A DNA stretch of 64,000 nucleotides from Phytohabitans maris (GTDB lineage: Bacteria; Actinomycetota; Actinomycetes; Mycobacteriales; Micromonosporaceae): contig NZ_JAVHUY010000013.1 of the NCBI RefSeq assembly GCF_031085175.1, forward strand, positions 124,001 to 188,000. The letters are read 5' to 3'. The notes under the pieces were generated by a model that was given only the letters and a program-made list of their open reading frames with translations, searched no databases and had not been told where the DNA came from. Each line of letters opens with the position of its first letter. Position 1 is the first letter of the stretch. Below, piece after piece: positions 1 through 64,000 of this stretch. Position numbers and translations under genes: made by a program.

Positions 1-1
1 C

Positions 2-595
2 CCGCCGGCCCTGCGCGAGCGGTGGCGGGGCCGGGTGCTCATCGACTGGGGCCCGATACCCGGCTCGTACGCGTGGGTCTTTCCCAAGGGCGACCGCCTC
101 ACCGTCGGGGTGATCGCCGAGCGCGGTCAGGGTACGGCCACGAAGGCGTACCTGCGGCGCTTCGTCGAGCGGCTCGGCCTGTCCGGCATCGAGCCGGTGC
201 ACGACTCCGGCCACCTGACCCGCTGCCGCGCCGCCGACTCGCCGCTGCGCCGCGGGCGGGTGCTGGTCGCCGGCGACGCGGGCGGGCTGCTGGAGCCGTG
301 GACCCGCGAGGGCATCAGCTTCGCGCTCCGCTCCGGCACGTACGCCGGGGAAGCCGCCGCGGCCGGCGACCTGAGCCGGTACGAGTCCACTGTGGAGGCC
401 AAGCTCGGCCCCGAGATGCGCACCGGGCGCCGCCTGCTGGCCGCCTACAACCGGCGGCCGGGCATGTTTCACGCACTGCTGGCGACGCCACCGGGCTGGC
501 GGCTGTTCGTGAGGTTCTGCCGCGGCGAGCCGGTGCTCGTCGACGCGGTCCGCCACCGCCCGATCCGCGCCGCACTGTCGGTGCTGGCCCGCTGA
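2..595 (+). CDS. FAD-dependent oxidoreductase, geranylgeranyl reductase family (C-terminal part)
   Basis: The gene enters from the left edge; 197 C-terminal residues are visible, reading in frame from base 2 to a TGA. Proteins of this family are PHBH-fold flavoproteins that reduce isoprenoid chains or related double bonds. The visible family signature is the second FAD-contacting motif GDAGGLLEPWTREGI near the middle, followed by a helical tail ending in LSVLAR. The N-terminal dinucleotide-binding GxGxxG is outside the window. The next gene is convergent (ends at 618), leaving a 22-nt spacer. The family assignment is fairly secure; the substrate is not known. Confidence 0.8.
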   Translation, partial: PPALRERWRGRVLIDWGPIPGSYAWVFPKGDRLTVGVIAERGQGTATKAYLRRFVERLGLSGIEPVHDSGHLTRCRAADSPLRRGRVLVAGDAGGLLEPWTREGISFALRSGTYAGEAAAAGDLSRYESTVEAKLGPEMRTGRRLLAAYNRRPGMFHALLATPPGWRLFVRFCRGEPVLVDAVRHRPIRAALSVLAR

Positions 596-617
596 CCTCG
601 TCCCTCCCCGCGCGTCC

Positions 618-1367
618 TCAGCCGGCCTGCGCCACCAGTTGCCGCGCGGGTGCCCGCCGCAGCTGGTCGTCGAGGCGGGACAGGCGGTCGCGAAGGTCCG
701 CCGCCGAGAAGACCCGGCGCCGCGCGGGCCGCGGGAGACCCTCCCGGTCCGCGTAGATCGAGGAGTGCTCGCGCACCGAACGCGTCTCCAGGAAGAGCGT
801 GGCGGTGAGCAGCGGCGAGGCGTCGATCCGGTGCAGCGCGTCGGCGGGCATGGCGTAGGTGCTGCCGGCGCCGAGATCGGCGTTGAGGCAGAGGCGGAGG
901 CGCGTGTCGCCGAGGCGCTGAAACTCCCAGACGCCCTCGGCGGCCAGGCTCGTCTCGCGGAAGTGCACGAGCGCCTCGCCGTCGTCCGACGGCCGGTACA
1001 CCCGCATCCGCACCTCGCCCGTGACGACGAAGGAGGCGAACGCGAAGCGGTGGTTGTGCACGTGCTCGCGGCGGCGCGCGGTCTCCGGCCACCAGATGTG
1101 CAGCCGGAGCTGTCCGAGCGGCTGCTGCGACAGCAGGATGATCTTGTCGAAGCCGAGCGGGTGCGGGTACGACCGGCGCGCCAGCGCCTCGGCGAGGTCG
1201 TCGGAGGCGAGGACCGAGCCGATCAGGTGCCGCAGCGCGGCCGGCTCCCCGATGCTCCGGAGTACGTCGCCCGCCTCGGCCGTGCGGATCGGGTCGCGCT
1301 GCCCGAGCAGAGCCAGCACCGGCTCCGCGAGGTCGGGCAGGGTCTTCGCGGTGGATGCGGCGGCCAT
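618..1367 (-). CDS. cupin-fold protein, cysteine-dioxygenase-like
   Basis: A 249-residue protein. I chose the ATG at 1367 because it sits 2 nt after the stop of the upstream endonuclease-like gene, which implies translational coupling. Residues 102-106 read HVHNH, followed by a cupin-style strand RFAFASFVVTGEV and a second strand with TYAMPADALHRID near residue 170, where another His could ligate metal. This pattern resembles the single-domain cupins of the cysteine dioxygenase/AraC-sensor type, with an added N-terminal helical region of about 70 residues and a C-terminal Arg-rich helix. Last gene of a three-gene leftward unit with the EEP-fold and toroid genes. Its reaction is unknown; metal-dependent oxygenase or sensor are both possible. 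Confidence 0.6.
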   Translation of the reverse strand: MAAASTAKTLPDLAEPVLALLGQRDPIRTAEAGDVLRSIGEPAALRHLIGSVLASDDLAEALARRSYPHPLGFDKIILLSQQPLGQLRLHIWWPETARRREHVHNHRFAFASFVVTGEVRMRVYRPSDDGEALVHFRETSLAAEGVWEFQRLGDTRLRLCLNADLGAGSTYAMPADALHRIDASPLLTATLFLETRSVREHSSIYADREGLPRPARRRVFSAADLRDRLSRLDDQLRRAPARQLVAQAG

Positions 1368-1369
1368 CT

Positions 1370-2200
1370 TCACTCCCCGAGCTCGACCAGGCAGAGGCGG
1401 TGATCGGAGAACGTGTCCAGCACGCGGGCCGTCGGTGGATCGGGCACCTCGGGTGAGAACAGGATGTCGTCGGCCGCGAAGCCGCGATGGGTCACCTGGC
1501 CACGGGTGGTACCGGTGAGCCGGCGCCCGTTGACGTCGGGCAGGAGGCCACGGTCGGCGGTGTTGAAGTCGCCGGCGACGACCAGCGGCCGGCCGCCGAG
1601 CTCGCCAAGGTGCTTTCTCAGCGCCCGCCAGATCCCGTCGAAGTCGTCGTGGTCCGCCGGGCGCTCGAACATGTGGAACGGAAACATGTGCAGGGAGACG
1701 AGCGTCAGCCGCCCGCCGCCGGTGGCGATCTCGCACGCCAGTACACCCTTGTCGTAGCTTTCGTAGGTGCTGCCGCCGCGCGTTATCCGCAGCCGTGGGT
1801 TGGGCAGCTTGAACTCCCACCTCCCGGTGATCCGGTAGCGGCTGGCGATGGCGACGCCGGCCCGGGCGGCGGGGAAGAACGCGGACGGCGAGCACGGATA
1901 GCGCTGGATGTGCCGCAGGGCGGTGTTGGCCTCGATGTCGTCCAGGACGGTGGACCTGCCCGACCGGTCGAAATCCACCTCTTGCAGGGCGATGACGTCG
2001 ATGCCCTGCGCCTTGACCAGGTCCGCGACGCTCGGTCGCGGATGATCCCGCTTTTCACAGCCCTCGGAGAGTCCTTCTTGGACGTTCCAGGTGGCGATGG
2101 TCAGCGGTGTCAGTACATCGGTGCCCGAGCTCGCAGCGCGACGTCGCGCAGCACCGACACTCCTTGGTACGCCATCCAGATCGGCTCCCGATCGCGCCAT
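1370..2200 (-). CDS. endonuclease/exonuclease/phosphatase (EEP) family protein
   Basis: Up to 276 residues. The EEP fold is shown by four ordered motifs: ATWNVQEG (metal/Asn), ALQEVDFDRSG (catalytic Glu), AGDFNTADRG (Asp/Asn pair) and the terminal FSDHRLCLVELG (Asp-His). Members hydrolyse phosphodiester or phosphomonoester bonds in DNA, RNA, phosphoinositides or sphingomyelin, so substrate cannot be read from the motifs. There is no signal peptide. The ATG at 2200 overlaps the upstream toroid gene by 91 nt; the conserved fold only begins about 30 residues later, and a CTG near 2113 could be the true start, but no GTG/ATG is available there. Middle gene of a coupled three-gene unit. Confidence 0.72.
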   Translation of the reverse strand: MARSGADLDGVPRSVGAARRRAASSGTDVLTPLTIATWNVQEGLSEGCEKRDHPRPSVADLVKAQGIDVIALQEVDFDRSGRSTVLDDIEANTALRHIQRYPCSPSAFFPAARAGVAIASRYRITGRWEFKLPNPRLRITRGGSTYESYDKGVLACEIATGGGRLTLVSLHMFPFHMFERPADHDDFDGIWRALRKHLGELGGRPLVVAGDFNTADRGLLPDVNGRRLTGTTRGQVTHRGFAADDILFSPEVPDPPTARVLDTFSDHRLCLVELGE

Positions 2201-3423
2201 CTCCAGATCCCCCTCTCCTGACTTCTGACGACCGCCCGAACGGCCTCTTTGAGCTGTGTGGACCGGAGTGGCTCATGCCCTTCGAGCAGGAGCGCGCGAG
2301 CGACCCAGGCGGGCGTGAAGTGATAGACGAGAAGCGCGTCGACCTCGTCGTTGTACTTGCGCCGGATCTGCTCGTCCTGGATGCCGAGATCGAAGCTCTC
2401 GCACACCCACTCGGCCGCCGCCCTGGCCTGCTCGCTGAGCTCCCGCCGCTCGGGCAGCACCGCGGCCACGCGGTGGAGCGCGACGATCGCGCGTGCGGTG
2501 TGCGGCACGGACCCGGTGCTCCGCTTGTCGCCGAGCGTCGCGGCCCAACGCGGCCTGTCCCGGTCGCCTCCGGCGGTGCCTCTGGTGAGGCGGTCCACGA
2601 GGTCGGGGAGGAGCGGCGAGTCCGGCGCGAAGCGGGCGAGCGTGGAGACGGCGCTCGTCACCACGCAGGTGCTGCGCATACCGTCGGGGTCGCGCTCCTC
2701 GTCGAGCATCCGCTCGAGCGTGCCCACGAGACGCTGCCGTACCGCCCTGCTGAGACCCGCCGGGACCAGGGCGCCCAGGACCCAAGCCGTCACCTCCGGC
2801 CGGCCGACCTCGCGCTGGTTGCTCGCGGACCACCCGCCGCCCGGCCGTTGCATGGCAAGGATGCTCTCGATCACCCGGTGCCGCTCGACGGTCACGTCAC
2901 GGACGTCGAGCGCCATCGCGATCCGCAGGCCGTACGACGAACCGATCGCGCTCGGTGGGACGTCGTCGCCGTAGAACTGCGACCACCCGCACACCTCCGT
3001 GTCGCCGCGCTGGCGGCACCGGTAATCGTGCAGGAGGCGTCGTCGCGTGCCGTCGAAAATCTCCGGGAGGGTGCCGTGGTCGTTTTCCACCGACTGCCGG
3101 GCCTCTGGCACTTTCGCCGAGCCCAGGTCGCCCGCCCCGATCTTCTTCGGCTGCAGGATCAGCCGAAGAAGCAGCCCGGCACAGAGCGCGATGACAACGG
3201 CGAAGACGTAGCGCAACCAGTCCTGCGAAAACCATTCCTCAGGCAGGTGGTCGAGCAGGAGGCTGTATGTGCTGAACGTCAGCGCGAAGGGCCCGAGGCC
3301 GGCGAGGGCGCGTAGAAGCAGGCGAAGGCGGTCGGACCACTTCGCTCGATCGGGGCGTGACCTGCCAGGCTCGGGCTGGGACGAGGCTGCCACAGCCGTT
3401 GTCTTCGGACCAGCGGTGGACAT
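2110..3423 (-). CDS. membrane-anchored alpha/alpha-toroid (prenyltransferase/terpene-cyclase-like) protein
   Basis: 437 residues from the ATG at 3423; an in-frame ATG at 3528 exists but adds an unconserved-looking, AT-richer tail. After a basic N-terminus there are two adjacent membrane segments (around residues 40-60 and 75-95). The remainder resembles the alpha/alpha barrel of squalene-hopene cyclases and prenyltransferase beta subunits: repeats such as MQRPGGGWSASNQ, RPEVTAWVLGAL, TARAIVALHRVA and ERGIWRWRDREPIWMAYQGV. No DXDD or other cyclase catalytic motif is visible, so it may be a binding scaffold, not an enzyme. First gene of the unit with the EEP-fold and cupin proteins. Confidence 0.55.
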   Translation of the reverse strand: MSTAGPKTTAVAASSQPEPGRSRPDRAKWSDRLRLLLRALAGLGPFALTFSTYSLLLDHLPEEWFSQDWLRYVFAVVIALCAGLLLRLILQPKKIGAGDLGSAKVPEARQSVENDHGTLPEIFDGTRRRLLHDYRCRQRGDTEVCGWSQFYGDDVPPSAIGSSYGLRIAMALDVRDVTVERHRVIESILAMQRPGGGWSASNQREVGRPEVTAWVLGALVPAGLSRAVRQRLVGTLERMLDEERDPDGMRSTCVVTSAVSTLARFAPDSPLLPDLVDRLTRGTAGGDRDRPRWAATLGDKRSTGSVPHTARAIVALHRVAAVLPERRELSEQARAAAEWVCESFDLGIQDEQIRRKYNDEVDALLVYHFTPAWVARALLLEGHEPLRSTQLKEAVRAVVRSQERGIWRWRDREPIWMAYQGVSVLRDVALRARAPMY

Positions 3424-3835
3424 TGTGCTCCCGACTCGACGACCGATGACCACGGCTTTCTGGCATTTCGCGAAGCGCGAGCAATCTTCGTTGATCGCGT
3501 TTGGATATGGCCAGTGCGACTGGTCCACAGAGTACCGTGTGGGTCGCCATACCTTGCTAGCGCATTTGCATATCGCGCGAAGTGGATCCCGCCAGAGTGT
3601 GGTTTTTCGATTTGCGGGTGAGTTTATTTCGGAATGGATCGACCGTATGGATGAACCATTCTGGCTCGCGGGTCCAGACGTTGACGGCTATCCATCTGCC
3701 TGGCCCTTCTGGCGAGCGGGGCGACGGCTGGTGCTGGCGGTATGTCCCAATTGGGGGCCCCTGCTCGGGTTCGCCCCACCGGTTCGCGCGTAACGGTTTG
3801 AAAACCCCGCCCAGGCTCTTGCGCTTTGACCCGCG
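3424..3835. other. gene-free spacer of lower GC
   Basis: About 410 bases between the divergent toroid gene and the RpiR-type regulator. Base composition is visibly less GC-rich than its neighbours. Open frames crossing it on the plus strand have no codon-position bias and no recognisable family, so I do not call a gene. It probably holds promoters for both divergent transcripts; a remnant of transferred DNA is possible. Confidence 0.5.
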
Positions 3836-3882
3836 CTTCAGTAAGAAATATTACCACTAACAGTTAACTTTCTTTTCTGAAG
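3836..3882. promoter_or_regulatory. candidate RpiR-family operator/promoter region
   Basis: An AT-rich 47-nt island directly upstream of the regulator gene. It is bounded by the inverted arms CTTCAG (3836-3841) and CTGAAG (3877-3882), contains the palindrome GTAA-N6-TTAC (3841-3854) and GTTAAC (3863-3868), and carries the roughly mirrored AAGAAA and TTTCTT. Such GAAA/TTTC-type dyads suit autoregulation by an RpiR/MurR-type protein. The AGG of the ribosome site overlaps its right end. The assignment is inferred from position and symmetry. Confidence 0.45.
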
Positions 3883-3891
3883 GGCTTGCCG

Positions 3892-4812
3892 ATGGTCGAG
3901 CGCGAGGTGGACGGGCACGCGCCGACGGCGGTGGTCGACGCGTCGGTGATCCTCACCGTGCGCGCGAAGCTGCCGGAGTTCACCGGAGCGCTCCAGCGGG
4001 TGGCCGAGCTGGTCCTCGCCGATCCGGCGAGTGCGGCCCGGTCCACGATCGTCGAGCTGGCCGAGCGGAGCGGCACCTCGCCGGCGACCGTCACCCGGTT
4101 CTGCCGTGCCCTCGGCTTCGAGGGGTACGCGGACCTGCGCCTCGGCATCGCCGCCGAGACCGGGCGGGCCCGGGCGGCCGGCTGGAGCGTCGACATCGGT
4201 CGCGAGATCGAGCCCGGCGACCCCCTCGAAAAGGTGCTCGAACAGGTCATGGCGGCCGACACCCGCGCCATGCACGACACCGCGTCGCGGCTCGACTTGT
4301 CCGAAGTGGAGCGTGCCGCGCAGGCCATCGCCGGCGCGTCCCGGGTCAGCATCTTCGGCGCCAGCGGCAGCGCACTGGTCGGCGAGGAGATGCAGTTCAG
4401 CCTCCACCGCATCGGGGTCGCGGCGTGGGCGTGGACCGACGTCCACAACGGACTGGCCAGCGCGGCGCTCTCCCGGCCGGGTGACGTGGCGCTGGGCATT
4501 TCCCACAGTGGACAGACCCGGGAGACCATCGAGATGCTCGCCGAGGCCGCCGGCCACGGCGCCACCACCATCGCACTCACCAGCTTTCCCCGCTCGGCCC
4601 TCGCCGAGCTGGCCGACGTCGTGCTCCTGACCGCCACCCAGGCCACCACGTTTCGGCCCGACGCGCTCTCCGCCCGCCACCCGCAGCTCGTCGTCCTCGA
4701 CCTGCTCTACGTCGCGGTCGCCCAGCGCACCCACCAGCGTTCACACGCGGCCCTGCAACGCACCGCCCAGGCCGTGGACCCACACAAGGCCGCCAAAGAC
4801 GGCCAGCACTGA
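3892..4812 (+). CDS. MurR/RpiR family transcriptional regulator (HTH + SIS)
   Basis: 306 residues from the ATG at 3892; the in-frame TTG at 3886 is less likely because GAAGGG lies 7-8 nt before the ATG. Residues about 20-95 form the HTH_6 domain (SGTSPATVTRFCRALGF recognition helix region), residues about 125-270 the sugar-phosphate-binding SIS domain (VSIFGASGSALVGEE, GISHSGQTRETIEM). Members bind phosphosugars and control sugar or amino-sugar uptake. The gene is followed 30 nt downstream by a sugar-binding lipoprotein and two permeases on the same strand, so it very likely controls that importer. The ligand may be an amino sugar phosphate, by analogy with characterised relatives. Confidence 0.9.
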   Translation: MVEREVDGHAPTAVVDASVILTVRAKLPEFTGALQRVAELVLADPASAARSTIVELAERSGTSPATVTRFCRALGFEGYADLRLGIAAETGRARAAGWSVDIGREIEPGDPLEKVLEQVMAADTRAMHDTASRLDLSEVERAAQAIAGASRVSIFGASGSALVGEEMQFSLHRIGVAAWAWTDVHNGLASAALSRPGDVALGISHSGQTRETIEMLAEAAGHGATTIALTSFPRSALAELADVVLLTATQATTFRPDALSARHPQLVVLDLLYVAVAQRTHQRSHAALQRTAQAVDPHKAAKDGQH

Positions 4813-4842
4813 TTAACCCATCACCAAACCCTTGGAGGATCC

Positions 4843-6150
4843 GTGAGACACAGGATCGCAATCGCCGCGGCGCTCGCCGCGACGCTGCTGGGCGCGGCCG
4901 CGTGCGGCGGCTCCGACGACAGCGGGGCCAACGACACCTCGGCCCAGGCGCTGGACGGCAAGGGCAAGACCATCAAGGTCTGGCTCATGGTGGACGCCCA
5001 GTCGTCCTGGAAGGAGGTCGTCGAGGACGCGAACGCCCGGTTCACCGCGGCGACCGGCGCCAACGTGACGGTCGAGTACCAGCAGTGGGCCAACCACCTC
5101 ACCAAGCTGGACGCCACCCTCGCCGGCAGCGACGTGCCGGACGTGGTCGAGCTCGGCAACACCGAGATGCCCAAGTACGTCTTCAGCGGCGCGTTCGCGG
5201 AGCTCGACAAGGGCCGCTTCGAAAACTCGGCCAACTGGCTGCAGGGCCTCGCCGGCCCTTGCGAGCTGGACGCCAAGACGTACTGCGTGCCCTACTACGC
5301 CGGTGCCCGGGTGCTGATCTACCGCACCGACCTCTTCGACGCCGCCGGCATCAAGGCGCCCACCAGCTACGCCGAGCTGACCGCCGCGGCGGACGCGCTC
5401 AAGGCCAAGAACGCCGCGGGCAGCAACAAGTTCGCCGCGTTCTACATGCCGGGCGCCTACTGGTACGCGGCGATGTCCTGGGTCTACGCCGAGGGCGGCC
5501 AGATCGCCAAGAAGGACGGCGACAAGTGGACCGGCACGCTCGCCGACCCGCAGGCGCTGGCCGGCCTGCAGAAGTGGGCCGACCTGGTCAAGGGTTACTC
5601 GTCGGGCGACGTGACGAAGGACGAGAGCGACCAGGCGGCGATCTTCGCGCAGGGGCAGTCGGCGATGTTCTACGGCAACGGCTGGGAGGTCGGCGCCGCG
5701 CAGGAGCAGCGCAAGGACCCGAACGACCCGAACTCCGAGCTGGTCGCCACCAAGGTGAAGGGGAAGGTCGCCGCGGCGCCGATGCCGGGCATCCCGTCCT
5801 TCCTCGGTGGCTCCAACCTGGGTGTCGCGGCGAAGAGCCAGAACCAACCGCTCGCCGCTGAGTGGATCAAGTACTTCACCGACACCAAGGCGCAGGAGGC
5901 CCTGCTGGCCAAGGCCGTCCTGCCGAACGCGACCAACCTGCTCGACAAGGCCGCCACCGTCAAGGGCAACGAGGCGACCGCGCTGGCCGCGAAGAGCAGC
6001 TGGTTCGTGCCGATGGCCGAGAAGTGGGCGGACGTCGAGAAAGCGGCCGTGCTCCAGCAGATGCTGCGCGACATCGTCACCGGCAAGAAGTCGGTGGCCG
6101 ACGCGGCCGCCTGGGCCGACGGCGAGATCGAGAAGACCCTCAACGGCTGA
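4843..6150 (+). CDS. carbohydrate ABC transporter substrate-binding lipoprotein
   Basis: 435 residues, GTG start preceded by TTGGAGGATCC. A short signal sequence ends at Cys21 in LLGAAACGGSDDS, typical of a lipoprotein. The mature part begins with the family-1 solute-binding pattern IKVWLMVDAQSSWKEVVED and continues with VPDVVELGNTEMPKY and a C-terminal GGSNLGVAAKSQNQPLAAEW segment. It would capture a sugar outside the membrane and hand it to the two permeases that follow. It lies just after the RpiR-type regulator. Length is normal for the family. A very unusual GC homopolymer tract separates it from the first permease gene. Confidence 0.9.
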   Translation: MRHRIAIAAALAATLLGAAACGGSDDSGANDTSAQALDGKGKTIKVWLMVDAQSSWKEVVEDANARFTAATGANVTVEYQQWANHLTKLDATLAGSDVPDVVELGNTEMPKYVFSGAFAELDKGRFENSANWLQGLAGPCELDAKTYCVPYYAGARVLIYRTDLFDAAGIKAPTSYAELTAAADALKAKNAAGSNKFAAFYMPGAYWYAAMSWVYAEGGQIAKKDGDKWTGTLADPQALAGLQKWADLVKGYSSGDVTKDESDQAAIFAQGQSAMFYGNGWEVGAAQEQRKDPNDPNSELVATKVKGKVAAAPMPGIPSFLGGSNLGVAAKSQNQPLAAEWIKYFTDTKAQEALLAKAVLPNATNLLDKAATVKGNEATALAAKSSWFVPMAEKWADVEKAAVLQQMLRDIVTGKKSVADAAAWADGEIEKTLNG

Positions 6151-6160
6151 CCCGGTGCCG

Positions 6161-6275
6161 GGGCGCCCCCCCCCGCGGGGGGGGGGGGGGGGGCCCCCCG
6201 GGGGGGGGGGGGCGGCGGGGGCCCGGCCCCCCGGGGGGGGGCGGCCCCGACGGCGCGACCGAGACCCCCCCCCAC
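6161..6275. repeat. extreme poly-C/poly-G tract between transporter genes
   Basis: Just after the binding-protein stop the sequence collapses into almost pure G and C runs: nine C (6166-6174), seventeen G (6177-6193), six C, thirteen G (6200-6212), nine G (6233-6241) and another nine C (6265-6273). Intergenic hairpins at this position are common in solute-binding-protein operons, where they stabilise the first cistron mRNA. Runs this long and clean are abnormal even for this genome and are more likely a mis-resolved strong hairpin or a base-calling artefact. The exact sequence here should not be trusted. Confidence 0.8.
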
Positions 6276-6403
6276 GGCCGCCCGGCCGCCGCGCCGCCCG
6301 CGCCGGCGGGCGGCGCGGCCTTCCACCCGTGTCGCGTCCGCTGCCGCGGCGACCGCCCACGATGGCGGTGCGGACGCGGCCCCGGAAGCTCAGAAGGAGT
6401 GAG

Positions 6404-7384
6404 ATGCACGCCGTCGACAGCCCGGCGACCGCGCCGCCGGCGCCTATCGCGCCGTCCACACCAGACAAACCAACCGCCCGGGTACGCCGTCGGCGCCGTC
6501 CCCAGTGGACACCCCTCTTCCTCGCCCTGCCCACACTGGTGCTGCTCGCCGGACTGCTGGCGTACCCGCTCGGCCGCATGCTCGTACTGTCCTTCCAGGA
6601 CATGCAGCTGCGGCACCTCTTCTCCGGCGCCACCCCGCCCTGGGTGGGCTTCGACAACTTCACCCAGGTCCTCACCGACGGCGTCTTCTGGGGCGTCGTA
6701 CGCCGTACCGCCATCTTCACGGTCGTCTCGGTGGCGATCTCGATCGTCCTCGGCCTCGGCGTCGCGCTGCTCATGCAGCGGGTCAGCAACGGCGTCCGGG
6801 TGGCGATGGTGATCGCCATGATGTTCGTCTGGGCGATCCCGCAGCTGGTCTCCGCGCAGATCTTCAAGTGGATGGTGGACGCCGACTTCGGCGTCCTCAA
6901 CTACGCCATCGACCAGATCCCGGGCGTCGACTTCACCAACCACAGCTGGTTCGCCGACCCCACCCAGGGCTGGATCGTCATCACCACGCTCGTCGTCTGG
7001 GCCGGCATCCCGTTTCTGGCGATCACGCTGCACGCCGGCCTCACCCAGGTGCCCCAGGACCTGCGCGAGGCCGCACTGGTCGACGGCGCCAGCCCGTGGC
7101 AGACACTGCGTACCATCATCCTGCCCATCCTGCGGCCGCTGATCGTCATCGTCACCACCCTCTCGGTGATCTGGAACTTCGGCCTCTTCACCCAGGTCTG
7201 GGTGGTCCGGGACAGCAAGCCCGAGCAGGAGTACCAGACCCTCGCCACGTACGCGTTCACACAGGCGTTCGGGCGCAACGAGTACAGCCTCGGCTCGGCC
7301 ATCTCGGTGATCACGGTGATCCTGATGCTCGGCGTGATGGCGTTCTACGTACGGCAGATGTTTCAGATCGGAGACGTCGACTGA
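6404..7384 (+). CDS. carbohydrate ABC transporter permease (MalF-like)
   Basis: 326 residues. The ATG at 6404 is chosen because AGAAGGAGTGAG lies just upstream and the preceding in-frame sequence is the GC homopolymer tract. A Pro/Arg-rich cytoplasmic N-terminus leads into six membrane segments, the first being PLFLALPTLVLLAGLLAYPL. The EAA loop that contacts the ATPase is visible as REAALVDGASPWQTLRTI. The stop codon overlaps the next start as ATGA. No ATPase gene is nearby, as is usual for actinobacterial sugar importers that share an MsiK-type ATPase encoded elsewhere. Confidence 0.9.
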   Translation: MHAVDSPATAPPAPIAPSTPDKPTARVRRRRRPQWTPLFLALPTLVLLAGLLAYPLGRMLVLSFQDMQLRHLFSGATPPWVGFDNFTQVLTDGVFWGVVRRTAIFTVVSVAISIVLGLGVALLMQRVSNGVRVAMVIAMMFVWAIPQLVSAQIFKWMVDADFGVLNYAIDQIPGVDFTNHSWFADPTQGWIVITTLVVWAGIPFLAITLHAGLTQVPQDLREAALVDGASPWQTLRTIILPILRPLIVIVTTLSVIWNFGLFTQVWVVRDSKPEQEYQTLATYAFTQAFGRNEYSLGSAISVITVILMLGVMAFYVRQMFQIGDVD

Positions 7385-8226
7385 TGTCCACTCCACGCTC
7401 CCAGCGCTCCCGCGCGGGCACGGTGGCGGCCAACACCGTCGGCGTGCTCTTCGTGATCGTGATGGCCTTCCCCGTCTACTGGGTGCTGAACACCGCGTTC
7501 AAGCCGGCGTCCGAGGTGCTCTCGTTCACGCCGTCGTTCTTCCCGCAGCACCCGACGCTCGACAACTTCAAGTCGGCCATCAAGGCGCCGTTCTTCCTCG
7601 TCGACCTCCGCAACGGCCTCATCATCACCACGACCGCGGTGGCCGGCGCGATCGTGGTCGGCTTCCTGGCCGCGCTGGCGATCGCCCGCTTCCGCTTCTA
7701 CGGCCGGCGCGCGCTCATCATGGTGATCCTCGGCGTACAGCTGGTGCCGCTGCTCGCGCTGCTGATCCCGCTCTACCTGATGCTCAACCGGGCCAACCTG
7801 ACCAACAGCCTGGTCGGCGTCAGCATCACGTACCTGGTGCTGATCCTGCCGTACACGGTCTGGACCCTGCGCGGCTTCATCGCCGCGGTCCCGCGCGAGC
7901 TGGACGAGGCCGCCCTGGTCGACGGCTGCGGCCGCTGGCAGACCTTCTACCGGATCATCCTGCCGCTCACCGGCCCAGGCCTCGTGGCCACCTCGATCTA
8001 CGGGTTCATCCAGGCGTGGAACGAGTTCATCATCATCAACACGCTCAACAACCCCGAGACCCAGAATCTGATGGCCTGGCTGCTGCAAAACCAGACCAAC
8101 CGCGGCACCGCCTGGGGCCCGCTCATGGCCGGCGCCCTGATCACGTCGCTGCCCGTCGTCGTCTTCTTCCTGATCATCCAACGCAACATCGCGACCGGCC
8201 TCACCGCCGGCGCCGTCAAGGGCTGA
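7384..8226 (+). CDS. carbohydrate ABC transporter permease (MalG-like)
   Basis: 280 residues, start codon overlapping the previous stop (ATGA). The first membrane segment is TVGVLFVIVMAFPVYWVLN, followed by the periplasmic-side region typical of MalG-type proteins (TAFKPASEVL) and an EAA loop DEAALVDGCGRWQTFYRI. The C-terminal IIQRNIATGLTAGAVKG is a hallmark tail of this permease class. Together with the preceding permease and lipoprotein it forms the import channel; the energising ATPase is not in the window. Confidence 0.92.
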   Translation: MSTPRSQRSRAGTVAANTVGVLFVIVMAFPVYWVLNTAFKPASEVLSFTPSFFPQHPTLDNFKSAIKAPFFLVDLRNGLIITTTAVAGAIVVGFLAALAIARFRFYGRRALIMVILGVQLVPLLALLIPLYLMLNRANLTNSLVGVSITYLVLILPYTVWTLRGFIAAVPRELDEAALVDGCGRWQTFYRIILPLTGPGLVATSIYGFIQAWNEFIIINTLNNPETQNLMAWLLQNQTNRGTAWGPLMAGALITSLPVVVFFLIIQRNIATGLTAGAVKG

Positions 8227-8235
8227 AACCCAGAC

Positions 8236-8552
8236 CTATCCCTGGTACGGGGGTGCGACGCCCAGCCACACCTCGGCACCGGGGCCTCTTGGGGCGGATG
8301 GGCACCCGGCTGGCTGTTGCGCACCGCCAGCCGGGTGCCCCACTCGACGTAGCCGGCGAACGCCGACCGGAACTCCGGGTCGTCCGGCAGCGACACCTCG
8401 TCCGCCGCGTCCATCAGCAGGTCGCCCCAGCGCCGCCGCTGTGGCTCGGTGATGGCCTTCCCGAGGTGCTGCCGCAGCATGTGCGCGGGTAACCACCCCG
8501 CTCGGCCGTGTACGCCGCCGGCCCATTCGTGCAGCGTCGGTGGGTGCACCAT
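8236..8552 (-). pseudogene. truncated-haemoglobin/globin family pseudogene with internal deletion and frameshifts
   Basis: On the minus strand the reading starts PPTLHEWAGG, matching the usual N-terminus of actinobacterial globins (xxYEWAGG), then jumps directly into the C-terminal half: HMLRQHLGKAITEPQRRRW, ADEVSLPDDPEFRSAF, YVEWGTRLAVRNSQPGA. From my memory of the family about 60 residues, including most of the haem pocket, are missing. The junction contains AYTAERGGYP in a second frame, and the end VWLGVAPPYQG with its TAG at 8236 is also in another frame than PEFRSAF. So at least one deletion and two frame shifts are needed. Sequencing error might explain the shifts but not the deletion. 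Confidence 0.75.
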
Positions 8553-8643
8553 GGGTACAGCCCAACACGCCCGGCCCCGGTGCGCCAGGCCATGTACGAC
8601 TGGGCCTGGCCCGCGCCGCCCGCACCGGTGCCACGATCGCCGG

Positions 8644-9585
8644 CTAGGCGGCGGCGACCTCGGCGGCGAGGGCGCGTACGACGGCGGAGGGGCTCTGGCG
8701 GCCGAGGCGCTGGGCCATCCAGAGGCTGGTGCGGACCAGCGCGCCCAGGTCCACGCCCGTCGCTATGCCCAGGCCGTGCAGTTGCCAGACCAGGTCCTCG
8801 GTGGCGAGGTTGCCGGTGGCGCTCTTGGCGTACGGGCAGCCGCCCAGGCCGCCGGCCGAGGAGTCCACCGTGGTCACGCCGGCCTGGAGGGCGGCGAGGG
8901 TGTTGGCCAGTGCCTGGCCGTACGTGTCGTGGAAGTGCACCGCCAGCCGGTCCGGGCCGACGCCGGCGTCGGCGAGGACACGGATCAGCGACGTGACGTG
9001 GCCGGGGGTGCCCACGCCGATCGTGTCGCCGAGGGAGAGCTGGTCGCAGCCGAGGCCGACCAGGCGGCGGGCGACCGACACGACCTGGGGGACGGGGACC
9101 TCGCCCTCCCAGGGGTCGCCGAAGCACATGGACAGGTACGCGCGGACCCGCAGGCCCTCGGCGCGGGCGCGCTCCACCACCGGCTCGAACATCGCCAGCG
9201 ACTCGTCGACGGTGCGGTTGAGGTTGCGCTTGGCGAACGTCTCCGTCGCGCTGCCGAAGATGGCGATCTCGCGCACGCCCAGCGCCAGCGCCCGGTCCAG
9301 GCCGCGCTGGTTGGGGACCAGCACCGGGTAGCGCACGCCGGGCTTGGGGGGCAGGCGGGTGAGGAGGTCTTCGGCGTCGGCGAGCTGGGGCACCCACTGC
9401 GGGTGGACGAAGCTGGTCGCCTCGATGACGCCGAGGCCGGTGGCGGCGAGCCGGTCGAGGAACTCCAGCTTGACGTCGACCGGGACGATGGTCGACTCGT
9501 TCTGGAGGCCGTCGCGCGGCCCGACCTCCCAGATGGTCACGGACATCGGCAGCCCGGGCATCGGGACCCGCTGCGGGCTCAACAT
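8644..9585 (-). CDS. mvaB: hydroxymethylglutaryl-CoA lyase
   Basis: 313 residues of the HMGL-like TIM-barrel family. It cleaves HMG-CoA to acetyl-CoA and acetoacetate in leucine and ketone-body catabolism. The N-terminal EVGPRDGLQNE carries the metal-binding Asp and substrate Arg, HFHDTYGQALAN has the two metal His residues region, and GGLGGCPYAKSATGN holds the catalytic Cys loop. The start at 9585 gives about 14 residues before the barrel; the ATG at 9546 is an alternative. Stand-alone: no acyl-CoA dehydrogenase or carboxylase genes are adjacent. Homologous lyases of the same fold (for example citramalate-type) cannot be wholly excluded. Confidence 0.87.
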   Translation of the reverse strand: MLSPQRVPMPGLPMSVTIWEVGPRDGLQNESTIVPVDVKLEFLDRLAATGLGVIEATSFVHPQWVPQLADAEDLLTRLPPKPGVRYPVLVPNQRGLDRALALGVREIAIFGSATETFAKRNLNRTVDESLAMFEPVVERARAEGLRVRAYLSMCFGDPWEGEVPVPQVVSVARRLVGLGCDQLSLGDTIGVGTPGHVTSLIRVLADAGVGPDRLAVHFHDTYGQALANTLAALQAGVTTVDSSAGGLGGCPYAKSATGNLATEDLVWQLHGLGIATGVDLGALVRTSLWMAQRLGRQSPSAVVRALAAEVAAA

Positions 9586-9616
9586 CCCTCGAACCTACGC
9601 CAGCTGGCCACCCCGA

Positions 9617-9671
9617 CGCAGCGAGCCGCCCAGACGGGCGAAGCAGGCCGGGCGCAGCGAGCCGCCCAGAC
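9617..9671. repeat. 19-bp direct repeat
   Basis: CGCAGCGAGCCGCCCAGAC occurs at 9617-9635 and again at 9653-9671, 36 bp apart, in the short spacer between the lyase and exonuclease III genes. The material between and after the copies is similar, suggesting a local duplication. Confidence 0.8.
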
Positions 9672-9692
9672 CCGGCGAGGCGGGTGAGCCGC

Positions 9693-10460
9693 CTACACCA
9701 GCTCGACCACTACCGGTGCGTGGTCCGAGGGGCCCTTGCCCTTGCGGGCCTCGCGGTCGATGTACGCCGACGTCACCGTCACGCCGGCGCTCGCGTACAC
9801 CAGGTCGATGCGCATGCCCATGTTCTGGTGGAACATGCCGGCCCGGTAGTCCCAGTACGTGAAGGGGTGCGGTCCCTTCATCGGGGTCGGCACCACGTCG
9901 GTGAAGCCGGCCGCCAGGATCCGGGCCAGCGCGTCCCGCTCCGGCGCCGTGACGTGGGTGGAGCCGGCGAACGCCTTCGGGTCCCACACGTCCGCGTCGG
10001 TCGGCGCCACGTTGAAGTCGCCGGCCACGACCACGGGCTGGCCGGTCGCGAGGTCGGCGGCGAGCGCGTCGCGGAGGGCGGCGAGCCAGCCCAGCTTGTA
10101 CACGTAGTGCGGCGAGTCGGGCTCGCGGCCGTTCGGCACGTACACCGACCACACGCGCAGCCCGCCGCAGGTGGCCGAGATCGCGCGCGCCTCCGGGTCG
10201 GGGAAGCCGGGCTCGGCGTCGAAGCCGCGGATCACGTCCTCGATGCCGACCTTGGAGAGGATCGCCACGCCGTTCCACCGGCCGTCGCCGTGGGTGGCGA
10301 CCTCGTACCCGGCCTCTTTGATCTCGGCGGTGGGGATGGCCGCGTCCGCGAGCTTGGTCTCCTGCAGGAGCAGCACGTCCGGCCGCTTGTCGGCCAGCCA
10401 CGGGATGAGCCGGGGCAGGCGCATCTTCAGGGAGTTGACGTTCCACGTGGCGAGACGCAT
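9693..10460 (-). CDS. xthA: exodeoxyribonuclease III
   Basis: 255 residues from the ATG at 10460 (a TTG directly before it would add one residue). All exonuclease III motifs are in order: RLATWNVNSLKMRLPRL, LLQETKLAD, GRWNGVAILS, VVAGDFNVAPTDADVWD and the terminal GPSDHAPVVVELV. It acts as a 3'-5' exonuclease and AP endonuclease in base excision repair. The leader is very short, with ACGCTCTTTTG before the start, so a leaderless transcript is possible. Full length for the family. Confidence 0.93.
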   Translation of the reverse strand: MRLATWNVNSLKMRLPRLIPWLADKRPDVLLLQETKLADAAIPTAEIKEAGYEVATHGDGRWNGVAILSKVGIEDVIRGFDAEPGFPDPEARAISATCGGLRVWSVYVPNGREPDSPHYVYKLGWLAALRDALAADLATGQPVVVAGDFNVAPTDADVWDPKAFAGSTHVTAPERDALARILAAGFTDVVPTPMKGPHPFTYWDYRAGMFHQNMGMRIDLVYASAGVTVTSAYIDREARKGKGPSDHAPVVVELV

Positions 10461-10483
10461 CAAAAGAGCGTATGCCGGTGCGG

Positions 10484-10891
10484 TCAGGGATGCAGCGACA
10501 GGCCCTTCAGTACCTTGTCCACCGCGTTGCGCGGGCCGTGCACCGACAGGCCGACGAGCCGCAGCTTCTCGGCGGGTACCGCGCGCACCGCGGCCCGGTT
10601 GTCGCCGTCGTTGCCGGTGGTGAAGAGCTCCTCGGTGTACACGCCGACCGCCAGCCCCCGCTCGACCGCCTTGGCGCGCGCCTCGGTGAGCGCGGCGAGG
10701 TCGGCGGCGTACACGAGCACCGGCTGGCCGAACATCGGCAGGTAGGGGGTGCCCGAGCCGTCCTCGTAGGGCTCGCCGACCGTGGCCGGGAACGCGCCGG
10801 CGACGCCGGAGGCGAGGAAGGCGGTCACGTTCAGGCGCTGCCAGGCGGCGAGGTCGTCCCGGACGACGATAGCGATCTTGGTGGTGGCCAT
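10484..10891 (-). CDS. DUF2000 family protein
   Basis: 135 residues from the ATG at 10891 (MATTKIAIVVRDDLAAWQRL). The pattern of a Rossmann-like start, a central region KPxxxYLP-type (GTPYLPMFGQPVLVY) and TEELFTTGND near the C-terminus matches DUF2000, a family of unknown function found near AraC regulators and small enzymes. A divergent AraC-type gene starts 96 nt away, so the two may share a promoter region and the regulator may control this gene. Confidence 0.7.
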   Translation of the reverse strand: MATTKIAIVVRDDLAAWQRLNVTAFLASGVAGAFPATVGEPYEDGSGTPYLPMFGQPVLVYAADLAALTEARAKAVERGLAVGVYTEELFTTGNDGDNRAAVRAVPAEKLRLVGLSVHGPRNAVDKVLKGLSLHP

Positions 10892-10987
10892 GCCGTCATG
10901 GTCACAGCGGCCGGATGCGACGGTCTTGGACGCTGGTGCGCGCCGGCGAGACGGAGGACGGTGGTGCACCGGGGGGATACTGGGACG

Positions 10988-11836
10988 GTGGGGGACTGGG
11001 CGCGATACTGGCGGGCCGCCGACCGGCCGCTGGAGGCGATGCACGCCCACTTCGAGCAGCACGTCTACCACCGGCACAGCCACGAGACGTACTCGTTCGG
11101 CGTGACCGAGACCGGCGTGCAGTCCTTCACCTGCCGGGGCGCGGCGCACACCTCCAGCGCCGGGATGGTGATGGCGTTCAATCCGGACGAACCCCATGAC
11201 GGTCAGGCCGCCGACGCGCTCGGGTTCACGTACCGGATGGTCCACATCGGCCCCGACCTGGTCCGTGACGTGCTCGCGGACCGGGCCGAGCGCGAGGTCG
11301 GGCTGCCTTTGTTCGCGGAGCCGGTGGTGGCCGACACGCGGCTGGCCGGCGCGGTGGCCGGCCTGCACGCGGCGCTGGTGGGGCCGGCGACGGCGCTTGC
11401 CCGCGACGAGCGGCTGGCCGCGGCCGTGGCGGCGATCACCCGGCACGGCAGGAGCGCGCGGCCACCGCGCCGCACCGCCGCCGCCGGCATCGCGCGGCGG
11501 GTGCGTGACCGGCTCGAGGAGGGGTACGCCGAGGACGTCACCGCCGGCGACCTCGCGGCCGCCGCGGGCACCAGCCGGTTCGCGGTCTACCGCGCCTTCC
11601 GGCAGGTGTACGGGCTGTCGCCGAGCGACTACCAGCGCCAGGTCCGGCTGCGGCGGGCCCGCCAGCTGATCGGGGCCGGGAGCGGGATCGCCGAGGCGGC
11701 CGCGGCGAGCGGGTTCGCCGACCAGAGCCACCTGACCCGGTGGTTCACGCGCTGTTACGGGGTGACACCGGGCGCATACCGCCACGCCCTTCACCCCAGC
11801 ACCGTTAGGGAGCCCTCATCACGAACCCGTCCGTAG
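10988..11836 (+). CDS. AraC family transcriptional regulator
   Basis: 282 residues from the GTG at 10988. The N-terminal part is an AraC-type cupin (HVYHRHSHETYSFGV, MVMAFNPDEPHDG), and the C-terminal about 100 residues carry two helix-turn-helix motifs: TAGDLAAAAGTSRFAVYRAF and GIAEAAAASGFADQSHLTRW. This arrangement senses a small ligand and activates nearby genes. The divergent DUF2000 gene is the obvious candidate target. The gene ends 10 nt before the next start. Confidence 0.9.
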   Translation: MGDWARYWRAADRPLEAMHAHFEQHVYHRHSHETYSFGVTETGVQSFTCRGAAHTSSAGMVMAFNPDEPHDGQAADALGFTYRMVHIGPDLVRDVLADRAEREVGLPLFAEPVVADTRLAGAVAGLHAALVGPATALARDERLAAAVAAITRHGRSARPPRRTAAAGIARRVRDRLEEGYAEDVTAGDLAAAAGTSRFAVYRAFRQVYGLSPSDYQRQVRLRRARQLIGAGSGIAEAAAASGFADQSHLTRWFTRCYGVTPGAYRHALHPSTVREPSSRTRP

Positions 11837-11846
11837 AGTTGCCGGT

Positions 11847-14126
11847 GTGACACAGGAGCGCGATGTCGTCGCGACCCGCCCGGGGCGGGCCCGCGTGGGC
11901 CTGCGCGCCCTGCGCGGCTGGCGGCCCACCTTCCAGCGGGTGCGCGGCATCCTGCGCAGCGCGGTGACCTCGTTCATCGTGCTGGCCGGCACGTTCTGGC
12001 TGCTGCCCGGCGTGACCGCGAGCGGCCTCGTCGCGCTGCTCGGCCTGGTGGTGCTGGTCGCCGCCGTCGGCGCGCTGCTCCGCCCGCTCCTGCTCGCGAT
12101 CGCCACCGTGCTCGGCGGCTTCGGCGCGCTGGTGCTGGGCGCGATGGTGCAGGCCATCGTGCTGTACGTGGCGCTGTGGCTCGCGCCCGACACCCACGTG
12201 GCCAACCTCCCGGTGGTCTTCGGCGCCTCGTGGGTGGCGGTGGCGCTCGCCGCGCTGGTCAACTGGTTTGCGGACGCCGGCACCGACGACGCGTTCGTCA
12301 GCGAGACCGTGCGCCTGATGGCCCGCGTGCGCCGCATCGAGGAGAAGGCGAAGCGCGTCTCGGCGAGTGTGGCCGGCGCCGCCGCCGAGGCCTGCCCGGA
12401 CGGCCTGCTGGTGGTCCAGCTCGACGGCGTGCCCGCGCCGCTGCTGCGCTGGGCGGTCCGCGCCGGCAACCTGCCCAACATCGGCCGGTGGCTGCGCACC
12501 CGCAGCCACCGCCTGGCCGGCTGGCACACCGGCATCCCGGCCACGACGCCCGCCGCCCAGGCGGGCATCCTTTACGGCGACGTCCGCCGGGTGCCGGCAT
12601 TCCGCTGGTACGAGAAGGACACCCGGCGCCTCGTCGTCACGAGCCGTCCCCGCGACGCGGCCGAGGTCGAGCGGCGGCTCGCCGGCGACCGGGGACTGCT
12701 GCGCGACGGCGGGGTGAGCATCAGCAACGTCTTCTCCGGCGACGCCGACACCTGCCTGCTCACGGTCAGCCACGCCGCGCTGCCCGGCCGCAACGCGCGC
12801 GGGTACGCGGCGTTCATGACCAGTCCGTACGGCTTCACCCGCGCGGTGGTGCTCGGCCTCGGCGGGGTGATCCGGGAGCTGCACCAGGCGCGGGTGCAGC
12901 GGCGCCGCGACGTACGCCCGCGGGTCAGCCGGGGCGGCGCGTTCCTCGCCCTGCGCCCCGCCACCACGCTGCTGCGCGACCTCAACGTCACGCTGATCGC
13001 CGAGCAGATGGCCCGGGGCGCCCCGACGATCTTCTGCGACTTCGTCGACTACGACGAGGTGGCCCACCACGCCGGCCCCGCCCGCCCGGAGGCGCTGGAC
13101 GTACTGGAGTCGCTCGACCAGGTGCTCGGCATCCTCGAGCGGCTCTCGGTCGAGGCCGCCCGCCGCTACCACCTGGTGGTCCTCTCCGACCACGGGCAGA
13201 GCCAGGGCGCCACGTTCCGGCAGCGCTTCGACGAGTCGCTGGAGGAGGTCGTGGCGCGGCTGGCCCACGGCGGCACCAACGGCCACCGGCCCGGCGCGGC
13301 CACCCGTACCGTCGAGGAGTGGGGCCGGGTCAACGCCCTGCTCACCGAGGCCGTGGCCCGGCAGGGGCCGACCGCCGCCGCCACCCGGAAGGCGATCCGC
13401 AAGCACACCCGCGACGGCGAGGTGACGCTCGGCCCCGCCGACGAAGAGGCGAAGGCGATCGCCGAGCGCGACCCGGAGACCGTGGTGATCGCCTCGGGCA
13501 ACCTCGGCATGGTCTACCTGACCCGCCACCCGGAAAAGCTCACCCGCGACCGGATCGAGGCCGAGCACCCCGAGCTCGTCGCCGGGCTCGTCGCGCACCC
13601 CGGCATCGGCCTGGTGGTGGTCGACGAGGCGGAGCACGGGCCGGTGGCGCTCGGCCGGCGGGGCAGGCACCGGCTGCGCGACGGGCACGTGGAGGGGGAG
13701 GACCCGCTCACGCCGTACGGGCCGCGCGCCCGCGAAGATCTCCTGCGCCACCAGGAGATCGACCACGTCGGCGACCTGGTACTGGTCAGCATGGTGGAGC
13801 CGGGCATCGACGAGGTGGCCGCGTTCGAGGAGCTGGTCGGCAGCCACGGCGGGCTGGGCGGCTGGCAGACCGAGGCGGTGCTCGTCTACCCGGCCGGCTG
13901 GGCGCTGGAGACCGACCCCGTGGTCGGCCCGGACGGCGTGTACCGCACGCTGCTCGGCTGGCTCGAGACGCTCGGCCTGCGCGGCGCTTCCACGCCGGCT
14001 GTCTCTCCCGCGCCCGCTGGTCCTTCGGCGGCGGCTTCGGGCGGCGCGGCGCCGCACGCCGATGCGCGAGCGGACGCCGACCTGCCGTCCGGGGCGCCGG
14101 TCAGGCTTCCGTCTGCCGGGGCCTGA
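11847..14126 (+). CDS. holin-like membrane domain fused to an alkaline-phosphatase-superfamily phosphodiesterase
   Basis: 759 residues, GTG start. Residues about 25-160 contain four membrane segments resembling the phage-holin-like family 4 module (SFIVLAGTFWLLPG, LLGLVVLVAAVGALL). The rest resembles type I phosphodiesterase/nucleotide pyrophosphatase: VVQLDGVPAPLLRWA (metal Asp), GIPATTPAAQAGILYG (nucleophilic Thr), CDFVDYDEVAHHAGP and VVLSDHGQSQG (metal Asp/His). The catalytic part could hydrolyse phosphodiesters or phosphonolipids at the membrane. The Ala/Pro-rich C-terminus overlaps the convergent DedA gene by 26 nt. Confidence 0.8.
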   Translation: MTQERDVVATRPGRARVGLRALRGWRPTFQRVRGILRSAVTSFIVLAGTFWLLPGVTASGLVALLGLVVLVAAVGALLRPLLLAIATVLGGFGALVLGAMVQAIVLYVALWLAPDTHVANLPVVFGASWVAVALAALVNWFADAGTDDAFVSETVRLMARVRRIEEKAKRVSASVAGAAAEACPDGLLVVQLDGVPAPLLRWAVRAGNLPNIGRWLRTRSHRLAGWHTGIPATTPAAQAGILYGDVRRVPAFRWYEKDTRRLVVTSRPRDAAEVERRLAGDRGLLRDGGVSISNVFSGDADTCLLTVSHAALPGRNARGYAAFMTSPYGFTRAVVLGLGGVIRELHQARVQRRRDVRPRVSRGGAFLALRPATTLLRDLNVTLIAEQMARGAPTIFCDFVDYDEVAHHAGPARPEALDVLESLDQVLGILERLSVEAARRYHLVVLSDHGQSQGATFRQRFDESLEEVVARLAHGGTNGHRPGAATRTVEEWGRVNALLTEAVARQGPTAAATRKAIRKHTRDGEVTLGPADEEAKAIAERDPETVVIASGNLGMVYLTRHPEKLTRDRIEAEHPELVAGLVAHPGIGLVVVDEAEHGPVALGRRGRHRLRDGHVEGEDPLTPYGPRAREDLLRHQEIDHVGDLVLVSMVEPGIDEVAAFEELVGSHGGLGGWQTEAVLVYPAGWALETDPVVGPDGVYRTLLGWLETLGLRGASTPAVSPAPAGPSAAASGGAAPHADARADADLPSGAPVRLPSAGA

Positions 14127-14700
14127 CGTCCGGGCTCTCCGCCGCCGCCTCCCGCCGCCGGCTGATGATCGTCGCGGTCTGGGAGATCAGCAGCACCAGC
14201 AGCACCGCGGCCACCACGCTCTGCCAGGGCTCCGGGAAGATCGCGTACCCGAAGATGCCGATCCCCGCGTACACCGTCGACCAGAGCAGGCAGGCCGGCA
14301 GGTTGGTCACCGCGAACCGCCGCCAGTCCAGCCCCATCAGCGCCGCCGCGAGCAGCACCGGTACCCGCCCGCCGGGCAGCAGCCGGGACACCAGCAGCAC
14401 CGAGATCTGCCGCTCGTCCAGCTTCTTGCGCATCCGCTCCAGGCGCTCCGGGTCGCGTAGCCAGTGCAGCCGCCGGGCCAGCTGCTCACCGCCCCAGCGG
14501 CAGATCGCGTACATGCCGAGGTCGCCGATGTACGCCCCGCCCGCCCCGGCCACGACGACGAGCAGCACGTGCAGCGGGTTCTGGTGGGCCGCGTACGCCG
14601 CCGCCCCGCTCACCGCGGCCCCGGTCGGCACGATCGGCACCACCGCGCCGAACGTCACCACCACGACCAGCCACACCAGCGTGCTGAGGGTCGCCGTCAC
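14101..14700 (-). CDS. DedA family membrane protein
   Basis: 199 residues; the GTG at 14700 overlaps the stop of the upstream metallo-hydrolase (GTGA), so the pair is coupled. Several hydrophobic segments surround the VTT/DedA signature LLPGGRVPVLLAAALMGLDW, the arginine- and glycine-containing re-entrant region of lipid scramblase-like proteins. Members help recycle lipid carriers or maintain membrane homeostasis. Its 3' end overlaps the convergent phosphodiesterase gene. Confidence 0.85.
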   Translation of the reverse strand: MTATLSTLVWLVVVVTFGAVVPIVPTGAAVSGAAAYAAHQNPLHVLLVVVAGAGGAYIGDLGMYAICRWGGEQLARRLHWLRDPERLERMRKKLDERQISVLLVSRLLPGGRVPVLLAAALMGLDWRRFAVTNLPACLLWSTVYAGIGIFGYAIFPEPWQSVVAAVLLVLLISQTATIISRRREAAAESPDVRPRQTEA

Positions 14701-15467
14701 GGGGCGACCGTCAGGGAGTCGCCGGGGGTCAGGACGGTGACCCGGGTACCGGGTGCCACGGTCTCGCTGATCCGCGCGAAGTCCGGCCCCGGGTTGTGGA
14801 ACCGGTCCGGCCGCACCCGCGCCAGCCCCACCGGCCAGAACGTGCCGAAGTGCACCGGCACCGCCTCCCGGGGCGCCGCCCGGCGCATCGCCTCGGCCGC
14901 CGTGTACGCGTCGAGGTGTCCCCGCCCCAGCGTCGGCCCCCAGCCGCCCACCGGCACCAGCGCCAGGTCGAGCGGGCCGAGGTCGGCCATCCCCTCGAAG
15001 AGCCCGGTGTCGCCGGCGAACCAGGTGTTGGCCGCGCCGTGCACCGTGTAGCCGACCGCCGCCGCCCGGTGCCGGGACCAGGGGCCGCGGGCGCCGTCGT
15101 GGGCCGCGGGGACGGCCCTGATCCGTACCGCCCCGACGGTCACCTCGTCGCCGATGGCCAGCTCCGCGCAGCGCCGGTGGTACGCGTGACCGAGCCGCTG
15201 CCGCACGAAGGCGCCCGCCCCGGCCGGCACCACGAGCGTGGTCTCGGGCCCGAGCCGCCGCAGGGACGCCACGTCGAGGTGGTCGGCGTGCAGGTGCGAC
15301 ACGAGCACCGCGTCCGGCTGCGCCGCGAGCCGTGGGGACGTACCCCGCATCCGCCGCAGGTGCGCGATCCGGTCGCCCAGCACCGGGTCGGTCACGATGC
15401 GCACGCCGGAGTCCTCGACCCAGACGGTGCTGTGCCCCCACCAGGTGACCTGGACCTTGTACGTCAC
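14697..15467 (-). CDS. MBL-fold metallo-hydrolase (UlaG/NAPE-PLD-like)
   Basis: 256 residues from the GTG at 15467; an ATG at 15503 would add 12 residues of little conservation. Metal motifs are intact: WWGHSTVWVE, SHLHADHLD (HxHxDH), AVPAAHDGARG, FAGDTGLFEG and the final VPVHFGTFWP His. The layout matches L-ascorbate-6-phosphate lactonase-like and N-acyl-phosphatidylethanolamine phospholipase-like hydrolases. Translationally coupled to a DedA-like membrane protein, which hints at a phospholipid-related job, but this is inference. Confidence 0.85.
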   Translation of the reverse strand: MTYKVQVTWWGHSTVWVEDSGVRIVTDPVLGDRIAHLRRMRGTSPRLAAQPDAVLVSHLHADHLDVASLRRLGPETTLVVPAGAGAFVRQRLGHAYHRRCAELAIGDEVTVGAVRIRAVPAAHDGARGPWSRHRAAAVGYTVHGAANTWFAGDTGLFEGMADLGPLDLALVPVGGWGPTLGRGHLDAYTAAEAMRRAAPREAVPVHFGTFWPVGLARVRPDRFHNPGPDFARISETVAPGTRVTVLTPGDSLTVAP

Positions 15468-15522
15468 GCCGCTACGGTACGGGACCGCCCGCCGCCCACC
15501 CACTCACCGGGCTCGTCGCGGC

Positions 15523-15780
15523 TCATCCGGCCAGCTTGGACACTAGCCGGTGCCCGGTCACCTCGTAGGTGCCGTCGCGCAACTCGTGCATCGTGACCAT
15601 GCCGTCGACCTCGTCGGCGTCGGCGTCACCCCGCACGATCCAGTAGCGCTCGATGCCCAACGCCGCATAGACGGCGAACTTGGCGACCGCGTCGTTCTCC
15701 TCGCTGCGGTCGGAGACCGCCTCCACGACCGTGTGGATAACCGTGCCGTCGTGCGTGGTCTCGCGCGCTCCCAGGCCCAC
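15523..15780 (-). pseudogene. Uma2 family protein, C-terminal fragment
   Basis: 85 codons. TVVEAVSDRSEENDAVAKF, YAALGIERYWIVRGD and a strand-rich tail match the second half of Uma2 (DUF820) restriction-endonuclease-fold proteins, which are normally about 180-200 residues. The N-terminal half with the catalytic Asp/Glu is absent, and the preceding bases show only a short frameshifted continuation (RLPP). I call a truncated remnant next to the VapBC pair. A real short protein starting at the ATG at 15780 cannot be excluded. Confidence 0.6.
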
Positions 15781-15852
15781 CGGCGGGCGGGAGTCGGCAG
15801 TTTACGGCGCTGCGCACCCCGGACGGGTCACCCCAAGCCGTGCCGCGACGGC

Positions 15853-16278
15853 CTACGCGGGCGTCTCCGGTCGGCGGACGGCTACGACGTCGAGGAGACT
15901 GTCCAGGCCGGCGAAGTCGTCCGGGTTGGTCGTGTAGAGCGGCAGCTGGTTGACGAGAGCTGTCGAGGCGATCATCAGGTCGGCGCGTCGGCGGGGCTTT
16001 CGACCAGCTGCCAGGACCGACGCGGAGAGAAGGCCGAACGCGCGAGCTGCTTCGGTGTCGAACGGCAAGGGCTCGAATGTGGACTCCACGTGCTGGAGGA
16101 GGTTGACCCGGAGGGAGCGCTCCACCGGATCATCCGCGTAATACGGCCCGGCGGAGAGTTCGGCGAGTGTTATCGCACTGATGAAGAGCTCGTCGGGCAG
16201 GTCGGCGGCGTCGAGGTTGCTGTGGTGGATGAGGATTTTGGTGTCCGCCAGGCCCCGCGTCGGCGGCTTACCACTCAC
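15853..16278 (-). CDS. vapC: PIN-domain toxin VapC
   Basis: 141 residues from the GTG at 16278, which overlaps the antitoxin gene by 11 nt. PIN acidic residues are all present: LADTKILIHH (Asp), ITLAELSAGPYY (Glu), RADLMIASTAL (Asp) and TTNPDDFAG near the end. PIN toxins are metal-dependent RNases held inactive by a cognate antitoxin. The upstream partner is Phd/YefM-like, a common VapC pairing. The divergence from the longer reading (start 16320) is settled by the GTG/TAA spacing. Confidence 0.87.
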   Translation of the reverse strand: MSGKPPTRGLADTKILIHHSNLDAADLPDELFISAITLAELSAGPYYADDPVERSLRVNLLQHVESTFEPLPFDTEAARAFGLLSASVLAAGRKPRRRADLMIASTALVNQLPLYTTNPDDFAGLDSLLDVVAVRRPETPA

Positions 16279-16534
16279 GGCTGTCCAGATCGTCGTCAAG
16301 GTGGGCGTCGAGGTCAGCACGGAAACGGTCGGCGTCGATCCGCGGGGCCGTGGCGAATACGGCGAGGAACTCCTCTTTGGGCACCGCGGTGCGACGTCGC
16401 AGCGGGATCAGGCGGGCGATCGGCGTGCCGTTTCGAGTGACGGTAAACGACTCACCCTGCTCGACCCGGCGCATGATCTCGCCGGACTCGTTGCGCAACT
16501 CGCGCTGGGTGATTTCGCGGGCAGCTTCGGCCAT
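16268..16534 (-). CDS. vapB: Phd/YefM-type antitoxin of VapBC
   Basis: 88 residues. ITQRELRNESGEIMRRVEQG followed by FTVTRNGTPIARLIPL is the typical Phd/YefM DNA-binding fold; the acidic C-terminus (RFRADLDAHLDDDLDSREW) should wrap the toxin. It lies directly before the PIN-domain gene with overlapping ends and likely represses its own promoter, located between 16535 and 16565, which is very short. Confidence 0.88.
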   Translation of the reverse strand: MAEAAREITQRELRNESGEIMRRVEQGESFTVTRNGTPIARLIPLRRRTAVPKEEFLAVFATAPRIDADRFRADLDAHLDDDLDSREW

Positions 16535-16565
16535 GCCACCATTCTACGCGAAGTGCTACTTGGTG

Positions 16566-17921
16566 CTACGGCGCCAATCGGTAGAGTTGCTCGCCGGCTT
16601 TGGGGACGACCAGGGTGTCCTCGTCGGCGGCGAGGGCGGCCAGGTCGAGGGTCGCCGGGTCTGCCCAGCCGAGGTTGACGGCGGCGCAGTCTTCCGGCGG
16701 GATGGCCGTCGCCAGCGTCACGGCGATGCGGCAGCGCTCCACCCCGTCCGTGTACGTGCCGGCGCCGCGCGCGTGGATCGAGTGGGCCAGCACCGTGCGG
16801 GGCACCTCCGCGAGCTCGCCGGCGTGGGCGAGCAGGTAGTCGCGGCAGTGGTAGCCCACGCGGCGGATCATCGCATCGTGGGTGACCGAGAAGGTGGTGA
16901 CGTGCGGGGCGTAGACGATCACCTCACCGCCGTCGGCGACGACCGGCTCGACCTTGTACATGCCCTTGGCCGCCGTCCACAGGTCGTCGTACATCGGGGG
17001 CACGACCGAGACCACCCGCCGGTACGGGCGCTCGACGTACCGGACGTGCACCCGCGCGGAGTGCTCGGCGGCGGCCGCCCACGCCTCGGTGGTCGTACCC
17101 ACGTACGTGCCGAGCACCTCGGGCCCGAGCACCTCGGGCCCGAGCGGAGAGGAGCCGGGCGGTGAGGAGCTGGGCGCAGAGGAGCCGGCCGGTGCGACCA
17201 CGACCGCCACGGCCAGGCGGCGGGCCGGGATGCGCTCGGCGGCCGCCTGGATGACCGCGCGGACCGGGGTGAGGCCGGGCTTGCCGATGATGTCCATCGT
17301 GCCGATCAGCGCGCCCAGCCAGTGAAATGCGTCGATCACCTCGGGGCCGGAGACGCCGGGGAAGAAGTACTTGTCGCCACCGGAGAAGCCGACCGACTCG
17401 TGCGGAAACACCGGCCCGAGCACCAGGCACGCGTCCGCCTCGGCGACCAGCCGGTTCACCCGTACCCGGATGGGCTCGGCGAGAAGCCCGGCGGAGGCCG
17501 CGGCGACCTCGGTGGCCGGGATCTCGCCCAGGTCCGTGAATGTGGCCGGGTCGTGCCAGGCGTGGTTGTGCACGGCCACGCCGGGGTAGCGGGCCGCCCA
17601 CCCGCCCGGCGGCAGGTCGAAGCGGCGCTCGATGGCGTCCGGCGGCATCGGCTGGTGCGTGCCGAGCGCGATCAGCACGTCGAGCGAGGCCACCCGGCCG
17701 ATCAGCGCGTCGTGCACCTCGGCGAAGAGGCGGCCGAGCGGGATCGACCGGGTGCCGTCCGGGACCAGCACCACCAGGCGGGCGCCGTCCAGGTCGAGGC
17801 GTTGCAGCTCGCCGCTCAGGCCGCTCGATGGACCTTCTTCAACGCCCCCTCGCGGCCCGTTGTGGGCAGGCGTCAGGGTCGCGGCTTGGCCTCCGCCCGG
17901 TCCGCGTCGAAAAGAGTCCAT
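16566..17921 (-). CDS. LarA-like (lactate racemase / DUF2088) protein
   Basis: 451 residues from the ATG at 17921, overlapping the upstream PheS-like gene by 49 nt. Family signatures: VVLVPDGTRSIPL, LIALGTHQPMPP, VHNHAWHDP, FPHESVGFSGGDKYFFPGVSG and, in the C-terminal half, PHVTTFS and HARGAGTYTDGVERC. LarA itself uses a nickel-pincer cofactor, but no larB/C/E genes are present here, and most homologues act on other hydroxy acids. An Ala/Ser/Pro-rich insertion includes a duplicated LGPEV unit (DNA near 17118-17150). Co-transcribed with the PheS-like gene; the functional link is unknown. Confidence 0.75.
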   Translation of the reverse strand: MDSFRRGPGGGQAATLTPAHNGPRGGVEEGPSSGLSGELQRLDLDGARLVVLVPDGTRSIPLGRLFAEVHDALIGRVASLDVLIALGTHQPMPPDAIERRFDLPPGGWAARYPGVAVHNHAWHDPATFTDLGEIPATEVAAASAGLLAEPIRVRVNRLVAEADACLVLGPVFPHESVGFSGGDKYFFPGVSGPEVIDAFHWLGALIGTMDIIGKPGLTPVRAVIQAAAERIPARRLAVAVVVAPAGSSAPSSSPPGSSPLGPEVLGPEVLGTYVGTTTEAWAAAAEHSARVHVRYVERPYRRVVSVVPPMYDDLWTAAKGMYKVEPVVADGGEVIVYAPHVTTFSVTHDAMIRRVGYHCRDYLLAHAGELAEVPRTVLAHSIHARGAGTYTDGVERCRIAVTLATAIPPEDCAAVNLGWADPATLDLAALAADEDTLVVPKAGEQLYRLAP

Positions 17922-19003
17922 TCGTGCTCCTCTCCCTCGTGCAGGCCGGCGTAGATCCGGTCGCGCAGCGCGTTGGCCTCGGCCGAGGTGAGCGTGCGGG
18001 TGAGGTCGCGCAGGACCACGCGGAGCAGCACGTTCTTCTGTCCGGGCCGCAGTCCCATTCTGGCCCGTGCGGAGTCCGGCAGCTCGGCGTACCCGGTCTC
18101 GGACCGCACGACGATCTCCTCGACCGCGCCGGCGTCCGGCCCGAGCAGGTCGCGCACCCGGTCGCCGAGCAGCTCGGCGTCGAGGTCACCGGCGACCGCG
18201 AGGGAGAGGTCGCGGTGCGTGGCGGGCATGGCCGAGACCGGCCGGTACGGGGTGAGGTCGCGCATCTGCGCCGCCACCCGCGGGTCGGTCGAGCGGAGCA
18301 GCCGGATGTCGTCTACGCCCTTGGCGAGCATCACGAGCCGGTCGAGGCCGAGCCCCATCGCCAGGCCGCTGCCCCCGCCGGTCACCTCGGGATGAGCCAA
18401 CCCGCACTCACCTACCTCGATGTATCCGGACGCTCCGCCGCTCGGCGCTCGTCCGGCGACGTAGATCTCCCGGCCGGCCAGCGTGTACGGGTGGACGCTC
18501 GGGACGGTGTGCCAATCGTGGCCGGGCAGCACCGCCGCCACGACCAGGCCGATCATGTGGACGAGGTCGGCCTCGGTGAGCGGGGGACCGGAGCGGCGGA
18601 TCCGCCACAGGTCGAGCTGGTGCGGCTCGCCCACGTGGTGGCGGTCGATCACGTCCCGCCGGTAGCAGATGCCGGGCACGCTGAGCAGCACGTCCGGCAG
18701 GCGGTTGGCGTCCAGCAGGGCGGGGACGCGGGCGGTGGTGTGCGAGCGGAGCATCCGCCCGCCGTCCAGGTAGCGGCTGTAGCGGCGGTCGCGGGTCACC
18801 GCCTCGGCGGAGTACCGCAGCCGGTCGTAGTTGTCGGCCACGGAGACGATCCGCGGGCCGGGGTCGCGGCGCACCGGGATCCCCCAGGCGCGGGCGAGGG
18901 CGTACTCGATGGCGGACACCACGTGCTGCATCGCGTGTTCGCCGGCGTCGGGGTCGGTGAGGTCGCGCAGGTCCAGGGCCGCGCGGAGTTCTTGGGGCGT
19001 CAT
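17873..19003 (-). CDS. single-chain PheRS-like protein: class II (PheS) core plus FDX-ACB domain
   Basis: 376 residues from the ATG at 19003. Class II motifs are visible: motif 1 region RMLRSHTTARVPALL, motif 2 GICYRRDVIDRHHVGEPHQ, and motif 3 EVGECGLAHPEV plus GLAMGLGLDRLVML. The last about 100 residues match the ferredoxin-fold anticodon-binding domain that normally ends PheT (HRDLSLAVAGDL, QKNVLLRVVLRDLTRTLTS). PheS catalytic core plus FDX-ACB on one chain is the layout of monomeric mitochondrial PheRS; bacteria normally use PheS2PheT2. This is therefore probably a paralogue with an amino acid- or peptide-activating role or a resistance copy. It starts an operon with the LarA-like gene. 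Confidence 0.8.
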   Translation of the reverse strand: MTPQELRAALDLRDLTDPDAGEHAMQHVVSAIEYALARAWGIPVRRDPGPRIVSVADNYDRLRYSAEAVTRDRRYSRYLDGGRMLRSHTTARVPALLDANRLPDVLLSVPGICYRRDVIDRHHVGEPHQLDLWRIRRSGPPLTEADLVHMIGLVVAAVLPGHDWHTVPSVHPYTLAGREIYVAGRAPSGGASGYIEVGECGLAHPEVTGGGSGLAMGLGLDRLVMLAKGVDDIRLLRSTDPRVAAQMRDLTPYRPVSAMPATHRDLSLAVAGDLDAELLGDRVRDLLGPDAGAVEEIVVRSETGYAELPDSARARMGLRPGQKNVLLRVVLRDLTRTLTSAEANALRDRIYAGLHEGEEHEWTLFDADRAEAKPRP

Positions 19004-19019
19004 CGTGAGTCCTCGGAAA

Positions 19020-19078
19020 GAGACGGTGGAAAGGGAGCGAGCCCCCGGCGTGGCCAGGGGCTCGTCTCGCGCCGTCTC
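19020..19078 (-). promoter_or_regulatory. nested hairpin in the leader of the PheRS-like gene
   Basis: The 5' leader has an outer stem of GAGACGG (19020-19026) with CCGTCTC (19072-19078) and inside it a stem of CGAGCCCC (19038-19045) with GGGGCTCG (19057-19064). The structure ends 17 nt before the start codon. In front of an aminoacyl-tRNA-synthetase-like gene this suggests attenuation or translation control. No T-box sequence is visible, and a divergent promoter for the nucleoside hydrolase lies beyond it. Confidence 0.55.
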
Positions 19079-19199
19079 CGTCAGCGCAGCCGCGGTCGCC
19101 CACCGGTCACCCGGGGGCGGCGAAATCGCGTCGCGGCGTACGTCACCCGTCGAGTGTGCCGCCTGGGCCCGCCGCCCGGCAAGCGGGTTGAATATCGGC

Positions 19200-20051
19200 G
19201 TGCCGGAAAAGATCCTGCTGGACACCGACATCGGTTCGGACATCGACGACGCGGTCTGCCTCGCGTACCTGCTCGCCCACCCCGGCTGCGACCTGCTCGG
19301 CATCACCACGGTCACCGGCGAGGCGGGCAAGCGCGCGATGCTCGCCTCCGCCCTCTGCCGGGTGGCCGGCGCGGACGTGCCGATCCGCCCCGGCGCGGAG
19401 ACCACCCTCGCCGGTGCCCCGTCGCCGCAGGCCCTCGCCCACCAGGCCGACCGCCTCGGCGGCTGGCCACACGAGACGGAGTTTCCGGCGGGCGACGCGG
19501 TCGACCTCCTGGCCCGCACGGTCCGCGCGCACCCGGGCGAGGTCACGCTGCTGACGATCGGGCCGCTCACCAACGCCGCCCTCCTCTTCGACCGCCACCC
19601 CGACGTGGCCGGGCTGCTGAAGGCGCTCGTCCTGATGGGCGGCCGCTACACGACCGAGGGCAAGCCGGAGTGGAACCTCCGCTGCGACCCGGCCGCCGCC
19701 GCCCGGGTCTTCGCCGCGCCGGTGCCCCGCGTCCGCGCGGTCGGCCTCGACGTGACCCGCCAGGTCTACCTGGACGCCGACACCTTCAGCGCCCGCTGCG
19801 CCGCCCCGCTGCTGCGGCCGGTCCGCGACTTCGCCGCGGTATGGTTCGCCGAGCGGGACGGCATCTACTTCCACGACCCCCTCGCCGCGGTCACCCTCTT
19901 CGACGCCGAAGTGTGCGCCTTCACCCGCGGCGAGGTAACCGTGGACGCGGACGGCACCACCGGCTGGCACCCCCGCCCGGACGGCCCGCACGAGGTCGCG
20001 ACCTCCGTGGTCCCGGACCGCTTCTTCACGGAGTACTTCGCCCGGTTCTGA
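19200..20051 (+). CDS. nucleoside hydrolase
   Basis: 283 residues from the GTG at 19200. The N-terminal LLDTDIGSDIDDAVCLAYLL is the calcium-binding signature of inosine/uridine-preferring nucleoside hydrolases; WNLRCDPAAAARVF and YFHDPLAAVTLF provide further active-site Asn, Asp and His. It would split ribonucleosides into base and ribose for salvage. Divergent from the PheRS-like gene with a 196-nt shared spacer. No nucleoside transporter gene adjoins. Confidence 0.9.
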   Translation: MPEKILLDTDIGSDIDDAVCLAYLLAHPGCDLLGITTVTGEAGKRAMLASALCRVAGADVPIRPGAETTLAGAPSPQALAHQADRLGGWPHETEFPAGDAVDLLARTVRAHPGEVTLLTIGPLTNAALLFDRHPDVAGLLKALVLMGGRYTTEGKPEWNLRCDPAAAARVFAAPVPRVRAVGLDVTRQVYLDADTFSARCAAPLLRPVRDFAAVWFAERDGIYFHDPLAAVTLFDAEVCAFTRGEVTVDADGTTGWHPRPDGPHEVATSVVPDRFFTEYFARF

Positions 20052-20216
20052 GGCCCGCGACCTCGCGCGAGCGCCCCCCCGGGCGGCAAGGGCTCAATTC
20101 CAATGCGGACCCGGGCCGTGAACGGGCTCTTACCTCTGCACGGACGGTTACCACGTCCATGCCGTTCGCCGTCCCGCACAGGCGGACGATCATGGACAGC
20201 GTCGGGCGGTTATCAG

Positions 20217-20262
20217 ATCGTGGTACCGAGGTGCCCCTGGAGGGGCACTGGGATACCACGAT
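20217..20262. repeat. 46-nt hairpin repeat P, copy 1
   Basis: Outer arms ATCGTGGTA and TACCACGAT (9 bp) enclose an inner stem GTGCCCC / GGGGCAC around a TGGA loop. A second copy of identical length lies at 59134-59179 with the same outer arms but a shifted inner stem (GGTGCCC/GGGCACC), so the base pairing is kept while bases change. The flank GGGCGGTT before this copy recurs, reversed, after the other. Confidence 0.85.
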
Positions 20263-20590
20263 CACCGGTTGGGGTCGGGTTTGGGGCGCGCCCGTAGGGG
20301 TGGCGGTGATCGTTCGTCCCTTTTCGGGGTGACGCGCTGGGGAAGACGCGGGTGCTGGGAAGGCGGGGGTTGCGGTGCGTCCGTGGCGAAAACCGCCCCG
20401 CCAGGGGCAGCGATTCGCCACGGACGGTTTGGCGATCCGGTCAAACCGTTCGTCGGCCCGGCCGGTAGGGCGGCTCCGGTCGTTGCCGCGTGGATCGTGG
20501 GCCGGGCGGGCAAGTTGGGGTAGAAGCCCAGCCCGCGGCCCTACCCGCCGCGGGCCGCGGTCTCAACCCGGGCCCTGCGGGGAGCCGGGT

Positions 20591-20757
20591 GGGCTTGTGT
20601 CGCGGGGCCGGCAGCGGAGGCCGGGGAACCCGGCGAGCGCCAGCGAGCCGCCGGCCGCAGCGGTGCCCGCGGGAAAGCACCCAAGAAAACGCTCCGCTGC
20701 GTTCCACGTCTCCCCAGGGGACCCCGCGCGTGCGGTCCGCAGCTGAGGCAGACCGGG
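20591..20757 (-). repeat. dispersed intergenic element A, copy 1 (minus orientation)
   Basis: Read on the minus strand, this 167-bp stretch follows the copies at 46783-46950 and 49624-49793 almost base for base (shared cores such as GCAGCGGAGCGTTTTCTTGG and TTTCCCGCGGGCACCGCTGC), with about one difference in ten by eye. It lies in a gene-free spacer. Confidence 0.85.
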
Positions 20758-20878
20758 GCGACGGGGGATCGTGGTTTGTAGCTGCTGCCAGCGCCCTCCG
20801 GCGCGGGTCGCTACGAGGGTGGGGCCGGGCCGGCCGGTCGCGGGAGACGCGGGGGAGCTGATAGCGGGGCGCGGGGCG

Positions 20879-21622
20879 CTACCAGGGTGGGGCCGGGCCG
20901 GAGGTGGAGTAGAGGGGGTGGCCGCGGAGCACCAGGCCGGAGCCGGGGTCGGCGGCCAGCTGCCGCACGCGGTCGAGCTCGGCCGGTCCCAGGCCGGCCG
21001 CCAGGAGCCGGCCGCGGTGGCGGACGGTGTCGACGGCGAGCAGCAGCGCGCCCGGGTCGCCGGCGGCCCAGACCGGTACGTGGATCTCGGTGTCCACTGT
21101 GGTCAGCCCGGCGGCGCGGGCGGCGGCGTGGGCGCGGGTCGCCCAGGTCGGGTCGACGCCGAGGCCGGGCAGGATCTCCTTGGCGAGCAGGCGCAGGCAG
21201 CGCTCGACCAGGGTGGCGTCGCGCGGGCTCGGGGCGCACAGCACCGCGTCGTCGGGCCACAGGTGCCAGTCTTCGACCACCAGCGTGCCGCCCGGTCCCA
21301 GCGCGGCCACCAGCCGGCGCAGCAACGCCTCGGGGTGCCGCACGCACATCAGCAGCAGGCGCGCGCGGATCAGCCCGTACCGGCCGGGAGCGAGCACGGC
21401 GGGCGGAAGCGGGTCGCCGGACGCGGTGACCACCTCGCCGCCCGCGCCCACCCGGTCGCGCAGCCACACGGGTACGGCGCTGCCGGCCGGCCCCAGGTCG
21501 AGGCAGCGCGTGCCGGTCAGGTGGGGCAGCCCGGCCAGCCGCCCGATGCTGATCGAGTCGAGCGCGGCCGCCAGGTACACCTCCCGGCGCACGTCCAGGT
21601 CCGCGGCGCTGACCGTCCTCAT
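20879..21622 (-). CDS. SAM-dependent methyltransferase-like protein
   Basis: 247 residues; the ATG at 21622 overlaps the stop of the upstream binding-protein gene (ATGA). A class I methyltransferase layout is suggested by LDLGPAGSAVPVWLRDRVG (motif I position, though GxGxG is degenerate), GRYGLIRARLLLMCVRHPEAL and LGPGGTLVVEDWHLWP (post-motif region). The end YSTSGPAPPW resembles the TSPP/AxP tail of UbiE/menaquinone-type homologues. The substrate is unknown. Coupling with an NMT1/THI5-like lipoprotein suggests a shared substrate pathway, but that is only context. Confidence 0.7.
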   Translation of the reverse strand: MRTVSAADLDVRREVYLAAALDSISIGRLAGLPHLTGTRCLDLGPAGSAVPVWLRDRVGAGGEVVTASGDPLPPAVLAPGRYGLIRARLLLMCVRHPEALLRRLVAALGPGGTLVVEDWHLWPDDAVLCAPSPRDATLVERCLRLLAKEILPGLGVDPTWATRAHAAARAAGLTTVDTEIHVPVWAAGDPGALLLAVDTVRHRGRLLAAGLGPAELDRVRQLAADPGSGLVLRGHPLYSTSGPAPPW

Positions 21623-22629
21623 CGGACCTGGCCGCTCACGAAGTCGAACGCGACGAGGTCGGCGGTGGGCAGGTCGCCGGCGATGATGCCGGTGCCGCGC
21701 AGGATGGCGATGGCGCGGGCGACCCGGGCCCCGTCGAAGGCGCCGACCACGCCGTTGGCCCGGATGTACGGCTCCATGAGCCGCACCTCGGCGGCCGCGG
21801 TGACGGCGTCCGTCGTGGGCACGTACTTCCGCAGGATCTGGCCGGTCTCCTCCGGGTGCTCGATCGCGTACACCAGGCCGTCCATCAGCGCGCCGGCGAA
21901 GCGCCGCACCAGGTCGGGGTCTTCGCGGAGCACCTTCGTCGAGGCGATGAGCGCGTTGCCGTACAGGTCGGTGAGCACGTCCGAGTACGGCAGCACGACC
22001 GCCGCCCGGCCGCCCGCCGCCTTCTCCACCGCCGGCCTCGCCACCACGAACTGACCGACGCCGTCGACCCGCCCTGTGGCGAGCAGCTTTGGCATCTGCG
22101 ACGCCTCGACGCCGATCCACTTCACGGTGCGCGGGTCGAGGCCGGCGAGCTTGGCGTACGCGGGGAAGAGCAGCCACGGCGCGCCGCCCTGTACGCCGCC
22201 GATCGTGCGCCCGGACAGGTCGCGCGGCGTGGTGACGCCGGTGCCGGAGAGGGCGGTCACGGAGTTGAGCGTGCGCTGCTGGACCGCCGCGACGGCGCGT
22301 ACGTCCGAGCGGTACTTGCCGTTGCCGAGCACGATCATCACGGCGGAGAGGTCGTTGGCGGAGAACTGCGCCCGCCCGGAGGCGAGCAGCCCGAGGTTTT
22401 CGGTGGTGCCGGAGCCGGGCCGGATTTCGACCTCGATGCCGGCGCGGTCGAAGAAGCCCTTCTCCTTCGCCACCCACGCGTACGACTCGCGGCCGAACGA
22501 GCCGACCGCGGTCAGGTAGGTCACCTTGTCCGCCGGCGCGTCTTCCGGCGCCGCGCCGCCGCTGTCGCAGGCCACCGCCGCGAGGAGCACCGCGAGCGCG
22601 GCGGCGGATGTGCGTCTGACCAGGTTCAC
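21619..22629 (-). CDS. ABC transporter substrate-binding lipoprotein, NMT1/THI5-like (SsuA/TauA class)
   Basis: 336 residues from the GTG at 22629, preceded by GGAGGAAAC; a start at 22665 lies upstream of the ribosome site. The signal sequence ends in LLAAVACDSGG, a lipobox. The mature part shows AKEKGFFDRAGIEVEI, SGRAQFSANDLSAVM, GRTIGGVQGGAPWLLF and KLLATGRVDGVGQF, typical of the thiamine-precursor/sulfonate/nitrate binding family. No permease or ATPase gene is in the neighbourhood; instead a methyltransferase-like gene is translationally coupled downstream. Ligand unknown. Confidence 0.87.
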   Translation of the reverse strand: MNLVRRTSAAALAVLLAAVACDSGGAAPEDAPADKVTYLTAVGSFGRESYAWVAKEKGFFDRAGIEVEIRPGSGTTENLGLLASGRAQFSANDLSAVMIVLGNGKYRSDVRAVAAVQQRTLNSVTALSGTGVTTPRDLSGRTIGGVQGGAPWLLFPAYAKLAGLDPRTVKWIGVEASQMPKLLATGRVDGVGQFVVARPAVEKAAGGRAAVVLPYSDVLTDLYGNALIASTKVLREDPDLVRRFAGALMDGLVYAIEHPEETGQILRKYVPTTDAVTAAAEVRLMEPYIRANGVVGAFDGARVARAIAILRGTGIIAGDLPTADLVAFDFVSGQVR

Positions 22630-22650
22630 GTTTCCTCCGGATGGGGAATG

Positions 22651-22706
22651 GGCGGGCGTGCCCACGCATGTGGCGCGTCTGCGGGAGGCGCGCGGGCACG
22701 CCCGCC
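22651..22706 (-). promoter_or_regulatory. 13-bp perfect hairpin in the leader of the NMT1-like gene
   Basis: Arms GGCGGGCGTGCCC (22651-22663) and GGGCACGCCCGCC (22694-22706) pair perfectly around a 30-nt loop, 21 nt upstream of the start codon. I looked for the conserved cores of thiamin-pyrophosphate and cobalamin riboswitches in this leader and did not see them. It may control read-through or mRNA stability. Confidence 0.5.
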
Positions 22707-23199
22707 GGCCTCACCCGGCGGCGCGGAATCGGTGTCGGCACACCGCCGGGGAGTCGTTTTCGACAGGAGTGGATCGGGCCGCGTCTCGCACTCGCGTCCC
22801 GGGCCCGGAGAGCGAATGCCCTCCCGGTAGTTCATTTGCAAGATTTCACTGAAGCCGTTCCTGCTGTGCCTTTTGCCGGTCATGCTGGGAGCCCGGCCAC
22901 GTCGCCGTGCTCGCTGGTGAGCACGCTGCCAAAGGCGAATTGTTGGAGCAAGGACATCGATGGGAAAACCGATCCCGCCCAAGTATTTGGGCGGGTTTGG
23001 CCAAGATGTTTTCCGTCGAGTGCACAGTGTCGTGGCTTTGCGAAATAGCAAAGGCAAACACGTTCCCAGGGCCCTGGCATACGAGGACCATGCCGTGGTA
23101 GAAATCTGACCGGATCCGGCGGCTCGCATCCGCTCGCTTCCCCCTATTTCACAAGCCTTTCCCTGGCCACCGGTTCAGATGTCCATTTGAGAGGGTGGA
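22707..23199. other. 493-base gene-free spacer
   Basis: Lies between divergent genes (NMT1-like lipoprotein and the Scr1-like regulator). The right-hand 300 bases are distinctly richer in A and T than coding DNA around them and probably hold the regulator promoter. No conserved ORF or repeat was recognised. Confidence 0.5.
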
Positions 23200-24072
23200 A
23201 TGCCGACCAAACGAGAGCAGTTCGTCCAGACCATTCGTGCCCAGTGGCTCGGCCAGCGAATGCGCGAGCTCCGGGAAGAGCGCGGCCTGACGCTCAAGTA
23301 CATCGCGGCGTACCTGGGCGTGGAGTTCTCCACGCTGGCGCGCTACGAGCGGGCCGAGTGGCCGTTCCGGCGCGACCACGTCATCTCGCTGCTCGACGTC
23401 TACGGGGTGTACGACGAGCGCGAGCGGGCCCAGCTGGTGCAGCTGGCCCAGGACGCCTGGCGGGTCAACCGCTGGGACGACGACTTCGAGGGCACCGTCT
23501 ACGACCAGACGTTCGTGGACTACCCGTGGCTGGAGTCGCGGTCCGAGGAGATCTGCACGTACTCCACGATGGTGTTCCCCGGGCTGCTGCAGACCCGCGA
23601 CTACGCGGAAGCGGTGATCCGGTACACCGAGGGCGTGCAGGCCAACCAGCAAAAGGTCGACCGCTGGGTGCGGCTGCGCATGGAGCGGCAGCTCATCCTC
23701 GACGAGAAGCCGCCCAAGCGGCTCGCCGCGCTCGTGGAGGAGTCCGTGCTGCACCGGCCGATCGGGGGCCGCCTGGTGTTGCGTGCCCAGCTCGAGCACC
23801 TCGCCCGGGTGGTGGAGCGGCCCCACGTCGAGATCCGGGTGATCCCGACCCGGGTCGGGCTGCAGGCCGGGCTGAGCGGCAGCTTCACGCTCTTCAAGAT
23901 GCAGCGGCCGTACCCGGAGGTGGCCTATGTGGAGCATCTGGGCGGGCGGCTGTTCATGGAGGCCTCACGCGCGCACCGCTACTCCAAGGCGTACGATGCC
24001 TTGCGGGAGGTCGCACTCAGCTCGGCTGAGTCGATGGCGCTCATCGCAACACTCGCGGAGGAGTTGTCATGA
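23200..24072 (+). CDS. Scr1-like XRE family regulator (HTH + DUF5753)
   Basis: 290 residues, ATG start with GAGGGTGGA before it. Residues about 15-70 are an XRE helix-turn-helix (LGQRMRELREERGLTLKYIA, VEFSTLARYERAEW); residues about 95-280 match DUF5753 (MVFPGLLQTRDYAEAVI, VHxRPIGG-type core, GLSGSFTLFKM). Regulators of this type pair with small DUF397 proteins in sporulating actinobacteria, where they affect development and antibiotic production, possibly as antitoxin-like systems. The stop overlaps the DUF397 start (ATGA). Confidence 0.93.
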   Translation: MPTKREQFVQTIRAQWLGQRMRELREERGLTLKYIAAYLGVEFSTLARYERAEWPFRRDHVISLLDVYGVYDERERAQLVQLAQDAWRVNRWDDDFEGTVYDQTFVDYPWLESRSEEICTYSTMVFPGLLQTRDYAEAVIRYTEGVQANQQKVDRWVRLRMERQLILDEKPPKRLAALVEESVLHRPIGGRLVLRAQLEHLARVVERPHVEIRVIPTRVGLQAGLSGSFTLFKMQRPYPEVAYVEHLGGRLFMEASRAHRYSKAYDALREVALSSAESMALIATLAEELS

Positions 24073-24287
24073 GCGAGTCACTGCCGGGCGCCGCCTGGCA
24101 TGTCAGCACCCGGAGCGATGGTCTCGGCGGCAACTGCGTCGAGGCCGGTCCGCTGGCCGATGGCAGCGGCCGGGTCGCGGTCCGGCACAGCAAGGCACCC
24201 GACGGCGCCACGATCGTCTACACCCGAGGCGAGTGGGAGGCGTTCATCGGCGGCGTAAAGGACGGGGAGTTCGACTTCACCGCCTGA
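24069..24287 (+). CDS. DUF397 domain protein (Scr1 partner)
   Basis: 72 residues. WHVSTRSDGLGGNCVEAGPL, VAVRHSKAPDGATIVYTRGEWEAF split around the centre are the family signature (SxxxGNCVEVA, RDSKxP, FTxxEWxAFI). DUF397 proteins are the small partners or possible toxin-like effectors of Scr1-type regulators. Start codon overlaps the regulator stop; a strong terminator follows 10 nt after the stop. Confidence 0.93.
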   Translation: MSESLPGAAWHVSTRSDGLGGNCVEAGPLADGSGRVAVRHSKAPDGATIVYTRGEWEAFIGGVKDGEFDFTA

Positions 24288-24297
24288 CGGGCCTGCT

Positions 24298-24332
24298 CCG
24301 GTTGGGGGCGGGCACTGCCTGCCCCCAACCGG
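24298..24332 (+). terminator. strong stem-loop terminator
   Basis: CCGGTTGGGGGC (24298-24309) pairs perfectly with GCCCCCAACCGG (24321-24332) around an 11-nt loop. It lies just after the DUF397 gene and just before the end of the convergent gene, so it can serve both strands. Confidence 0.85.
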
Positions 24333-24342
24333 GGTCCCACAC

Positions 24343-24675
24343 TCAGGGCGCCTGCCACCACTCGATCTCGGTGACCGCGGCGCCGGCCACGACGACCGTG
24401 CCGGCGGCTTCGGTCGGGGTGCGCCAGATGACGTACGGGCCGGCGGGCAGCGCGGGAAACACGGCGCTGTACCGGACGCCGCTCGACACGTGCCGCTCGC
24501 GTACGGCGACGTGCGTGCGTACGGGCGGGTCCTGGTCCATCGGGCTGATCTCGATCTCGCGGCCGTGCCACTCCGGCCCGGTCACGATGACGAGCGCGCC
24601 CGTGTTGCCGCCGATGTCGAGCACGACACTGCCCACACTGGACGGTCCGAGCATGTGATGCGTGTGCGTGCTCAT
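24343..24675 (-). CDS. conserved small protein, downstream partner of DUF4331 gene
   Basis: 110 residues; ATG at 24675 overlaps the stop of the DUF4331 gene. It starts with a His-rich segment (MSTHTHHMLGP), then SVVLDIGGNTGALVIVTG and EWHGREIEISP, and later FPALPAGPYVIWR, suggesting a small beta-sandwich. I do not recognise a characterised family; similar short proteins occur in actinobacteria without known function. The coupling implies joint work with the DUF4331 protein. Confidence 0.65.
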   Translation of the reverse strand: MSTHTHHMLGPSSVGSVVLDIGGNTGALVIVTGPEWHGREIEISPMDQDPPVRTHVAVRERHVSSGVRYSAVFPALPAGPYVIWRTPTEAAGTVVVAGAAVTEIEWWQAP

Positions 24676-26036
24676 GACGGGTTGTTGAAGCCGTCGTAGG
24701 GGATGCCGAGGTAGGGGAAGCGGTTGAGGAAGGGCGCAGTCACGTCCTTCGCGCTCAGCCCCTGCTCCAGGATCGCCACCGCGTCGTCCGGCGTGAAGTC
24801 CTTGTCCACCAAGGCGAACGTCGCACCCGCCACGGCCCGCAGCGAGATGGAGACGACGTCGTCGCGCACCCGCCGCCCGTTCGGAAAGCCGGCCAGGTCG
24901 CCACCGAGTACGCCGAGCGGGTTCTCCTCCTTGCTGGGCTTGATGTCGGTGTTGAGCCGCAGCATGTCGGCCTGGATCTCGCCGGTGTTGTTGGTGAAGC
25001 CGTCGATCAGCCCTTCCGGGATTCCGGTCAGCAGCACCGCCACCAGGTCCGCGCGCGCCGTCTTCGCCTTGTTGAGCGCGTCCAGGTTGTCGAAGACACC
25101 CGGGTACAGCACCGGCAGGAGCCGGGCGAGCTCGGGCTGCTCGACGAACTGGACGAAGTTCTTGTCTTCGGTGGGCGGCAGGCTGTTCCACAGGTCCTTT
25201 TTGGACATCGGCACGATGACCTCGTTGAAGAGCGGGTTGCCGAGCCGCGACACCTGCACGTTCGGCCCCACGTACACGTCGTCGCTGTTGTGCCCGTGCA
25301 GCACCCGGACCTGGCGCCGGCTCGCGCTGGTCCACACGCCGATGACCGGGCTGGACTTGCCGCGCAGGTCCTTGATGGGCACCTGGAGCGCGATGCTGTG
25401 CACGTTGACCCGGTCGGTGGCGTTGACCGCCTTGCCCGCCTCCTGGAAGGCCTTCTGGCCGAGCAGGTGCAGGTTTTGGAACGGGCGCAGCGTGCCCAGG
25501 TCGAAGATGGAGCCGAGGTCGACGAAGAAGCCCTCCGCGCGCTGCCCGGCGAAGACCTTCTCGCCACTCTTCAGCTTGAACGTCGCGTCCGCCGCGAGCC
25601 CCTTGTAGTCCGGTATGGACAGTGGCCCGACGTTCGCCGGCGGGCAGGGGACGTTGCGGGCCAGTATCCGCGCGTGGCCGTTGCCGTCCACCTTGGTGAT
25701 GCTGTAAAACTGCCGCCGGTTCCAGTTTTCGCTGTCCAGCGCCTCGATCGGCCCGGTGTTGTAGAGGAACGTGTTGTCGTCGTTCAGCTTCGTCTCGAAG
25801 CGGAACTGGTATGTCACGTCCGCGTGGCCGTCGCCGTTGTTGTCGACGTGGATCTCGTAGAGCACGTCGTCGCCGAACTCGAAGAAGTTGGGACCGGACG
25901 CCGGGCTCTGCAACGGCACGTAGTTCGCGATCAGCGTGACCGTGTCGGGATGGTCGGGGCTGACGAACGCGTACAGGTCGGTGCTGTCGGCCACCGGATC
26001 CTTCGATATCTCCGGGGCCTCACGATGAGAAGACAT
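24672..26036 (-). CDS. DUF4331 family protein
   Basis: 454 residues. The N-terminus MSSHREAPEISKDPVADSTD followed by YAFVSPDHPDTVTLIANYVP is the DUF4331 hallmark, and the rest has the family pattern of beta strands with LYNTGPI, FAGQRAEGFFVDLGSIFDLG and GFTNNTGEIQADMLRLN. There is no signal peptide in this reading although many homologues are exported. Role unknown. It is flanked by a Tat-type small protein upstream and a small beta protein downstream, all leftward. Confidence 0.85.
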   Translation of the reverse strand: MSSHREAPEISKDPVADSTDLYAFVSPDHPDTVTLIANYVPLQSPASGPNFFEFGDDVLYEIHVDNNGDGHADVTYQFRFETKLNDDNTFLYNTGPIEALDSENWNRRQFYSITKVDGNGHARILARNVPCPPANVGPLSIPDYKGLAADATFKLKSGEKVFAGQRAEGFFVDLGSIFDLGTLRPFQNLHLLGQKAFQEAGKAVNATDRVNVHSIALQVPIKDLRGKSSPVIGVWTSASRRQVRVLHGHNSDDVYVGPNVQVSRLGNPLFNEVIVPMSKKDLWNSLPPTEDKNFVQFVEQPELARLLPVLYPGVFDNLDALNKAKTARADLVAVLLTGIPEGLIDGFTNNTGEIQADMLRLNTDIKPSKEENPLGVLGGDLAGFPNGRRVRDDVVSISLRAVAGATFALVDKDFTPDDAVAILEQGLSAKDVTAPFLNRFPYLGIPYDGFNNPS

Positions 26037-26076
26037 GCGGGAACCACCTCACAAGGCTTGGGAAAAAGAGAAGCGC

Positions 26077-26319
26077 TTACTTGCGGCGTGCGGCCTTGGC
26101 CATGCGTGCGGCCAGATCGTGGTCCCGCACCTCGATGCGCCGCTCTCCGGCGAATATGTCGAGCCGGCCCGCCTTCAGGTCTTTGACCTGCACCACGATC
26201 GTCTCGCCGGGTGCCGCTCCGGCCTCTTCGAACGCCTCGCTGAGGCTGGCCACGCTGACCACGGCGCCGCCGACTCCGACGGTGGCCGCGCCGAGCAGCA
26301 CATTGCGTCGGCTCAACAT
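26077..26319 (-). CDS. small Tat-signal protein upstream of DUF4331
   Basis: 80 residues from the ATG at 26319, with AAGGAAC just upstream. The N-terminus MLSRRNVLLGAATVGVGGAV is a twin-arginine-type signal (SRRNVLL), followed by a short mature part rich in charged residues: VVQVKDLKAGRLDIFAGERR. No family recognised. Position 40 nt before the DUF4331 gene suggests one transcript, perhaps an exported accessory or carrier for its partner. Confidence 0.65.
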   Translation of the reverse strand: MLSRRNVLLGAATVGVGGAVVSVASLSEAFEEAGAAPGETIVVQVKDLKAGRLDIFAGERRIEVRDHDLAARMAKAARRK

Positions 26320-26750
26320 CGGCGTTCCTTTTGCCCGGTGGGCGTTTCTCACGGTCGTCCCTTCCAGAACAACGAACAGAGAACTTCCGCCGGACGCCCG
26401 CCCTGCCGGCATCGGTGGATACGGATACCGGTGGGGAAGGGTTCAAACCCACTTCCGCGCCGCACCGCCCTGAACCGGTTAAGCGGCCCGCTTGGCCGCG
26501 GGTTGGTGCGGCAACGCGCCGGCCGCCGACGCGATGGTGCTGCGTCGGCGGCCGGGAAGATCTATCTACCGATGGGAGCGCTCCGGCAAGGATAGAACCA
26601 AATCACTGCCCAGGGAAGGCGTCCCACGTGCCGGACGCGGGTCGGATTCGCCGAAACCGATAATCCGGATTTTCCCGGAGCGTGGCGCTACCTTCGGGTT
26701 TCCGGCCACTGGCGTCTGGGCATGCACGGTGTACGGGAGGGGGCAACACC
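26320..26750. other. 431-base gene-free divergent spacer
   Basis: Separates the leftward DUF4331 cluster from rightward genes. It contains a 12-bp perfect hairpin and an operator-like palindrome, annotated separately, and AT-richer promoter-like segments near 26580-26700. No coding region was recognised. Confidence 0.5.
26521..26586. promoter_or_regulatory. 12-bp perfect hairpin plus LacI-type half-conserved palindrome
   Basis: GGCCGCCGACGC (26521-26532) pairs with GCGTCGGCGGCC (26542-26553) over a 9-nt loop. Twenty bases on, TGGGAGCGCTCCGG (26573-26586) differs by two bases from TGGGAGCGCTCCCA, the operator of cellulose-utilisation LacI repressors (CebR type) in actinobacteria. Nearest starts are 165-255 nt away, so function is uncertain. 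Confidence 0.35.
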
Positions 26751-27014
26751 ATGGGCAACAGGCTGATACTGCGGCTGGCGGTCCTGGCCACCGCGGTCCT
26801 CGCGATCGTAGGTCCACCAGCGGCCGCCGCCGCGGCCATCCAGGGCGCGGCGGCGCCCGCCTCGGGCGGGCACGGAGACATGCTGTTCATCGCTGGCGCC
26901 GGCATCGTCATGCTGGTGGCGGTCGGCGCGCTCGCCGCGGCCCAGAGCCGGGGGCGGGACGCGGCGGCGGGGCCGGAACCCGGCCCCGATCCGGGCGACG
27001 ATCCCTGGGTGTAG
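26751..27014 (+). CDS. small membrane/secreted protein
   Basis: 87 residues; ATG at 26751 preceded by GGGAGGGGGCAAC. A first hydrophobic segment (LAVLATAVLAIVGPPAAAA) resembles a signal peptide and a second (MLFIAGAGIVMLVAVGALAA) a membrane span, followed by an acidic Pro/Gly-rich tail. No family recognised. It ends 29 nt before the F420-type oxidoreductase gene and may be co-transcribed with it. Confidence 0.6.
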   Translation: MGNRLILRLAVLATAVLAIVGPPAAAAAAIQGAAAPASGGHGDMLFIAGAGIVMLVAVGALAAAQSRGRDAAAGPEPGPDPGDDPWV

Positions 27015-27043
27015 TGCGGTGGGCGCCGGGTAAGCCCACGGGC

Positions 27044-28003
27044 ATGGTTGCCGTTGGATACACGCTCATGTGCGAGCAGACCGGTCCGAGGGAGCTCGTC
27101 GACCACGGGCAGCGCGCCGAAGGGGCCGGGTTCGACTTCGAGGTCATCTCCGACCACTACTACCCGTGGCTCGACAGCCAGGGCCACTCGCCGTACGCGT
27201 GGTCGGTGCTGGGCGCGGTCGCGCACACCACCTCGCGGGTCGACCTGATGTCGTTCGTGACCTGCCCGATCCGGCGCTACCACCCGGCCGTGGTGGCGCA
27301 GAAGGCCGCCACGCTCGGGCTGATGTCGCAGGGGCGGTTCACGCTCGGCGTCGGCGCCGGCGAAAACCTCAACGAGCACGTGGTCGGCGCCTGGCCGCAC
27401 GTGCAGCAGCGGCACGACATGCTCGAGGAGGCGCTGCAGATCATGCGGTCGCTGCTCGACGGGGAGACGGTCACGTACTCGGGGGAGTACTACGACGTGC
27501 CCGAGGCGTACCTGTGGGACCGGCCGGCGGGCGGGGTACCGATCGCGGTCGCCGCCTCCGGCCCGTCGTCCAGCGCGCTCGCCGCGGAGTACGGGGACGG
27601 CCTGATCGCCGCCGACCCGGACGCCCGCGTGGTGGACCTCTTCGACCAGGCGGGCGGCGAGGGGAAGCCGCGCTTCGGGCAGGTGCCGGTCTGCTGGGGC
27701 CCCGACGAGGGCGAGTGCCGCAAGCGGGTGGTCGACCAGTGGCGCTGGGCCCCGCCGGACTGGAAGGTCAAGGCGGAGCTGCCCGGCCCGGACTCGTTCG
27801 CGTCGGCGAGCCAGTTCGTGCGCGAGGAGGACCTGGTGCGCATCGTGCCGTGCGGGCCGGACGTGGAGCAGCACGTCGAGGCGTTCAACCGGTACGTCGA
27901 CGCCGGCTTCACACACGTCGCCCTGGTGCAGGTGGGGGGCGAGAGCCAGCCCGAGTTTCTGGACTGGGCCGAGCGCGAGCTGGTTCCCCGGCTGCGGGGC
28001 TGA
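27044..28003 (+). CDS. F420-dependent LLM-class oxidoreductase (TIGR03557-like)
   Basis: 319 residues from the ATG at 27044. The start VAVGYTLMCEQTGPRELVDH, DFEVISDHYYPWL, TCPIRRYHPAVVAQKAATL and RFTLGVGAGENLNEHVVG are hallmarks of luciferase-like proteins of the TIGR03557 family, related to F420-dependent glucose-6-phosphate dehydrogenase. Such enzymes use coenzyme F420 to oxidise or reduce diverse substrates. Complete TIM-barrel length. The 54-nt hairpin repeat just after the stop probably ends its transcript. Confidence 0.88.
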   Translation: MVAVGYTLMCEQTGPRELVDHGQRAEGAGFDFEVISDHYYPWLDSQGHSPYAWSVLGAVAHTTSRVDLMSFVTCPIRRYHPAVVAQKAATLGLMSQGRFTLGVGAGENLNEHVVGAWPHVQQRHDMLEEALQIMRSLLDGETVTYSGEYYDVPEAYLWDRPAGGVPIAVAASGPSSSALAAEYGDGLIAADPDARVVDLFDQAGGEGKPRFGQVPVCWGPDEGECRKRVVDQWRWAPPDWKVKAELPGPDSFASASQFVREEDLVRIVPCGPDVEQHVEAFNRYVDAGFTHVALVQVGGESQPEFLDWAERELVPRLRG

Positions 28004-28028
28004 GCCTCCCCGCGTGATCTCCCCGCAC

Positions 28029-28082
28029 GTGATCGAAGCTCCCGTGACGTCGCTAGAACGACTTGAAGGGAGCTTCGATCAC
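28029..28082. repeat. 54-nt hairpin repeat H, copy 1 (convergent-gene junction)
   Basis: Terminal arms GTGATCGAAGCTCCC and GGGAGCTTCGATCAC (15 bp) enclose a 24-nt centre containing TAGAACGACTTGAA. The same 54-nt element occurs at 36765-36818 with a longer perfect stem. Both lie between the stops of convergent genes, so they likely act as bidirectional terminators that are also mobile or amplified repeats. Confidence 0.85.
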
Positions 28083-28098
28083 CGGGGGCACCCCGGGT

Positions 28099-28302
28099 TC
28101 AGCTGCGGCGGAACGCGTACCGCCGGGGCTGCGCGGCGCTCTGGCCGCCACGGCTGGCCTTGCCGCGCCGGGCGGCGGCCGCCGGCTTGGCGGACCGTCC
28201 GGCCTTGCGGCCTTCCTCGGCGTCGCCGTGCGGGAACGCGGCCGCGACGCTCTGCGCGGCCAGCTCGTCCGGGTCGACGTGTACGGAGAAGTCGGCAGGC
28301 AT
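28099..28302 (-). CDS. small basic hypothetical protein
   Basis: 67 residues; ATG at 28302 preceded by a good ribosome site (GGAAGGAGAC). Acidic-to-neutral start MPADFSVHVDPDELAAQSVA followed by a strongly basic, Ala/Lys/Arg-rich tail ending YAFRRS, a composition suited to nucleic-acid binding. No family recognised. The ribosome site and conserved-looking N-terminus support it as real. Confidence 0.55.
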   Translation of the reverse strand: MPADFSVHVDPDELAAQSVAAAFPHGDAEEGRKAGRSAKPAAAARRGKASRGGQSAAQPRRYAFRRS

Positions 28303-28458
28303 GGGATGTCTCCTTCCAGTGACGGAGTCCCGGGCGCGCGCGAACGCGAGGCACAGGAGGACGACGCCCGAGACAGAAGCGGATGAACGCGGTCTCAGAA
28401 GGCTGTCGTCAGGAGATCATGCCGCCACGGTAACCCGCCCGGCCGCGCGCCGCCACCG

Positions 28459-28527
28459 CAATAAGCCGAGTCCGCAATAAGCAATAAGCCGAGTCCGCAG
28501 TAAGCCGAGTCCGCATTACGCCGAGTC
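28459..28527. repeat. short tandem repeat spanning the stop codon of the lipid kinase gene
   Basis: The unit AATAAGCCGAGTCCGC is repeated about four times with small changes. On the minus strand each unit repeats the gene end (GACTCGGC followed by TAA or TTA), so the last codons and stop region of the gene have been copied in tandem downstream. Confidence 0.8.
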
Positions 28528-29430
28528 GGCGAGGTCGGGTGAGGGGGCCGGGCGGGGTACGCAGAGCCACAGCGACTCGGGCCGCATCTCGGCGCGGAGC
28601 ACCCGGCCCGGCGCGATGAGGTCGCCGTCGAGCTCGCGGGGCTGGGCGCGGTTGCTGGTGACCTGCACGCTCCGGGCGCGAAACACCTCCATCCGCGGCA
28701 CCCGCCGCCGGCGCCGGGCCACCGCCCACGCCAGCGAGGCCCAGTGGCCGAGGGTGCGCGGGGTGAGCACCGCCACGTCGAACGACCCGTCGTCCGGCTC
28801 GGCGTCCAGCAGCAGCCGCAGCCCGCCCTTGAGCCGCCCCACGTTCGCGATCAGGACCGTGCGGGCGCGGCGCCGGATCGGCGGGTTGTCGTCGATCCGG
28901 ATGGAGACCCGCATCGGCCGGTCGCGGAGGTGGCGCAGCGCGCCGAAGACGTACGCCGGCCAGCCGATCCGCGCCTTCGTCGTCTCCGAGGTGGCGGCGA
29001 GCATCTCCGCGTCGAAGCCCATCCCGGCCATCACCGCGAAGCACTCCCCGTCGACCGCGCCCACGTCGATCCGGCGGGTGCCGCCGGCAAGCGCGACCTC
29101 GACGCCGGCGATCAGGTCGTGGGTGAGGCCGAGGTTGGCGGCGAGCAGGTTGCCGGTGCCGCTGGGCAGCACGGCGAGCGCGACGTCGGTGCCGGCGAGC
29201 TCGGTGACGCAGGAACGCACGGTGCCGTCGCCGCCGCACGCGAAGACCACCCGCGCCCCGCCCTCGACCGCCCGACGCGCCTGGCCCCGGCCGGGGTCCT
29301 CGCGGGTCGTCTCGTACCAGGCCGGCGCCGGCCAGCCCGCCTCGGCGAGCAGTGCGGTGACGGTCTGGCGCAGCTCGTCGACGTCGAGGACCTTCGACGG
29401 GTTGACCACCACGGCCGAGGGGACTGTCAC
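28516..29430 (-). CDS. diacylglycerol kinase family lipid kinase
   Basis: 304 residues from the GTG at 29430; an upstream ATG at 29493 would add 21 unconserved residues. DAGK catalytic motifs: VVFACGGDGTVRSCVTEL and LPSGTGNLLAANLGL, then GAVDGECFAVMAGMGFDAEM and a C-terminal PRELDGDLI. These soluble bacterial enzymes phosphorylate diacylglycerol or related lipids (DgkB/YegS-like). The gene stands alone. The stop codon region is tandemly repeated just downstream. Confidence 0.88.
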   Translation of the reverse strand: MTVPSAVVVNPSKVLDVDELRQTVTALLAEAGWPAPAWYETTREDPGRGQARRAVEGGARVVFACGGDGTVRSCVTELAGTDVALAVLPSGTGNLLAANLGLTHDLIAGVEVALAGGTRRIDVGAVDGECFAVMAGMGFDAEMLAATSETTKARIGWPAYVFGALRHLRDRPMRVSIRIDDNPPIRRRARTVLIANVGRLKGGLRLLLDAEPDDGSFDVAVLTPRTLGHWASLAWAVARRRRRVPRMEVFRARSVQVTSNRAQPRELDGDLIAPGRVLRAEMRPESLWLCVPRPAPSPDLADSA

Positions 29431-29606
29431 GGAAACGAGTGTGCATGATCGGCGTTGACGCGTGTGTCCACCCGCCCTAACATCGATCACCATCTAGGCC
29501 GAGCGCGTCCCGGGAGCCGGCGCGCGTCGTGGGCCGACCTTCGCGCCGCCTCCCATGGACTGGGCAGACGTGGCAGGCAGCGCGCGTACCCACGAGAGGA
29601 ATCACC

Positions 29607-31646
29607 ATGCTTACCTTTCGTTCGCGACTGCGAGGCTCGGTCGCTAGCGCTCCCTCACTCCTCGCGCTCACGATGCGCGGAAACAGGCGCCACGGGCTCC
29701 CGTTCGCGCTCGCCGCGCTCGCGGCGTCCGTCGCGGTCGCGATCCCGCTGGCCGCCGCTCCCTCCGCGAGCGCCGCGGAGCCGGTCGTCGTGGCCAACCA
29801 CACATTCGAAAACAACAACATCCATGGCTGGGCTCCGCGCGCCGACGAGACCGTCGCGGCGAGCACGGCCGTGGCACATTCGGGTACGGGGAGCCTGCTC
29901 ACCAGTGGACGGACCCGCACCTGGGAGGGGCCGACCCTCGACGTACTGGACACAATGGACAAAGGTGTCCGGTACACCATCTCGGTCTGGGCCCGCCTCG
30001 CGGCCGGCGGCGGCTCGGCGCAGGCCCGGCTGAGCGTCGAGCGGCGCACCGCCGGCACGGCCAGCTACGACCAGGTGGTCGGCAACACCAACGTCTCCGA
30101 CGGCGGCTGGGTCAACCTGCAGGGCCAGTACACGCTCGCCCACGACGTCGACTTCCTGACCGTGTACGTGGAGACGGCCAGCGGCACCGCGTCGCTGCAC
30201 ATCGACGACTTCACGCTGTCGTACACGCCGGCGACCCCGATCCAGACCGACATCCCCTCGGTCAAGGACGTGCTCGGCGACCACTTCCCGATCGGTGCGG
30301 CGATCAGCGTGCCGCAGACGCTCGGCGAGCACGCCCGGCTGCTGAGCAAACACTTCAACTCGGTCACGCCGGGCAACGCGCTCAAGTGGGACGCCACCGA
30401 GCCGACCGAGGGGACGTTCCGGTTCACCGACGCCGACGCGATGGTCGACTTCGCCCAGGCCAACGGCATGCAGGTACGCGGGCACACGCTCGTGTGGCAC
30501 AACCAGACACCGGCCTGGGTGTTCCTCGACGCGAACGGCGCCGCCATGACCCCCACCGCCGCCAACAAGGCGCTGCTGCTGTCCCGCCTCGACGCGCACA
30601 TCCGCGCGGTGGTCGGGCACTACGGCACCGACATCGCCACCTGGGACGTGGTCAACGAGGTCGTCGACGAAGGCCAGTCGGACGGCCTGCGCCGCAGCCG
30701 GTGGTACGAGATCGCCGGGCTCGACTACATCCGCACCGCGTTTCGGGTGGCCCGCGAGGTCGCGCCGGCCGCGAAGCTCTACATCAACGACTACAACACC
30801 AACGTGCCGGCCAAGCGCGACAAGCTCTACAGCCTGGTGAGCCAGCTCAAGGCCGAGGGGGTACCGGTCGACGGCGTCGGGCACCAGATGCACGTCAACG
30901 TGGACTGGCCCTCGGTCAGCGAGACCGAGGCGATGATCCAGAAGTTCGTGCCGCTCGGCGTCGACCAGCAGGTCACCGAGATGGACGTGAGCATCTACAC
31001 CAACTCCGGCGAGTCCTTCCCGACCCCGCCGCGCGACCGGCTGATCCGGCAGGCGTACAAGTACCGCGACCTCTTCGACCTCTACAAGCGGTACTCGTCG
31101 GAGCTGACCTCGGTGACCGTGTGGGGGCTGGCGGACGACGACACGTGGCTCGACACGTTCCCGGTGGTCCGCAACGACGCGCCGCTGCTCTTCGACGAGC
31201 AGTTGCAGGCGAAGCCCGCGTACTGGGGCATCGTGGATCCCACCAAGATCGAGACCACCGCCTCCCCGACGACCCCGACGGCGGTACCCACGACGAGCGC
31301 GCCCACCAGCGCGCCGCCCACGACGAGCTCGCCGCCCGCCGGTGCCTGCCAGGTCACCTACCGGGTCGTGGGACAGTGGCCGGGCGGCTTCCAGGGCGAG
31401 GTGCGGGTGGCGCCCGGGCGCGCGCTGACCAGCTGGACGGTGGGCTGGGCGTTCCCGAACGGCCAGCAGATCAACCAGCTCTGGTCCGGCGCCTACACCC
31501 AGAGCGGCGCGGCCGTCACCGTGACCAACGCGGCGTGGAACGGCGGCGTGCCGGCGAACGGCTCGGTCACGTTCGGCTTCATCGCGAGCTGGACCGCCAC
31601 GAACGCGGCACCGACCACGTTCACGGTCAACGGCGCCCCCTGCTGA
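29607..31646 (+). CDS. secreted endo-1,4-beta-xylanase: CBM4_9 - GH10 - CBM2
   Basis: 679 residues from the ATG at 29607, preceded by ACGAGAGGAATCACC. A long signal region ends near SASA-AEPV. A carbohydrate-binding module of the CBM4/9 type (about residues 55-205), the GH10 barrel (about 215-535), a Thr/Pro/Ser linker and a CBM2-like module (CQVTYRVVGQWPGGFQGEV to the final Cys) follow. Catalytic acid/base Glu351 is in WDVVNEVVDEG and the nucleophile Glu458 in VTEMDVS. It degrades xylan outside the cell. Bases 29617-29671 of the signal-peptide part are a dispersed repeat, so the N-terminus has been extended by it. Confidence 0.95.
   Translation: MLTFRSRLRGSVASAPSLLALTMRGNRRHGLPFALAALAASVAVAIPLAAAPSASAAEPVVVANHTFENNNIHGWAPRADETVAASTAVAHSGTGSLLTSGRTRTWEGPTLDVLDTMDKGVRYTISVWARLAAGGGSAQARLSVERRTAGTASYDQVVGNTNVSDGGWVNLQGQYTLAHDVDFLTVYVETASGTASLHIDDFTLSYTPATPIQTDIPSVKDVLGDHFPIGAAISVPQTLGEHARLLSKHFNSVTPGNALKWDATEPTEGTFRFTDADAMVDFAQANGMQVRGHTLVWHNQTPAWVFLDANGAAMTPTAANKALLLSRLDAHIRAVVGHYGTDIATWDVVNEVVDEGQSDGLRRSRWYEIAGLDYIRTAFRVAREVAPAAKLYINDYNTNVPAKRDKLYSLVSQLKAEGVPVDGVGHQMHVNVDWPSVSETEAMIQKFVPLGVDQQVTEMDVSIYTNSGESFPTPPRDRLIRQAYKYRDLFDLYKRYSSELTSVTVWGLADDDTWLDTFPVVRNDAPLLFDEQLQAKPAYWGIVDPTKIETTASPTTPTAVPTTSAPTSAPPTTSSPPAGACQVTYRVVGQWPGGFQGEVRVAPGRALTSWTVGWAFPNGQQINQLWSGAYTQSGAAVTVTNAAWNGGVPANGSVTFGFIASWTATNAAPTTFTVNGAPC
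29617..29671. repeat. 55-bp repeat R, copy 1 (inside the xylanase signal-peptide region)
   Basis: This 55-bp stretch is identical to 33492-33546 except for one base. It begins TTCGTTCGCGACTGCG and ends CTCGCGCTCAC, with a central CGCTAGCG palindrome. Here it lies between the start codon at 29607 and a second in-frame ATG at 29673 and encodes part of the n-region of the signal peptide. Confidence 0.9.
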
Positions 31647-31653
31647 GCGGCGG

Positions 31654-31688
31654 GCGACCCCCGGGCCGGCACCGCGCTCGGGGGTCGC
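31654..31688. terminator. stem-loop terminator between convergent genes
   Basis: GCGACCCCCG (31654-31663) pairs perfectly with CGGGGGTCGC (31679-31688). It lies 8 nt after the xylanase stop and just before the convergent ABC permease end. Confidence 0.75.
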
Positions 31689-31692
31689 TCCC

Positions 31693-32562
31693 TCATGACG
31701 TAACGTCGCGGGCGCCGAAACGGGCCCAAGCCGCGCTCAGGAAGATCACGATGTAGGCGGCCGCGGAGAGCAGGCCGTGGCGTACCGGGTCCCAGGCGAC
31801 GGGGTCGCGGAGCAGGTCGCCGAAGTTCTCCCACCAATGCGTCAGCAGGTACGGGTGGAGCCAGTCGATCTGCGGGATCACGCCCAGGATCCAGCTGAGC
31901 ATGTTGACCATGACGATCGCGATCGTGGCGCCCATCGGCTGCTCGGTGAGCGTCGAGACGAAGAGCCCGACGGCGCCGAGCGCGGCGAGGCAGGCGGTCA
32001 GGTAGAGGCAGATCGCCAGCAGCCGCAGCAGGCCCTCGCCCATCCCGATCGTCGTACCGGACAGCAGCGTGACGTCGCCGCCGCCGAAGAGCACCAGCCC
32101 GGCCACCAGCCCGGTGCCGGCGACCGTCGCGGTGGCGATGAAGGCGCCGGCCACGATGCCCGCGTACTTCACGGCGAGCAGGCGGGTGCGGTGCACCGGC
32201 ACGGTCAGCAGGTAGCGGAGCGTGCCCACGTTCGCCTCGCCGGCGACCGCGTCACCGGCGAGCGCCGCCACCGCGATCGGCAGGAAGAGCTGGATCTCGA
32301 GGGCGAGCGCGGCGAGCGCCACGAAGAGCCCGTTGCCGCTGATCGACGAGAGGAACTGCGGCGCGCCCTCGCCGCCGCCGGCCGAGGTCGGGCTGGCCAC
32401 CTTCACCGCGATCGCGATGACGATCGGGACCGCGGCCAGCACCGCGAGGCCGGCCTGGTTGCGCCGGCGCCGGGCGATCAGGCTCAGCTCCGAGCGGAGG
32501 AAACGGAACGGTACGCCGACCCCGCCGGTGGCCGGCCGGGCCGCCACCTCAACCGCTGACAT
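31693..32562 (-). CDS. ABC-2 type transporter permease
   Basis: 289 residues with about six membrane segments (for example AGLAVLAAVPIVIAIAVKV, LFVALAALALEIQLFLPIAV). VGTLRYLLTVPVHRTRLLAVKY is the cytoplasmic loop typical of ABC-2/CcmB-type permeases of drug and natural-product exporters. The start overlaps the upstream ATPase gene by 14 nt. With that ATPase it should form a two-component exporter; substrate unknown. Confidence 0.87.
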   Translation of the reverse strand: MSAVEVAARPATGGVGVPFRFLRSELSLIARRRRNQAGLAVLAAVPIVIAIAVKVASPTSAGGGEGAPQFLSSISGNGLFVALAALALEIQLFLPIAVAALAGDAVAGEANVGTLRYLLTVPVHRTRLLAVKYAGIVAGAFIATATVAGTGLVAGLVLFGGGDVTLLSGTTIGMGEGLLRLLAICLYLTACLAALGAVGLFVSTLTEQPMGATIAIVMVNMLSWILGVIPQIDWLHPYLLTHWWENFGDLLRDPVAWDPVRHGLLSAAAYIVIFLSAAWARFGARDVTS

Positions 32563-33481
32563 CGAAGCCCTCCCCGGTCAGCGCCACGAACTGCTCCTCC
32601 AGGTCGGCGGCGACGACCGCGAAGCCGCTTACCGGTACGCCGTCGTGCACCAGCGTCGCCACCGCCTTCTCCGGGGCGACCGGACCCAGTACCCCGGTCG
32701 CGCTGTCGCCGTCGTGGGTCACCTCGGTGAGGCCGAGCTCGCGCAGCACCCGGGCGGCGTCGGCCGGCCGGTCGGTCCGCACCCGCGCGCGCGGCGCCGC
32801 CTCGGCCCGCAGGTCCTCCAGTGTGGACTGTGCCACCAGGTTGCCCTGGTGCATGACGCCGACGTGGCTGCACACCTGCTCCACTTCGGACAGCAGGTGG
32901 GTGGAGAGCAGCACGGTCGCGCCCTCGGCGGCCAGCGCACCGATCAGCGAGCGCACCTCGCGGGTGCCCTGCGGGTCGAGGCCGTTGGTCGGCTCGTCCA
33001 GGATCAGCAGGTCGCGCGAGGCGAGCATGGCCGCGGCCAGCGCGAGCCGCTGCCGCATGCCCAGCGAGTACGCCCGGAAGCGCTTGCCGGCCGCCGCGCC
33101 GAGCCCGACCCGGTCGAGCGCCGCCCGGATCCGGGCGTCCGCCGTCGCCGCCCGGGCGGTACGGTCGGCCGCGTCCAGCCGCCGCAGGTTGTCCATCCCG
33201 GACAGGTACGGGTGGAAGCCCGGCCCCTCGACCAGCGCGCCCACCCGGGGCAGCACCGTCGCGGCGCCGCCGGGCATCCGCTCGCCGAGCAGGGCGTGGC
33301 CGCCGGACGTGGGCCGGATCAGGCCGAGGAGCATGCGGATCGTGGTGGTCTTGCCGGAGCCGTTCGGGCCGAGAAACCCGTAGACCGCCCCGCGGGGGAC
33401 CGCCAGGTCGACGGCGTTGACCGCGACCTGGCGTCCGAACCGCTTGGTGAGTCCACAGCTCTCGACCGCGAACGCGGTCAC
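32549..33481 (-). CDS. ABC transporter ATP-binding protein
   Basis: 310 residues, GTG start at 33481. Walker A GPNGSGKTTTIR, signature YSLGMRQRLALAAAM, Walker B LLILDEPTNGLDP and the switch His in LLSTHLLSEVEQ are intact, followed by the DUF4162-like C-terminal extension of drug-exporter ATPases. It pairs with the overlapping permease gene. The 55-bp repeat R lies just upstream of the start. Confidence 0.93.
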   Translation of the reverse strand: MTAFAVESCGLTKRFGRQVAVNAVDLAVPRGAVYGFLGPNGSGKTTTIRMLLGLIRPTSGGHALLGERMPGGAATVLPRVGALVEGPGFHPYLSGMDNLRRLDAADRTARAATADARIRAALDRVGLGAAAGKRFRAYSLGMRQRLALAAAMLASRDLLILDEPTNGLDPQGTREVRSLIGALAAEGATVLLSTHLLSEVEQVCSHVGVMHQGNLVAQSTLEDLRAEAAPRARVRTDRPADAARVLRELGLTEVTHDGDSATGVLGPVAPEKAVATLVHDGVPVSGFAVVAADLEEQFVALTGEGFDVSG

Positions 33482-33491
33482 TGAGCCTGCC

Positions 33492-33546
33492 TTCGTTCGC
33501 GACTGCGGGGCTCGGTCGCTAGCGCTCCCTCACTCCTCGCGCTCAC
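33492..33546. repeat. 55-bp repeat R, copy 2
   Basis: Matches 29617-29671 at 54 of 55 positions in the same orientation. Here it fills the gap between the ATPase start (33481) and the LolA-like gene; the stop codon of the latter (33543-33545) lies inside the repeat edge, so the repeat supplies the present stop. Confidence 0.9.
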
Positions 33547-34643
33547 TTGTGCTCCAGGGCTACCTCGTACAACCTCTCCGGCGCCACCAGGCCGGCGTAG
33601 ACGGTGCCGTCGTCGCTGAGCAGGACGCTGAAGAGCCGGCCGCTGAGCAGGTGACCGCTGCCCCAGGCGCCGCTGACCGGGGTGAGCATGCTGAGCACCT
33701 GGGCCGCCTGGTCGCCCTCCTGCCCGGCCTCGCCGTCTTCGCCACCCTCGACCACGGCGACGGTCGTCCAGCCCTCGCCGACGGTGGTGAAGCCCGCGTC
33801 CTCGGGCGTCTTCGGTGCCGTGTCGGGCTTGGCGGCCTCCGGCAGGCCGGTCGACTCGTCGACCTGCGCGCCGGGCGGCGGGTTGAAGCGGAACTGCGCG
33901 TCGTCCGGCCGGGCGAAGTCGACCTGGGTGAACGCGATCTGGAACGCGGTCTGGTCGCTGCCCTTCGGGAAGACCTCCAGCCGCAGCGGCACGTGCTCGG
34001 CCGCGTCGATCGCGATCCGCACCTCGCCGACGAGCGATGCCTTGTCGCGCGGCGCGAGCACCAGCTCGTACGCGTCGCGCCCGGCGATCGTCGCGGACCG
34101 GCCGACGGTCACCTCGGTCGTCGGATCGACCGCGGCGAGCGCCCGGTCGGCCGCCTCCTGCGGGGTCATCGGCAGGTCGCTGGGGAGCGGGTGGGCCTTG
34201 GTGTCCGCGTCACTGATCGTGCGGTGGACGGCCTTGTTCTCCTTGCTCGACCAGAGCCACAGATCCTTGCCGTTGCGGATCACGTCGGTCTCGCCGAGCG
34301 TGCCCATCAGCGCCACCCGGGTCTTGTCCGGCCCGGAGTACCAGACGCGCAGCTGGTTGGTGTCGGTGAGCAGCGACGTGATGTCGGCCGTGCCGCTGCC
34401 GCCGCCGGCCAGGCTGGGCAGGTTGGGCAGGCCGAGGTCGGCCGACTGCACCACCGTGCCGGAGAGCCCGTCGAGCCGTGCCGTCTGCAGGTCGACCAGA
34501 AGCTGCTGCGCCGTCCGCGGGGGCAGGCTGGGCTCGGCTGTGGCGGCGAGCGTGCCGACGGCGGCCCCTCCGCCGACCACCACCGCGACGGCCGCCGCTG
34601 GCACCAACCAGCGGAGCGCGGGTCGGGAGTTCATTACTGGCAT
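33543..34643 (-). CDS. exported LolA-like / sigma-regulatory lipoprotein-type protein
   Basis: 366 residues from the ATG at 34643 (GGAGGTGCGAAAC upstream); a second ATG nine bases later is possible. A signal/anchor (WLVPAAAVAVVVGGGAAVG) is followed by a LolA-like beta-barrel half: LSGTVVQSADLGLP, LRVWYSGPDKTRVAL, DLWLWSSKENKAVH, RDAYELVLAPRD, VPLRLEVFPKG. Such proteins occur in actinobacteria beside two-component systems and may carry lipids or sense the envelope. Divergent from the response regulator gene, with a 97-nt spacer; upstream of the ABC exporter on the same strand. Confidence 0.75.
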   Translation of the reverse strand: MPVMNSRPALRWLVPAAAVAVVVGGGAAVGTLAATAEPSLPPRTAQQLLVDLQTARLDGLSGTVVQSADLGLPNLPSLAGGGSGTADITSLLTDTNQLRVWYSGPDKTRVALMGTLGETDVIRNGKDLWLWSSKENKAVHRTISDADTKAHPLPSDLPMTPQEAADRALAAVDPTTEVTVGRSATIAGRDAYELVLAPRDKASLVGEVRIAIDAAEHVPLRLEVFPKGSDQTAFQIAFTQVDFARPDDAQFRFNPPPGAQVDESTGLPEAAKPDTAPKTPEDAGFTTVGEGWTTVAVVEGGEDGEAGQEGDQAAQVLSMLTPVSGAWGSGHLLSGRLFSVLLSDDGTVYAGLVAPERLYEVALEHK

Positions 34644-34740
34644 GTTTCGCACCTCCTGGCACTCATCGTGCGCAACCGGCCCTGTGAGAGCGCTGAGAGT
34701 GCCTGTGGCCTCACTCAGCAAGGATGGCACGCTTGGTGGC

Positions 34741-35397
34741 GTGCGGTTGCTGGTGGTGGAGGACGAGGCGCGGCTGGCGACTGCCCTGCAGCGCGGGCTC
34801 CAGGGCGAGGGCTTCGCGGTCGACGTGGCCGGCGACGGCCCGACCGGGCTGGAGATGGCCCGCCACGGCGGGTACGACGCGATGATCCTCGACGTGATGC
34901 TGCCGGGTTTGTCCGGCTACCGGGTGGTCCGCCAGCTCCGCGCCGAGGAGCACTGGCTGCCGGTCCTCATGCTCTCCGCCAAGGACGGCGAGTACGACCA
35001 GGCCGACGGCCTCGACTGCGGCGCCGACGACTACCTGACCAAGCCCTTCTCCTACGTGGTGCTGCTGGCCCGCCTCCGCGCGCTGCTGCGCCGGGGTGCG
35101 CCGCAGCGCCCCACCGTGCTCACCGTCGGCGCGCTCCGCCTCGACCCGGCCGAGCGGCGGGTCACCCTCGACGGGGTCGAGATCACGCTCACCGCCCGGG
35201 AGTTCGCGCTTCTGGAGTACCTGATGCGCCGCTCCGGCGAGGTGGTCTCCAAGACCGAGCTGCTCGACCACGTCTGGGACGCCAGCATCGAGACCGCGCC
35301 GAACGCGGTGGAGGTCTACGTCGGGTACCTGCGCCGCAAGCTCGGCCGCGACGTCCTGGAGACGGTCCGCGGCGCGGGATACCGTCTGTCGGCATGA
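34741..35397 (+). CDS. OmpR-family response regulator
   Basis: 218 residues from the GTG at 34741. The receiver domain has acidic VVEDEARL, phospho-acceptor Asp in AMILDVMLPGLSGY and the Lys of YLTKPFSYVVLLARL; the C-terminal winged helix shows LTAREFALLEYLMRRSGEVV and the usual ending TVRGAGYRLSA. Overlaps the sensor kinase gene (ATGA). The divergent LolA-like gene and ABC exporter are probable targets. Confidence 0.95.
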   Translation: MRLLVVEDEARLATALQRGLQGEGFAVDVAGDGPTGLEMARHGGYDAMILDVMLPGLSGYRVVRQLRAEEHWLPVLMLSAKDGEYDQADGLDCGADDYLTKPFSYVVLLARLRALLRRGAPQRPTVLTVGALRLDPAERRVTLDGVEITLTAREFALLEYLMRRSGEVVSKTELLDHVWDASIETAPNAVEVYVGYLRRKLGRDVLETVRGAGYRLSA

Positions 35398-36758
35398 GAA
35401 TGCGCTGGTGGCGCCGGATCAGCCTGCGTGCTCGGCTGATGTTCATCGGCGTCGCCGGGCTGGCCGGCGGGCTCGCGGTCGGCGGCGTCGTGATGGTGTA
35501 CGCGCTCGGCCTGGCCCTCCAGTCGACCGCGGACAGCGAGGCCCGGCAGAGCGCCGAGGGCGTGGCCGCGATGGTCGAGGCCAACCAGGCGCCCCAGCCG
35601 CTGCCGGTGATCGGCGACGTACGGGTGCAGGTGGTCGACGACCAGCACCGGGTCCTGGCCGCCTCGATCGACGCCGACCGGCTGGTGCCGGTGCTCTTCC
35701 CGGAGGAGATGCCACGGGCCCGCGCGGGGGAGAGCCTCTACATCCCCGGTGACCGGCTCGGCATCCGCGGGCCGGTGCGGGTGGTCGCCGAGCCGGCCGG
35801 CACGGATACGGTGCTCGTGGCCAAATCGATGGCCGACCTCGCGCAGAGCGTGCGGCTGCTGCGCAACATCCTGCTGATCGCGTTCCCGCTGCTGCTGGTC
35901 GCGCTCGCGGCGGTGGCCTGGCGGGTGGTCGGGCTCACGCTGCGGCCGGTGGAGGCGCTGCGCACCGGGGCCGAGGAGATCACCGGCGGCGCCCGCCCCG
36001 GCCAGCTGCCGCTGCCCGACTCGCACGACGAGATCCACCGGCTGGCGGTCACGCTCAACGGCATGCTCGACCGGCTGGAGGCGGCCCGGGCCCGGCAGCG
36101 GGCGTTCGTGGCGGACGCGGCGCACGAGCTGCGCAGCCCGCTGACCAACATGCGTACCCAACTCGAGGTGGCCCAGCGGCTGGGGGAGCGCACCGACTGG
36201 CCGGCGGTCGCCGACGACCTGCTGCTCGACACCGAGCGGCTCAGCCGCCTCGTCGACGACCTGCTGCTGCTCGCCCGGGCCGACGACGCCGGTACCCGGG
36301 CGCTGCGCAGCGTACCGGTGGAGCTGGGCGAGCTGGTCACCTCGCTGGCCGAGCGCTACCCGTCGCCCCCGGTCACCGCCGCCGTCGCCGAGGATCCACT
36401 GTGGACCAACGGGGAGCCGGAGGCGCTCGCCCGGGTGGTCGCCAACCTGGTCGACAACGCCGTCCGCCATACCCGCAGCACCGTACGCGTGGAGGTGAGC
36501 CGCGACGGCCCGTACCAGCTCGTGACCGTGACGGACGACGGGCCGGGCATCCCGGTCGCCGACCGCCAGCGGGTCTTCGACCGCTTCACCCGCCTCGACG
36601 ACGCGCGGGCCCGCGACGCCGGCGGCGCCGGTCTGGGGCTGGCGATCGTGCGCGAGCTCACCCGCCGGCACGGCGGCACGGTCCGGCTCGCGGACGCGAG
36701 CCCCGGTCCCGGCCTGCGCGCGGAGATCCGCCTGCCCGCGGCGCCCTGCCCCGACTAG
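35394..36758 (+). CDS. sensor histidine kinase
   Basis: 454 residues. Two membrane segments (about 17-40 and 160-185) flank an extracytoplasmic sensor region; then a HAMP domain, the H-box VADAAHELRSPLTNMRT, N-box NLVDNAVRHTRS, G boxes DDGPGIPVADRQRVF and GGAGLGLAIVREL. Complete membrane kinase for the preceding response regulator; envelope-related stimulus is likely given the LolA-like and ABC genes. The hairpin repeat H lies directly after the stop. Confidence 0.95.
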   Translation: MRMRWWRRISLRARLMFIGVAGLAGGLAVGGVVMVYALGLALQSTADSEARQSAEGVAAMVEANQAPQPLPVIGDVRVQVVDDQHRVLAASIDADRLVPVLFPEEMPRARAGESLYIPGDRLGIRGPVRVVAEPAGTDTVLVAKSMADLAQSVRLLRNILLIAFPLLLVALAAVAWRVVGLTLRPVEALRTGAEEITGGARPGQLPLPDSHDEIHRLAVTLNGMLDRLEAARARQRAFVADAAHELRSPLTNMRTQLEVAQRLGERTDWPAVADDLLLDTERLSRLVDDLLLLARADDAGTRALRSVPVELGELVTSLAERYPSPPVTAAVAEDPLWTNGEPEALARVVANLVDNAVRHTRSTVRVEVSRDGPYQLVTVTDDGPGIPVADRQRVFDRFTRLDDARARDAGGAGLGLAIVRELTRRHGGTVRLADASPGPGLRAEIRLPAAPCPD

Positions 36759-36764
36759 AAAGCT

Positions 36765-36818
36765 GTGATCGAAGCTCCTTTCAAGTAGTTAGAACGACTT
36801 GAAAGGAGCTTCGATCAC
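36765..36818. repeat. 54-nt hairpin repeat H, copy 2 (convergent-gene junction)
   Basis: A perfect 22-bp stem: the left arm begins GTGATCGAAGCTCCTTTC and the right arm is its exact complement, around a 10-nt loop AGTTAGAACG. It lies 6 nt after the kinase stop and 1 nt before the convergent TPR gene end. It shares length, ends and the TAGAACGACTTGAA core with 28029-28082. Confidence 0.9.
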
Positions 36819-36819
36819 T

Positions 36820-38235
36820 TTAGCCCGTGCGGGTGGTGCAGACCGGCTTGGCGCGGCCGAGGTTGTTGCCGGGGTAGACCACGGCGATCTCGAAGCAGAA
36901 GTCGCTGTCCTGGTCGAGGCCGTGCACGACGTAGGTGGTGCTGCCCGCGGGCAGGTCTTCGAACGGGCGCTGCTGCTGCCCCTTCGGCGCGCCGGAGACG
37001 CGCACCTTGCCCTGCGCGCCCAGCGGGTAGGCCCAGCGCAACGTGATGCTCTCCCCGCCGTCGTCGAGCGTCACCCGGCTGGGTGGGGTGCCGGGGCGGG
37101 CGCGGGCCGGGCCGGTGGGGCTGGCCGGCGGCCTGCTCGCGGGCGGCGCGCTGGTCTGCGGTGCGGTGGTGGCCGGGGGCGGTGGCCAGCTCGCGGCCGG
37201 CGGGGCGGTCTCCTCGGGGTCCTGGCCCCGGTCGACCGCGGCGAGCCCGACCACGACCGCGACCGCGCCGATCACGGCGGCGACCAGTGCCCCGGTGACC
37301 AGCGGCGCGGGCCCGCGCCGGCGGCGGCGCTGGCGGGGCACGTGCACGGGCAGCCGGGCGGAGGTCTCGTCCGGGCGCCAGGTCTCGGCGACGTCCGGCG
37401 GCACCGGCGACTGCGGGCGGTGCGGCGGCGCCTCCCCCTGCGCCGGGGGCAGGTCGAGCGGCGAGCCGTCGACGTCCTGGAGGCCGGGGTACGCCTCGTC
37501 GTCGGTCGGCGCGGTCGGCAGGGCGGGGCCGCCGCAGTTGTGGTGCGGGTTGGCCGGGGCGCGGGAGAGCGCGGCGATCTGGGCGACCAGCGGGTCGTCG
37601 GGCTCGAGGTAGGCCCGGGTCAGCTCGCGGGCGTGCGCGAGGTGCTGGTGTGCCTCGGTGAAGTGGCCGCAGTCGCGCTCCATCGCGCCGAGCCGGGCCA
37701 GCATGCGGATGCCGGCGGGGTGGGCGTCCCCGTACGCCTCGCGGGTCATGTCCCACGCCTCGGCCAGCCGGGCCCGGGCGACGTCGCACTCGCCCCGCGC
37801 ATACTCCACTGTGGCCAGATCGGCGTGCGCGGCCAGCACCTGCGGCGACTCCGGCCCCTCCAGCGCGGTGAGCCCCTCGATCACCACCGCGTACAGAGCG
37901 GCGGAGTCGGCCTGGTTGCCGGTGCGGTGCAGCACGGCGGCGAGCGTGGCGGCGGCCCGGATCGTGCGCTCGTCGGAGGGGCCGTAGAGCCGGCTCTCCG
38001 CCTCGTACGCGAACGCGGCCCAGGCCCGCGCCGAGTGCGGCTCGCCCAACCGCACCAGCACGCGCGAGTGGAGGCTGGCGGCCTCGGCGAGAGCGGACGA
38101 CGCATTGCCCGGATCGGTGTCCGCGGCCGCGAGCGCGTCGCCGAGCAGCGACTGCGCCGCGGAGAGGTCGCCCGCCTCGAAGAGGTCGTACGCCCGCGCG
38201 GTCACTTCGGCCAGCCCTGTAGACATCTGCCTCAT
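36820..38235 (-). CDS. TPR-repeat membrane protein with C-terminal fibronectin-III-like domain
   Basis: 471 residues. The N-terminal half holds tetratricopeptide-type helices (AYDLFEAGDLSAAQSLLGDAL, LADLATVEYARGECDVARAR-like, GHFTEAHQHLAHARELTRAY parts). A basic stretch precedes one membrane span (PLVTGALVAAVIGAVAVVVG), then a Pro/Ala linker and a beta-sandwich domain (ITLRWAYPLGAQGKVRVSG, STTYVVHGLDQDSDFCFEI) like FN3. Inside-TPR, outside-FN3 topology fits a scaffold or signalling protein. Substrate or partner unknown. Confidence 0.7.
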   Translation of the reverse strand: MRQMSTGLAEVTARAYDLFEAGDLSAAQSLLGDALAAADTDPGNASSALAEAASLHSRVLVRLGEPHSARAWAAFAYEAESRLYGPSDERTIRAAATLAAVLHRTGNQADSAALYAVVIEGLTALEGPESPQVLAAHADLATVEYARGECDVARARLAEAWDMTREAYGDAHPAGIRMLARLGAMERDCGHFTEAHQHLAHARELTRAYLEPDDPLVAQIAALSRAPANPHHNCGGPALPTAPTDDEAYPGLQDVDGSPLDLPPAQGEAPPHRPQSPVPPDVAETWRPDETSARLPVHVPRQRRRRRGPAPLVTGALVAAVIGAVAVVVGLAAVDRGQDPEETAPPAASWPPPPATTAPQTSAPPASRPPASPTGPARARPGTPPSRVTLDDGGESITLRWAYPLGAQGKVRVSGAPKGQQQRPFEDLPAGSTTYVVHGLDQDSDFCFEIAVVYPGNNLGRAKPVCTTRTG

Positions 38236-38254
38236 CGTGCTGGACCGGCCACGA

Positions 38255-38719
38255 TCAGTACAAGGCCCTGCCCGGATCGAGATGGTCCAACATCGCCTCG
38301 CTGATCTGCCGCAGCTGGGCCGCCTGCTCCGGCGTCAGCTGGTCGAAAAGGTGCGTGCGCACACCCTCGACATGCCCGTGCGCGGCCTCTGCCAGCACCT
38401 GGAAGCCCTGGTCGGTCAGGACCGCCAGCTGGCCGCGGCGGTCGGTGGGGCAGTCCTCGCGCCGTACCCACCCGTACTCCTCCAAGCGCGCGACCGCGTG
38501 TGAAAGCCGGCTACGCGACGACAGTGTGGCTTCGGCCAGATCACTCATCCGCAGCATGCGCTGCGGTGCCTCGGAGAGGCGGACCAGTATCTCGTAGTAC
38601 GCGTGCGGCATCCCGGCGTCGCGCTGCAGCTCGCGGTCGAGCCGGTCCCACAGCGCCCGGGAGGCGTGCAGGAACGCGCGCCAGGTGCGCTGCTCCTCCT
38701 CGTCCAGCCACCTGGTCAT
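38255..38719 (-). CDS. MarR family transcriptional regulator
   Basis: 154 residues. The winged helix is seen in MLRMSDLAEATLSSRSRLSHAV and REDCPTDRRGQLAVLTDQG (wing DxR pattern). Repressor of a divergent gene is the usual MarR logic; the divergent neighbour is a VOC-family dioxygenase-like protein only 41 nt away, and the spacer holds a TTGA-N4-TCAA palindrome. Confidence 0.92.
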   Translation of the reverse strand: MTRWLDEEEQRTWRAFLHASRALWDRLDRELQRDAGMPHAYYEILVRLSEAPQRMLRMSDLAEATLSSRSRLSHAVARLEEYGWVRREDCPTDRRGQLAVLTDQGFQVLAEAAHGHVEGVRTHLFDQLTPEQAAQLRQISEAMLDHLDPGRALY

Positions 38720-38726
38720 AGACTTG

Positions 38727-38738
38727 TTGAGCTTTCAA
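38727..38738. promoter_or_regulatory. candidate MarR operator
   Basis: TTGA-GCTT-TCAA lies in the 41-nt gap between divergent MarR and VOC starts, an ideal place to control both. Such TTGA/TCAA dyads are typical MarR sites. Confidence 0.5.
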
Positions 38739-38760
38739 TCATCGGCGTACCGTGCTTGTC

Positions 38761-39282
38761 ATGGGTGTACATCGGCTCAACCATGCCGTCCTCTTCGTCC
38801 GCGACGTCAACCGTAGCGTCGCCTTCTACCGTGACGTCCTGGGCTTCCGACCGATCGCGATGACCCCGGACGGCTTCCAGGGCGCCGCCTTCCTGCAGGC
38901 CCCCGACTCCACCAACGACCACGACCTCGGCCTCTTCGAGATCGGTGACGGCGCCGGACCCTCGCCCGCCGGCCGGAGCACGGTCGGCCTCTACCACCTC
39001 GCCTGGGAGGTCGACACGCTCGACGAGCTCGAGCGCATCGCCGGCAAGCTGGTCGAGGCCGGCGCGCTGGTCGGCACCTCCGACCACGGGACCACGAAGA
39101 GTCTCTATGGCAAAGATCCGGACGGTCTGGAGTTCGAGGTCGTCTGGCTGATCCCGGCCGACCTGCTGGACCCGGCCGCCCTGGAGGCCCGCAAGCGGAT
39201 CCGCCCGCTGGACATCGCGCGGGAGAAGCAGCGCTACGGTCCCACCACCCGAGGCGGCGTGGGAATCTCCGTTTCCGCGTAA
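38761..39282 (+). CDS. VOC-family (glyoxalase/extradiol dioxygenase-like) protein
   Basis: 173 residues from the ATG at 38761. LNHAVLFVRDVNRSVAFYRD, LYHLAWEVDTLDELER and DPDGLEFEVVW are paired betaalphabetabetabeta modules with metal ligands His and Glu. Resembles CatE/catechol-2,3-dioxygenase-like enzymes. Divergently transcribed with a MarR repressor, so likely induced by an aromatic or reactive compound. Confidence 0.9.
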   Translation: MGVHRLNHAVLFVRDVNRSVAFYRDVLGFRPIAMTPDGFQGAAFLQAPDSTNDHDLGLFEIGDGAGPSPAGRSTVGLYHLAWEVDTLDELERIAGKLVEAGALVGTSDHGTTKSLYGKDPDGLEFEVVWLIPADLLDPAALEARKRIRPLDIAREKQRYGPTTRGGVGISVSA

Positions 39283-39292
39283 CTTATCTGGC

Positions 39293-40162
39293 ATGAGCGC
39301 GATCGCCGGGGCCGTCCGGGAGCTGCTGGTGCGCTACCTCGACGCCTGGACCCCGGGCGCGCTGCACGGCGCGCGGGGCGCCACGTTCGCGTACGGCTGG
39401 GCCACCGCCCCCGACGAGCCGACCGCCGAGGCGGCGCTGCGGGTGTTCGCCGAGTTTGCCGACCGGCTCCGCGGCCGCCGGCTGGCGGTGGTGCTCGTGG
39501 GGCCGGCCCCCGGCCCGCTCGGTGCCCGGCTGGACGCGGTGCAGGCCGAGTTGGGCACGCCACCCGAGCTGAGCGTCCACCCCGTCGACGGCCCGCTCGA
39601 CGACCGGCTGCCCGCCGCGCTCAAGGCCGCGGGCGCCGCCGGCGCCCCGCTGCTGGCCTTCCTGGACGGCGCCGGGCCCGCGTCACTGGCCGCCGCCGGC
39701 ACCGGCAAGCCCGCCGAGGTCCTGCTCGTCTCGGGTACGGGTGAGCTGCCGGCCCCGCCCATGCCGCTGACCGCCCATGTGGAGCTGGTAAACACCTCGG
39801 ACGCCCGCCTGGTCACCTTCGCGACGGCGGCCGGCAAGGGGCTGGAGGCGTTCAAGAACGCGCTCTGGGCCGTCGACGAGTACGCCGGCGTCCGCTACCG
39901 CGACCCGCGCGACCCCGAGGGCCACCTGCTGGACATCTCGCTCAGCCCACACCCGGGCCCGCTACGCCGCGAGCTCCTGGCCCACCTGGCCACGGCCGGC
40001 CCGCGGACGGTGACGCAGCTGCGCCAGTTCACACTGACCCAGACCGTGTACCGCGCCACGGACACGGTCCGCGTCCTGACCGCCCTGCTGGCGGCCGGCA
40101 CCGTGACCCGCACCCCAGACCGCGGCCGCCTCGGCGGCGACGTCCTCATCACCCTGCCCTAA
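39293..40162 (+). CDS. hypothetical protein with possible C-terminal winged helix
   Basis: 289 residues, 10 nt after the VOC gene. The N-terminal two-thirds show alternating alpha/beta segments (RLAVVLVGPAPGPLGARL, APLLAFLDGAGPAS, AEVLLVSGTGELP, RLVTFATAAG) like a Rossmann-type fold; the C-terminal part (LRRELLAHLATAGPRTVTQL, ATDTVRVLTALLAAG) looks like a winged helix. I noticed resemblance in layout to three-Cys-motif partner proteins, but the catalytic evidence is lacking. Function unknown. Confidence 0.6.
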   Translation: MSAIAGAVRELLVRYLDAWTPGALHGARGATFAYGWATAPDEPTAEAALRVFAEFADRLRGRRLAVVLVGPAPGPLGARLDAVQAELGTPPELSVHPVDGPLDDRLPAALKAAGAAGAPLLAFLDGAGPASLAAAGTGKPAEVLLVSGTGELPAPPMPLTAHVELVNTSDARLVTFATAAGKGLEAFKNALWAVDEYAGVRYRDPRDPEGHLLDISLSPHPGPLRRELLAHLATAGPRTVTQLRQFTLTQTVYRATDTVRVLTALLAAGTVTRTPDRGRLGGDVLITLP

Positions 40163-40171
40163 CGACCGCCC

Positions 40172-40627
40172 TCAGCGGGGCTCCCAGGCGTCCGGGCGGG
40201 TGGTGAGCTTGCGGACGTGGGCCGGCATCCTGCCGCTCACCATCTCGGCGAGGCTGACCTCGTCGACCACGTCGCGGACCGCGGCCCGCACCGCCACCCA
40301 GAGCCGCGGCAGGTTTTCCGCCGCTCCCTCGTACCTGGTCTCCTCCGGGCGCAGCCCACGCACGCCGGCGAGAGGGCCGTCGACCGCCCGCAGGATCGAG
40401 CCGATGGTGATCTCGCGGGGTGGGTGGGCCAGCGTGTATCCGCCCTCGGCGCCCCGCTGGGCCCGCACGATCGCGGCGCGGCGCAGGTCGGCCAGGACCG
40501 CCTCGAGGAACTTGCGCGGCATGTCCTGTTCGTGCGCGATCGCCTGCGCGGACATGAGTGACGGGTACGCGGCGGCCAGGCTGAGCGCGGCGCGCACCGC
40601 GTAGTCACCGCGGGCCGAGATCTGCAC
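40172..40627 (-). CDS. Rrf2 family transcriptional regulator (cysteine-free)
   Basis: 151 residues, GTG start. ISARGDYAVRAALSLAAAY, PRKFLEAVLADLRRAAIV and GGYTLAHPPREITIGSILRA are typical for Rrf2. The protein contains no cysteine, so it cannot hold the [Fe-S] cluster of IscR/NsrR in the usual way and must sense something else (for example like CymR). It is convergent with the preceding hypothetical gene. Target unknown. Confidence 0.9.
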   Translation of the reverse strand: MQISARGDYAVRAALSLAAAYPSLMSAQAIAHEQDMPRKFLEAVLADLRRAAIVRAQRGAEGGYTLAHPPREITIGSILRAVDGPLAGVRGLRPEETRYEGAAENLPRLWVAVRAAVRDVVDEVSLAEMVSGRMPAHVRKLTTRPDAWEPR

Positions 40628-40634
40628 GCCTACA

Positions 40635-41630
40635 TCATGCCTGCACGTACCCGGTCACGGGGTCGAGGGGTGGTCGTGGCGCGGGCACGCCGGCCCAGCC
40701 GCCCGCCACGGCCTCGGTGGCGGGCGGGCCCGGGGCTTCGCCGCCGGCCGCCTCGGCCCGGAACGCACCCGGGCTCTGGCCGGCCTCGCGCTGGAAGAAG
40801 CGGCCGAAGTTGGTCGGCTCCGGGAAGCCGAGCCGGCGCCCGATCTCGGCGACCGGCAGGTCGGTGCCGGCCAGCAGCCGCTTTGCCTCCAGGGTCACCC
40901 GGTCGTCGATGACCTGCTTGGCGGAGCGGCCGGTGGCGGCGAGGCTGGCCCGGGTCAGCGTACGCACGCAGCAGCCGAGCCGGTCGGCGTAGTCCTCGAC
41001 GCGGCGGGTGCGGGCGTATCCCCGTTCCAGCTCGTCGCGGAAGCGGTCGAAGGCCTCGACCTCGCCCGCGGGCCACAGGCCCTCCGGGGGCTGCGCGCCT
41101 GCCACCGGCGGCGGGGCCTGCGTGGACTGCGGGCCGAGCAGGCGGACGCGGAGCAGGAGCGTGGCGAGCTGCTGCCGCAGCAGCTCCGGCGACAGTCCCC
41201 GCTCGCAGTCGACGACGAGCTGGCTGACCTCGTTGATGACCGCGTCCTCGTCTTCGCCGGCGAGCTGGCGGTGGGTGGGGCCGCCGTCGGGCAGCTCCGG
41301 GACGGTGACGGCACCACCGCCGGCGGCTCCGTCCACACTCCCCGGATCGGGCGCGGCCGGCCACGGTCCGGGTGTCCAGCACAGCAGCGTGGCATCGAGC
41401 CCGGGCTGGCCGCCGGGGCGGACGAGCTGGCCGGGGCGCGCCCAGACGAGCGTGCCCGGCCGGCACTGGTACACCTCGAAGTCGACCTCGTGCGTGCCGT
41501 GTCCCTTGGTCACCAGCATCAGCCGGTGACGGTCCAGGATGGACGCACCGTGTGGCGCGAGGTCACGCAGAGTGGCGGTGGTGATGCCGGCGCCACCCGC
41601 TCCACCTGCGGACTGACCGAAACCGACCAT
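40635..41630 (-). CDS. AraC family transcriptional regulator
   Basis: 331 residues from the ATG at 41630. An N-terminal cupin-like sensor (LMLVTKGHGTHEVDFEVYQ, GTLVWARPGQLVRPGG) and C-terminal HTH pair (VEDYADRLGCCVRTLTRASL; LPVAEIGRRLGFPEPTNFGR) are clear. It ends 7 nt before the Rrf2 gene start. A potential target is unclear; the CocE-like hydrolase gene lies upstream on the same strand. Confidence 0.9.
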   Translation of the reverse strand: MVGFGQSAGGAGGAGITTATLRDLAPHGASILDRHRLMLVTKGHGTHEVDFEVYQCRPGTLVWARPGQLVRPGGQPGLDATLLCWTPGPWPAAPDPGSVDGAAGGGAVTVPELPDGGPTHRQLAGEDEDAVINEVSQLVVDCERGLSPELLRQQLATLLLRVRLLGPQSTQAPPPVAGAQPPEGLWPAGEVEAFDRFRDELERGYARTRRVEDYADRLGCCVRTLTRASLAATGRSAKQVIDDRVTLEAKRLLAGTDLPVAEIGRRLGFPEPTNFGRFFQREAGQSPGAFRAEAAGGEAPGPPATEAVAGGWAGVPAPRPPLDPVTGYVQA

Positions 41631-41692
41631 CCCACCGACCGTAGCCGCAGCCGCGTGACCTCGCACGTCCTGATGGAGAAGCTGCCGGTTGC

Positions 41693-43276
41693 TCAGCGCG
41701 ACGGCACGTCCACCCAGCTCGACCCGCTGACCGCGATCGCCGCCCCGCGCGGGTTGGCGTCGAGGTACAGCGGGTCCTCGGTGTCGACGACGAGCGCGAG
41801 CCGGTGGCCGGCCGGCACGTTCCAGGCGGTCGCCGGCAGCGCCAGGTCGATCACCTGCTGCCCGCCCGACAGCCACGTGTACGGCGCGTGCGTCACCAGC
41901 CGGCCCGTGCCGAGCAGGTCCACGTCGTACAGGTAGGCGACGACCGTCCCGGTCCCGGCGCCCGGCGTGACCGTGAGGTGTACCCGGGGGATGCCGCGCA
42001 CCGCCACGCCACCGGGCAGCAGTCCGGTCTGCCACACCGCCGCGCGTGACCGGTCCACGGCGGGGAGCCAGGCCAGCGGTGGTATGCCGGTGAGCGCTTC
42101 GAGGCCGTTGGTCAGCAGCACGACACCGGCGTTCGCGACCGTGTCACCGTTCGCCCGGAAGGTCGCCGCGGAGAGCGGGTAGCGGGTGGTCGAGCCGGTC
42201 ACGTCCGCCCAGTCCGCGTACGACTCGACTCCGCCGCCGCGCACCCGCAGCACCACCGGCGCGCCGCCCGCCGGTCCGCCCCGCAGATGCTCGTCGAACC
42301 ACTGGCGGGCGCTCGCCCACACCTCGTTCGGCAGGCCGGCCAGCCCGGTGAGCTCCGGGATCGCGTGGTCGCCGGGGGAGAGCTCCAGCCGCTTCGGACC
42401 GGGCAGGTCGCCGAAGAAGTCGACGAGCTGGTTGGGGCCGAAGATCGAGTCGCCGTACGCGTTGGCGAGCAGGACCGCCGGCCGGTTGGCGCGCAGGCCG
42501 TCCAGGTACGCCTCGGCCGAGCGGATCCGGCCCCACGCGGCGATGCCGTCGACGTTCCGGTTGGCGAAGTAGTCGGCGACGATCCCCTCGAACTCGGCGC
42601 TCGGCCGCCCGAGCAGCTCGGCGGTCGCCTGCAGCAGCCACACCGCCTGCGGGTGGCGGGTCTGCCCCGCGTACAGCGACTCGACCAGGTCACTCCACCC
42701 GGAAAGGGCGACCACCGCGCGGACCCGCGGGTCCTGGCCGGCCGCGATGAGGCTGATGCCGGCGCCGTACGAGACGCCGCCCAGCCCCACCCGCGCCGGG
42801 TCGGCCGTCGTGTTGGCGTCCAGCCAGTCGATCGCGGCGGAGACGTCGGCGATGTCCTTCGGCCCGGCCGTGTCGATCTGCCCGCCCGAGGACCAGAAGC
42901 CGCGGGCCGTGTAGGAGAGGACCACGTAGCCGGCCGCGGCGAGCGAACGCGCCTGGGCCAGGTACTCCGCGTCGTTCAGCCCCCAGCTCGAGATGAAGAC
43001 GATCGCCGGGTGCGGGCCCGGCGTGGTGGGGGAGACGAGGTTCGCCTTCAGGAGCGCGCCGTCGCGCGCCGGAAGATCGACCGCACGGAACGCGGTGGTC
43101 GCGGCCGCGTGCGCGGGAGCCGGCGCCGCGGCGAGCAGGATCAAGATTCCGAGTACGGCGGTGAGGAGCCGGACCGGTGCCGTGCTAGCTCGGGCTGCGG
43201 TGGCCGGTGCCGGTCTGCTGCCTCGTGCCGGTCTTGCTCGCCGGGGCGTGGCGAGCTCGTGCCTGGAGAGCGCCAT
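41693..43276 (-). CDS. secreted CocE/NonD-type alpha/beta hydrolase (X-Pro dipeptidyl-peptidase S15 family)
   Basis: 527 residues. After a long basic N-terminus comes a signal sequence (LLTAVLGILILLAAAPAPAHA). The hydrolase core has SYTARGFWSSGGQI, the nucleophile elbow GLGGVSYGAGISLIA (Ser), later HAIPEL region His, and a C-terminal jelly-roll (VHLTVTPGAGTGTVVAYLYD, GHRLALVVDTEDPLY) typical of X-Pro dipeptidyl-peptidase C-terminal domains. It should hydrolyse an ester or peptide outside the cell. The AT-richer stretch 43345-43400 is a likely promoter. Confidence 0.87.
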   Translation of the reverse strand: MALSRHELATPRRARPARGSRPAPATAARASTAPVRLLTAVLGILILLAAAPAPAHAAATTAFRAVDLPARDGALLKANLVSPTTPGPHPAIVFISSWGLNDAEYLAQARSLAAAGYVVLSYTARGFWSSGGQIDTAGPKDIADVSAAIDWLDANTTADPARVGLGGVSYGAGISLIAAGQDPRVRAVVALSGWSDLVESLYAGQTRHPQAVWLLQATAELLGRPSAEFEGIVADYFANRNVDGIAAWGRIRSAEAYLDGLRANRPAVLLANAYGDSIFGPNQLVDFFGDLPGPKRLELSPGDHAIPELTGLAGLPNEVWASARQWFDEHLRGGPAGGAPVVLRVRGGGVESYADWADVTGSTTRYPLSAATFRANGDTVANAGVVLLTNGLEALTGIPPLAWLPAVDRSRAAVWQTGLLPGGVAVRGIPRVHLTVTPGAGTGTVVAYLYDVDLLGTGRLVTHAPYTWLSGGQQVIDLALPATAWNVPAGHRLALVVDTEDPLYLDANPRGAAIAVSGSSWVDVPSR

Positions 43277-43527
43277 GGTGACCTCGCGGGGGACTGGCCG
43301 GACCCGGAGGACGGCCGGGTCCGGCGAGCGAGCCGCGGTGGCGCCACCACGAAGATGTTACTGAACGGTAGCGTAGGTGTTAACCGGGTCACAAGAGGGG
43401 AACGTCGATGTCTTGGCACCGGTACCCAGGCTGGGAGACGACCGCGCCGCGCGGAGTCGGCAGCTCCGCGCGGCGCTTGGGTTTCGGTGTCTGCTCGGCG
43501 CGTCGGCGCCGGCGCCCCCGCTGTCTG

Positions 43528-43959
43528 TCAGCGGCCGGCCAGCAGGCGGTTGACCGCCGCGTCGACGTCGAGGTGGTCGGTCTCGCGACCGCGCGGCACC
43601 ACGACGTAGGTCCGCCGCAGGAACCGCACCAGCACGCTGCGCGGCACCTCGAAAAGCGCGTTGCCGTCGGGTGACGACAGCGCCAGCGCGACGAAGTCCC
43701 CGCGCGGCGTGGCCCAGGGCCACACCCGCACGTCGCCGATCCCGGCCGGCTCGTCCAGCCCCGTGACGAGCAGCTCGCGCGCGAAGGACCAGCTGACCGC
43801 CTCACCCCCCGCCGATTCGGCGTGGAACAGGACGTGGACCGCATATGGATCGGCCGGGTCGTAGCGCAAGCTGGCCCGTACCGGCAGCGCCGTCGCATCC
43901 GGTGCGACGAGCCGCAGTGACGTCTCGACCTCTACGGTCGTCGGTCGGATGGCACTCAT
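43528..43959 (-). CDS. SsgA/SsgB-like sporulation and cell-division regulator
   Basis: 143 residues. LRLVAPDATALPVRASLRYD, PYAVHVLFHAESAG, VSWSFARELLVTGL and FEVPRSVLVRFLRRTY match the SsgA-like protein family found only in morphologically complex actinobacteria, where SsgB localises FtsZ at sporulation. Length about 140 is right for SsgB. The divergent TIGR02611-like gene is 349 nt away, and the long spacer probably holds developmental promoters. Confidence 0.93.
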   Translation of the reverse strand: MSAIRPTTVEVETSLRLVAPDATALPVRASLRYDPADPYAVHVLFHAESAGGEAVSWSFARELLVTGLDEPAGIGDVRVWPWATPRGDFVALALSSPDGNALFEVPRSVLVRFLRRTYVVVPRGRETDHLDVDAAVNRLLAGR

Positions 43960-44308
43960 GGACGATCTCCCCCCGGCACCGCTGCGGGACGCATTTGCCC
44001 CGCGTCTCCCATACTCAGTGGATACTCCTGATTACGCTCCGCCATACGCTGATCTCACCCAGTAGTGGGAAGACGGCCCCGATTTGCCACAAGATTGAAC
44101 CGCTTTCGGATAGGATGTCCGGTTCTTTTTTCGTGGTGGTTGCCGCCCGGCGTCGGGTGTGGCTCAGACGTCGACTCACTCCGGTAACGTCCAGTGGTCC
44201 GGATGAGTGACGGGCGGGACGAGACTGCGGAGGCGAAATGGCCCCAAAAGAGGCCATACTGGGTGACGGTATGGGCGCCCGGCCGTGGTTCCGGGGGGTG
44301 GACCGGCG
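43960..44308. other. 349-base spacer between divergent SsgB-like and TIGR02611-like genes
   Basis: The centre (about 44010-44180) is unusually rich in A and T for this genome (for example CCATACTCAGTGGATACTCC, GATAGGATGTCC), as expected for complex regulated promoters of a sporulation gene. No coding region or repeat recognised. Confidence 0.5.
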
Positions 44309-44812
44309 ATGACGGGGACAGACGTGGTGGACGCCACAGGAAGGTCGGGCGGCGACCCGACGCCTTCAGGTGACAGCCCGCGGTCGCCTAGCGGCGACGG
44401 TGTCGACGCGGGCCTGCTCCACAAGCCCAGCTGGCGCGCCCGGATAAGTACCACGCTGGAGGTCATCCGCGCCAACCCCACCGGCCGCCTGGTACTGAAG
44501 GTCGCGGTGGGCCTCGCCGGACTGCTGGTGGTCGCGGTCGGCGCGCTGCTGATCCCGTTGCCCGGCCCCGGTTGGCTGATCGTCCTGGGTGGACTCGGCA
44601 TCTGGGCGATCGAGTTCTCCTGGGCCCGGCGCCTGCTCACGTTCACCCGCCGCTACCTTCGCATGTGGACACACTGGGTGACCCGCCAGTCCTGGACCGT
44701 CCGCATAGCGATAGGCCTGTTCGGCATGCTCTTCGTCGGCGCGGTCGTGTGGATCTCGGTCTGGCTGAGCTTCGGCGTCAACCTGGTGGACGAGGCACTG
44801 ACCCGCTTCTGA
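44309..44812 (+). CDS. TIGR02611-like membrane protein
   Basis: 167 residues from the ATG at 44309; an upstream GTG at 44285 is possible. A hydrophilic N-terminus precedes LKVAVGLAGLLVVAVGALLI, LPGPGWLIVLGGLGIWAIEF (the PGPGW signature) and a C-terminal membrane pair IAIGLFGMLFVGAVVWISVW. Family TIGR02611/PGPGW of unknown function occurs in actinobacteria, often near ssgB. Role in cell envelope or division is guessed from the neighbour. Confidence 0.8.
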   Translation: MTGTDVVDATGRSGGDPTPSGDSPRSPSGDGVDAGLLHKPSWRARISTTLEVIRANPTGRLVLKVAVGLAGLLVVAVGALLIPLPGPGWLIVLGGLGIWAIEFSWARRLLTFTRRYLRMWTHWVTRQSWTVRIAIGLFGMLFVGAVVWISVWLSFGVNLVDEALTRF

Positions 44813-44830
44813 CGGGGTTGCTCCTCCCGG

Positions 44831-44960
44831 CTCCTGGCCCGTCGGGCCGCTTGCTTCCTGGCCCGTCGCCTCCTGGCCCGTCGCGGCCGATGCTTCTGGC
44901 GTGTCGCTTCCGGGCCCGTCGCGGCGCGGTTTCTGGCGCGTCGCTTCCTGGCCGTCGCGG
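44831..44960. repeat. degenerate tandem repeat before tRNA-Val
   Basis: The motif CTTCCTGGCCCGTCGC and close variants recur about seven times in 130 bp (for example CTCCTGGCCCGTCG at 44831, CTTCCTGGCCCGTCGC from 44854). It lies between the TIGR02611-like gene and the tRNA. No function evident. Confidence 0.75.
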
Positions 44961-45054
44961 CTCCGTTTGTGGCTCGCCGCGGCGGGTTCGCGCGCGACGC
45001 GCGGGGGCTGAGGTGCGCGCCGGGGAGCGGATCGGGTACAGTCGTGCGCGCTGA

Positions 45055-45126
45055 GGGCGATTAGCTCAGCGGGAGAGCGCTTCGTTCACACCGAAGAGGT
45101 CACTGGTTCGATCCCAGTATCGCCCA
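45055..45126 (+). tRNA. tRNA-Val (anticodon CAC)
   Basis: A complete 72-nt cloverleaf: acceptor arms GGGCGAT and ATCGCCC, D-arm TAGCTCAGCGGGAGAGC, anticodon arm CTTCG-TTCACAC-CGAAG giving anticodon CAC, and T-arm CTGGTTCGATCCCAG. The discriminator base is A; CCA is not encoded. It reads GTG, an abundant codon here. Confidence 0.97.
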
Positions 45127-45158
45127 CACGAAAACGCAGGGCCCAGACGCGTCCCGAA

Positions 45159-45199
45159 CACGGTTCAGGCGCGCCGTGCGCGAGCTGGCGCGAACCGTG
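45159..45199 (+). terminator. hairpin after tRNA-Val
   Basis: CACGGTTC (45159-45166) and GAACCGTG (45192-45199) form the outer stem, with an inner CGCGCC/GGCGCG pairing. Position 33 nt after the tRNA fits a transcription terminator. Confidence 0.6.
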
Positions 45200-45450
45200 A
45201 GCCGGGCTGGCCTGCTGCCGTCTGAGCAATGTCGGCAAGTCGGTGCTGCGTATGGTCACCGGGCGCCCGGCACTCGCCCTCGGCTCGCGGCGACCGGCCG
45301 GCGGACGGCGCAATCACGGATGGTCTTCCCGATAATCGGCCCACCGGCGGTCGCCAGCCACGGCGTTAAGTGACTTTCCGTAACGACTGATCAGCGCATT
45401 GACGTCGTGGGTGCCGCTCGGCCGGGCAGGATCTGGAAAGCTCCTCAGAT

Positions 45451-45600
45451 ATGCGCTCGATGCATGGCCAGGACGTTGAACGAGCCGTGGCCGAGATGGT
45501 GCACGTGCTCACGCCCCACCGGTCCGCGGACTGGCGATGCCGGGCAGGCGCGCTGGACTGGAGCTGCTGGACGACGGTTACCCGGCTGTCGCGAATGGAG
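45451..45600 (+). pseudogene. remnant of a DinB-like / maleylpyruvate-isomerase-N-terminal protein
   Basis: The translation VAEMVHVLTPHRSADWRCRAGALDWSCW split in two matches the start of mycothiol-dependent DinB-like proteins (DWxxxAGxLxWSCWxTAxH), but the following helix (His-containing TAxHVAxDL) is lost and the frame soon fills with unrelated residues. Full proteins are about 200 residues. I interpret it as a decayed fragment. Alternative: chance resemblance. Confidence 0.4.
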
Positions 45601-45662
45601 TATCACGTGGCGTTGTCGCCGGTCGGTCCTGCGGGGAGGGGTCCCGGTTGGGGTGGGGTTGC

Positions 45663-46133
45663 ATGGCTCCCGTGATGCGCAGAACATCGTCTACCGCTGT
45701 CGTCGTTGTTGTGTCGGCTGCCCTCACGTCGTGTTCGGCGGGTTCTTCGGATGCGTCCGGGTCCGATGGCACGGCGGCTTCCGCGCAGGTGGCCACGGCG
45801 TCGCCTTCACCGGCTGGGCCGTGTGCTGACGGGTCGTGCCAGATCGAGGTCGCGGTGGGCGATGTGGTGACCGTGCCGGAGAGGTTTGGCCTCGGGCCGA
45901 TCGAGGTTACGGCGATCACCGCCACCGCGGTCGAGATGGTCGCTCCGGTGACCGGGTCGGGTTACAGCATTTCGGGGTGTTCCGGTGGCGGCGGTGTGTC
46001 GTCGCAGGGGGGTGGCGGTGTCCGGATGAGCTGCGAGGTGGGCACCGTCGCGACCGTCAACGACGTTATGAGCCTGGAGGTCGTCGAGATCGGCGACACC
46101 GTCGCCGTCCTACGTATCGAACCGGCCGGGTGA
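45663..46133 (+). CDS. small secreted lipoprotein
   Basis: 156 residues from the ATG at 45663; another ATG at 45675. The signal sequence SSTAVVVVVSAALTSC ends in a lipobox Cys, then a Ser/Ala linker. The mature domain (CQIEVAVGDVVTVPERFGLG, VTAITATAVEMVAPV, GGVRMSCEVGTVATV) looks like a small beta protein with three or four Cys. No family recognised. A typical surface protein of unknown role. Confidence 0.65.
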   Translation: MAPVMRRTSSTAVVVVVSAALTSCSAGSSDASGSDGTAASAQVATASPSPAGPCADGSCQIEVAVGDVVTVPERFGLGPIEVTAITATAVEMVAPVTGSGYSISGCSGGGGVSSQGGGGVRMSCEVGTVATVNDVMSLEVVEIGDTVAVLRIEPAG

Positions 46134-46252
46134 CATGACCACGTGCGCGGCTGTCGAACGCCGGCGTCGCCGCCCTGGAGAGTTGACTGCGGCCGAAGCG
46201 CGGCTGGTTATCGACGCGTTCGAGCTGGGAGGAGCATGAGAAAGTTGGGCCC

Positions 46253-46648
46253 ATGGCTTCGAGAGTGCGGTGGGTCGACTTCGACTGTGCCGATCCGTTC
46301 ACGGTGGCGAGCTTTTGGGCGGAGGCCCTCGGATTGCGTCACGACCCGGACAACAAGCCGGGGGAGGAGGAGTGCGTACTGCTCTCCGGGGCGGACGTGA
46401 TCGAAGGCGGCATGCTGTTTCAACGCGTTCCGGAAGGAAAGGCCGCGAAAAACAGGGTGCACCTGGATCTGCAGCCGACTGACCGTACGCGTGACGAGGA
46501 GGTCGAGCGGCTTCTTGGCTTGGGCGCTGCGCTGATTGCCGACCATCGCAACTCGGACGGTACGGGGTGGGCGGTGCTGGCCGACCCGGAGGGAAACGAG
46601 TTCTGCGTCGAACGCAGCGCGAAGGAACGTGCCGCCATGGGCGGCTGA
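46253..46648 (+). CDS. VOC-family protein
   Basis: 131 residues. RVRWVDFDCADPFTVASFWA, NRVHLDLQPTDRTRDEEVER and LADPEGNEFCVE are the two halves of the glyoxalase_6-like VOC fold common in actinobacteria. It lacks a complete standard metal triad in this reading (Asp, His, Glu partly). Function unknown. It follows the lipoprotein gene by 119 nt. Confidence 0.85.
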   Translation: MASRVRWVDFDCADPFTVASFWAEALGLRHDPDNKPGEEECVLLSGADVIEGGMLFQRVPEGKAAKNRVHLDLQPTDRTRDEEVERLLGLGAALIADHRNSDGTGWAVLADPEGNEFCVERSAKERAAMGG

Positions 46649-46782
46649 AACAGCCGGGTGGGGGGCCGATCGTCCCGTCGCATCCGTCAACGCGACGACG
46701 TCGGCCTCGGCGAAGCGGCGCAGGAGGTCCCCGAGCGTGGTCGGGTCCGGCGGGAGCCTGGCCCCGAGCCCGTTCATCAATT

Positions 46783-47072
46783 GCCCCGGTCCGCCTCAGC
46801 TGCTGACCGTTTGCGCGGGGTCCCCGGGGAAACGTGGAGCGCAGCGGAGCGTTTTCTTGGGGTGCTTTCCCGCGGGCACCGCTGCGGCCGGCGGCGAGCT
46901 GGCGCTCGCCGAGATCCCCGGCCTCCGCTGCCGGCTCCGCGACACAAGCCCTCCCGGGCGTGTGCGTGGGAGCTGCGGATTGCCCGCACAGACAGGGCTC
47001 CCGGCAAGGGCTGGGGTGAGATCGTGCACCCGAAGAGGACGCTCCACGTTTCCCCAGGCCCCGCACAACGGT
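46783..47072. repeat. dispersed intergenic element A, copy 2, with terminal inverted repeats
   Basis: 46783-46950 is the common A sequence; about 140 nt from ACCGTTTGCGCGGGG onward are identical to 49624-49793. At 47039-47072 the left-end sequence returns inverted: GCTCCACGTTTCCCC and CCCCGC-ACAACGGTC mirror GACCGTTTGCGCGGGG and GGGGAAACGTGGAGC. Thus a non-coding element of about 290 bp with roughly 30-bp terminal inverted repeats, MITE-like. Confidence 0.8.
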
Positions 47073-47110
47073 CCGGACCACCGCGGGCGTCGCGGTAGCC
47101 CAAAACTTCT
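47071..47110. repeat. 40-bp module B, copy 2
   Basis: GTCCGGACCACCGCGG and GTCGCGGTAGCCCA recur at 49946-49985 (same strand) and 59061-59098 (opposite strand). In this and the next copy it lies directly after element A. Confidence 0.85.
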
Positions 47111-47179
47111 TTCGGCGTCGGATCGCTCGAGACGGCCAGCGGCCATCGCCCAGGTCTGCGCAGACCCGCGCGGGGTTTC

Positions 47180-48658
47180 CTAGACCTGGCGGGCGGCGAG
47201 CGCGTGAGCGATGTCGACGGTGTCGTGGTAGAGGCGGCGGTAGAGGGCGTAACCCTCGTCGTAGACGGCGGCGTGGGCCGGGTCGGGCTCGACCAGTGTG
47301 ACCACGGGGTTCCACGCGTCGATGTCCACGTCGGCGCCGGCGGTGAGTGCGGCCAGGTATGCGGCGCCCAGGCAGGCGCCGATCGGCGTGGCGCACAGCG
47401 ACTGCGGCCGCTGGAGGACGTCGGAGACGATCCGCGTCCAGAGGCCGCCGGTGGTGCCGCCGCCGACCGCGACGAGCCGCCGCGGCTCGGCGCCCGCCTC
47501 GGCGAAGGATTCGAGGTTGTGCCGTACGCCGTACGCGGTGGCCTCCAGCGCGGCCCGGTAGACGTCGCCGCGGCCGTGCCGCAGGGTGAGGCCGGCCAGG
47601 ATGCCACGCGCGTCGGGGTCGAAGAGCGGGCTGCGCTCGCCGGCCAGGTAGGGCAGCATGAGCAGCCCGTTGGCGCCCGGCGGTGACTGGCCGGCCTCCG
47701 CGGCGAGACCGGCGAAGTCGGGCTGGCCGGCCAGCCGCCGCACCCAGTCGGCGGTCGCGCCGGAGGTGGCCATGCCGGCCGCCAGGCTGAACGTCCCGGG
47801 AAACGTGCCGACCGTGCCCCACAGCGGCGGGCTGACCCGGCGGGCGTCAAGCGCGGCGATGATGAACATCGTGGTGCCGTACATCAGCATCACGTCGCCA
47901 GGTCGGCGCACGCCGACGCTGAGCGCCTCGGTCCAGGCGTCGATCGTGCCGGTGGTGACCGGCGTACCGGCCGGGATGCCGGTCTCGGCCGCCGCCGTGG
48001 CGGTCACGAGGCCCGCGGTCTCGGCTGGCCAGGCGAGGCGGGGCAGTTCGATGTGCTCGGCGATCGCGGCGGCCCAGCCGTCCGCCCAGTCCAGCTTGCG
48101 GCTGTCGTAGAGGGGTATGGCCTGGCTGGCCGAGTGGTGGTCCAGCACGTACTCGCCGGTGAGTCGCCGCACCAGGTAGGAGTTGGCCATGTGGATCCGG
48201 CGGGTACGGCGCCAGACCTCGGGCTCGTGGCGGCGCAGCCAGCGCAGCTTGGGGCCGATCGCCTGGGAGGTCAGCGGGGCGCCGGCCCGCTCGGCGATGG
48301 CGTCGGCGCCGAGCTCGGCGTTGAGTTCGTCGATCTCCTGTCCGGCGCGGGTGTCGATGCCGTAGAGGATGGCCGGGCGGAGCGGGCGGTCGCGCTCGTC
48401 GGTCGGCTGCAGGACCGGCCCGATCCCGCTGACGCCGACGGCGGTGACCGGCTCGGCGAGGGGCGCGGTGAGCGATCTGGCGATCGCGACGAAATCGCCC
48501 CACCAGATCTGGTCGGCGTCGTGCTCGGCCCAGCCGGGGCGGGGCAGGTCGAACTCGTGCGCCCGGCTCGCGCTGGCGACGATCTCTCCGTCGGGGCGCA
48601 CGAGGACACCCTTCGTGCTCGACGTGCCGACGTCGATGCCCAGGAAGAGTGCGCTCAT
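47180..48658 (-). CDS. FGGY-family carbohydrate kinase (xylulokinase-like)
   Basis: 492 residues from the ATG at 48658 (a GTG 15 nt earlier is possible). N-terminal LFLGIDVGTSSTKGVLV phosphate-binding loop; catalytic Asp region TTGTIDAWTEALSVG; C-terminal LVAVGGGTTGGLWTRIVSDV signature. It phosphorylates a ketose or polyol with ATP. Divergent from the DapA-like gene with a 102-nt spacer that holds a 16-nt palindrome matching the site before lacI and the isomerase gene. Probably the kinase step of the locus. Confidence 0.92.
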   Translation of the reverse strand: MSALFLGIDVGTSSTKGVLVRPDGEIVASASRAHEFDLPRPGWAEHDADQIWWGDFVAIARSLTAPLAEPVTAVGVSGIGPVLQPTDERDRPLRPAILYGIDTRAGQEIDELNAELGADAIAERAGAPLTSQAIGPKLRWLRRHEPEVWRRTRRIHMANSYLVRRLTGEYVLDHHSASQAIPLYDSRKLDWADGWAAAIAEHIELPRLAWPAETAGLVTATAAAETGIPAGTPVTTGTIDAWTEALSVGVRRPGDVMLMYGTTMFIIAALDARRVSPPLWGTVGTFPGTFSLAAGMATSGATADWVRRLAGQPDFAGLAAEAGQSPPGANGLLMLPYLAGERSPLFDPDARGILAGLTLRHGRGDVYRAALEATAYGVRHNLESFAEAGAEPRRLVAVGGGTTGGLWTRIVSDVLQRPQSLCATPIGACLGAAYLAALTAGADVDIDAWNPVVTLVEPDPAHAAVYDEGYALYRRLYHDTVDIAHALAARQV

Positions 48659-48721
48659 CGTGCCTCCGCTCACGCGCCGTGGCCAGGCTTGACGTTGCCC
48701 GCCGCTCTCGGTCTACGATCA

Positions 48722-48737
48722 CAGAAACCGATTTCAG
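48722..48737. promoter_or_regulatory. LacI-type operator between kinase and aldolase genes
   Basis: CAGAAACCGATTTCAG differs from the perfect palindrome at 51061-51076 (CTGAAATCGATTTCAG) at two positions. It sits in the shared promoter region of two divergent genes of the same locus. Confidence 0.75.
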
Positions 48738-48760
48738 TAGCAAGACCGCGGAGGCAACGA

Positions 48761-49570
48761 ATGATCGACGGCGTGGTGGTCGCCGCCCTGACCCCGTTCG
48801 ACGAGCAGGGCGCGCTCGACGCCCGCCGCATCCCGCCCTACGTCGACTACCTGCTCGACGCGAGCGTCGGCGGCCTCATGGTCGGCGGCACGACGGGCGA
48901 GTTCGTGACGATGACCAGCGACGAGCGGATCGAGGCGGTCGGCGCCTTCGCCCGCGCGGTCGCCGGCCGAGTGCCGGTGATCGCCCACGTCGGCCACGCG
49001 GCACCGGCGGAGGCGTGCCGCCTGGCGGCCCGTGCGGCCGAGGCCGGCGCGGACGCGCTCACCGCGATCACGCCCTACTTCCATCCGGTCCAGCCGGCCG
49101 CGGTGGAGGCGTACTTCCGGGACGTGGCCGCCGCCGTGCCGACCCTGCCGTTCCACGTCTACAACTACCCGGAAGCGTCCGGCACCCGGATCGCGCCGGC
49201 GACCTTCCGCGGGCTGCTCGACGTGCCCAACCTGGCCGGCGTGAAGCTTAGCGTCGCCACGTTCGCCGAGGTGGAGCCCTATCTCGACCTGCTCGGCAAG
49301 CTCACCGTGATGAGCGGCAACGACGCGCTGATCGTCCCGTTCGCCGAGGCCGGCGGCACGGCGGTCGTCTCCGGCAACGCCTCGGTCCGCCCGGCGCTGC
49401 TGGTCGACCTCTTCGCGGCTGCCCAGGGCGGCCACACGGCCGCCGTCGAGCGCCTGGTGGCCGAGCTCGACCAGCTGCGCGAGCTGACCGCGGCCGCCCC
49501 CGACCGCCTGAAGGCCGCACTCCGTGGCAGCGGCGTGGACATCGGCGAGGCCCGCATAAGGACTGTCTAG
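48761..49570 (+). CDS. dihydrodipicolinate synthase/N-acetylneuraminate lyase family protein
   Basis: 269 residues. VVVAALTPFDEQGALD, MVGGTTGEFVTMTSDER, YNYPEASGTRIAP (catalytic Tyr) and LAGVKLSVATF (Schiff-base Lys) are intact. With an FGGY kinase, isomerase-like protein and sugar importer around, an aldolase on a keto-deoxy sugar acid is more likely than lysine synthesis. The gene ends just before element A copy 3. Confidence 0.92.
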   Translation: MIDGVVVAALTPFDEQGALDARRIPPYVDYLLDASVGGLMVGGTTGEFVTMTSDERIEAVGAFARAVAGRVPVIAHVGHAAPAEACRLAARAAEAGADALTAITPYFHPVQPAAVEAYFRDVAAAVPTLPFHVYNYPEASGTRIAPATFRGLLDVPNLAGVKLSVATFAEVEPYLDLLGKLTVMSGNDALIVPFAEAGGTAVVSGNASVRPALLVDLFAAAQGGHTAAVERLVAELDQLRELTAAAPDRLKAALRGSGVDIGEARIRTV

Positions 49571-49623
49571 GAGAGCTTCCGGATCAGGGTCGGGCGTGTC
49601 TCAACGTCTCTTTCAGACATGAT

Positions 49624-49793
49624 TTGCCCCGGTCCGCGCCAGCTGCGGACCGTTTGCGCGGGGTCCCCGGGGAAACGTGGAGCGCAGCGGAGCGTTTTCT
49701 TGGGGTGCTTTCCCGCGGGCACCGCTGCGGCCGGCGGCGAGCTGGCGCTCGCCGAGATCCCCGGCCTCCGCTGCCGGCTCCGCGGGGCAAGCC
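49624..49793 (+). repeat. dispersed intergenic element A, copy 3
   Basis: Begins with GCCCCGGTCCGCGCCAGCTG, where GGTCCGC and GCGGACC form a hairpin, then runs identical to copy 2 for about 140 nt to CCGGCTCCGCG. After it the sequence diverges until module B at 49946. Confidence 0.9.
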
Positions 49794-49945
49794 CACCCCG
49801 GCGCTCGCCGGCTGCCGGGGTGTGCACGCACAGACGGGGCAGCTCGAGAGCTTCCCGCGCGCACACATCCGCCCCGGCGACGGCGCTGTGGAGAGGGGGT
49901 CACGGCCGCCGGCTCCCCGCCAGGGGCCGGGGGAGATCGTGGGCT

Positions 49946-49985
49946 TCCGGACCACCGCGGACGTCGCGGTAGCCCAGATTCTCCT
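49946..49985 (+). repeat. 40-bp module B, copy 3
   Basis: CCGGACCACCGCGG-A-CGTCGCGGTAGCCCA matches 47073-47102 apart from one base and the opposite-strand copy at 59061-59098. It ends 11 nt before the lacI stop. Confidence 0.85.
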
Positions 49986-49996
49986 GGACGAGGGCG

Positions 49997-50992
49997 TCAG
50001 GACGGGCGGCGGGAGCTGTCACGGATCTCGAGGCGGGTGGGGAGCACTACGGTCTGAGGGTCGAGGTCGGGGTTTCCGCGGCGCTTGAGCACGAGCTCGG
50101 CAGCGGAGCGCCCGATGTCGTAGGCGGGCTGGTGCACGCTGCTCAGCGACGGCCGCACCAGGTGTGACCAGAAGGCGTCGCCGAAGGCCGCCACGCCGAT
50201 CGCCGGCGGGCGCAGCTCCCGGTCGTACATCGCCTCGAGCGCGCCCGCCGCCATCAGGTTGTTGGTCACCATCACCGCGTCCGGCGGGTTTGCCGAGTCC
50301 AGTAGCTCGGCCATCGCCCGGTAGCCGCCGCGGACGCGGAAGTCCGCGTACTTCACGGCGGGGCGCCGGCGCGGCGGGTCGGACTCGCGGTGGGCGCGCA
50401 GGAAGCCGCGCAGCCGCTGCACCGCCGCCCACGACTCGCGCGGGCCGGTGATGCAGGCGATCCGGCGGTAGCCTTCGTCGATCAGGTGGCTGGTGGCCGC
50501 GTACGCCCCGCGCTCGTCGTCCGAGGCGACGGTGTCGACCTGCGCGGACTCGGGTGAGTGGTCGATGGCCACGACTGGGATGCCCTTGCCGATCAGCTGG
50601 GTGACATCGGTTTCGGTCATCGAGGCGGGCGAGATGATCACACCGGCCATGTGCTCCGCCAGGGCCACGTCGAGGTACGCCGCCTCCTTCTCCGGGTCGT
50701 CGTCGGCGTTGCACAGCACGACCGACAGCGCCGCCGTGCGGGCCACGTCCTCGACGCCCCGGGCGAGCGCGGTGAAGAACGGGTTTTCGATGTCGGCGAT
50801 GATCAACCCGAGCACGTCGCTGCTCTGCCGGCGCAGGCCACGGGCCACCCGGTTAGGCTTGAACCCCAGCTCAGCGCAGGCGGCCCGGACGCGAGCCTCG
50901 CGGTCGGGGGTGACCCGCGCGCCGTTGAGCACGCGGGACACGGTCGCCGGCGACACACCGGCCGCCTTCGCGACGTCGTAGATGTTGGCCAC
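49997..50992 (-). CDS. LacI family transcriptional regulator of the carbohydrate locus
   Basis: 331 residues, GTG start at 50992. N-terminal HTH NIYDVAKAAGVSPATVSRVL, hinge, then periplasmic-binding-type domain (VLGLIIADIENPFFTALARG, AYAATSHLIDEGYRRIACIT, AIGVAAFGDAFWSHLVRPSL). Divergent from the isomerase-like gene; the palindrome at 51061-51076 lies between them and is nearly repeated before the kinase/aldolase pair, so it likely represses all four transcripts. Confidence 0.93.
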   Translation of the reverse strand: MANIYDVAKAAGVSPATVSRVLNGARVTPDREARVRAACAELGFKPNRVARGLRRQSSDVLGLIIADIENPFFTALARGVEDVARTAALSVVLCNADDDPEKEAAYLDVALAEHMAGVIISPASMTETDVTQLIGKGIPVVAIDHSPESAQVDTVASDDERGAYAATSHLIDEGYRRIACITGPRESWAAVQRLRGFLRAHRESDPPRRRPAVKYADFRVRGGYRAMAELLDSANPPDAVMVTNNLMAAGALEAMYDRELRPPAIGVAAFGDAFWSHLVRPSLSSVHQPAYDIGRSAAELVLKRRGNPDLDPQTVVLPTRLEIRDSSRRPS

Positions 50993-51060
50993 CGAGAAGC
51001 TCCCGGACTCAAGGGGTTGACAGATGTGGCGCCACCAGCGTTAGCATTTGCGAAACCGAT

Positions 51061-51076
51061 CTGAAATCGATTTCAG
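51061..51076. promoter_or_regulatory. LacI-type operator between lacI and the isomerase-like gene
   Basis: CTGAAATCGATTTCAG is a perfect 16-nt palindrome. A second partial site (CGAAACCGATCTGA, 51051-51064) overlaps it. The related site at 48722-48737 marks a small regulon. Confidence 0.8.
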
Positions 51077-51112
51077 CAAATCATACCGCCGGTGCACCAG
51101 GAGGTACACCCT

Positions 51113-52531
51113 ATGGCCACGATCTCCCTGCTGACGTTCTCCGACGGGCGCGACTTCGTCGCCGCCGACATCGATGACTTCTGCCGGCAGAAGGAGGGCC
51201 TGCTGCGGCAGGCGTTCGAGACGGCCGGGCACACGGTCGTCGCCGGCGCGCAGCCGGTGACCAGCAACGAGATCGCGGTCGCGGAAGCGCGGCGGGTCGC
51301 GGCGGCCGGCCCCGATCTGACCGTCTTCCACTACCCGGTGTGGGCGTTCCCCCACTTCACGATGCTCGCGGCGACCGCGACGACGGGCCCGCTGCTGCTC
51401 GCCTCGACCATCGACCCGGTGCAGCCCGGCATGGTGGGCCTGCTCGCCGCCGGCGGCGCCCTCGACCAGATCGGCCGCCAGCACACCCGGATCACCGGCG
51501 ACGCGACCGACCCGGCGGTACGCCGGCGCCTCCAGACGACGGTGACCGCCGCGGCCGCCGTCAGCGGACTGCGCGGCAGCACCTTCGGCCGGATCGGCGG
51601 CCGACCCATGGGCATGTACACGGCGGCCAGCTCTCCCGAGGTCTGGATCGACACGTTCGGTGTCGACGTCGAGGAGATCGACCAGTGGGAGATCGTCCGG
51701 CGGGCCGAGCTCGTCGACGAGAGCAGGGTCGCCACCGCGCGCGCCTGGCTGGAGAAGCACGCCGCCGGCGTGCACTACGACGGTGACAAGCTCACCCCCG
51801 AGACGCTCGGCCGGCAGATCCGGTCGTACTACGCGGTCCGCGAGCTGATCGACGAGTGGCACCTCGACTTCGCCGGCATCAAGGGCCAGCCCGAGCTCAC
51901 CAACCACTTCGCCACCATGGACGTCACCGAGGCTTTCCTCAACGACCCGTACGACTGGGACGGGCCCAAGGAGACCTTCGTCTGCAGCACCGAGTCCGAT
52001 ATGGACGGCGCGCTGACCATGCAGATCATGAAGCTGCTCTCCGGGCTGCCGGTGCTCTTCGCCGACGTCCGGCACTACCACGGCGACCTCGACGTCTGGG
52101 ACCTGGCCAATTCTGGGCAGCACGCCACCTGGTACGCGGCGCGCAGCGACGACCCGCTGGAAAACCTCGCGAAGACCCACCTCTACCCCGAGGTGTTCTT
52201 CTTCCCGGCCGGCGGCGCGTCCGTGCACCACATCGCGGCTGCCGGCGAGGCCACGTTCGCGCGGCTGAGCCGGCTCGACCACCGGTACCGGTTGCAGCTG
52301 ACCAAGGGCCGCTTCGTCGACCTCGGCCACGAGACGCACGAGCGGCTGGCGCGCGCCTCCACGTACGAGTGGCCGCACGCGTTCAGCCGGTTCGACGCGC
52401 CGGCGGAGGCATTCCTCGACCGCTTCGGTGCCAACCACATCCACGCCATTCCCGGCGACTGGACCGAGGAGCTGCGCGCGGTGTGCCGGCTGCTCGACGT
52501 CGACGTCGACGACCTGGAATCGACGCGATGA
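51113..52531 (+). CDS. L-fucose/L-arabinose isomerase family protein
   Basis: 472 residues from the ATG at 51113 (CAGGAGGTACACC upstream). FGRIGGRPMGMYTAASSPEV, EWHLDFAGIKGQPELTNHFA, STESDMDGALTMQIMKLL and the metal-ligand region (Glu, Asp, His) resemble the FucI/AraA fold C-terminal part. It would interconvert an aldose and a ketose, or a related sugar. It is the first gene of the importer operon and overlaps the next start by 4 nt. Confidence 0.8.
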   Translation: MATISLLTFSDGRDFVAADIDDFCRQKEGLLRQAFETAGHTVVAGAQPVTSNEIAVAEARRVAAAGPDLTVFHYPVWAFPHFTMLAATATTGPLLLASTIDPVQPGMVGLLAAGGALDQIGRQHTRITGDATDPAVRRRLQTTVTAAAAVSGLRGSTFGRIGGRPMGMYTAASSPEVWIDTFGVDVEEIDQWEIVRRAELVDESRVATARAWLEKHAAGVHYDGDKLTPETLGRQIRSYYAVRELIDEWHLDFAGIKGQPELTNHFATMDVTEAFLNDPYDWDGPKETFVCSTESDMDGALTMQIMKLLSGLPVLFADVRHYHGDLDVWDLANSGQHATWYAARSDDPLENLAKTHLYPEVFFFPAGGASVHHIAAAGEATFARLSRLDHRYRLQLTKGRFVDLGHETHERLARASTYEWPHAFSRFDAPAEAFLDRFGANHIHAIPGDWTEELRAVCRLLDVDVDDLESTR

Positions 52532-53436
52532 CGGTGACCGCTCCGCCGCCGGTACGCGCCGCGCCGCCCGAGGCACCTCCACGGCCGCGGAAGGGCCGCC
52601 GCCGCTACGGCCCGGTCGGGCTGTACGTGCCGGCCCTGGTGCTGGTCGCGCTCGTCTCGGTGATCCCGATCGCCTGGGCGGTACGGCTCAGCCTCTACCG
52701 GACGCGAGGCCTGCGCACGGTCGAGTTCGTCGGCTGGGACAACTTCGCCACGGTACTCGGTCCGGACGGCTGGGGCGACATCGCCCGCACCTTCGCGTAC
52801 GTGGTCATTTCTCTCGTCGTGGCGGTGCCGCTCGGTCTCGGCCTGGCCGTGCTGCTCAACAAGCCGGTCCGCTACATACGGGCGTTCCGCGTGGTGATCC
52901 TGCTGCCCTGGGTGGTTTCGCAGACGGTCGCGGCGCTGCTGTGGAAGTGGCTGCTCAACGGCCAGTACGGCCCGCTGCACAGCCTCTTCGGCGGGCGCGA
53001 GCCGCTAGCCGACCCGATCGGTTCGATGGCGGCCCTGATCCTCGTCAACGTCTGGATCAGCTACCCGCTGGCGACCATCCTCTGTCTGGCGGCACTGCAG
53101 ACGGTTCCACAGGAGACGGTGGAAGCCTCCAGAGTGGACGGCTGTTCCCCCACCCAGTCGTTCTACCGGATCGTGGTGCCGACGATCAGGTCGACGCTGC
53201 TGATCTTGGTGATCATGCTGACGCTGCTCTACTTCAACATGGTCACGCTGGTCTACACGCTCACCGGCGGCGGCCCCTTCTCCGGCACCCAGGTGCTGAG
53301 CCTCGACGCGTTCCTGCAGTCGTTCCAGTTCTTCAAGATCGGCGTCGGCGCCGCCTACTCGGTCGTGCTCTTCGCTCTCAACATCGTCTTCGGCATCGCC
53401 TACATCCGGGTACTGAGGGGGAGCAGTGACAGCTGA
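52528..53436 (+). CDS. carbohydrate ABC transporter permease (MalF/UgpA-like)
   Basis: 302 residues; ATGA overlap with the isomerase-like gene. A basic Pro-rich N-terminus, six membrane segments from LYVPALVLVALVSVIPIAWA, and the EAA loop VEASRVDGCSPTQSFYRIVV. First channel subunit of the importer. An ATPase is not encoded here. Confidence 0.9.
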   Translation: MTVTAPPPVRAAPPEAPPRPRKGRRRYGPVGLYVPALVLVALVSVIPIAWAVRLSLYRTRGLRTVEFVGWDNFATVLGPDGWGDIARTFAYVVISLVVAVPLGLGLAVLLNKPVRYIRAFRVVILLPWVVSQTVAALLWKWLLNGQYGPLHSLFGGREPLADPIGSMAALILVNVWISYPLATILCLAALQTVPQETVEASRVDGCSPTQSFYRIVVPTIRSTLLILVIMLTLLYFNMVTLVYTLTGGGPFSGTQVLSLDAFLQSFQFFKIGVGAAYSVVLFALNIVFGIAYIRVLRGSSDS

Positions 53437-54280
53437 CGCGACCCGGGTCAAGCGCCCGGCCAGGCTGCGCCAAGCCGGCATCTACGCCGGGCTGGTGGCG
53501 GGCGCGGTGTTCGCCGTCTTCCCGCTCCTATGGGGACTGTCCACATCGTTCAAACCGGAGGCCACCGTACTGGCCACACCGGTGCGGTGGATCCCGGAGC
53601 ACTTCACGTTCGACAACTACCACGCGGTCCTCTTCGACTCGCAGATCCCGCGCAACCTGCTCAACAGCGTCATCGTCAGCATCATCACGGTCGCCGTCAC
53701 GCTGCTCATCGCGGTGCCGGCGGCGTACTCGGCCGCGCGCTACCGCTTCCGCGGCAAGGGCGGCCTGCTCTTCTTCATCCTGATGACCTCGATGGTGCCG
53801 GGCATCGCGGTCCTCGTCCCGCTCTACTACCTCGCCGTGAAGCTGAGCGTGTACGACACGTTCTTCGTCATGATCGTCATCTACGCGGCCTGGCAGGTCC
53901 CGACGATCATCTGGATCCTCCGCGGCTTCTTCGAGTCCATCCCGGCGGACATCGAGGAGGCCGGCCGCGTCGACGGCACCACCACGTTCGGCGCGTTCGT
54001 GCGGCTGATCCTGCCGCTGGCCAAGCCGGGCATCGGCGCGGCCGCCATCATCACGTTCGTCTACGTCTGGAACGACTACCTCATCGCCAGCACCTTCGTC
54101 AGCGACTCGGACCTGCGGCTCATCTCGGTCGGCCTCTACACCTACCTCACCCAGTACGGGACGGTGTGGGGTCAGCTGACCGCCGCGGTCATGGTCACCC
54201 TGCTGCCGATGATCATCGCCTTCGTCCTCTTCGAACGCCGCCTTGTCGCCGGCCTCTCCGCCGGCGCCAGCAAGGGCTGA
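53426..54280 (+). CDS. carbohydrate ABC transporter permease (MalG-like)
   Basis: 284 residues, GTG start overlapping the previous gene by 11 nt. Membrane segment AGLVAGAVFAVFPLLWGLST, EAA loop IEEAGRVDGTTTFGAFVRLI and the terminal FERRLVAGLSAGASKG are class hallmarks. Second channel subunit. Confidence 0.92.
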   Translation: MTADATRVKRPARLRQAGIYAGLVAGAVFAVFPLLWGLSTSFKPEATVLATPVRWIPEHFTFDNYHAVLFDSQIPRNLLNSVIVSIITVAVTLLIAVPAAYSAARYRFRGKGGLLFFILMTSMVPGIAVLVPLYYLAVKLSVYDTFFVMIVIYAAWQVPTIIWILRGFFESIPADIEEAGRVDGTTTFGAFVRLILPLAKPGIGAAAIITFVYVWNDYLIASTFVSDSDLRLISVGLYTYLTQYGTVWGQLTAAVMVTLLPMIIAFVLFERRLVAGLSAGASKG

Positions 54281-54307
54281 CGTTCCGTCCACTCTGGAGA
54301 TAGAGCC

Positions 54308-55627
54308 ATGGCCACGAACATGAACAGGCGCCACCTGCTGCGGTTAGGTGCCTTCGCCGCGATCGGCGTGACGACCGGCGGTGCCCTCACCGCCTGCGGT
54401 GACGGGGACTCCGGCGGCGACGGCGTCGCGGAGCTGAGCATGTGGACATTCCTCGACCCGGCCGGCACCGACCCGCGCGGCAAGGCGCTCAAGGAGATCG
54501 TCGACGGCTTCAACGCCAGCCAGAGTGCCGCCAAGGTCACCGTTACCAGCATGAACTACGCCAAGATCGACGGCGAGGTGATCCGCGCCGCGAACACCGG
54601 CGGCGGCCCGGACATCGTCAACATCTACACGCCGCAGCTCGCCCAGCACGTCGAGGGCGGCAGCATCCAGGAGATCGACGAGTACGCCAACGACTGGCTG
54701 AGCGAGGCCGGTGCCGACTACCTCTTCCCGATCGACAGCGCCAAGGTCGACGGCAAGCTGATGGCCCTGCCGTGGGAGTCGCGGGTCTGGCTGCTCTGGT
54801 ACCGCAAGGACATCCTCGACAAGTACAAGGTGAGCGCGCCCACGACGCTCGACGAGGCGATCGCCGCCGGCGCCGCGATCCGCAAGGCGTCCGGCAACAA
54901 GATCACCGGATTCGCGATCGGCCTGTCCGAGCAGTCGCTCGGCGCCGACTTCATGGAGAAGTTCGACCCGTTCACCGCCGGCTTCGGCGGCGAGATCATC
55001 GGCGCCGACGGCAAGGCGGCGTTCGCCAGCGCGGCCGGCGAGCAGGCCATGGCCCTGATCAAGAAGGCCGCGGACGCCGGGGCGATGGGGCGCGAGGTGC
55101 TCACCATGGGCGCCGACGAGGTCGTGAACGGCGTCAAGGCCGGGACGGTCGCGATGGCGATCGAGGGCAGCTACCGGGTCGCCTCCGCCCGGTCCGCCGA
55201 GGGCGTCGGCGACAACCTCGTCACGCTGCCGGTGCCGAGCACCACCGCCGGCAAGAACATGCCGACCGCCGTCGCCGGACAGACCCTCGCCATGGGCGCG
55301 AACACCGACCACCCCGAGCAGGTCTGGGCGTTCATGAGGTACTACCTGAGCGCCGAGTCGCAGGCGAAGTTCGCCGCCGCCGGCGTGCTGCCGGTACTCA
55401 AGAGCGTCTACGACAGCGACGCGATCGCCAAGGCGGCCAACGCCACGGAGCTGCTGCAGTGGCGCGACTACCTCGCCACCGACGGCAAGGTCTCCCGCTT
55501 CCCGGCCGACTACAGCGAGCTGAGCACCAACCTCGTCAAGGCCGCCCAAAACATGATCTTCAACGGCGCGGCCGTCCCGGCCGCCCTCAGCGAAGTGCAG
55601 ACGCAGTACAACCAGAAGGGAAAGTGA
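54308..55627 (+). CDS. carbohydrate ABC transporter substrate-binding lipoprotein
   Basis: 439 residues. The N-terminus MNRRHLLRLGAFAAIGV carries a twin-arginine-like pair and a lipobox at Cys30 (GALTACGDG). The mature domain (ELSMWTFLDPAG, GGGPDIVNIYTPQLAQHVEG, LMALPWESRVWLLWYRKDIL) is a family-1 sugar-binding protein. Lies after the permeases, before the FAD enzyme; the gene order differs from the importer at 4.8 kb. Confidence 0.92.
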   Translation: MATNMNRRHLLRLGAFAAIGVTTGGALTACGDGDSGGDGVAELSMWTFLDPAGTDPRGKALKEIVDGFNASQSAAKVTVTSMNYAKIDGEVIRAANTGGGPDIVNIYTPQLAQHVEGGSIQEIDEYANDWLSEAGADYLFPIDSAKVDGKLMALPWESRVWLLWYRKDILDKYKVSAPTTLDEAIAAGAAIRKASGNKITGFAIGLSEQSLGADFMEKFDPFTAGFGGEIIGADGKAAFASAAGEQAMALIKKAADAGAMGREVLTMGADEVVNGVKAGTVAMAIEGSYRVASARSAEGVGDNLVTLPVPSTTAGKNMPTAVAGQTLAMGANTDHPEQVWAFMRYYLSAESQAKFAAAGVLPVLKSVYDSDAIAKAANATELLQWRDYLATDGKVSRFPADYSELSTNLVKAAQNMIFNGAAVPAALSEVQTQYNQKGK

Positions 55628-55631
55628 GCTC

Positions 55632-57152
55632 GTGAGCCGATTCGACGTCATCGTGGTGGGCGGCGGCCCATCCGGCTTCATCGCCGCCATCGCCGCCGCC
55701 CGGCAGGGAGCCCGCACGCTCGTCATCGAGAAGTACGGCTTCCTCGGCGGCATGGCGACGAGCGCGGCACTCGGCCCGATATCCCCCTTCCACTTCGGCG
55801 ACGAGCAGGTCATCACCGGCATCCCGCAGGAGTTCGTGGACCGCATGATGGACCTCGGCGGCAGCACCGGGCACCTGCGCACCACCAACCCGCATGGCAG
55901 CGGCGCCTACCTGTGCTTCTACGACCGCGAGGCGTACAAGTGGGCGGCGCTGACCCTGGCCCTGGAGGCCGGCGTGACCCCGCTGTTCCACTCCTTCGCC
56001 AGCGGTGTCGAGATGGACGGCGACAAGGTCACCGGCGTCCGGGTCACCAACAAGAGCGGCACCCAGCTGTACGAGGCGAGGGTGGTCGTCGACGCCACCG
56101 GCGACGGTGACGTGGCCTCGCTGGCCGGCGCCGAGTTCGTCATGGGCCGTGGCGGCGACGACCGGGCCGCCCAGCCCAGCACGATGATGTTCGACATGGC
56201 CGGTGTCGACACCGAGGCGGTCAAGTCCTACATGGACAAACACCCCGAAGACTTCGAGTGGGCCTCCGAGCTCGTCGCCGTCCGCCCGTACGCGAAGCAT
56301 CTGCCGCAGCGACACTTCGTCGGGCAGGGCTTCAAGGCGCTGGTGCGAAGTGGCCTCGACTCCGGCGAGCTCTACCTCGGCCGCGACTCGGTGCTGTTTC
56401 TGACCACCACCCACCCGGGCGTGCTGCACTTCAACTCCACCCGGATCAAGGGCGTCGACGGCACCGACGCCGAGAGCCTGACCCAGGGGGAAATCGACGG
56501 CCGCAAGCAGGTCATGTCGCTGTCCAGCTTCCTGACAAAGCACATGCCGGGCATGCGCGACGCCCGGCTGATCGCCACCGGCACGCAGATCGGCATCCGC
56601 GAGTCGCGGCACATCCTCGGCGAGTACATCCTGACCGGCGAAGACGTGCTGCACGGAGTGAAGCAGGCGGACGCGGTGTCACGCGGCTACTTCCCGATCG
56701 ACATCCACAACCTCAAGGGCAAGGAGGGGTACGGCGACGACCCCGACGCGGGCAAGTGGACCGACCTGGACGACTCCTACGACATCCCGTACCGCGCGCT
56801 CGTGCCCAAGCGCGTCGACGGCCTGATCATCGCCGGCCGCACCATTTCGGCGACCCACGAGGCGCACGGCTCGTTCCGTACCCAGGGCGGGGTCATGGGA
56901 ATCGGGCAGGCCGCCGGCGTCGCGGCGGCCGTGGCGGCCCTCGGCGGTGTGGAGCCGCGAAAGGTCGACGTGCCGCGCCTGCAGGAGGCGATCGTGGCGA
57001 CCGGCGGGTCGATCCGCCGGGATCCCGCGCGAGTGGCCCGCGAACGCCAAGCGGCGATCGACGCGGTCAGGCGCGACCTCGCCGCCGGCAAGATCTCCGA
57101 GCAGTACCTGGCGGACGCCGGGACCTTCACCGGTAAGGCGCCACGCCTCTGA
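55632..57152 (+). CDS. FAD-dependent oxidoreductase (FAD_oxidored / HcaC-like family)
   Basis: 506 residues, GTG start after GAAGGGAAA. The Rossmann motif VIVVGGGPSGFIAAIAAARQ, FLGGMATSAALGPI, VVVDATGDGDVASLAGAEF and the second FAD motif TQGGVMGIGQAAGVAAAVA near the C-terminus show the FAD_oxidored family, found in catabolic clusters. It may oxidise the imported compound or an intermediate. Last gene of the importer operon. Confidence 0.88.
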   Translation: MSRFDVIVVGGGPSGFIAAIAAARQGARTLVIEKYGFLGGMATSAALGPISPFHFGDEQVITGIPQEFVDRMMDLGGSTGHLRTTNPHGSGAYLCFYDREAYKWAALTLALEAGVTPLFHSFASGVEMDGDKVTGVRVTNKSGTQLYEARVVVDATGDGDVASLAGAEFVMGRGGDDRAAQPSTMMFDMAGVDTEAVKSYMDKHPEDFEWASELVAVRPYAKHLPQRHFVGQGFKALVRSGLDSGELYLGRDSVLFLTTTHPGVLHFNSTRIKGVDGTDAESLTQGEIDGRKQVMSLSSFLTKHMPGMRDARLIATGTQIGIRESRHILGEYILTGEDVLHGVKQADAVSRGYFPIDIHNLKGKEGYGDDPDAGKWTDLDDSYDIPYRALVPKRVDGLIIAGRTISATHEAHGSFRTQGGVMGIGQAAGVAAAVAALGGVEPRKVDVPRLQEAIVATGGSIRRDPARVARERQAAIDAVRRDLAAGKISEQYLADAGTFTGKAPRL

Positions 57153-57753
57153 CATAGCTGGGTCACACCGTGCACATCGACTGGTCGACGTGGGCTTCGC
57201 TGTGCCGGCCCGGCGGATATCCGCCTTCCACGACGACGTAGCAGGTCTGAAGTGGCGGCGATGGTGGCGGTGACGGGTGTGGACCCGGCCCCACGGCAGA
57301 GCGTCCGGATACGACGCGGAGATCGCCAGCACACGCTCGTAGTGGGCCCTGCGGCTCCGCGTCGGCCCGGTCGAGCACCCGGGCGCCGACGCGCAGCGAG
57401 TCGGCGCCGCGGCCATCGAACATCGCGACGAGGCCGCGGTACGCCTCGGCCGCCCGCCGACCGGGGTGCGCTGCCCGCCTCGCCACGTGGATACCTCCCC
57501 AGGACGGTCAACGACACCAACCACACGTCATTCGCGCGAGCGGAGCGAGTGGATGGGTCACCTCGCCGACAGGGGTCGCTTCGAACGTCGGCCCGGTCAG
57601 CCGACGTCGTGGCCGCGTACCCAGCTCTCGGTCCACATCGGAGCCATCGCGGACCCGCTCCTCGTGCGCGCGGGGAGCACTCTCGACGTCCGACCTTGCG
57701 GCGAAGCGGTGTGGCGAGGCGATGGGTTGGATATTGGCAAGAGTCGATGTAAG
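57153..57753. other. 601-base gene-poor region
   Basis: Between the FAD enzyme and the sugar dehydrogenase. A minus-strand open frame from 57486 to 57163 (ADSLRVGARVLDRADAEP in one frame, HYERVLAISASYPDALPWGR in another) looks like two frames of one decayed protein, but I do not recognise the family. No repeat found. Confidence 0.4.
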
Positions 57754-57769
57754 CTGGGAACGCTCCCAG
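57754..57769. promoter_or_regulatory. LacI-type operator before the sugar dehydrogenase
   Basis: CTGGGAACGCTCCCAG is palindromic with one mismatch and close to the CebR-type site TGGGAGCGCTCCCA. It lies 38 nt before the start, so a LacI regulator, perhaps the one at 59.6 kb, likely controls the dehydrogenase gene. Confidence 0.65.
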
Positions 57770-57807
57770 GTTGCGTAGTCCACTCCACTTGCTCGAGGAG
57801 CTGAAAC

Positions 57808-59052
57808 ATGTCGCGACGGCGTTGTCGCCCAGCCACCATGCTGGCCGGGCTGGTCGTTCTGGCCCTGTCTGCGTTCCTGTTGCCACCGGCGTCGGTGGCC
57901 GGCACCGCCGTGGCCGGCGCATCCCGCACCAGCGCGGTGCCACTGGCTGAGCTGACCGTGGTATCCGAACAGGTGGCTTCCGGTCTGCGGCGTCCGATCG
58001 CGCTCACCGGGCTGCCGGACGGCCGGATGCTGATCGCGGAGAAGAACGGCACCGTCCGCGCCTACCACCCCGACACCGGCCTGGCGGCTGAGCCGGTGCT
58101 CGACCTGACCGCCCGGATCGACACGTCGGACAACGAGCGCGGCCTCCTCGGCATCACGCCCGCGCCGAACTTCGCGCGGACCGGGATCCTCTACATTGCC
58201 TACACGAGCCTGCCGGCCGGCGCGCTGACCCTGGCGCGAGTGCCCATCGGCGCTCCTGACCGGGTGCAGGTGCTGCTCACCCAGGAGCACGCCGAGTACG
58301 GCAACCACAACGGCGGACAGGTGGCGTTCGGCCGCGACGGCTATCTCTACTGGTCCCTGGGCGACGGCGGCCACGCGAACGACCCGTTCAAGGCCGGTCA
58401 GGACCTCGGCACCCTGCTCGGCAAGATCGTGCGGATCGACGTCAACCGCGCCTGCGGGGCGAAGCCCTACTGCGTGCCCTCCGACAACCCGTTCGTCCGC
58501 ACGCGCGGCGCGCGGCCAGAGATCTGGCTCTACGGGCTGCGCAACCCGTGGCGGTTCTCCGTCGACCCGGTCGACGGCTCGCTGTGGATCGGTGACGTCG
58601 GCCAGGGCCTGGTCGAGGAGATCAACCACATCCGCCCGTGGCAGCGTGGGGCGAACCTCGGCTGGTCCTGCCGGGAGGGCACCCCGGTCTTCGACCCGGA
58701 GCAATGCCGGTCGGGCGTGCGGTACACCGACCCGGTCTTCGAGTACGAACATTTCCTCACCGAAAACTGCTCGGTGACGGGCGGCGTGGTGTACCGAGGG
58801 TCCGCGACCCCGGAGGCATGGGGGACCTACGTCGCGAGCGACTACTGCTCGACCCTCGCGTTCGCCGTGCGCCCCAAACCCACGGGCGGCTACGAGTCCG
58901 CCACGATCGGCAACTTCCCCACCCAGCCGACCGCGATCGACGTCGATGTGCACGGCGAGCTCTACGTGCTCAGTGACCTCCCGGGCTGGCTGAGCCGGGT
59001 TCGGTTCGAGCGGGTCCAGCCAGCCCCTGACGGCGCGACCGCAAACCGCTGA
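57808..59052 (+). CDS. secreted PQQ-dependent sugar dehydrogenase (soluble aldose dehydrogenase type)
   Basis: 414 residues. Signal sequence AGLVVLALSAFLLPPASVAG. Beta-propeller motifs: GLRRPIALTGLPDGRMLIAE, RGLLGITPAPNF, GNHNGGQVAFGRDGYLYWSLGD split, YGLRNPWRFSVDP and GDVGQGLVEEINHIRP are diagnostic of the glucose/sorbosone dehydrogenase family. It oxidises aldoses outside the cell if PQQ is available. Four Cys near 285-325 may form disulfides. Followed by repeat-rich spacer. Confidence 0.92.
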   Translation: MSRRRCRPATMLAGLVVLALSAFLLPPASVAGTAVAGASRTSAVPLAELTVVSEQVASGLRRPIALTGLPDGRMLIAEKNGTVRAYHPDTGLAAEPVLDLTARIDTSDNERGLLGITPAPNFARTGILYIAYTSLPAGALTLARVPIGAPDRVQVLLTQEHAEYGNHNGGQVAFGRDGYLYWSLGDGGHANDPFKAGQDLGTLLGKIVRIDVNRACGAKPYCVPSDNPFVRTRGARPEIWLYGLRNPWRFSVDPVDGSLWIGDVGQGLVEEINHIRPWQRGANLGWSCREGTPVFDPEQCRSGVRYTDPVFEYEHFLTENCSVTGGVVYRGSATPEAWGTYVASDYCSTLAFAVRPKPTGGYESATIGNFPTQPTAIDVDVHGELYVLSDLPGWLSRVRFERVQPAPDGATANR

Positions 59053-59060
59053 CCCGAAGA

Positions 59061-59098
59061 GAGTTTCTTGGGCTACCGCGAGTCCGTGGTGGTCCGGC
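59061..59098 (-). repeat. 40-bp module B, copy 4 (minus orientation)
   Basis: The complement reads CCGGACCACCACGGACTCGC and GCGGTAGCCCAAGAAACTC, matching copies at 47071-47110 and 49946-49985 with a few changes. It lies 9 nt after the sugar-dehydrogenase stop. Confidence 0.8.
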
Positions 59099-59133
59099 CC
59101 CAATGCCACTCAGCCTAAGTCGATCGCGGGGCG

Positions 59134-59179
59134 ATCGTGGTATTTCGGTGCCCCTCCGAGGGCACCTGGATACCACGAT
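59134..59179. repeat. 46-nt hairpin repeat P, copy 2
   Basis: Outer arms ATCGTGGTA and TACCACGAT identical to copy 1 at 20217-20262; inner stem GGTGCCC/GGGCACC instead of GTGCCCC/GGGGCAC. The trailing AACCGCCCG is the complement of the flank before copy 1. Confidence 0.85.
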
Positions 59180-59239
59180 CTCAACAACCGCCCGGTGCCC
59201 GCCGGCCAAGCCGACCGCGCCCCGTTCGATCGACAACTC

Positions 59240-59301
59240 CCGCGGGAAAGCTCCCCGGGGACCCCGCGCAAACGGTCCCCAGCTGGCGCGGACCGGGGCA
59301 G
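59240..59301 (-). repeat. element A, copy 4 (shortened, minus orientation)
   Basis: The complement begins GCCCCGGTCCGCGCCAGCTG and runs to GGGGTCCCCGGGGA, then jumps to GCTTTCCCGCGGG, so about 40 internal bases of element A are deleted and the right half is missing. Confidence 0.75.
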
Positions 59302-59561
59302 ATCCCGTCTGAAGAAACGCCGGGACGCGCCGCACCCGCCCTCCCCAGAGCCCACCACCCCACTCCGAAAGCCCTCCGGCGGCGCCAGAGTGGCTTCGGG
59401 TCCGGCGCGCTGTGGGTTTGGCAGACTGCTTCGCGTGCCGCAGCCAGTGTTCCGCAGCCGACGTCAGCGTTGGGTGACGCCAATGAGGTCACCAAGCCAC
59501 CCGTTGGCCGCAGCCACGGCGGACGCTCCGTCTATGTGAGGACGAGGATTCCTCTTAGGGT

Positions 59562-59573
59562 GAGAGCGCTCTC
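59562..59573. promoter_or_regulatory. LacI-type operator, probable autoregulation site
   Basis: GAGAGCGCTCTC is a perfect 12-nt palindrome 59 nt before the second lacI gene. Its GAGCGCTC centre resembles the site at 57754-57769. Confidence 0.65.
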
Positions 59574-59632
59574 GGGTCTATCGTCCAGGGCACGCGGCGG
59601 CGGGTGATCGCCGTGGAGAGTGCAGGCGCCCG

Positions 59633-60652
59633 ATGAGCAAGGTCAAGCCGACGATCGAGGACGTCGCGCGGGTGGCAGGCGTGTCGCGCGCGACGGCGTC
59701 CCGCGTGATCAACAATGTTCCAGGCGCGTCGGGTCCGCTGCGCGCGCGTGTCCACGCGGCGGTGGCCGAGCTGGGCTACCAGCCGAACGAGGCGGCCAGG
59801 GCGTTGGCTTCCGGTCGGTTGCGGGCCGTGGACGTCATCGCGGTCACCTATGGTCCGGGCGTCGGGTGGCTCGGTACCCATCCGTACTTCAGCCGGGTCC
59901 TGGCCGGCATGATGCCGGTCCTGGAGGGTGCCCGCGTGCAGTTGCGGTTGCACGCGGTCGGCCTCGCGGCGGCTGGCGACGCCATCGACGAGATCACTGC
60001 CGATGCCACCGTCGGAGCGGTCCTCGCCGACATCACCCCGGATCTCGCTGCCCGGTTCCACCGCCGGTGCCGCCGGGTGGTGTCGATGGTGCCGACCGCG
60101 GCGTCGGTCCCGGCGATGCAGGCCGACAACGTCGGCGGTGCGTACGCCGCGGTCGAAGAACTCCATCGGCTCGGCCGCCGCCGCATCGCCGCCATCCACG
60201 GACCCGCCTCCAACCCCTGTGCCATCGACCGGCGTATCGGCTACCAGCGTGCCGTCCACGACCTCGCACTACCGCGAGCCAGCGCCGACGGCGACTTCCA
60301 CCGCGACGGCGGTCACCACGCCGCGCAGCGCCTTCTGCGGGAAGACCCGGACATCGACGCGATGTTCGTCGCCTGCGACCTGATGGCCGCCGGGGCCGTA
60401 CAGGCCATCACCGCCACCGGGCGGCGCATCCCCGACGACGTGAGCATCGTCGGCTTCGACGACAGCATCGCCGCCGTCTGCACCAACCCGCCGTTGACCA
60501 CGATGCGGCTGCCGGTCGAGGACATGGCCGCCGCCGCCACCCGCCTGCTCCTCGACGGCGTCCCCGCCGCCGGTCACCGCCAGCGGTTTCCGGTCGAACT
60601 CGTCACCCGCGACAGCACCCCCACACCGGCTCGCGCTAAACCGGCTCGATGA
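59633..60652 (+). CDS. LacI family transcriptional regulator
   Basis: 339 residues. HTH PTIEDVARVAGVSRATASRV and hinge NEAARALASGRL, then ligand domain (AYAAVEELHRLGRRRIAAIHG, DDVSIVGFDDSIAAVCTNPP). The stop overlaps the following MFS gene start (ATGA). Its operator is probably the palindrome at 59562-59573 and perhaps 57754-57769 before the sugar dehydrogenase. Confidence 0.93.
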   Translation: MSKVKPTIEDVARVAGVSRATASRVINNVPGASGPLRARVHAAVAELGYQPNEAARALASGRLRAVDVIAVTYGPGVGWLGTHPYFSRVLAGMMPVLEGARVQLRLHAVGLAAAGDAIDEITADATVGAVLADITPDLAARFHRRCRRVVSMVPTAASVPAMQADNVGGAYAAVEELHRLGRRRIAAIHGPASNPCAIDRRIGYQRAVHDLALPRASADGDFHRDGGHHAAQRLLREDPDIDAMFVACDLMAAGAVQAITATGRRIPDDVSIVGFDDSIAAVCTNPPLTTMRLPVEDMAAAATRLLLDGVPAAGHRQRFPVELVTRDSTPTPARAKPAR

Positions 60653-61689
60653 GCCTGCCCGATCAGGTCGAGGCCACCGGGCCGGCGCTCGACGCACCCG
60701 TAGCGCACCCGTCGGCGCTGCGCGTGACGCTCACCTCGCCGCTTTACCGTGGCGCGACCATCGCGGTGTTTCTCGGCGCCGTCGGGTTTTCGGCCGCCGC
60801 ACCACAGATCGCCTCCTTCCTCGTCAACGACCTCGGTGCCTCCCTGCGCGCCGCGGGCCTGTTCTACCTCACGAGCCTGACCGCACCGGTCGCCGGCTAC
60901 GTCGTCGGCCGCCGATCCGACCGCACCGGGCGCCGGCTTGGCCTGTTTCGGTTATGCGCGGTCCTGGGCTTCGTCGGCTGGATCGGCATCGCCTACTCGA
61001 CACAGCTGTGGATGCCATACCTCATCAGTGCCGTCATCGGCGCGTTCGGCGGCGCCGCCACCTCCCAGCTGTTCGCCGCGATACACGACCAGCTCAAGGC
61101 ACACCCCAACCCGAACAACGACGGCGTCGTTGCCGTGGTGCGGATGGCCTTGACCGGCGGCTGGGTCATCGGTCCCGTCGCCGGGGCCTTCCTCGCCGCT
61201 CACACCTCGCCGCGCACGATGCTGGTCGCCACAGCCTTCTGCACCCTCGCCCAGATCATCCCCCTGGGAACCAGGCGCAGCGCACCCGGCGAGGTCAGCA
61301 CGCCGCAGTCGCCGAAGCCGCGGCCAGATGCTCCGACCACCACAGCGATGCTGCCTCTGCTCGCGTTCACCGGACTCTTCGCCACCAGCGGCACCGCCGC
61401 CGGTCTGTTCATCGGCCAGGTCCTCATGGGCGCGGTGTGGGGCGTGTTCGCCGCTCTCGGAATCATCGTCGCCCAGCGGCTGCTCCCGACGGCCGTCGCA
61501 ACCGCCTCAGCCATATTCATCAGCTCCACCGCCCTCGCCTCCGCACTGGGCGGCGCCGCCGGAGGACTCGCGGCAGCGGCCATCGGCCTTCCCCTCGTCT
61601 TCCTCATCCCCGCCGCGGCCGGACTCCTCGCCACCATCGGCCTCGCCCTGATGGTCCGAACAGACTCGGCCTCGGCCGCCGGCCACTGA
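60649..61689 (+). CDS. MFS transporter, sugar-efflux (SetA-like), apparently shortened
   Basis: 346 residues. The first six membrane segments are complete (GATIAVFLGAVGFSAAAPQI, GYVVGRRSDRTGRRLGLFRL loop, VRMALTGGWVIGPVAGAFLA). In the second half, LLAFTGLFATSGTAAGLFI runs straight into GQVLMGAVWGVFAALGIIVA and AQRLLPTAVATASAIF, whereas SetA-type proteins are about 400 residues with 12 segments. About 50-70 residues (segments 8 and part of 7/9) seem missing in frame. It may be inactive or altered. Coupled with the lacI gene. Confidence 0.75.
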   Translation: MSLPDQVEATGPALDAPVAHPSALRVTLTSPLYRGATIAVFLGAVGFSAAAPQIASFLVNDLGASLRAAGLFYLTSLTAPVAGYVVGRRSDRTGRRLGLFRLCAVLGFVGWIGIAYSTQLWMPYLISAVIGAFGGAATSQLFAAIHDQLKAHPNPNNDGVVAVVRMALTGGWVIGPVAGAFLAAHTSPRTMLVATAFCTLAQIIPLGTRRSAPGEVSTPQSPKPRPDAPTTTAMLPLLAFTGLFATSGTAAGLFIGQVLMGAVWGVFAALGIIVAQRLLPTAVATASAIFISSTALASALGGAAGGLAAAAIGLPLVFLIPAAAGLLATIGLALMVRTDSASAAGH

Positions 61690-61697
61690 CCGGCCGG

Positions 61698-63320
61698 TCA
61701 GGCGTTGGCGAGTGCCGCGTGGACGGAGGAGACCGCGCTCGCGCCGTCGCCGACGGCGGTGGCTACCCGTTTGGTCGAGCCTGAGCGGAGGTCGCCGGCG
61801 GCGAAGACGCGGGGTGCGCTGGTCTGGAACGGCAGGGGTGTGCCGGACGTGCCGGTGGGCAGCCGGCTGTCGGTGAGGACGAAGCCGTCGCTGTCCTTGG
61901 CCAAGCCCGACAGCCAGCCCGACGCGGGGCGGGCGCCGACGAAGCAGAACAGCGCGCGGCAGTCCAGCCGGTCCTGGCGGCCATCGGACCTCTCGGTGAC
62001 GATCGAGGTGAGGGTGTCGTCGCCGGCCAGTTCGCGGACGGTGCTGCTGGTGTGGACCTGGATCCGCGAGTGCGCGCGGATCCGGTCGGTCAGGTAGGAC
62101 GACATCCGGGCGCCCAGATCGGGGCCGCGGATGATCAAGTCCACTGTGGCGCCGCGGGTGGCGAGGGACAGTGCCGCTTGCCCGGCCGAGTTGGCGCCTC
62201 CGATGACGGCCACGGGCTGATTCTCGTAGCCACGGACGTCCAGTTCGGTCGCGGCGTACCGGACGCAGCCGGACCGCTCGAAGCTTGTCCATTGTGGAAT
62301 GTCGAGGCGCCGGTAGTGTGCGCCGGTGGCGGCGATCACCGCGCGGCATGGGATGCGTGCGCCGTCTTCGAGCAGGACGGCGGGCTGCCGGTCGTCGGAG
62401 AGGTCCAGGCCGGCCACCGCAGCGGGCGCGTGGATCCGTACGCCGAACTTGAGCGCCTGGACCATGGCCAGCCGGGTCAGGTTTTCGCCGCTGATCCCGT
62501 GCGGGAAGCCCAGGTAGTTTTCGATGCGGGCGCTCTTGGCGGCCTGGCCGCCGAGTCCGGTGCGGTCCAGCAGGACGGTGGCGAGCCCCTCGGAGGCGCC
62601 GTACACGGCGGCGGCCAGACCCGCCGGCCCGGCGCCTACCACGACGAGATCGACCGGGCGGCCGTCGGCGCGGTAGCTGAGTCCGAGCGCCTCGGCGACG
62701 GCTTTGGGCGTCGCCCGCCGCAGTACCGAACCGTTGACGGTCGCCGCCGGAAGCTCCCCGTCGTCGAGCCCGGCCAGTGCCATCAGCGAGCGGCCGGGAT
62801 GAGAGGCCGCGTCGAGCCAGGTGTGCGGCAGGAGCATCTGCGCCACGTAGGTGCGCAGTTCGAGCGTCTGCGCGGCGTCCGGCCGGCCGACGAGTTCCAG
62901 GGCATTGCCGGCCGCCGCCCGGATGACCTCCCGCCGCTCCCGGAACGCCTCGATGAGTATGTCGGCGATGTCGACCTGCTCGGCGAGGGCGCGGCGCAGC
63001 ATCGTCGCGCCGATCCGGACGACTGTCCCGGCGGACACCACCCGGGCGGTCAGGTAGACGTGCTGACCGGTCAGCAGGTTGAGCTCGCCGAGGAAATCGC
63101 CGGGGCCGCCCTGGTAGATCAGACGTTCCGGCTCGATCGCCGTCGCGTCCCGGATGATGTCGACGGTCGCCGTTCGGAGCAGGAAGAAGTCGTAGCGGTG
63201 GTCTCCCGAGGTGTAGAGGTCGCGGCCGGCCTCGGCGTGTTCCACCTCGCCGTAGTCGGCGAGCCGGCCGAACTGTTCGCCGTCCAGGACCGGTCCGCGC
63301 TGCCCGACGCCGTCGTTCAC
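61698..63320 (-). CDS. cNMP-binding / thioredoxin-reductase-like FAD oxidoreductase
   Basis: 540 residues, GTG start overlapping the stop of the upstream MFS gene. Residues about 15-130 are a cyclic-nucleotide-binding fold (GGPGDFLGELNLLTG); about 150-220 a thioredoxin-like fold without Cys pair; from about 225 a TrxR-like flavoprotein (VDLVVVGAGPAGLAAAVYGA, GGQAAKSARIENYLGFP, AVIGGANSAGQAALSLA, RVFAAGDLRSGSTKRVATAV). The TrxR CxxC is absent (SGCVRYAATE at its position), so it does not reduce thioredoxin in the usual way. This fused layout recurs in actinobacteria, role unclear. Confidence 0.88.
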   Translation of the reverse strand: MNDGVGQRGPVLDGEQFGRLADYGEVEHAEAGRDLYTSGDHRYDFFLLRTATVDIIRDATAIEPERLIYQGGPGDFLGELNLLTGQHVYLTARVVSAGTVVRIGATMLRRALAEQVDIADILIEAFRERREVIRAAAGNALELVGRPDAAQTLELRTYVAQMLLPHTWLDAASHPGRSLMALAGLDDGELPAATVNGSVLRRATPKAVAEALGLSYRADGRPVDLVVVGAGPAGLAAAVYGASEGLATVLLDRTGLGGQAAKSARIENYLGFPHGISGENLTRLAMVQALKFGVRIHAPAAVAGLDLSDDRQPAVLLEDGARIPCRAVIAATGAHYRRLDIPQWTSFERSGCVRYAATELDVRGYENQPVAVIGGANSAGQAALSLATRGATVDLIIRGPDLGARMSSYLTDRIRAHSRIQVHTSSTVRELAGDDTLTSIVTERSDGRQDRLDCRALFCFVGARPASGWLSGLAKDSDGFVLTDSRLPTGTSGTPLPFQTSAPRVFAAGDLRSGSTKRVATAVGDGASAVSSVHAALANA

Positions 63321-64000
63321 GTGGTACTCAACCGCGGTACGGGGGCCGCCTTCACCCGGGCGACGGTCGCGATGTAGAGGAGCAGGCCGGCGGTGGTGAG
63401 GACGAAGCCGGCCCAGACGGTGGAGAGGGTGCCCCAGCCGGCGTCGAGGGTGATCGCGCCGCCGATCGCGCCGAGCGAGTTGGCGAGGTTGAGGGCGGCG
63501 AGGTTGAGCGCGCCCATCAGGGTCGGGGCGTCCGGGGCGAAGCCGGTGAGCCGGACCTGGATGGTGGGGATGGCCAGCATCGTGGTCGCGCCGACGCCGA
63601 ACAGGCAGGGCAGCAGGATCGCCAGGTCGTCGCCGGCCACGCCGATCAGCACCAGCAGGGCCAGGGCGCCGCCGTAGCCCCAGATCAGGCCGCGGTGTTC
63701 GTGCCGGTCGGCGATGCGTCCGCCGAGGTGGTTGCCGGCGGCCATGCCGAGGCCGAAGACGGCGAGCGCGATCGGGATGAGGGAGGCGTCGCGCCGGGCG
63801 GCGTCGGTGACGAACGGGCCGATGAAGGTGTAGACGGCGAAGATGCTCGAGATGCCGAGCGCCGCGACGGTGACCATCAGCCAGACGTTGACCCGGCGCA
63901 GCGCGGCGAGTTCGTTGGTGATGGAGCCGCCGCGCAGGTGGTCGGTGCGGGGCAGCCAGGTCATCAGGGCGGCGCCGGCGAGCAGGCCGACCGCGACCAC
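63317..64000 (-). CDS. MFS transporter (C-terminal part)
   Basis: The gene continues beyond the right edge; 227 C-terminal residues are visible. Membrane segments include VNVWLMVTVAALGISSIFAV, FIGPFVTDAARRD, FGLGMAAGNHLGGRIADR (the repeated MFS loop motif) and GALNLAALNLANSLGAIGGA, resembling the AraJ/CmlR arabinose-efflux class. Coupled with the flavoprotein gene (GTGA overlap). Confidence 0.88.
   Translation of the reverse strand: MVAVGLLAGAALMTWLPRTDHLRGGSITNELAALRRVNVWLMVTVAALGISSIFAVYTFIGPFVTDAARRDASLIPIALAVFGLGMAAGNHLGGRIADRHEHRGLIWGYGGALALLVLIGVAGDDLAILLPCLFGVGATTMLAIPTIQVRLTGFAPDAPTLMGALNLAALNLANSLGAIGGAITLDAGWGTLSTVWAGFVLTTAGLLLYIATVARVKAAPVPRLSTT

Follow-up and report, generated by a model that had tools for sequence, protein, structure and literature searches.

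A candidate MIRU-like start-codon cassette nested in dispersed gene-end repeats of Phytohabitans

Known small repeats and the composite element

MIRUs occur between the genes of operons and serve typing worldwide; we know of no enzyme for them, and how they move is, to our knowledge, an open question. Cyanobacterial small dispersed repeats (SDR) are very small and insert inside other sequences, and HEARO/OMEGA RNA elements are structured and have an ATGA target. According to the review PMC12548453, a MIRU is a repeat at a start codon whose inner ORF is coupled to the gene with a −4 nt spacing. MIRUs of 53 and 77 bp at one locus appear in PMC4213456, sizes that compare with the 53 bp of the unit described here.

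In this study, we analysed a 64,000-nucleotide stretch of Phytohabitans maris DNA (the window) in which an initial annotation had described a dispersed intergenic repeat, element A. Element A is a composite, a ~120-bp host repeat (host A) that carries a nested 53-bp unit (U). U can be termed MIRU-like by its placement and coupling, since it fits the behaviour described for MIRUs, the comparison being one of descriptions and not of sequences: it appears to insert at a start codon while the gene keeps one (loci L111 and L123), and its inner ORF runs in the direction of the gene and is apparently coupled to the next one. It differs from MIRUs in occurring in another bacterial family, in showing fusions besides couplings, in having a stem whose conservation is seen on the strand that does not carry the mini-ORF, and in that, of the copies fetched from the source genome, most are embedded in a different repeat at gene ends. 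This nested two-habitat arrangement is new relative to known MIRUs. With SDR, again compared by description only, U shares the character of a very small repeat inserted within other sequences, and it departs from them in its start-codon copies and covarying stem. With HEARO/OMEGA elements it has in common a structured nature and the ATGA target, but U is only 53 bp, no Y1 match was found in the six Phytohabitans genomes and the window has no Rfam match to them at E ≤ 5. The earlier statement that no named family fits is borne out as far as Rfam goes (the window's sole hits at E ≤ 5 were a tRNA and, weakly, mir-278) but not for the inner unit, which behaves like the mycobacterial MIRUs. In the literature, a text search did not find the motif letters of the element, the titles returned for Phytohabitans and intergenic repeats concern other subjects, and there was no match for REP in Micromonosporaceae. 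We consider it probable that the whole is a nested composite in which U is a MIRU-like mobile start-codon cassette and the hosts are repeats that tend to lie in sense behind stop codons.

BLAST recovered all four copies claimed for the window, three full and one shortened. Copy 1 (49620-49795, plus strand) consists of host A at 49620-49657 and 49711-49795 and of U at 49658-49710 (plus strand, with the mini-ORF on the minus strand), the boundaries of U being set by host copies without it. U has a 13-bp stem and a 15-nt loop and reads, on the plus strand, GCGGGG.CCCCGGGGAAACG-TGGAGCGCAGCGGAG-CGTTTTCTTGGGGTGCNT. Copy 2 (46777-46952, plus strand), also host A with U, is 96% identical to copy 1 (E 3e-78) and follows the stop codon at 46646-46648 at a distance of ~128 nt. 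The third copy of host A with U (20590-20765, minus strand; 89% identity to copy 1, E 8e-60) stands in sense orientation behind a minus-strand ORF ending at 20879. The shortened copy (~59239-59304, minus strand; BLAST-aligned part 59252-59304, 96%, E 1e-19) retains the left half of host A, a U that lacks its hairpin and the first ~9 bp of the right half. Where about 140 identical bases had been claimed for two copies, the longest identical run is 137 bp (49648-49784 against 46805-46941). The window also holds 5′ halves of a second host, host B, both on the minus strand and in sense: one at ~47026-47101, with an internally deleted U, behind an ORF ending at 47180, and one at 49949-49973 behind an ORF ending at 49997. 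Hosts at times face each other in this way between convergent genes, the host A copies starting at 46777 and 49620 being opposed by the host B halves ending at 47101 and 49973, respectively.

A genome-wide BLAST search, with the best 40 of 678 first-look candidates scored (and the same number per genome in BLAST-type counts generally), placed the element at no fewer than 43 places in the 9.87-Mb source genome (G000), three of them short pieces of 31–60 bp. Across 41 aligned copies, homology starts near GATTTGCCCC and stops near CAAGCCCA, and the ~110-bp flanks, among the rows listed, are mostly unrelated, which removes segmental duplication as a general cause and leaves it to account for at most one copy pair. 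There are two kinds of exception: some copies have repeats from other families next to them in common, and L027 and L028, both host A copies that contain U, have near-identical flanks, so that at least one pair arose by a larger duplication. The description of the repeat as dispersed, intergenic, recent and devoid of a transposase was right. An exact 30-mer core was found among GTDB contigs only in Phytohabitans flavus NBRC 107702 and P. suffuscus NBRC 105367, with four stretches each, and phage and plasmid collections gave no match. Within the region 46000-50700, a single gene near the copies has an orthologue in a sister species (G004), and at the right end the matches are to more distant genes.

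The nesting is seen directly in sister species, in which positions 1-38 of the query are joined to 92-176 with the middle absent, and the middle occurs elsewhere. Pattern counts, which are complete but score a core of 25–32 letters with ≤3 mismatches and not whole elements, gave for the U-free host A core (GACCGTTTGC^TCCCGCGGGCACCGC) 26, 95, 66, 29, 6 and 107 matches in the Phytohabitans genomes G000, G001, G002, G003, G004 and G005 (329 in total), and for the U-free host B core (GACCGTTGC^TCCCGCGGCCTCACCCTCCGCGG) 96, 412, 299, 43, 4 and 334 (1,188 in total); reversed controls for both joined cores gave none. The two hosts share a core (GACCGTTTGC/TCCCGCGG), host B being the more numerous. U core matches in the same six genomes numbered 120, 6, 57, 2, 2 and 12, the 120 of the source genome coming from a 31-mer at ≤3 mismatches whose reversed control gave 0. 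Among 77 U copies fetched from the source genome, a sample picked from hit lists that does not give genome proportions, host A contains 34 and host B 39, and the other four lack a host right half by pattern, three of these being standalone and the fourth (L040) a host A copy with a deletion. U itself suffers internal deletions, as at 59239-59304 and 47026-47101, and a few host A copies retain only a remnant of it. Locus L097 has two tandem host B cores. Three further loci (L073, L201 and L202) join host B right halves to another left half (CTTGATC...GTGAGTGGCATCGGGTCCGGACCG), so the host repeats are modular. The initial reading of a single element was thus incomplete: there are two nested repeats, and the inner one reads elsewhere as a short gene-coupled ORF.

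U at start codons

Fourteen U copies outside hosts were read, from G000, G001, G003, G004, G005 and a genome of another genus (G045); further matches exist. By inspection, 11 of them lie on start codons, the opposite strand showing a start codon and then U as coding sequence. In seven, a mini-ORF like MKHPTKTLRFAPRFRGDPA* ends at the start of the next gene, six times with an ATGA/GTGA overlap, and in four another frame (MKAPQENAPLRSTFPRGPR...) is fused into the next gene. The remaining three are not clearly at start codons, L116 lying between two stop codons and L141 and L142 being unclear. The mini-ORF has ~19 codons, most often in the form MKHPTKTLRxAPRFRGDPA*. Because two frames are used with one conserved nucleotide sequence, it is suggested that DNA or RNA, and not the peptide, is what is conserved in U. 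The flanking genes look genuine by Pfam, with a match in 18 of 19 scanned proteins (none for L117); they include the NADH dehydrogenase chain 4L/chain 5 pair at L123 (Oxidored_q2 and Proton_antipo), OppB/OppC-type permease components at L131 and an alanine racemase at L124. A weaker relative of U lies between two SufBD genes at L162 in G007 (model hit E 1e-7).

Filled and empty sites can be compared between sister species at two of these loci. At L111, a STAS-domain gene, all five sister species are uninterrupted (GGAGGT.GCGA-ATG-TC(C/G)-TTGAC, TCG in a single one), and the source genome has GGAGGTAGCGA-ATG-AAGCACCCC...CCCCGC-ATG-TCC-TTGAC, in which the 56 bp extra equal U plus ATG; we read this as a clean insertion of U at the start codon, after which the gene would keep a start codon. 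L123 is filled in G003 (GACGCATGAAGCACCCC...CCCCGCGTGATC), and four of five sister loci are empty (GACGC(A/G)TGAT); the anchor missed the junction in G004, which a rough alignment also places as empty. Insertion at the start codon with duplication of the codon would be the simplest reading of both loci, the two start codons at L123 being different (ATG and GTG). Direct support for movement of U comes from these two loci, for which parallel loss in the sister lineages would be a formal alternative.

On the probable reading given above, U would be a small non-autonomous cassette that moves by itself and, outside hosts, inserts at start codons. The start codon at the old place would then open the mini-ORF, and a second one at its end, usually in an ATGA/GTGA stop overlap, would serve the original gene, so that the gene would still be translated, with mini-ORF and gene presumably coupled in translation. 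In the source species and G002, U may also have multiplied inside hosts, at a single insertion point.

U in its hosts and the U hairpin

How U came to be in the hosts is a separate matter. In the copies read, host A and host B carry U at an identical position, GACCGTTTGC^TCCCGCGG, and with the same orientation. This site is not a start codon and the host copies have no clear target duplication; the host copies could thus have spread by recombination or with the hosts. That U entered hosts A and B once or a few times and then spread by gene conversion or with moving hosts is close to an even call, and we lean slightly against it. The shared point and orientation, the core common to both hosts and the lack of a clear duplication all agree with it, as does the host-only tree of host A (37 filled and 19 empty copies), where filled copies are more clustered than chance: 10 filled/empty changes were counted against a shuffled mean of 16.1, and 0 of 500 shuffles were as low. 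Filled and empty copies are nonetheless mixed on both trees, that of host B (46 filled, 45 empty) having 28 changes against a mean of 30.9 on shuffling, with 88 of the 500 shuffles as low, although the trees are short and so poorly resolved that starred branches force only two changes for A and one for B. These counts leave out 26 rows classed as "other" and 10 as "filled?", together with three filled A and four filled B rows that were untrimmable, short or identical. Repeated insertion, loss and exchange between hosts would each fit the trees.

The hairpins attributed to the element fared differently at the two levels. For the whole 176-bp element, RNAalifold on 38 source-genome copies found one doubly changed pair in 32 and a covariation term of +0.2, which gives no support for a whole-element RNA fold, and the lone sequence folds with no more than mild stability (z −2.29 for the plus strand, −1.03 for the minus strand). 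The inner unit, in contrast, shows compensatory changes. Over 23 diverse U copies, selected from host and non-host sites, 99.0% of 298 cells of the 13-bp stem are paired, and four pairs changed on both sides (C-G to G-U, G-U to C-G, A-U to G-C and C-G to U-A). None of 500 shuffles reached the observed value on four of five covariation measures; the fifth, further pair types, was not raised (374 of 500 as high). Pairing drops to 40–61% in slid versions of the stem. A covariance model of U found matches at E ≤ 0.01 in 33 of 121 genomes of the family, representing 12 of 44 genera. Hits below 1e-15 are confined to the six Phytohabitans genomes and G045, and several of the weaker ones belong to another start-codon repeat.

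This other repeat, of ~80 bp, was seen in other Micromonosporaceae genera (L166, L170, L171, L173, L175, L178, L180, L181 and L183). It reads roughly MSERSERIxxLxxxVPHxGTERSGxPA*, has ATGAGCG-like ends, overlaps the start of the next gene, is in tandem at L180 and L181 and carries a hairpin loop GGAGCGMAGCGGAG on the genes' own strand; it looks like another MIRU-like family. In genus g13, two genomes (loci L163 and L169) have a pair of distinct mini-ORF units with diverged U-like hairpins, in tandem at one ATGA junction before a gene starting MIRFLSPWW.

The stem of U is asymmetric between strands: in 42 distinct copies identified by pattern, 503 of 546 cells pair on the plus strand (124 as G-U) against 388 on the other, with 34 cells unpaired on either strand, a set that includes out-of-register copies. 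Since more stem cells pair on the plus strand, a single-stranded form of that strand appears to be favoured. Behind genes, the hosts tend to have this strand in sense, and it is antisense to the mini-ORF; coupling alone leaves this asymmetry, opposite in sense to the mini-ORF, unexplained. On an unlikely reading, U would be a two-habitat mobile hairpin for which the hosts act as a reservoir: transcribed behind genes, they would carry U in 3′ UTRs as RNA of the stem-conserved strand. Wobble pairs would be kept as G-U on that strand, the single-stranded RNA or its copy would be the substrate, and a non-Y1 enzyme would insert it at start codons on the other strand. If true, actinobacterial MIRU-like elements would move as single-strand hairpins and target start codons.

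Host repeats at gene ends and what the composite means

The hosts, which the favoured reading takes to be sense repeats that may act on the 3′ end of RNA, are biased toward gene ends in sense. For host B, 56 of 75 copies have the stop of a sense gene ≤160 nt upstream, and for host A this holds for 30 of 60. The other 19 and 30 copies, for which the simple caller used found no such stop, have an antisense gene start instead (nine B, ten A) or neither (10 B, 20 A). Genes were called by a simple GC3 rule at places chosen by the analyst in several species, after dropping copies with no recognisable 5′ half, with <250 nt of flank or that were near-duplicates; a rougher earlier count gave 34 of 46 for B and, with false pattern hits in coding DNA counted in, 20 of 57 for A.

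Such placement is also what one would expect if the hosts were not mobile at all and were conserved regulatory RNAs or terminators, held at 3′ ends by selection. The sense orientation behind stop codons, the covarying stem in U and, in G004, a simple hairpin that looks by eye like a terminator and stands at one orthologous gene end speak for this. High-GC actinobacterial terminators are frequently without a T run. We regard the non-mobile reading as improbable, however, since host B core counts vary 100-fold among species and the orthologous gene ends differ at the 20591 copy: that end is a few bp in G001 and G005, holds two facing empty host B copies in G002 and has ~830 bp of stacked repeats between convergent genes in G000 (window 20052-20877). 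Because of the differences at this gene end, host repeats appear to come and go between species.

Other dispersed repeats lie beside the hosts. A palindrome ATCGTGGTA..GTGCCCC..GGGGCAC..TACCACGAT at 20217-20262 and 59134-59179 is one more intergenic repeat, and at other places, too, it adjoins several copies of element A. A repeat around GCACGCACAGACGGGGCAGCTCCAGAGC (49828-49845 in the window and the right flanks of L014, L020, L023 and L026) immediately follows many copies of element A and is a further modular repeat. The palindrome CTAGAACGTTTA...TAAACGTTCTAG, AT-rich and dispersed in a GC-rich genome, occurs in the flanks of L013, L020 and L094 and is absent from the window at one mismatch.

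Hosts A and B resemble REP/REPIN/BIME sequences as hundreds of short palindromic intergenic copies with facing pairs at gene ends, and these same features would fit REP/REPIN repeats or IS200/IS605-derived palindromes that a Y1 transposase of the RAYT type mobilises. We hold this to be very unlikely: the Y1 transposase family PF01797 has no match at E ≤ 0.001 in any of the six Phytohabitans genomes (the control was positive in 5 of 14 named genomes), which tells against mobilisation of the REP/RAYT or IS200/IS605 kind. Compared with REP/REPIN/BIME sequences (PMC3116915), the hosts are also longer (~75–120 bp), with a directional 3′-end placement. Least tenable is the earlier reading of one indivisible mobile element of 176 bp, which agrees with the end-to-end alignment of most source-genome copies but is rejected by the hosts without U, whose host A core matches alone exceed all U matches in the other five species, and by the fact that the inner unit also occurs in another host as well as outside any host.

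The preferred reading, a nested composite with a mobile start-codon cassette, has consequences for annotation. Annotators are warned that N-termini like MKAPQENAPLRSTFPRG before unrelated proteins derive from the U repeat and that the apparent 180-bp element is composite. One genome has more than 100 near-identical copies of U, some sister species have few, and the covarying hairpin offers a biochemical handle. U would be an analogue of MIRUs in soil actinomycetes, one for which clean filled and empty start-codon sites can be compared between sister species.
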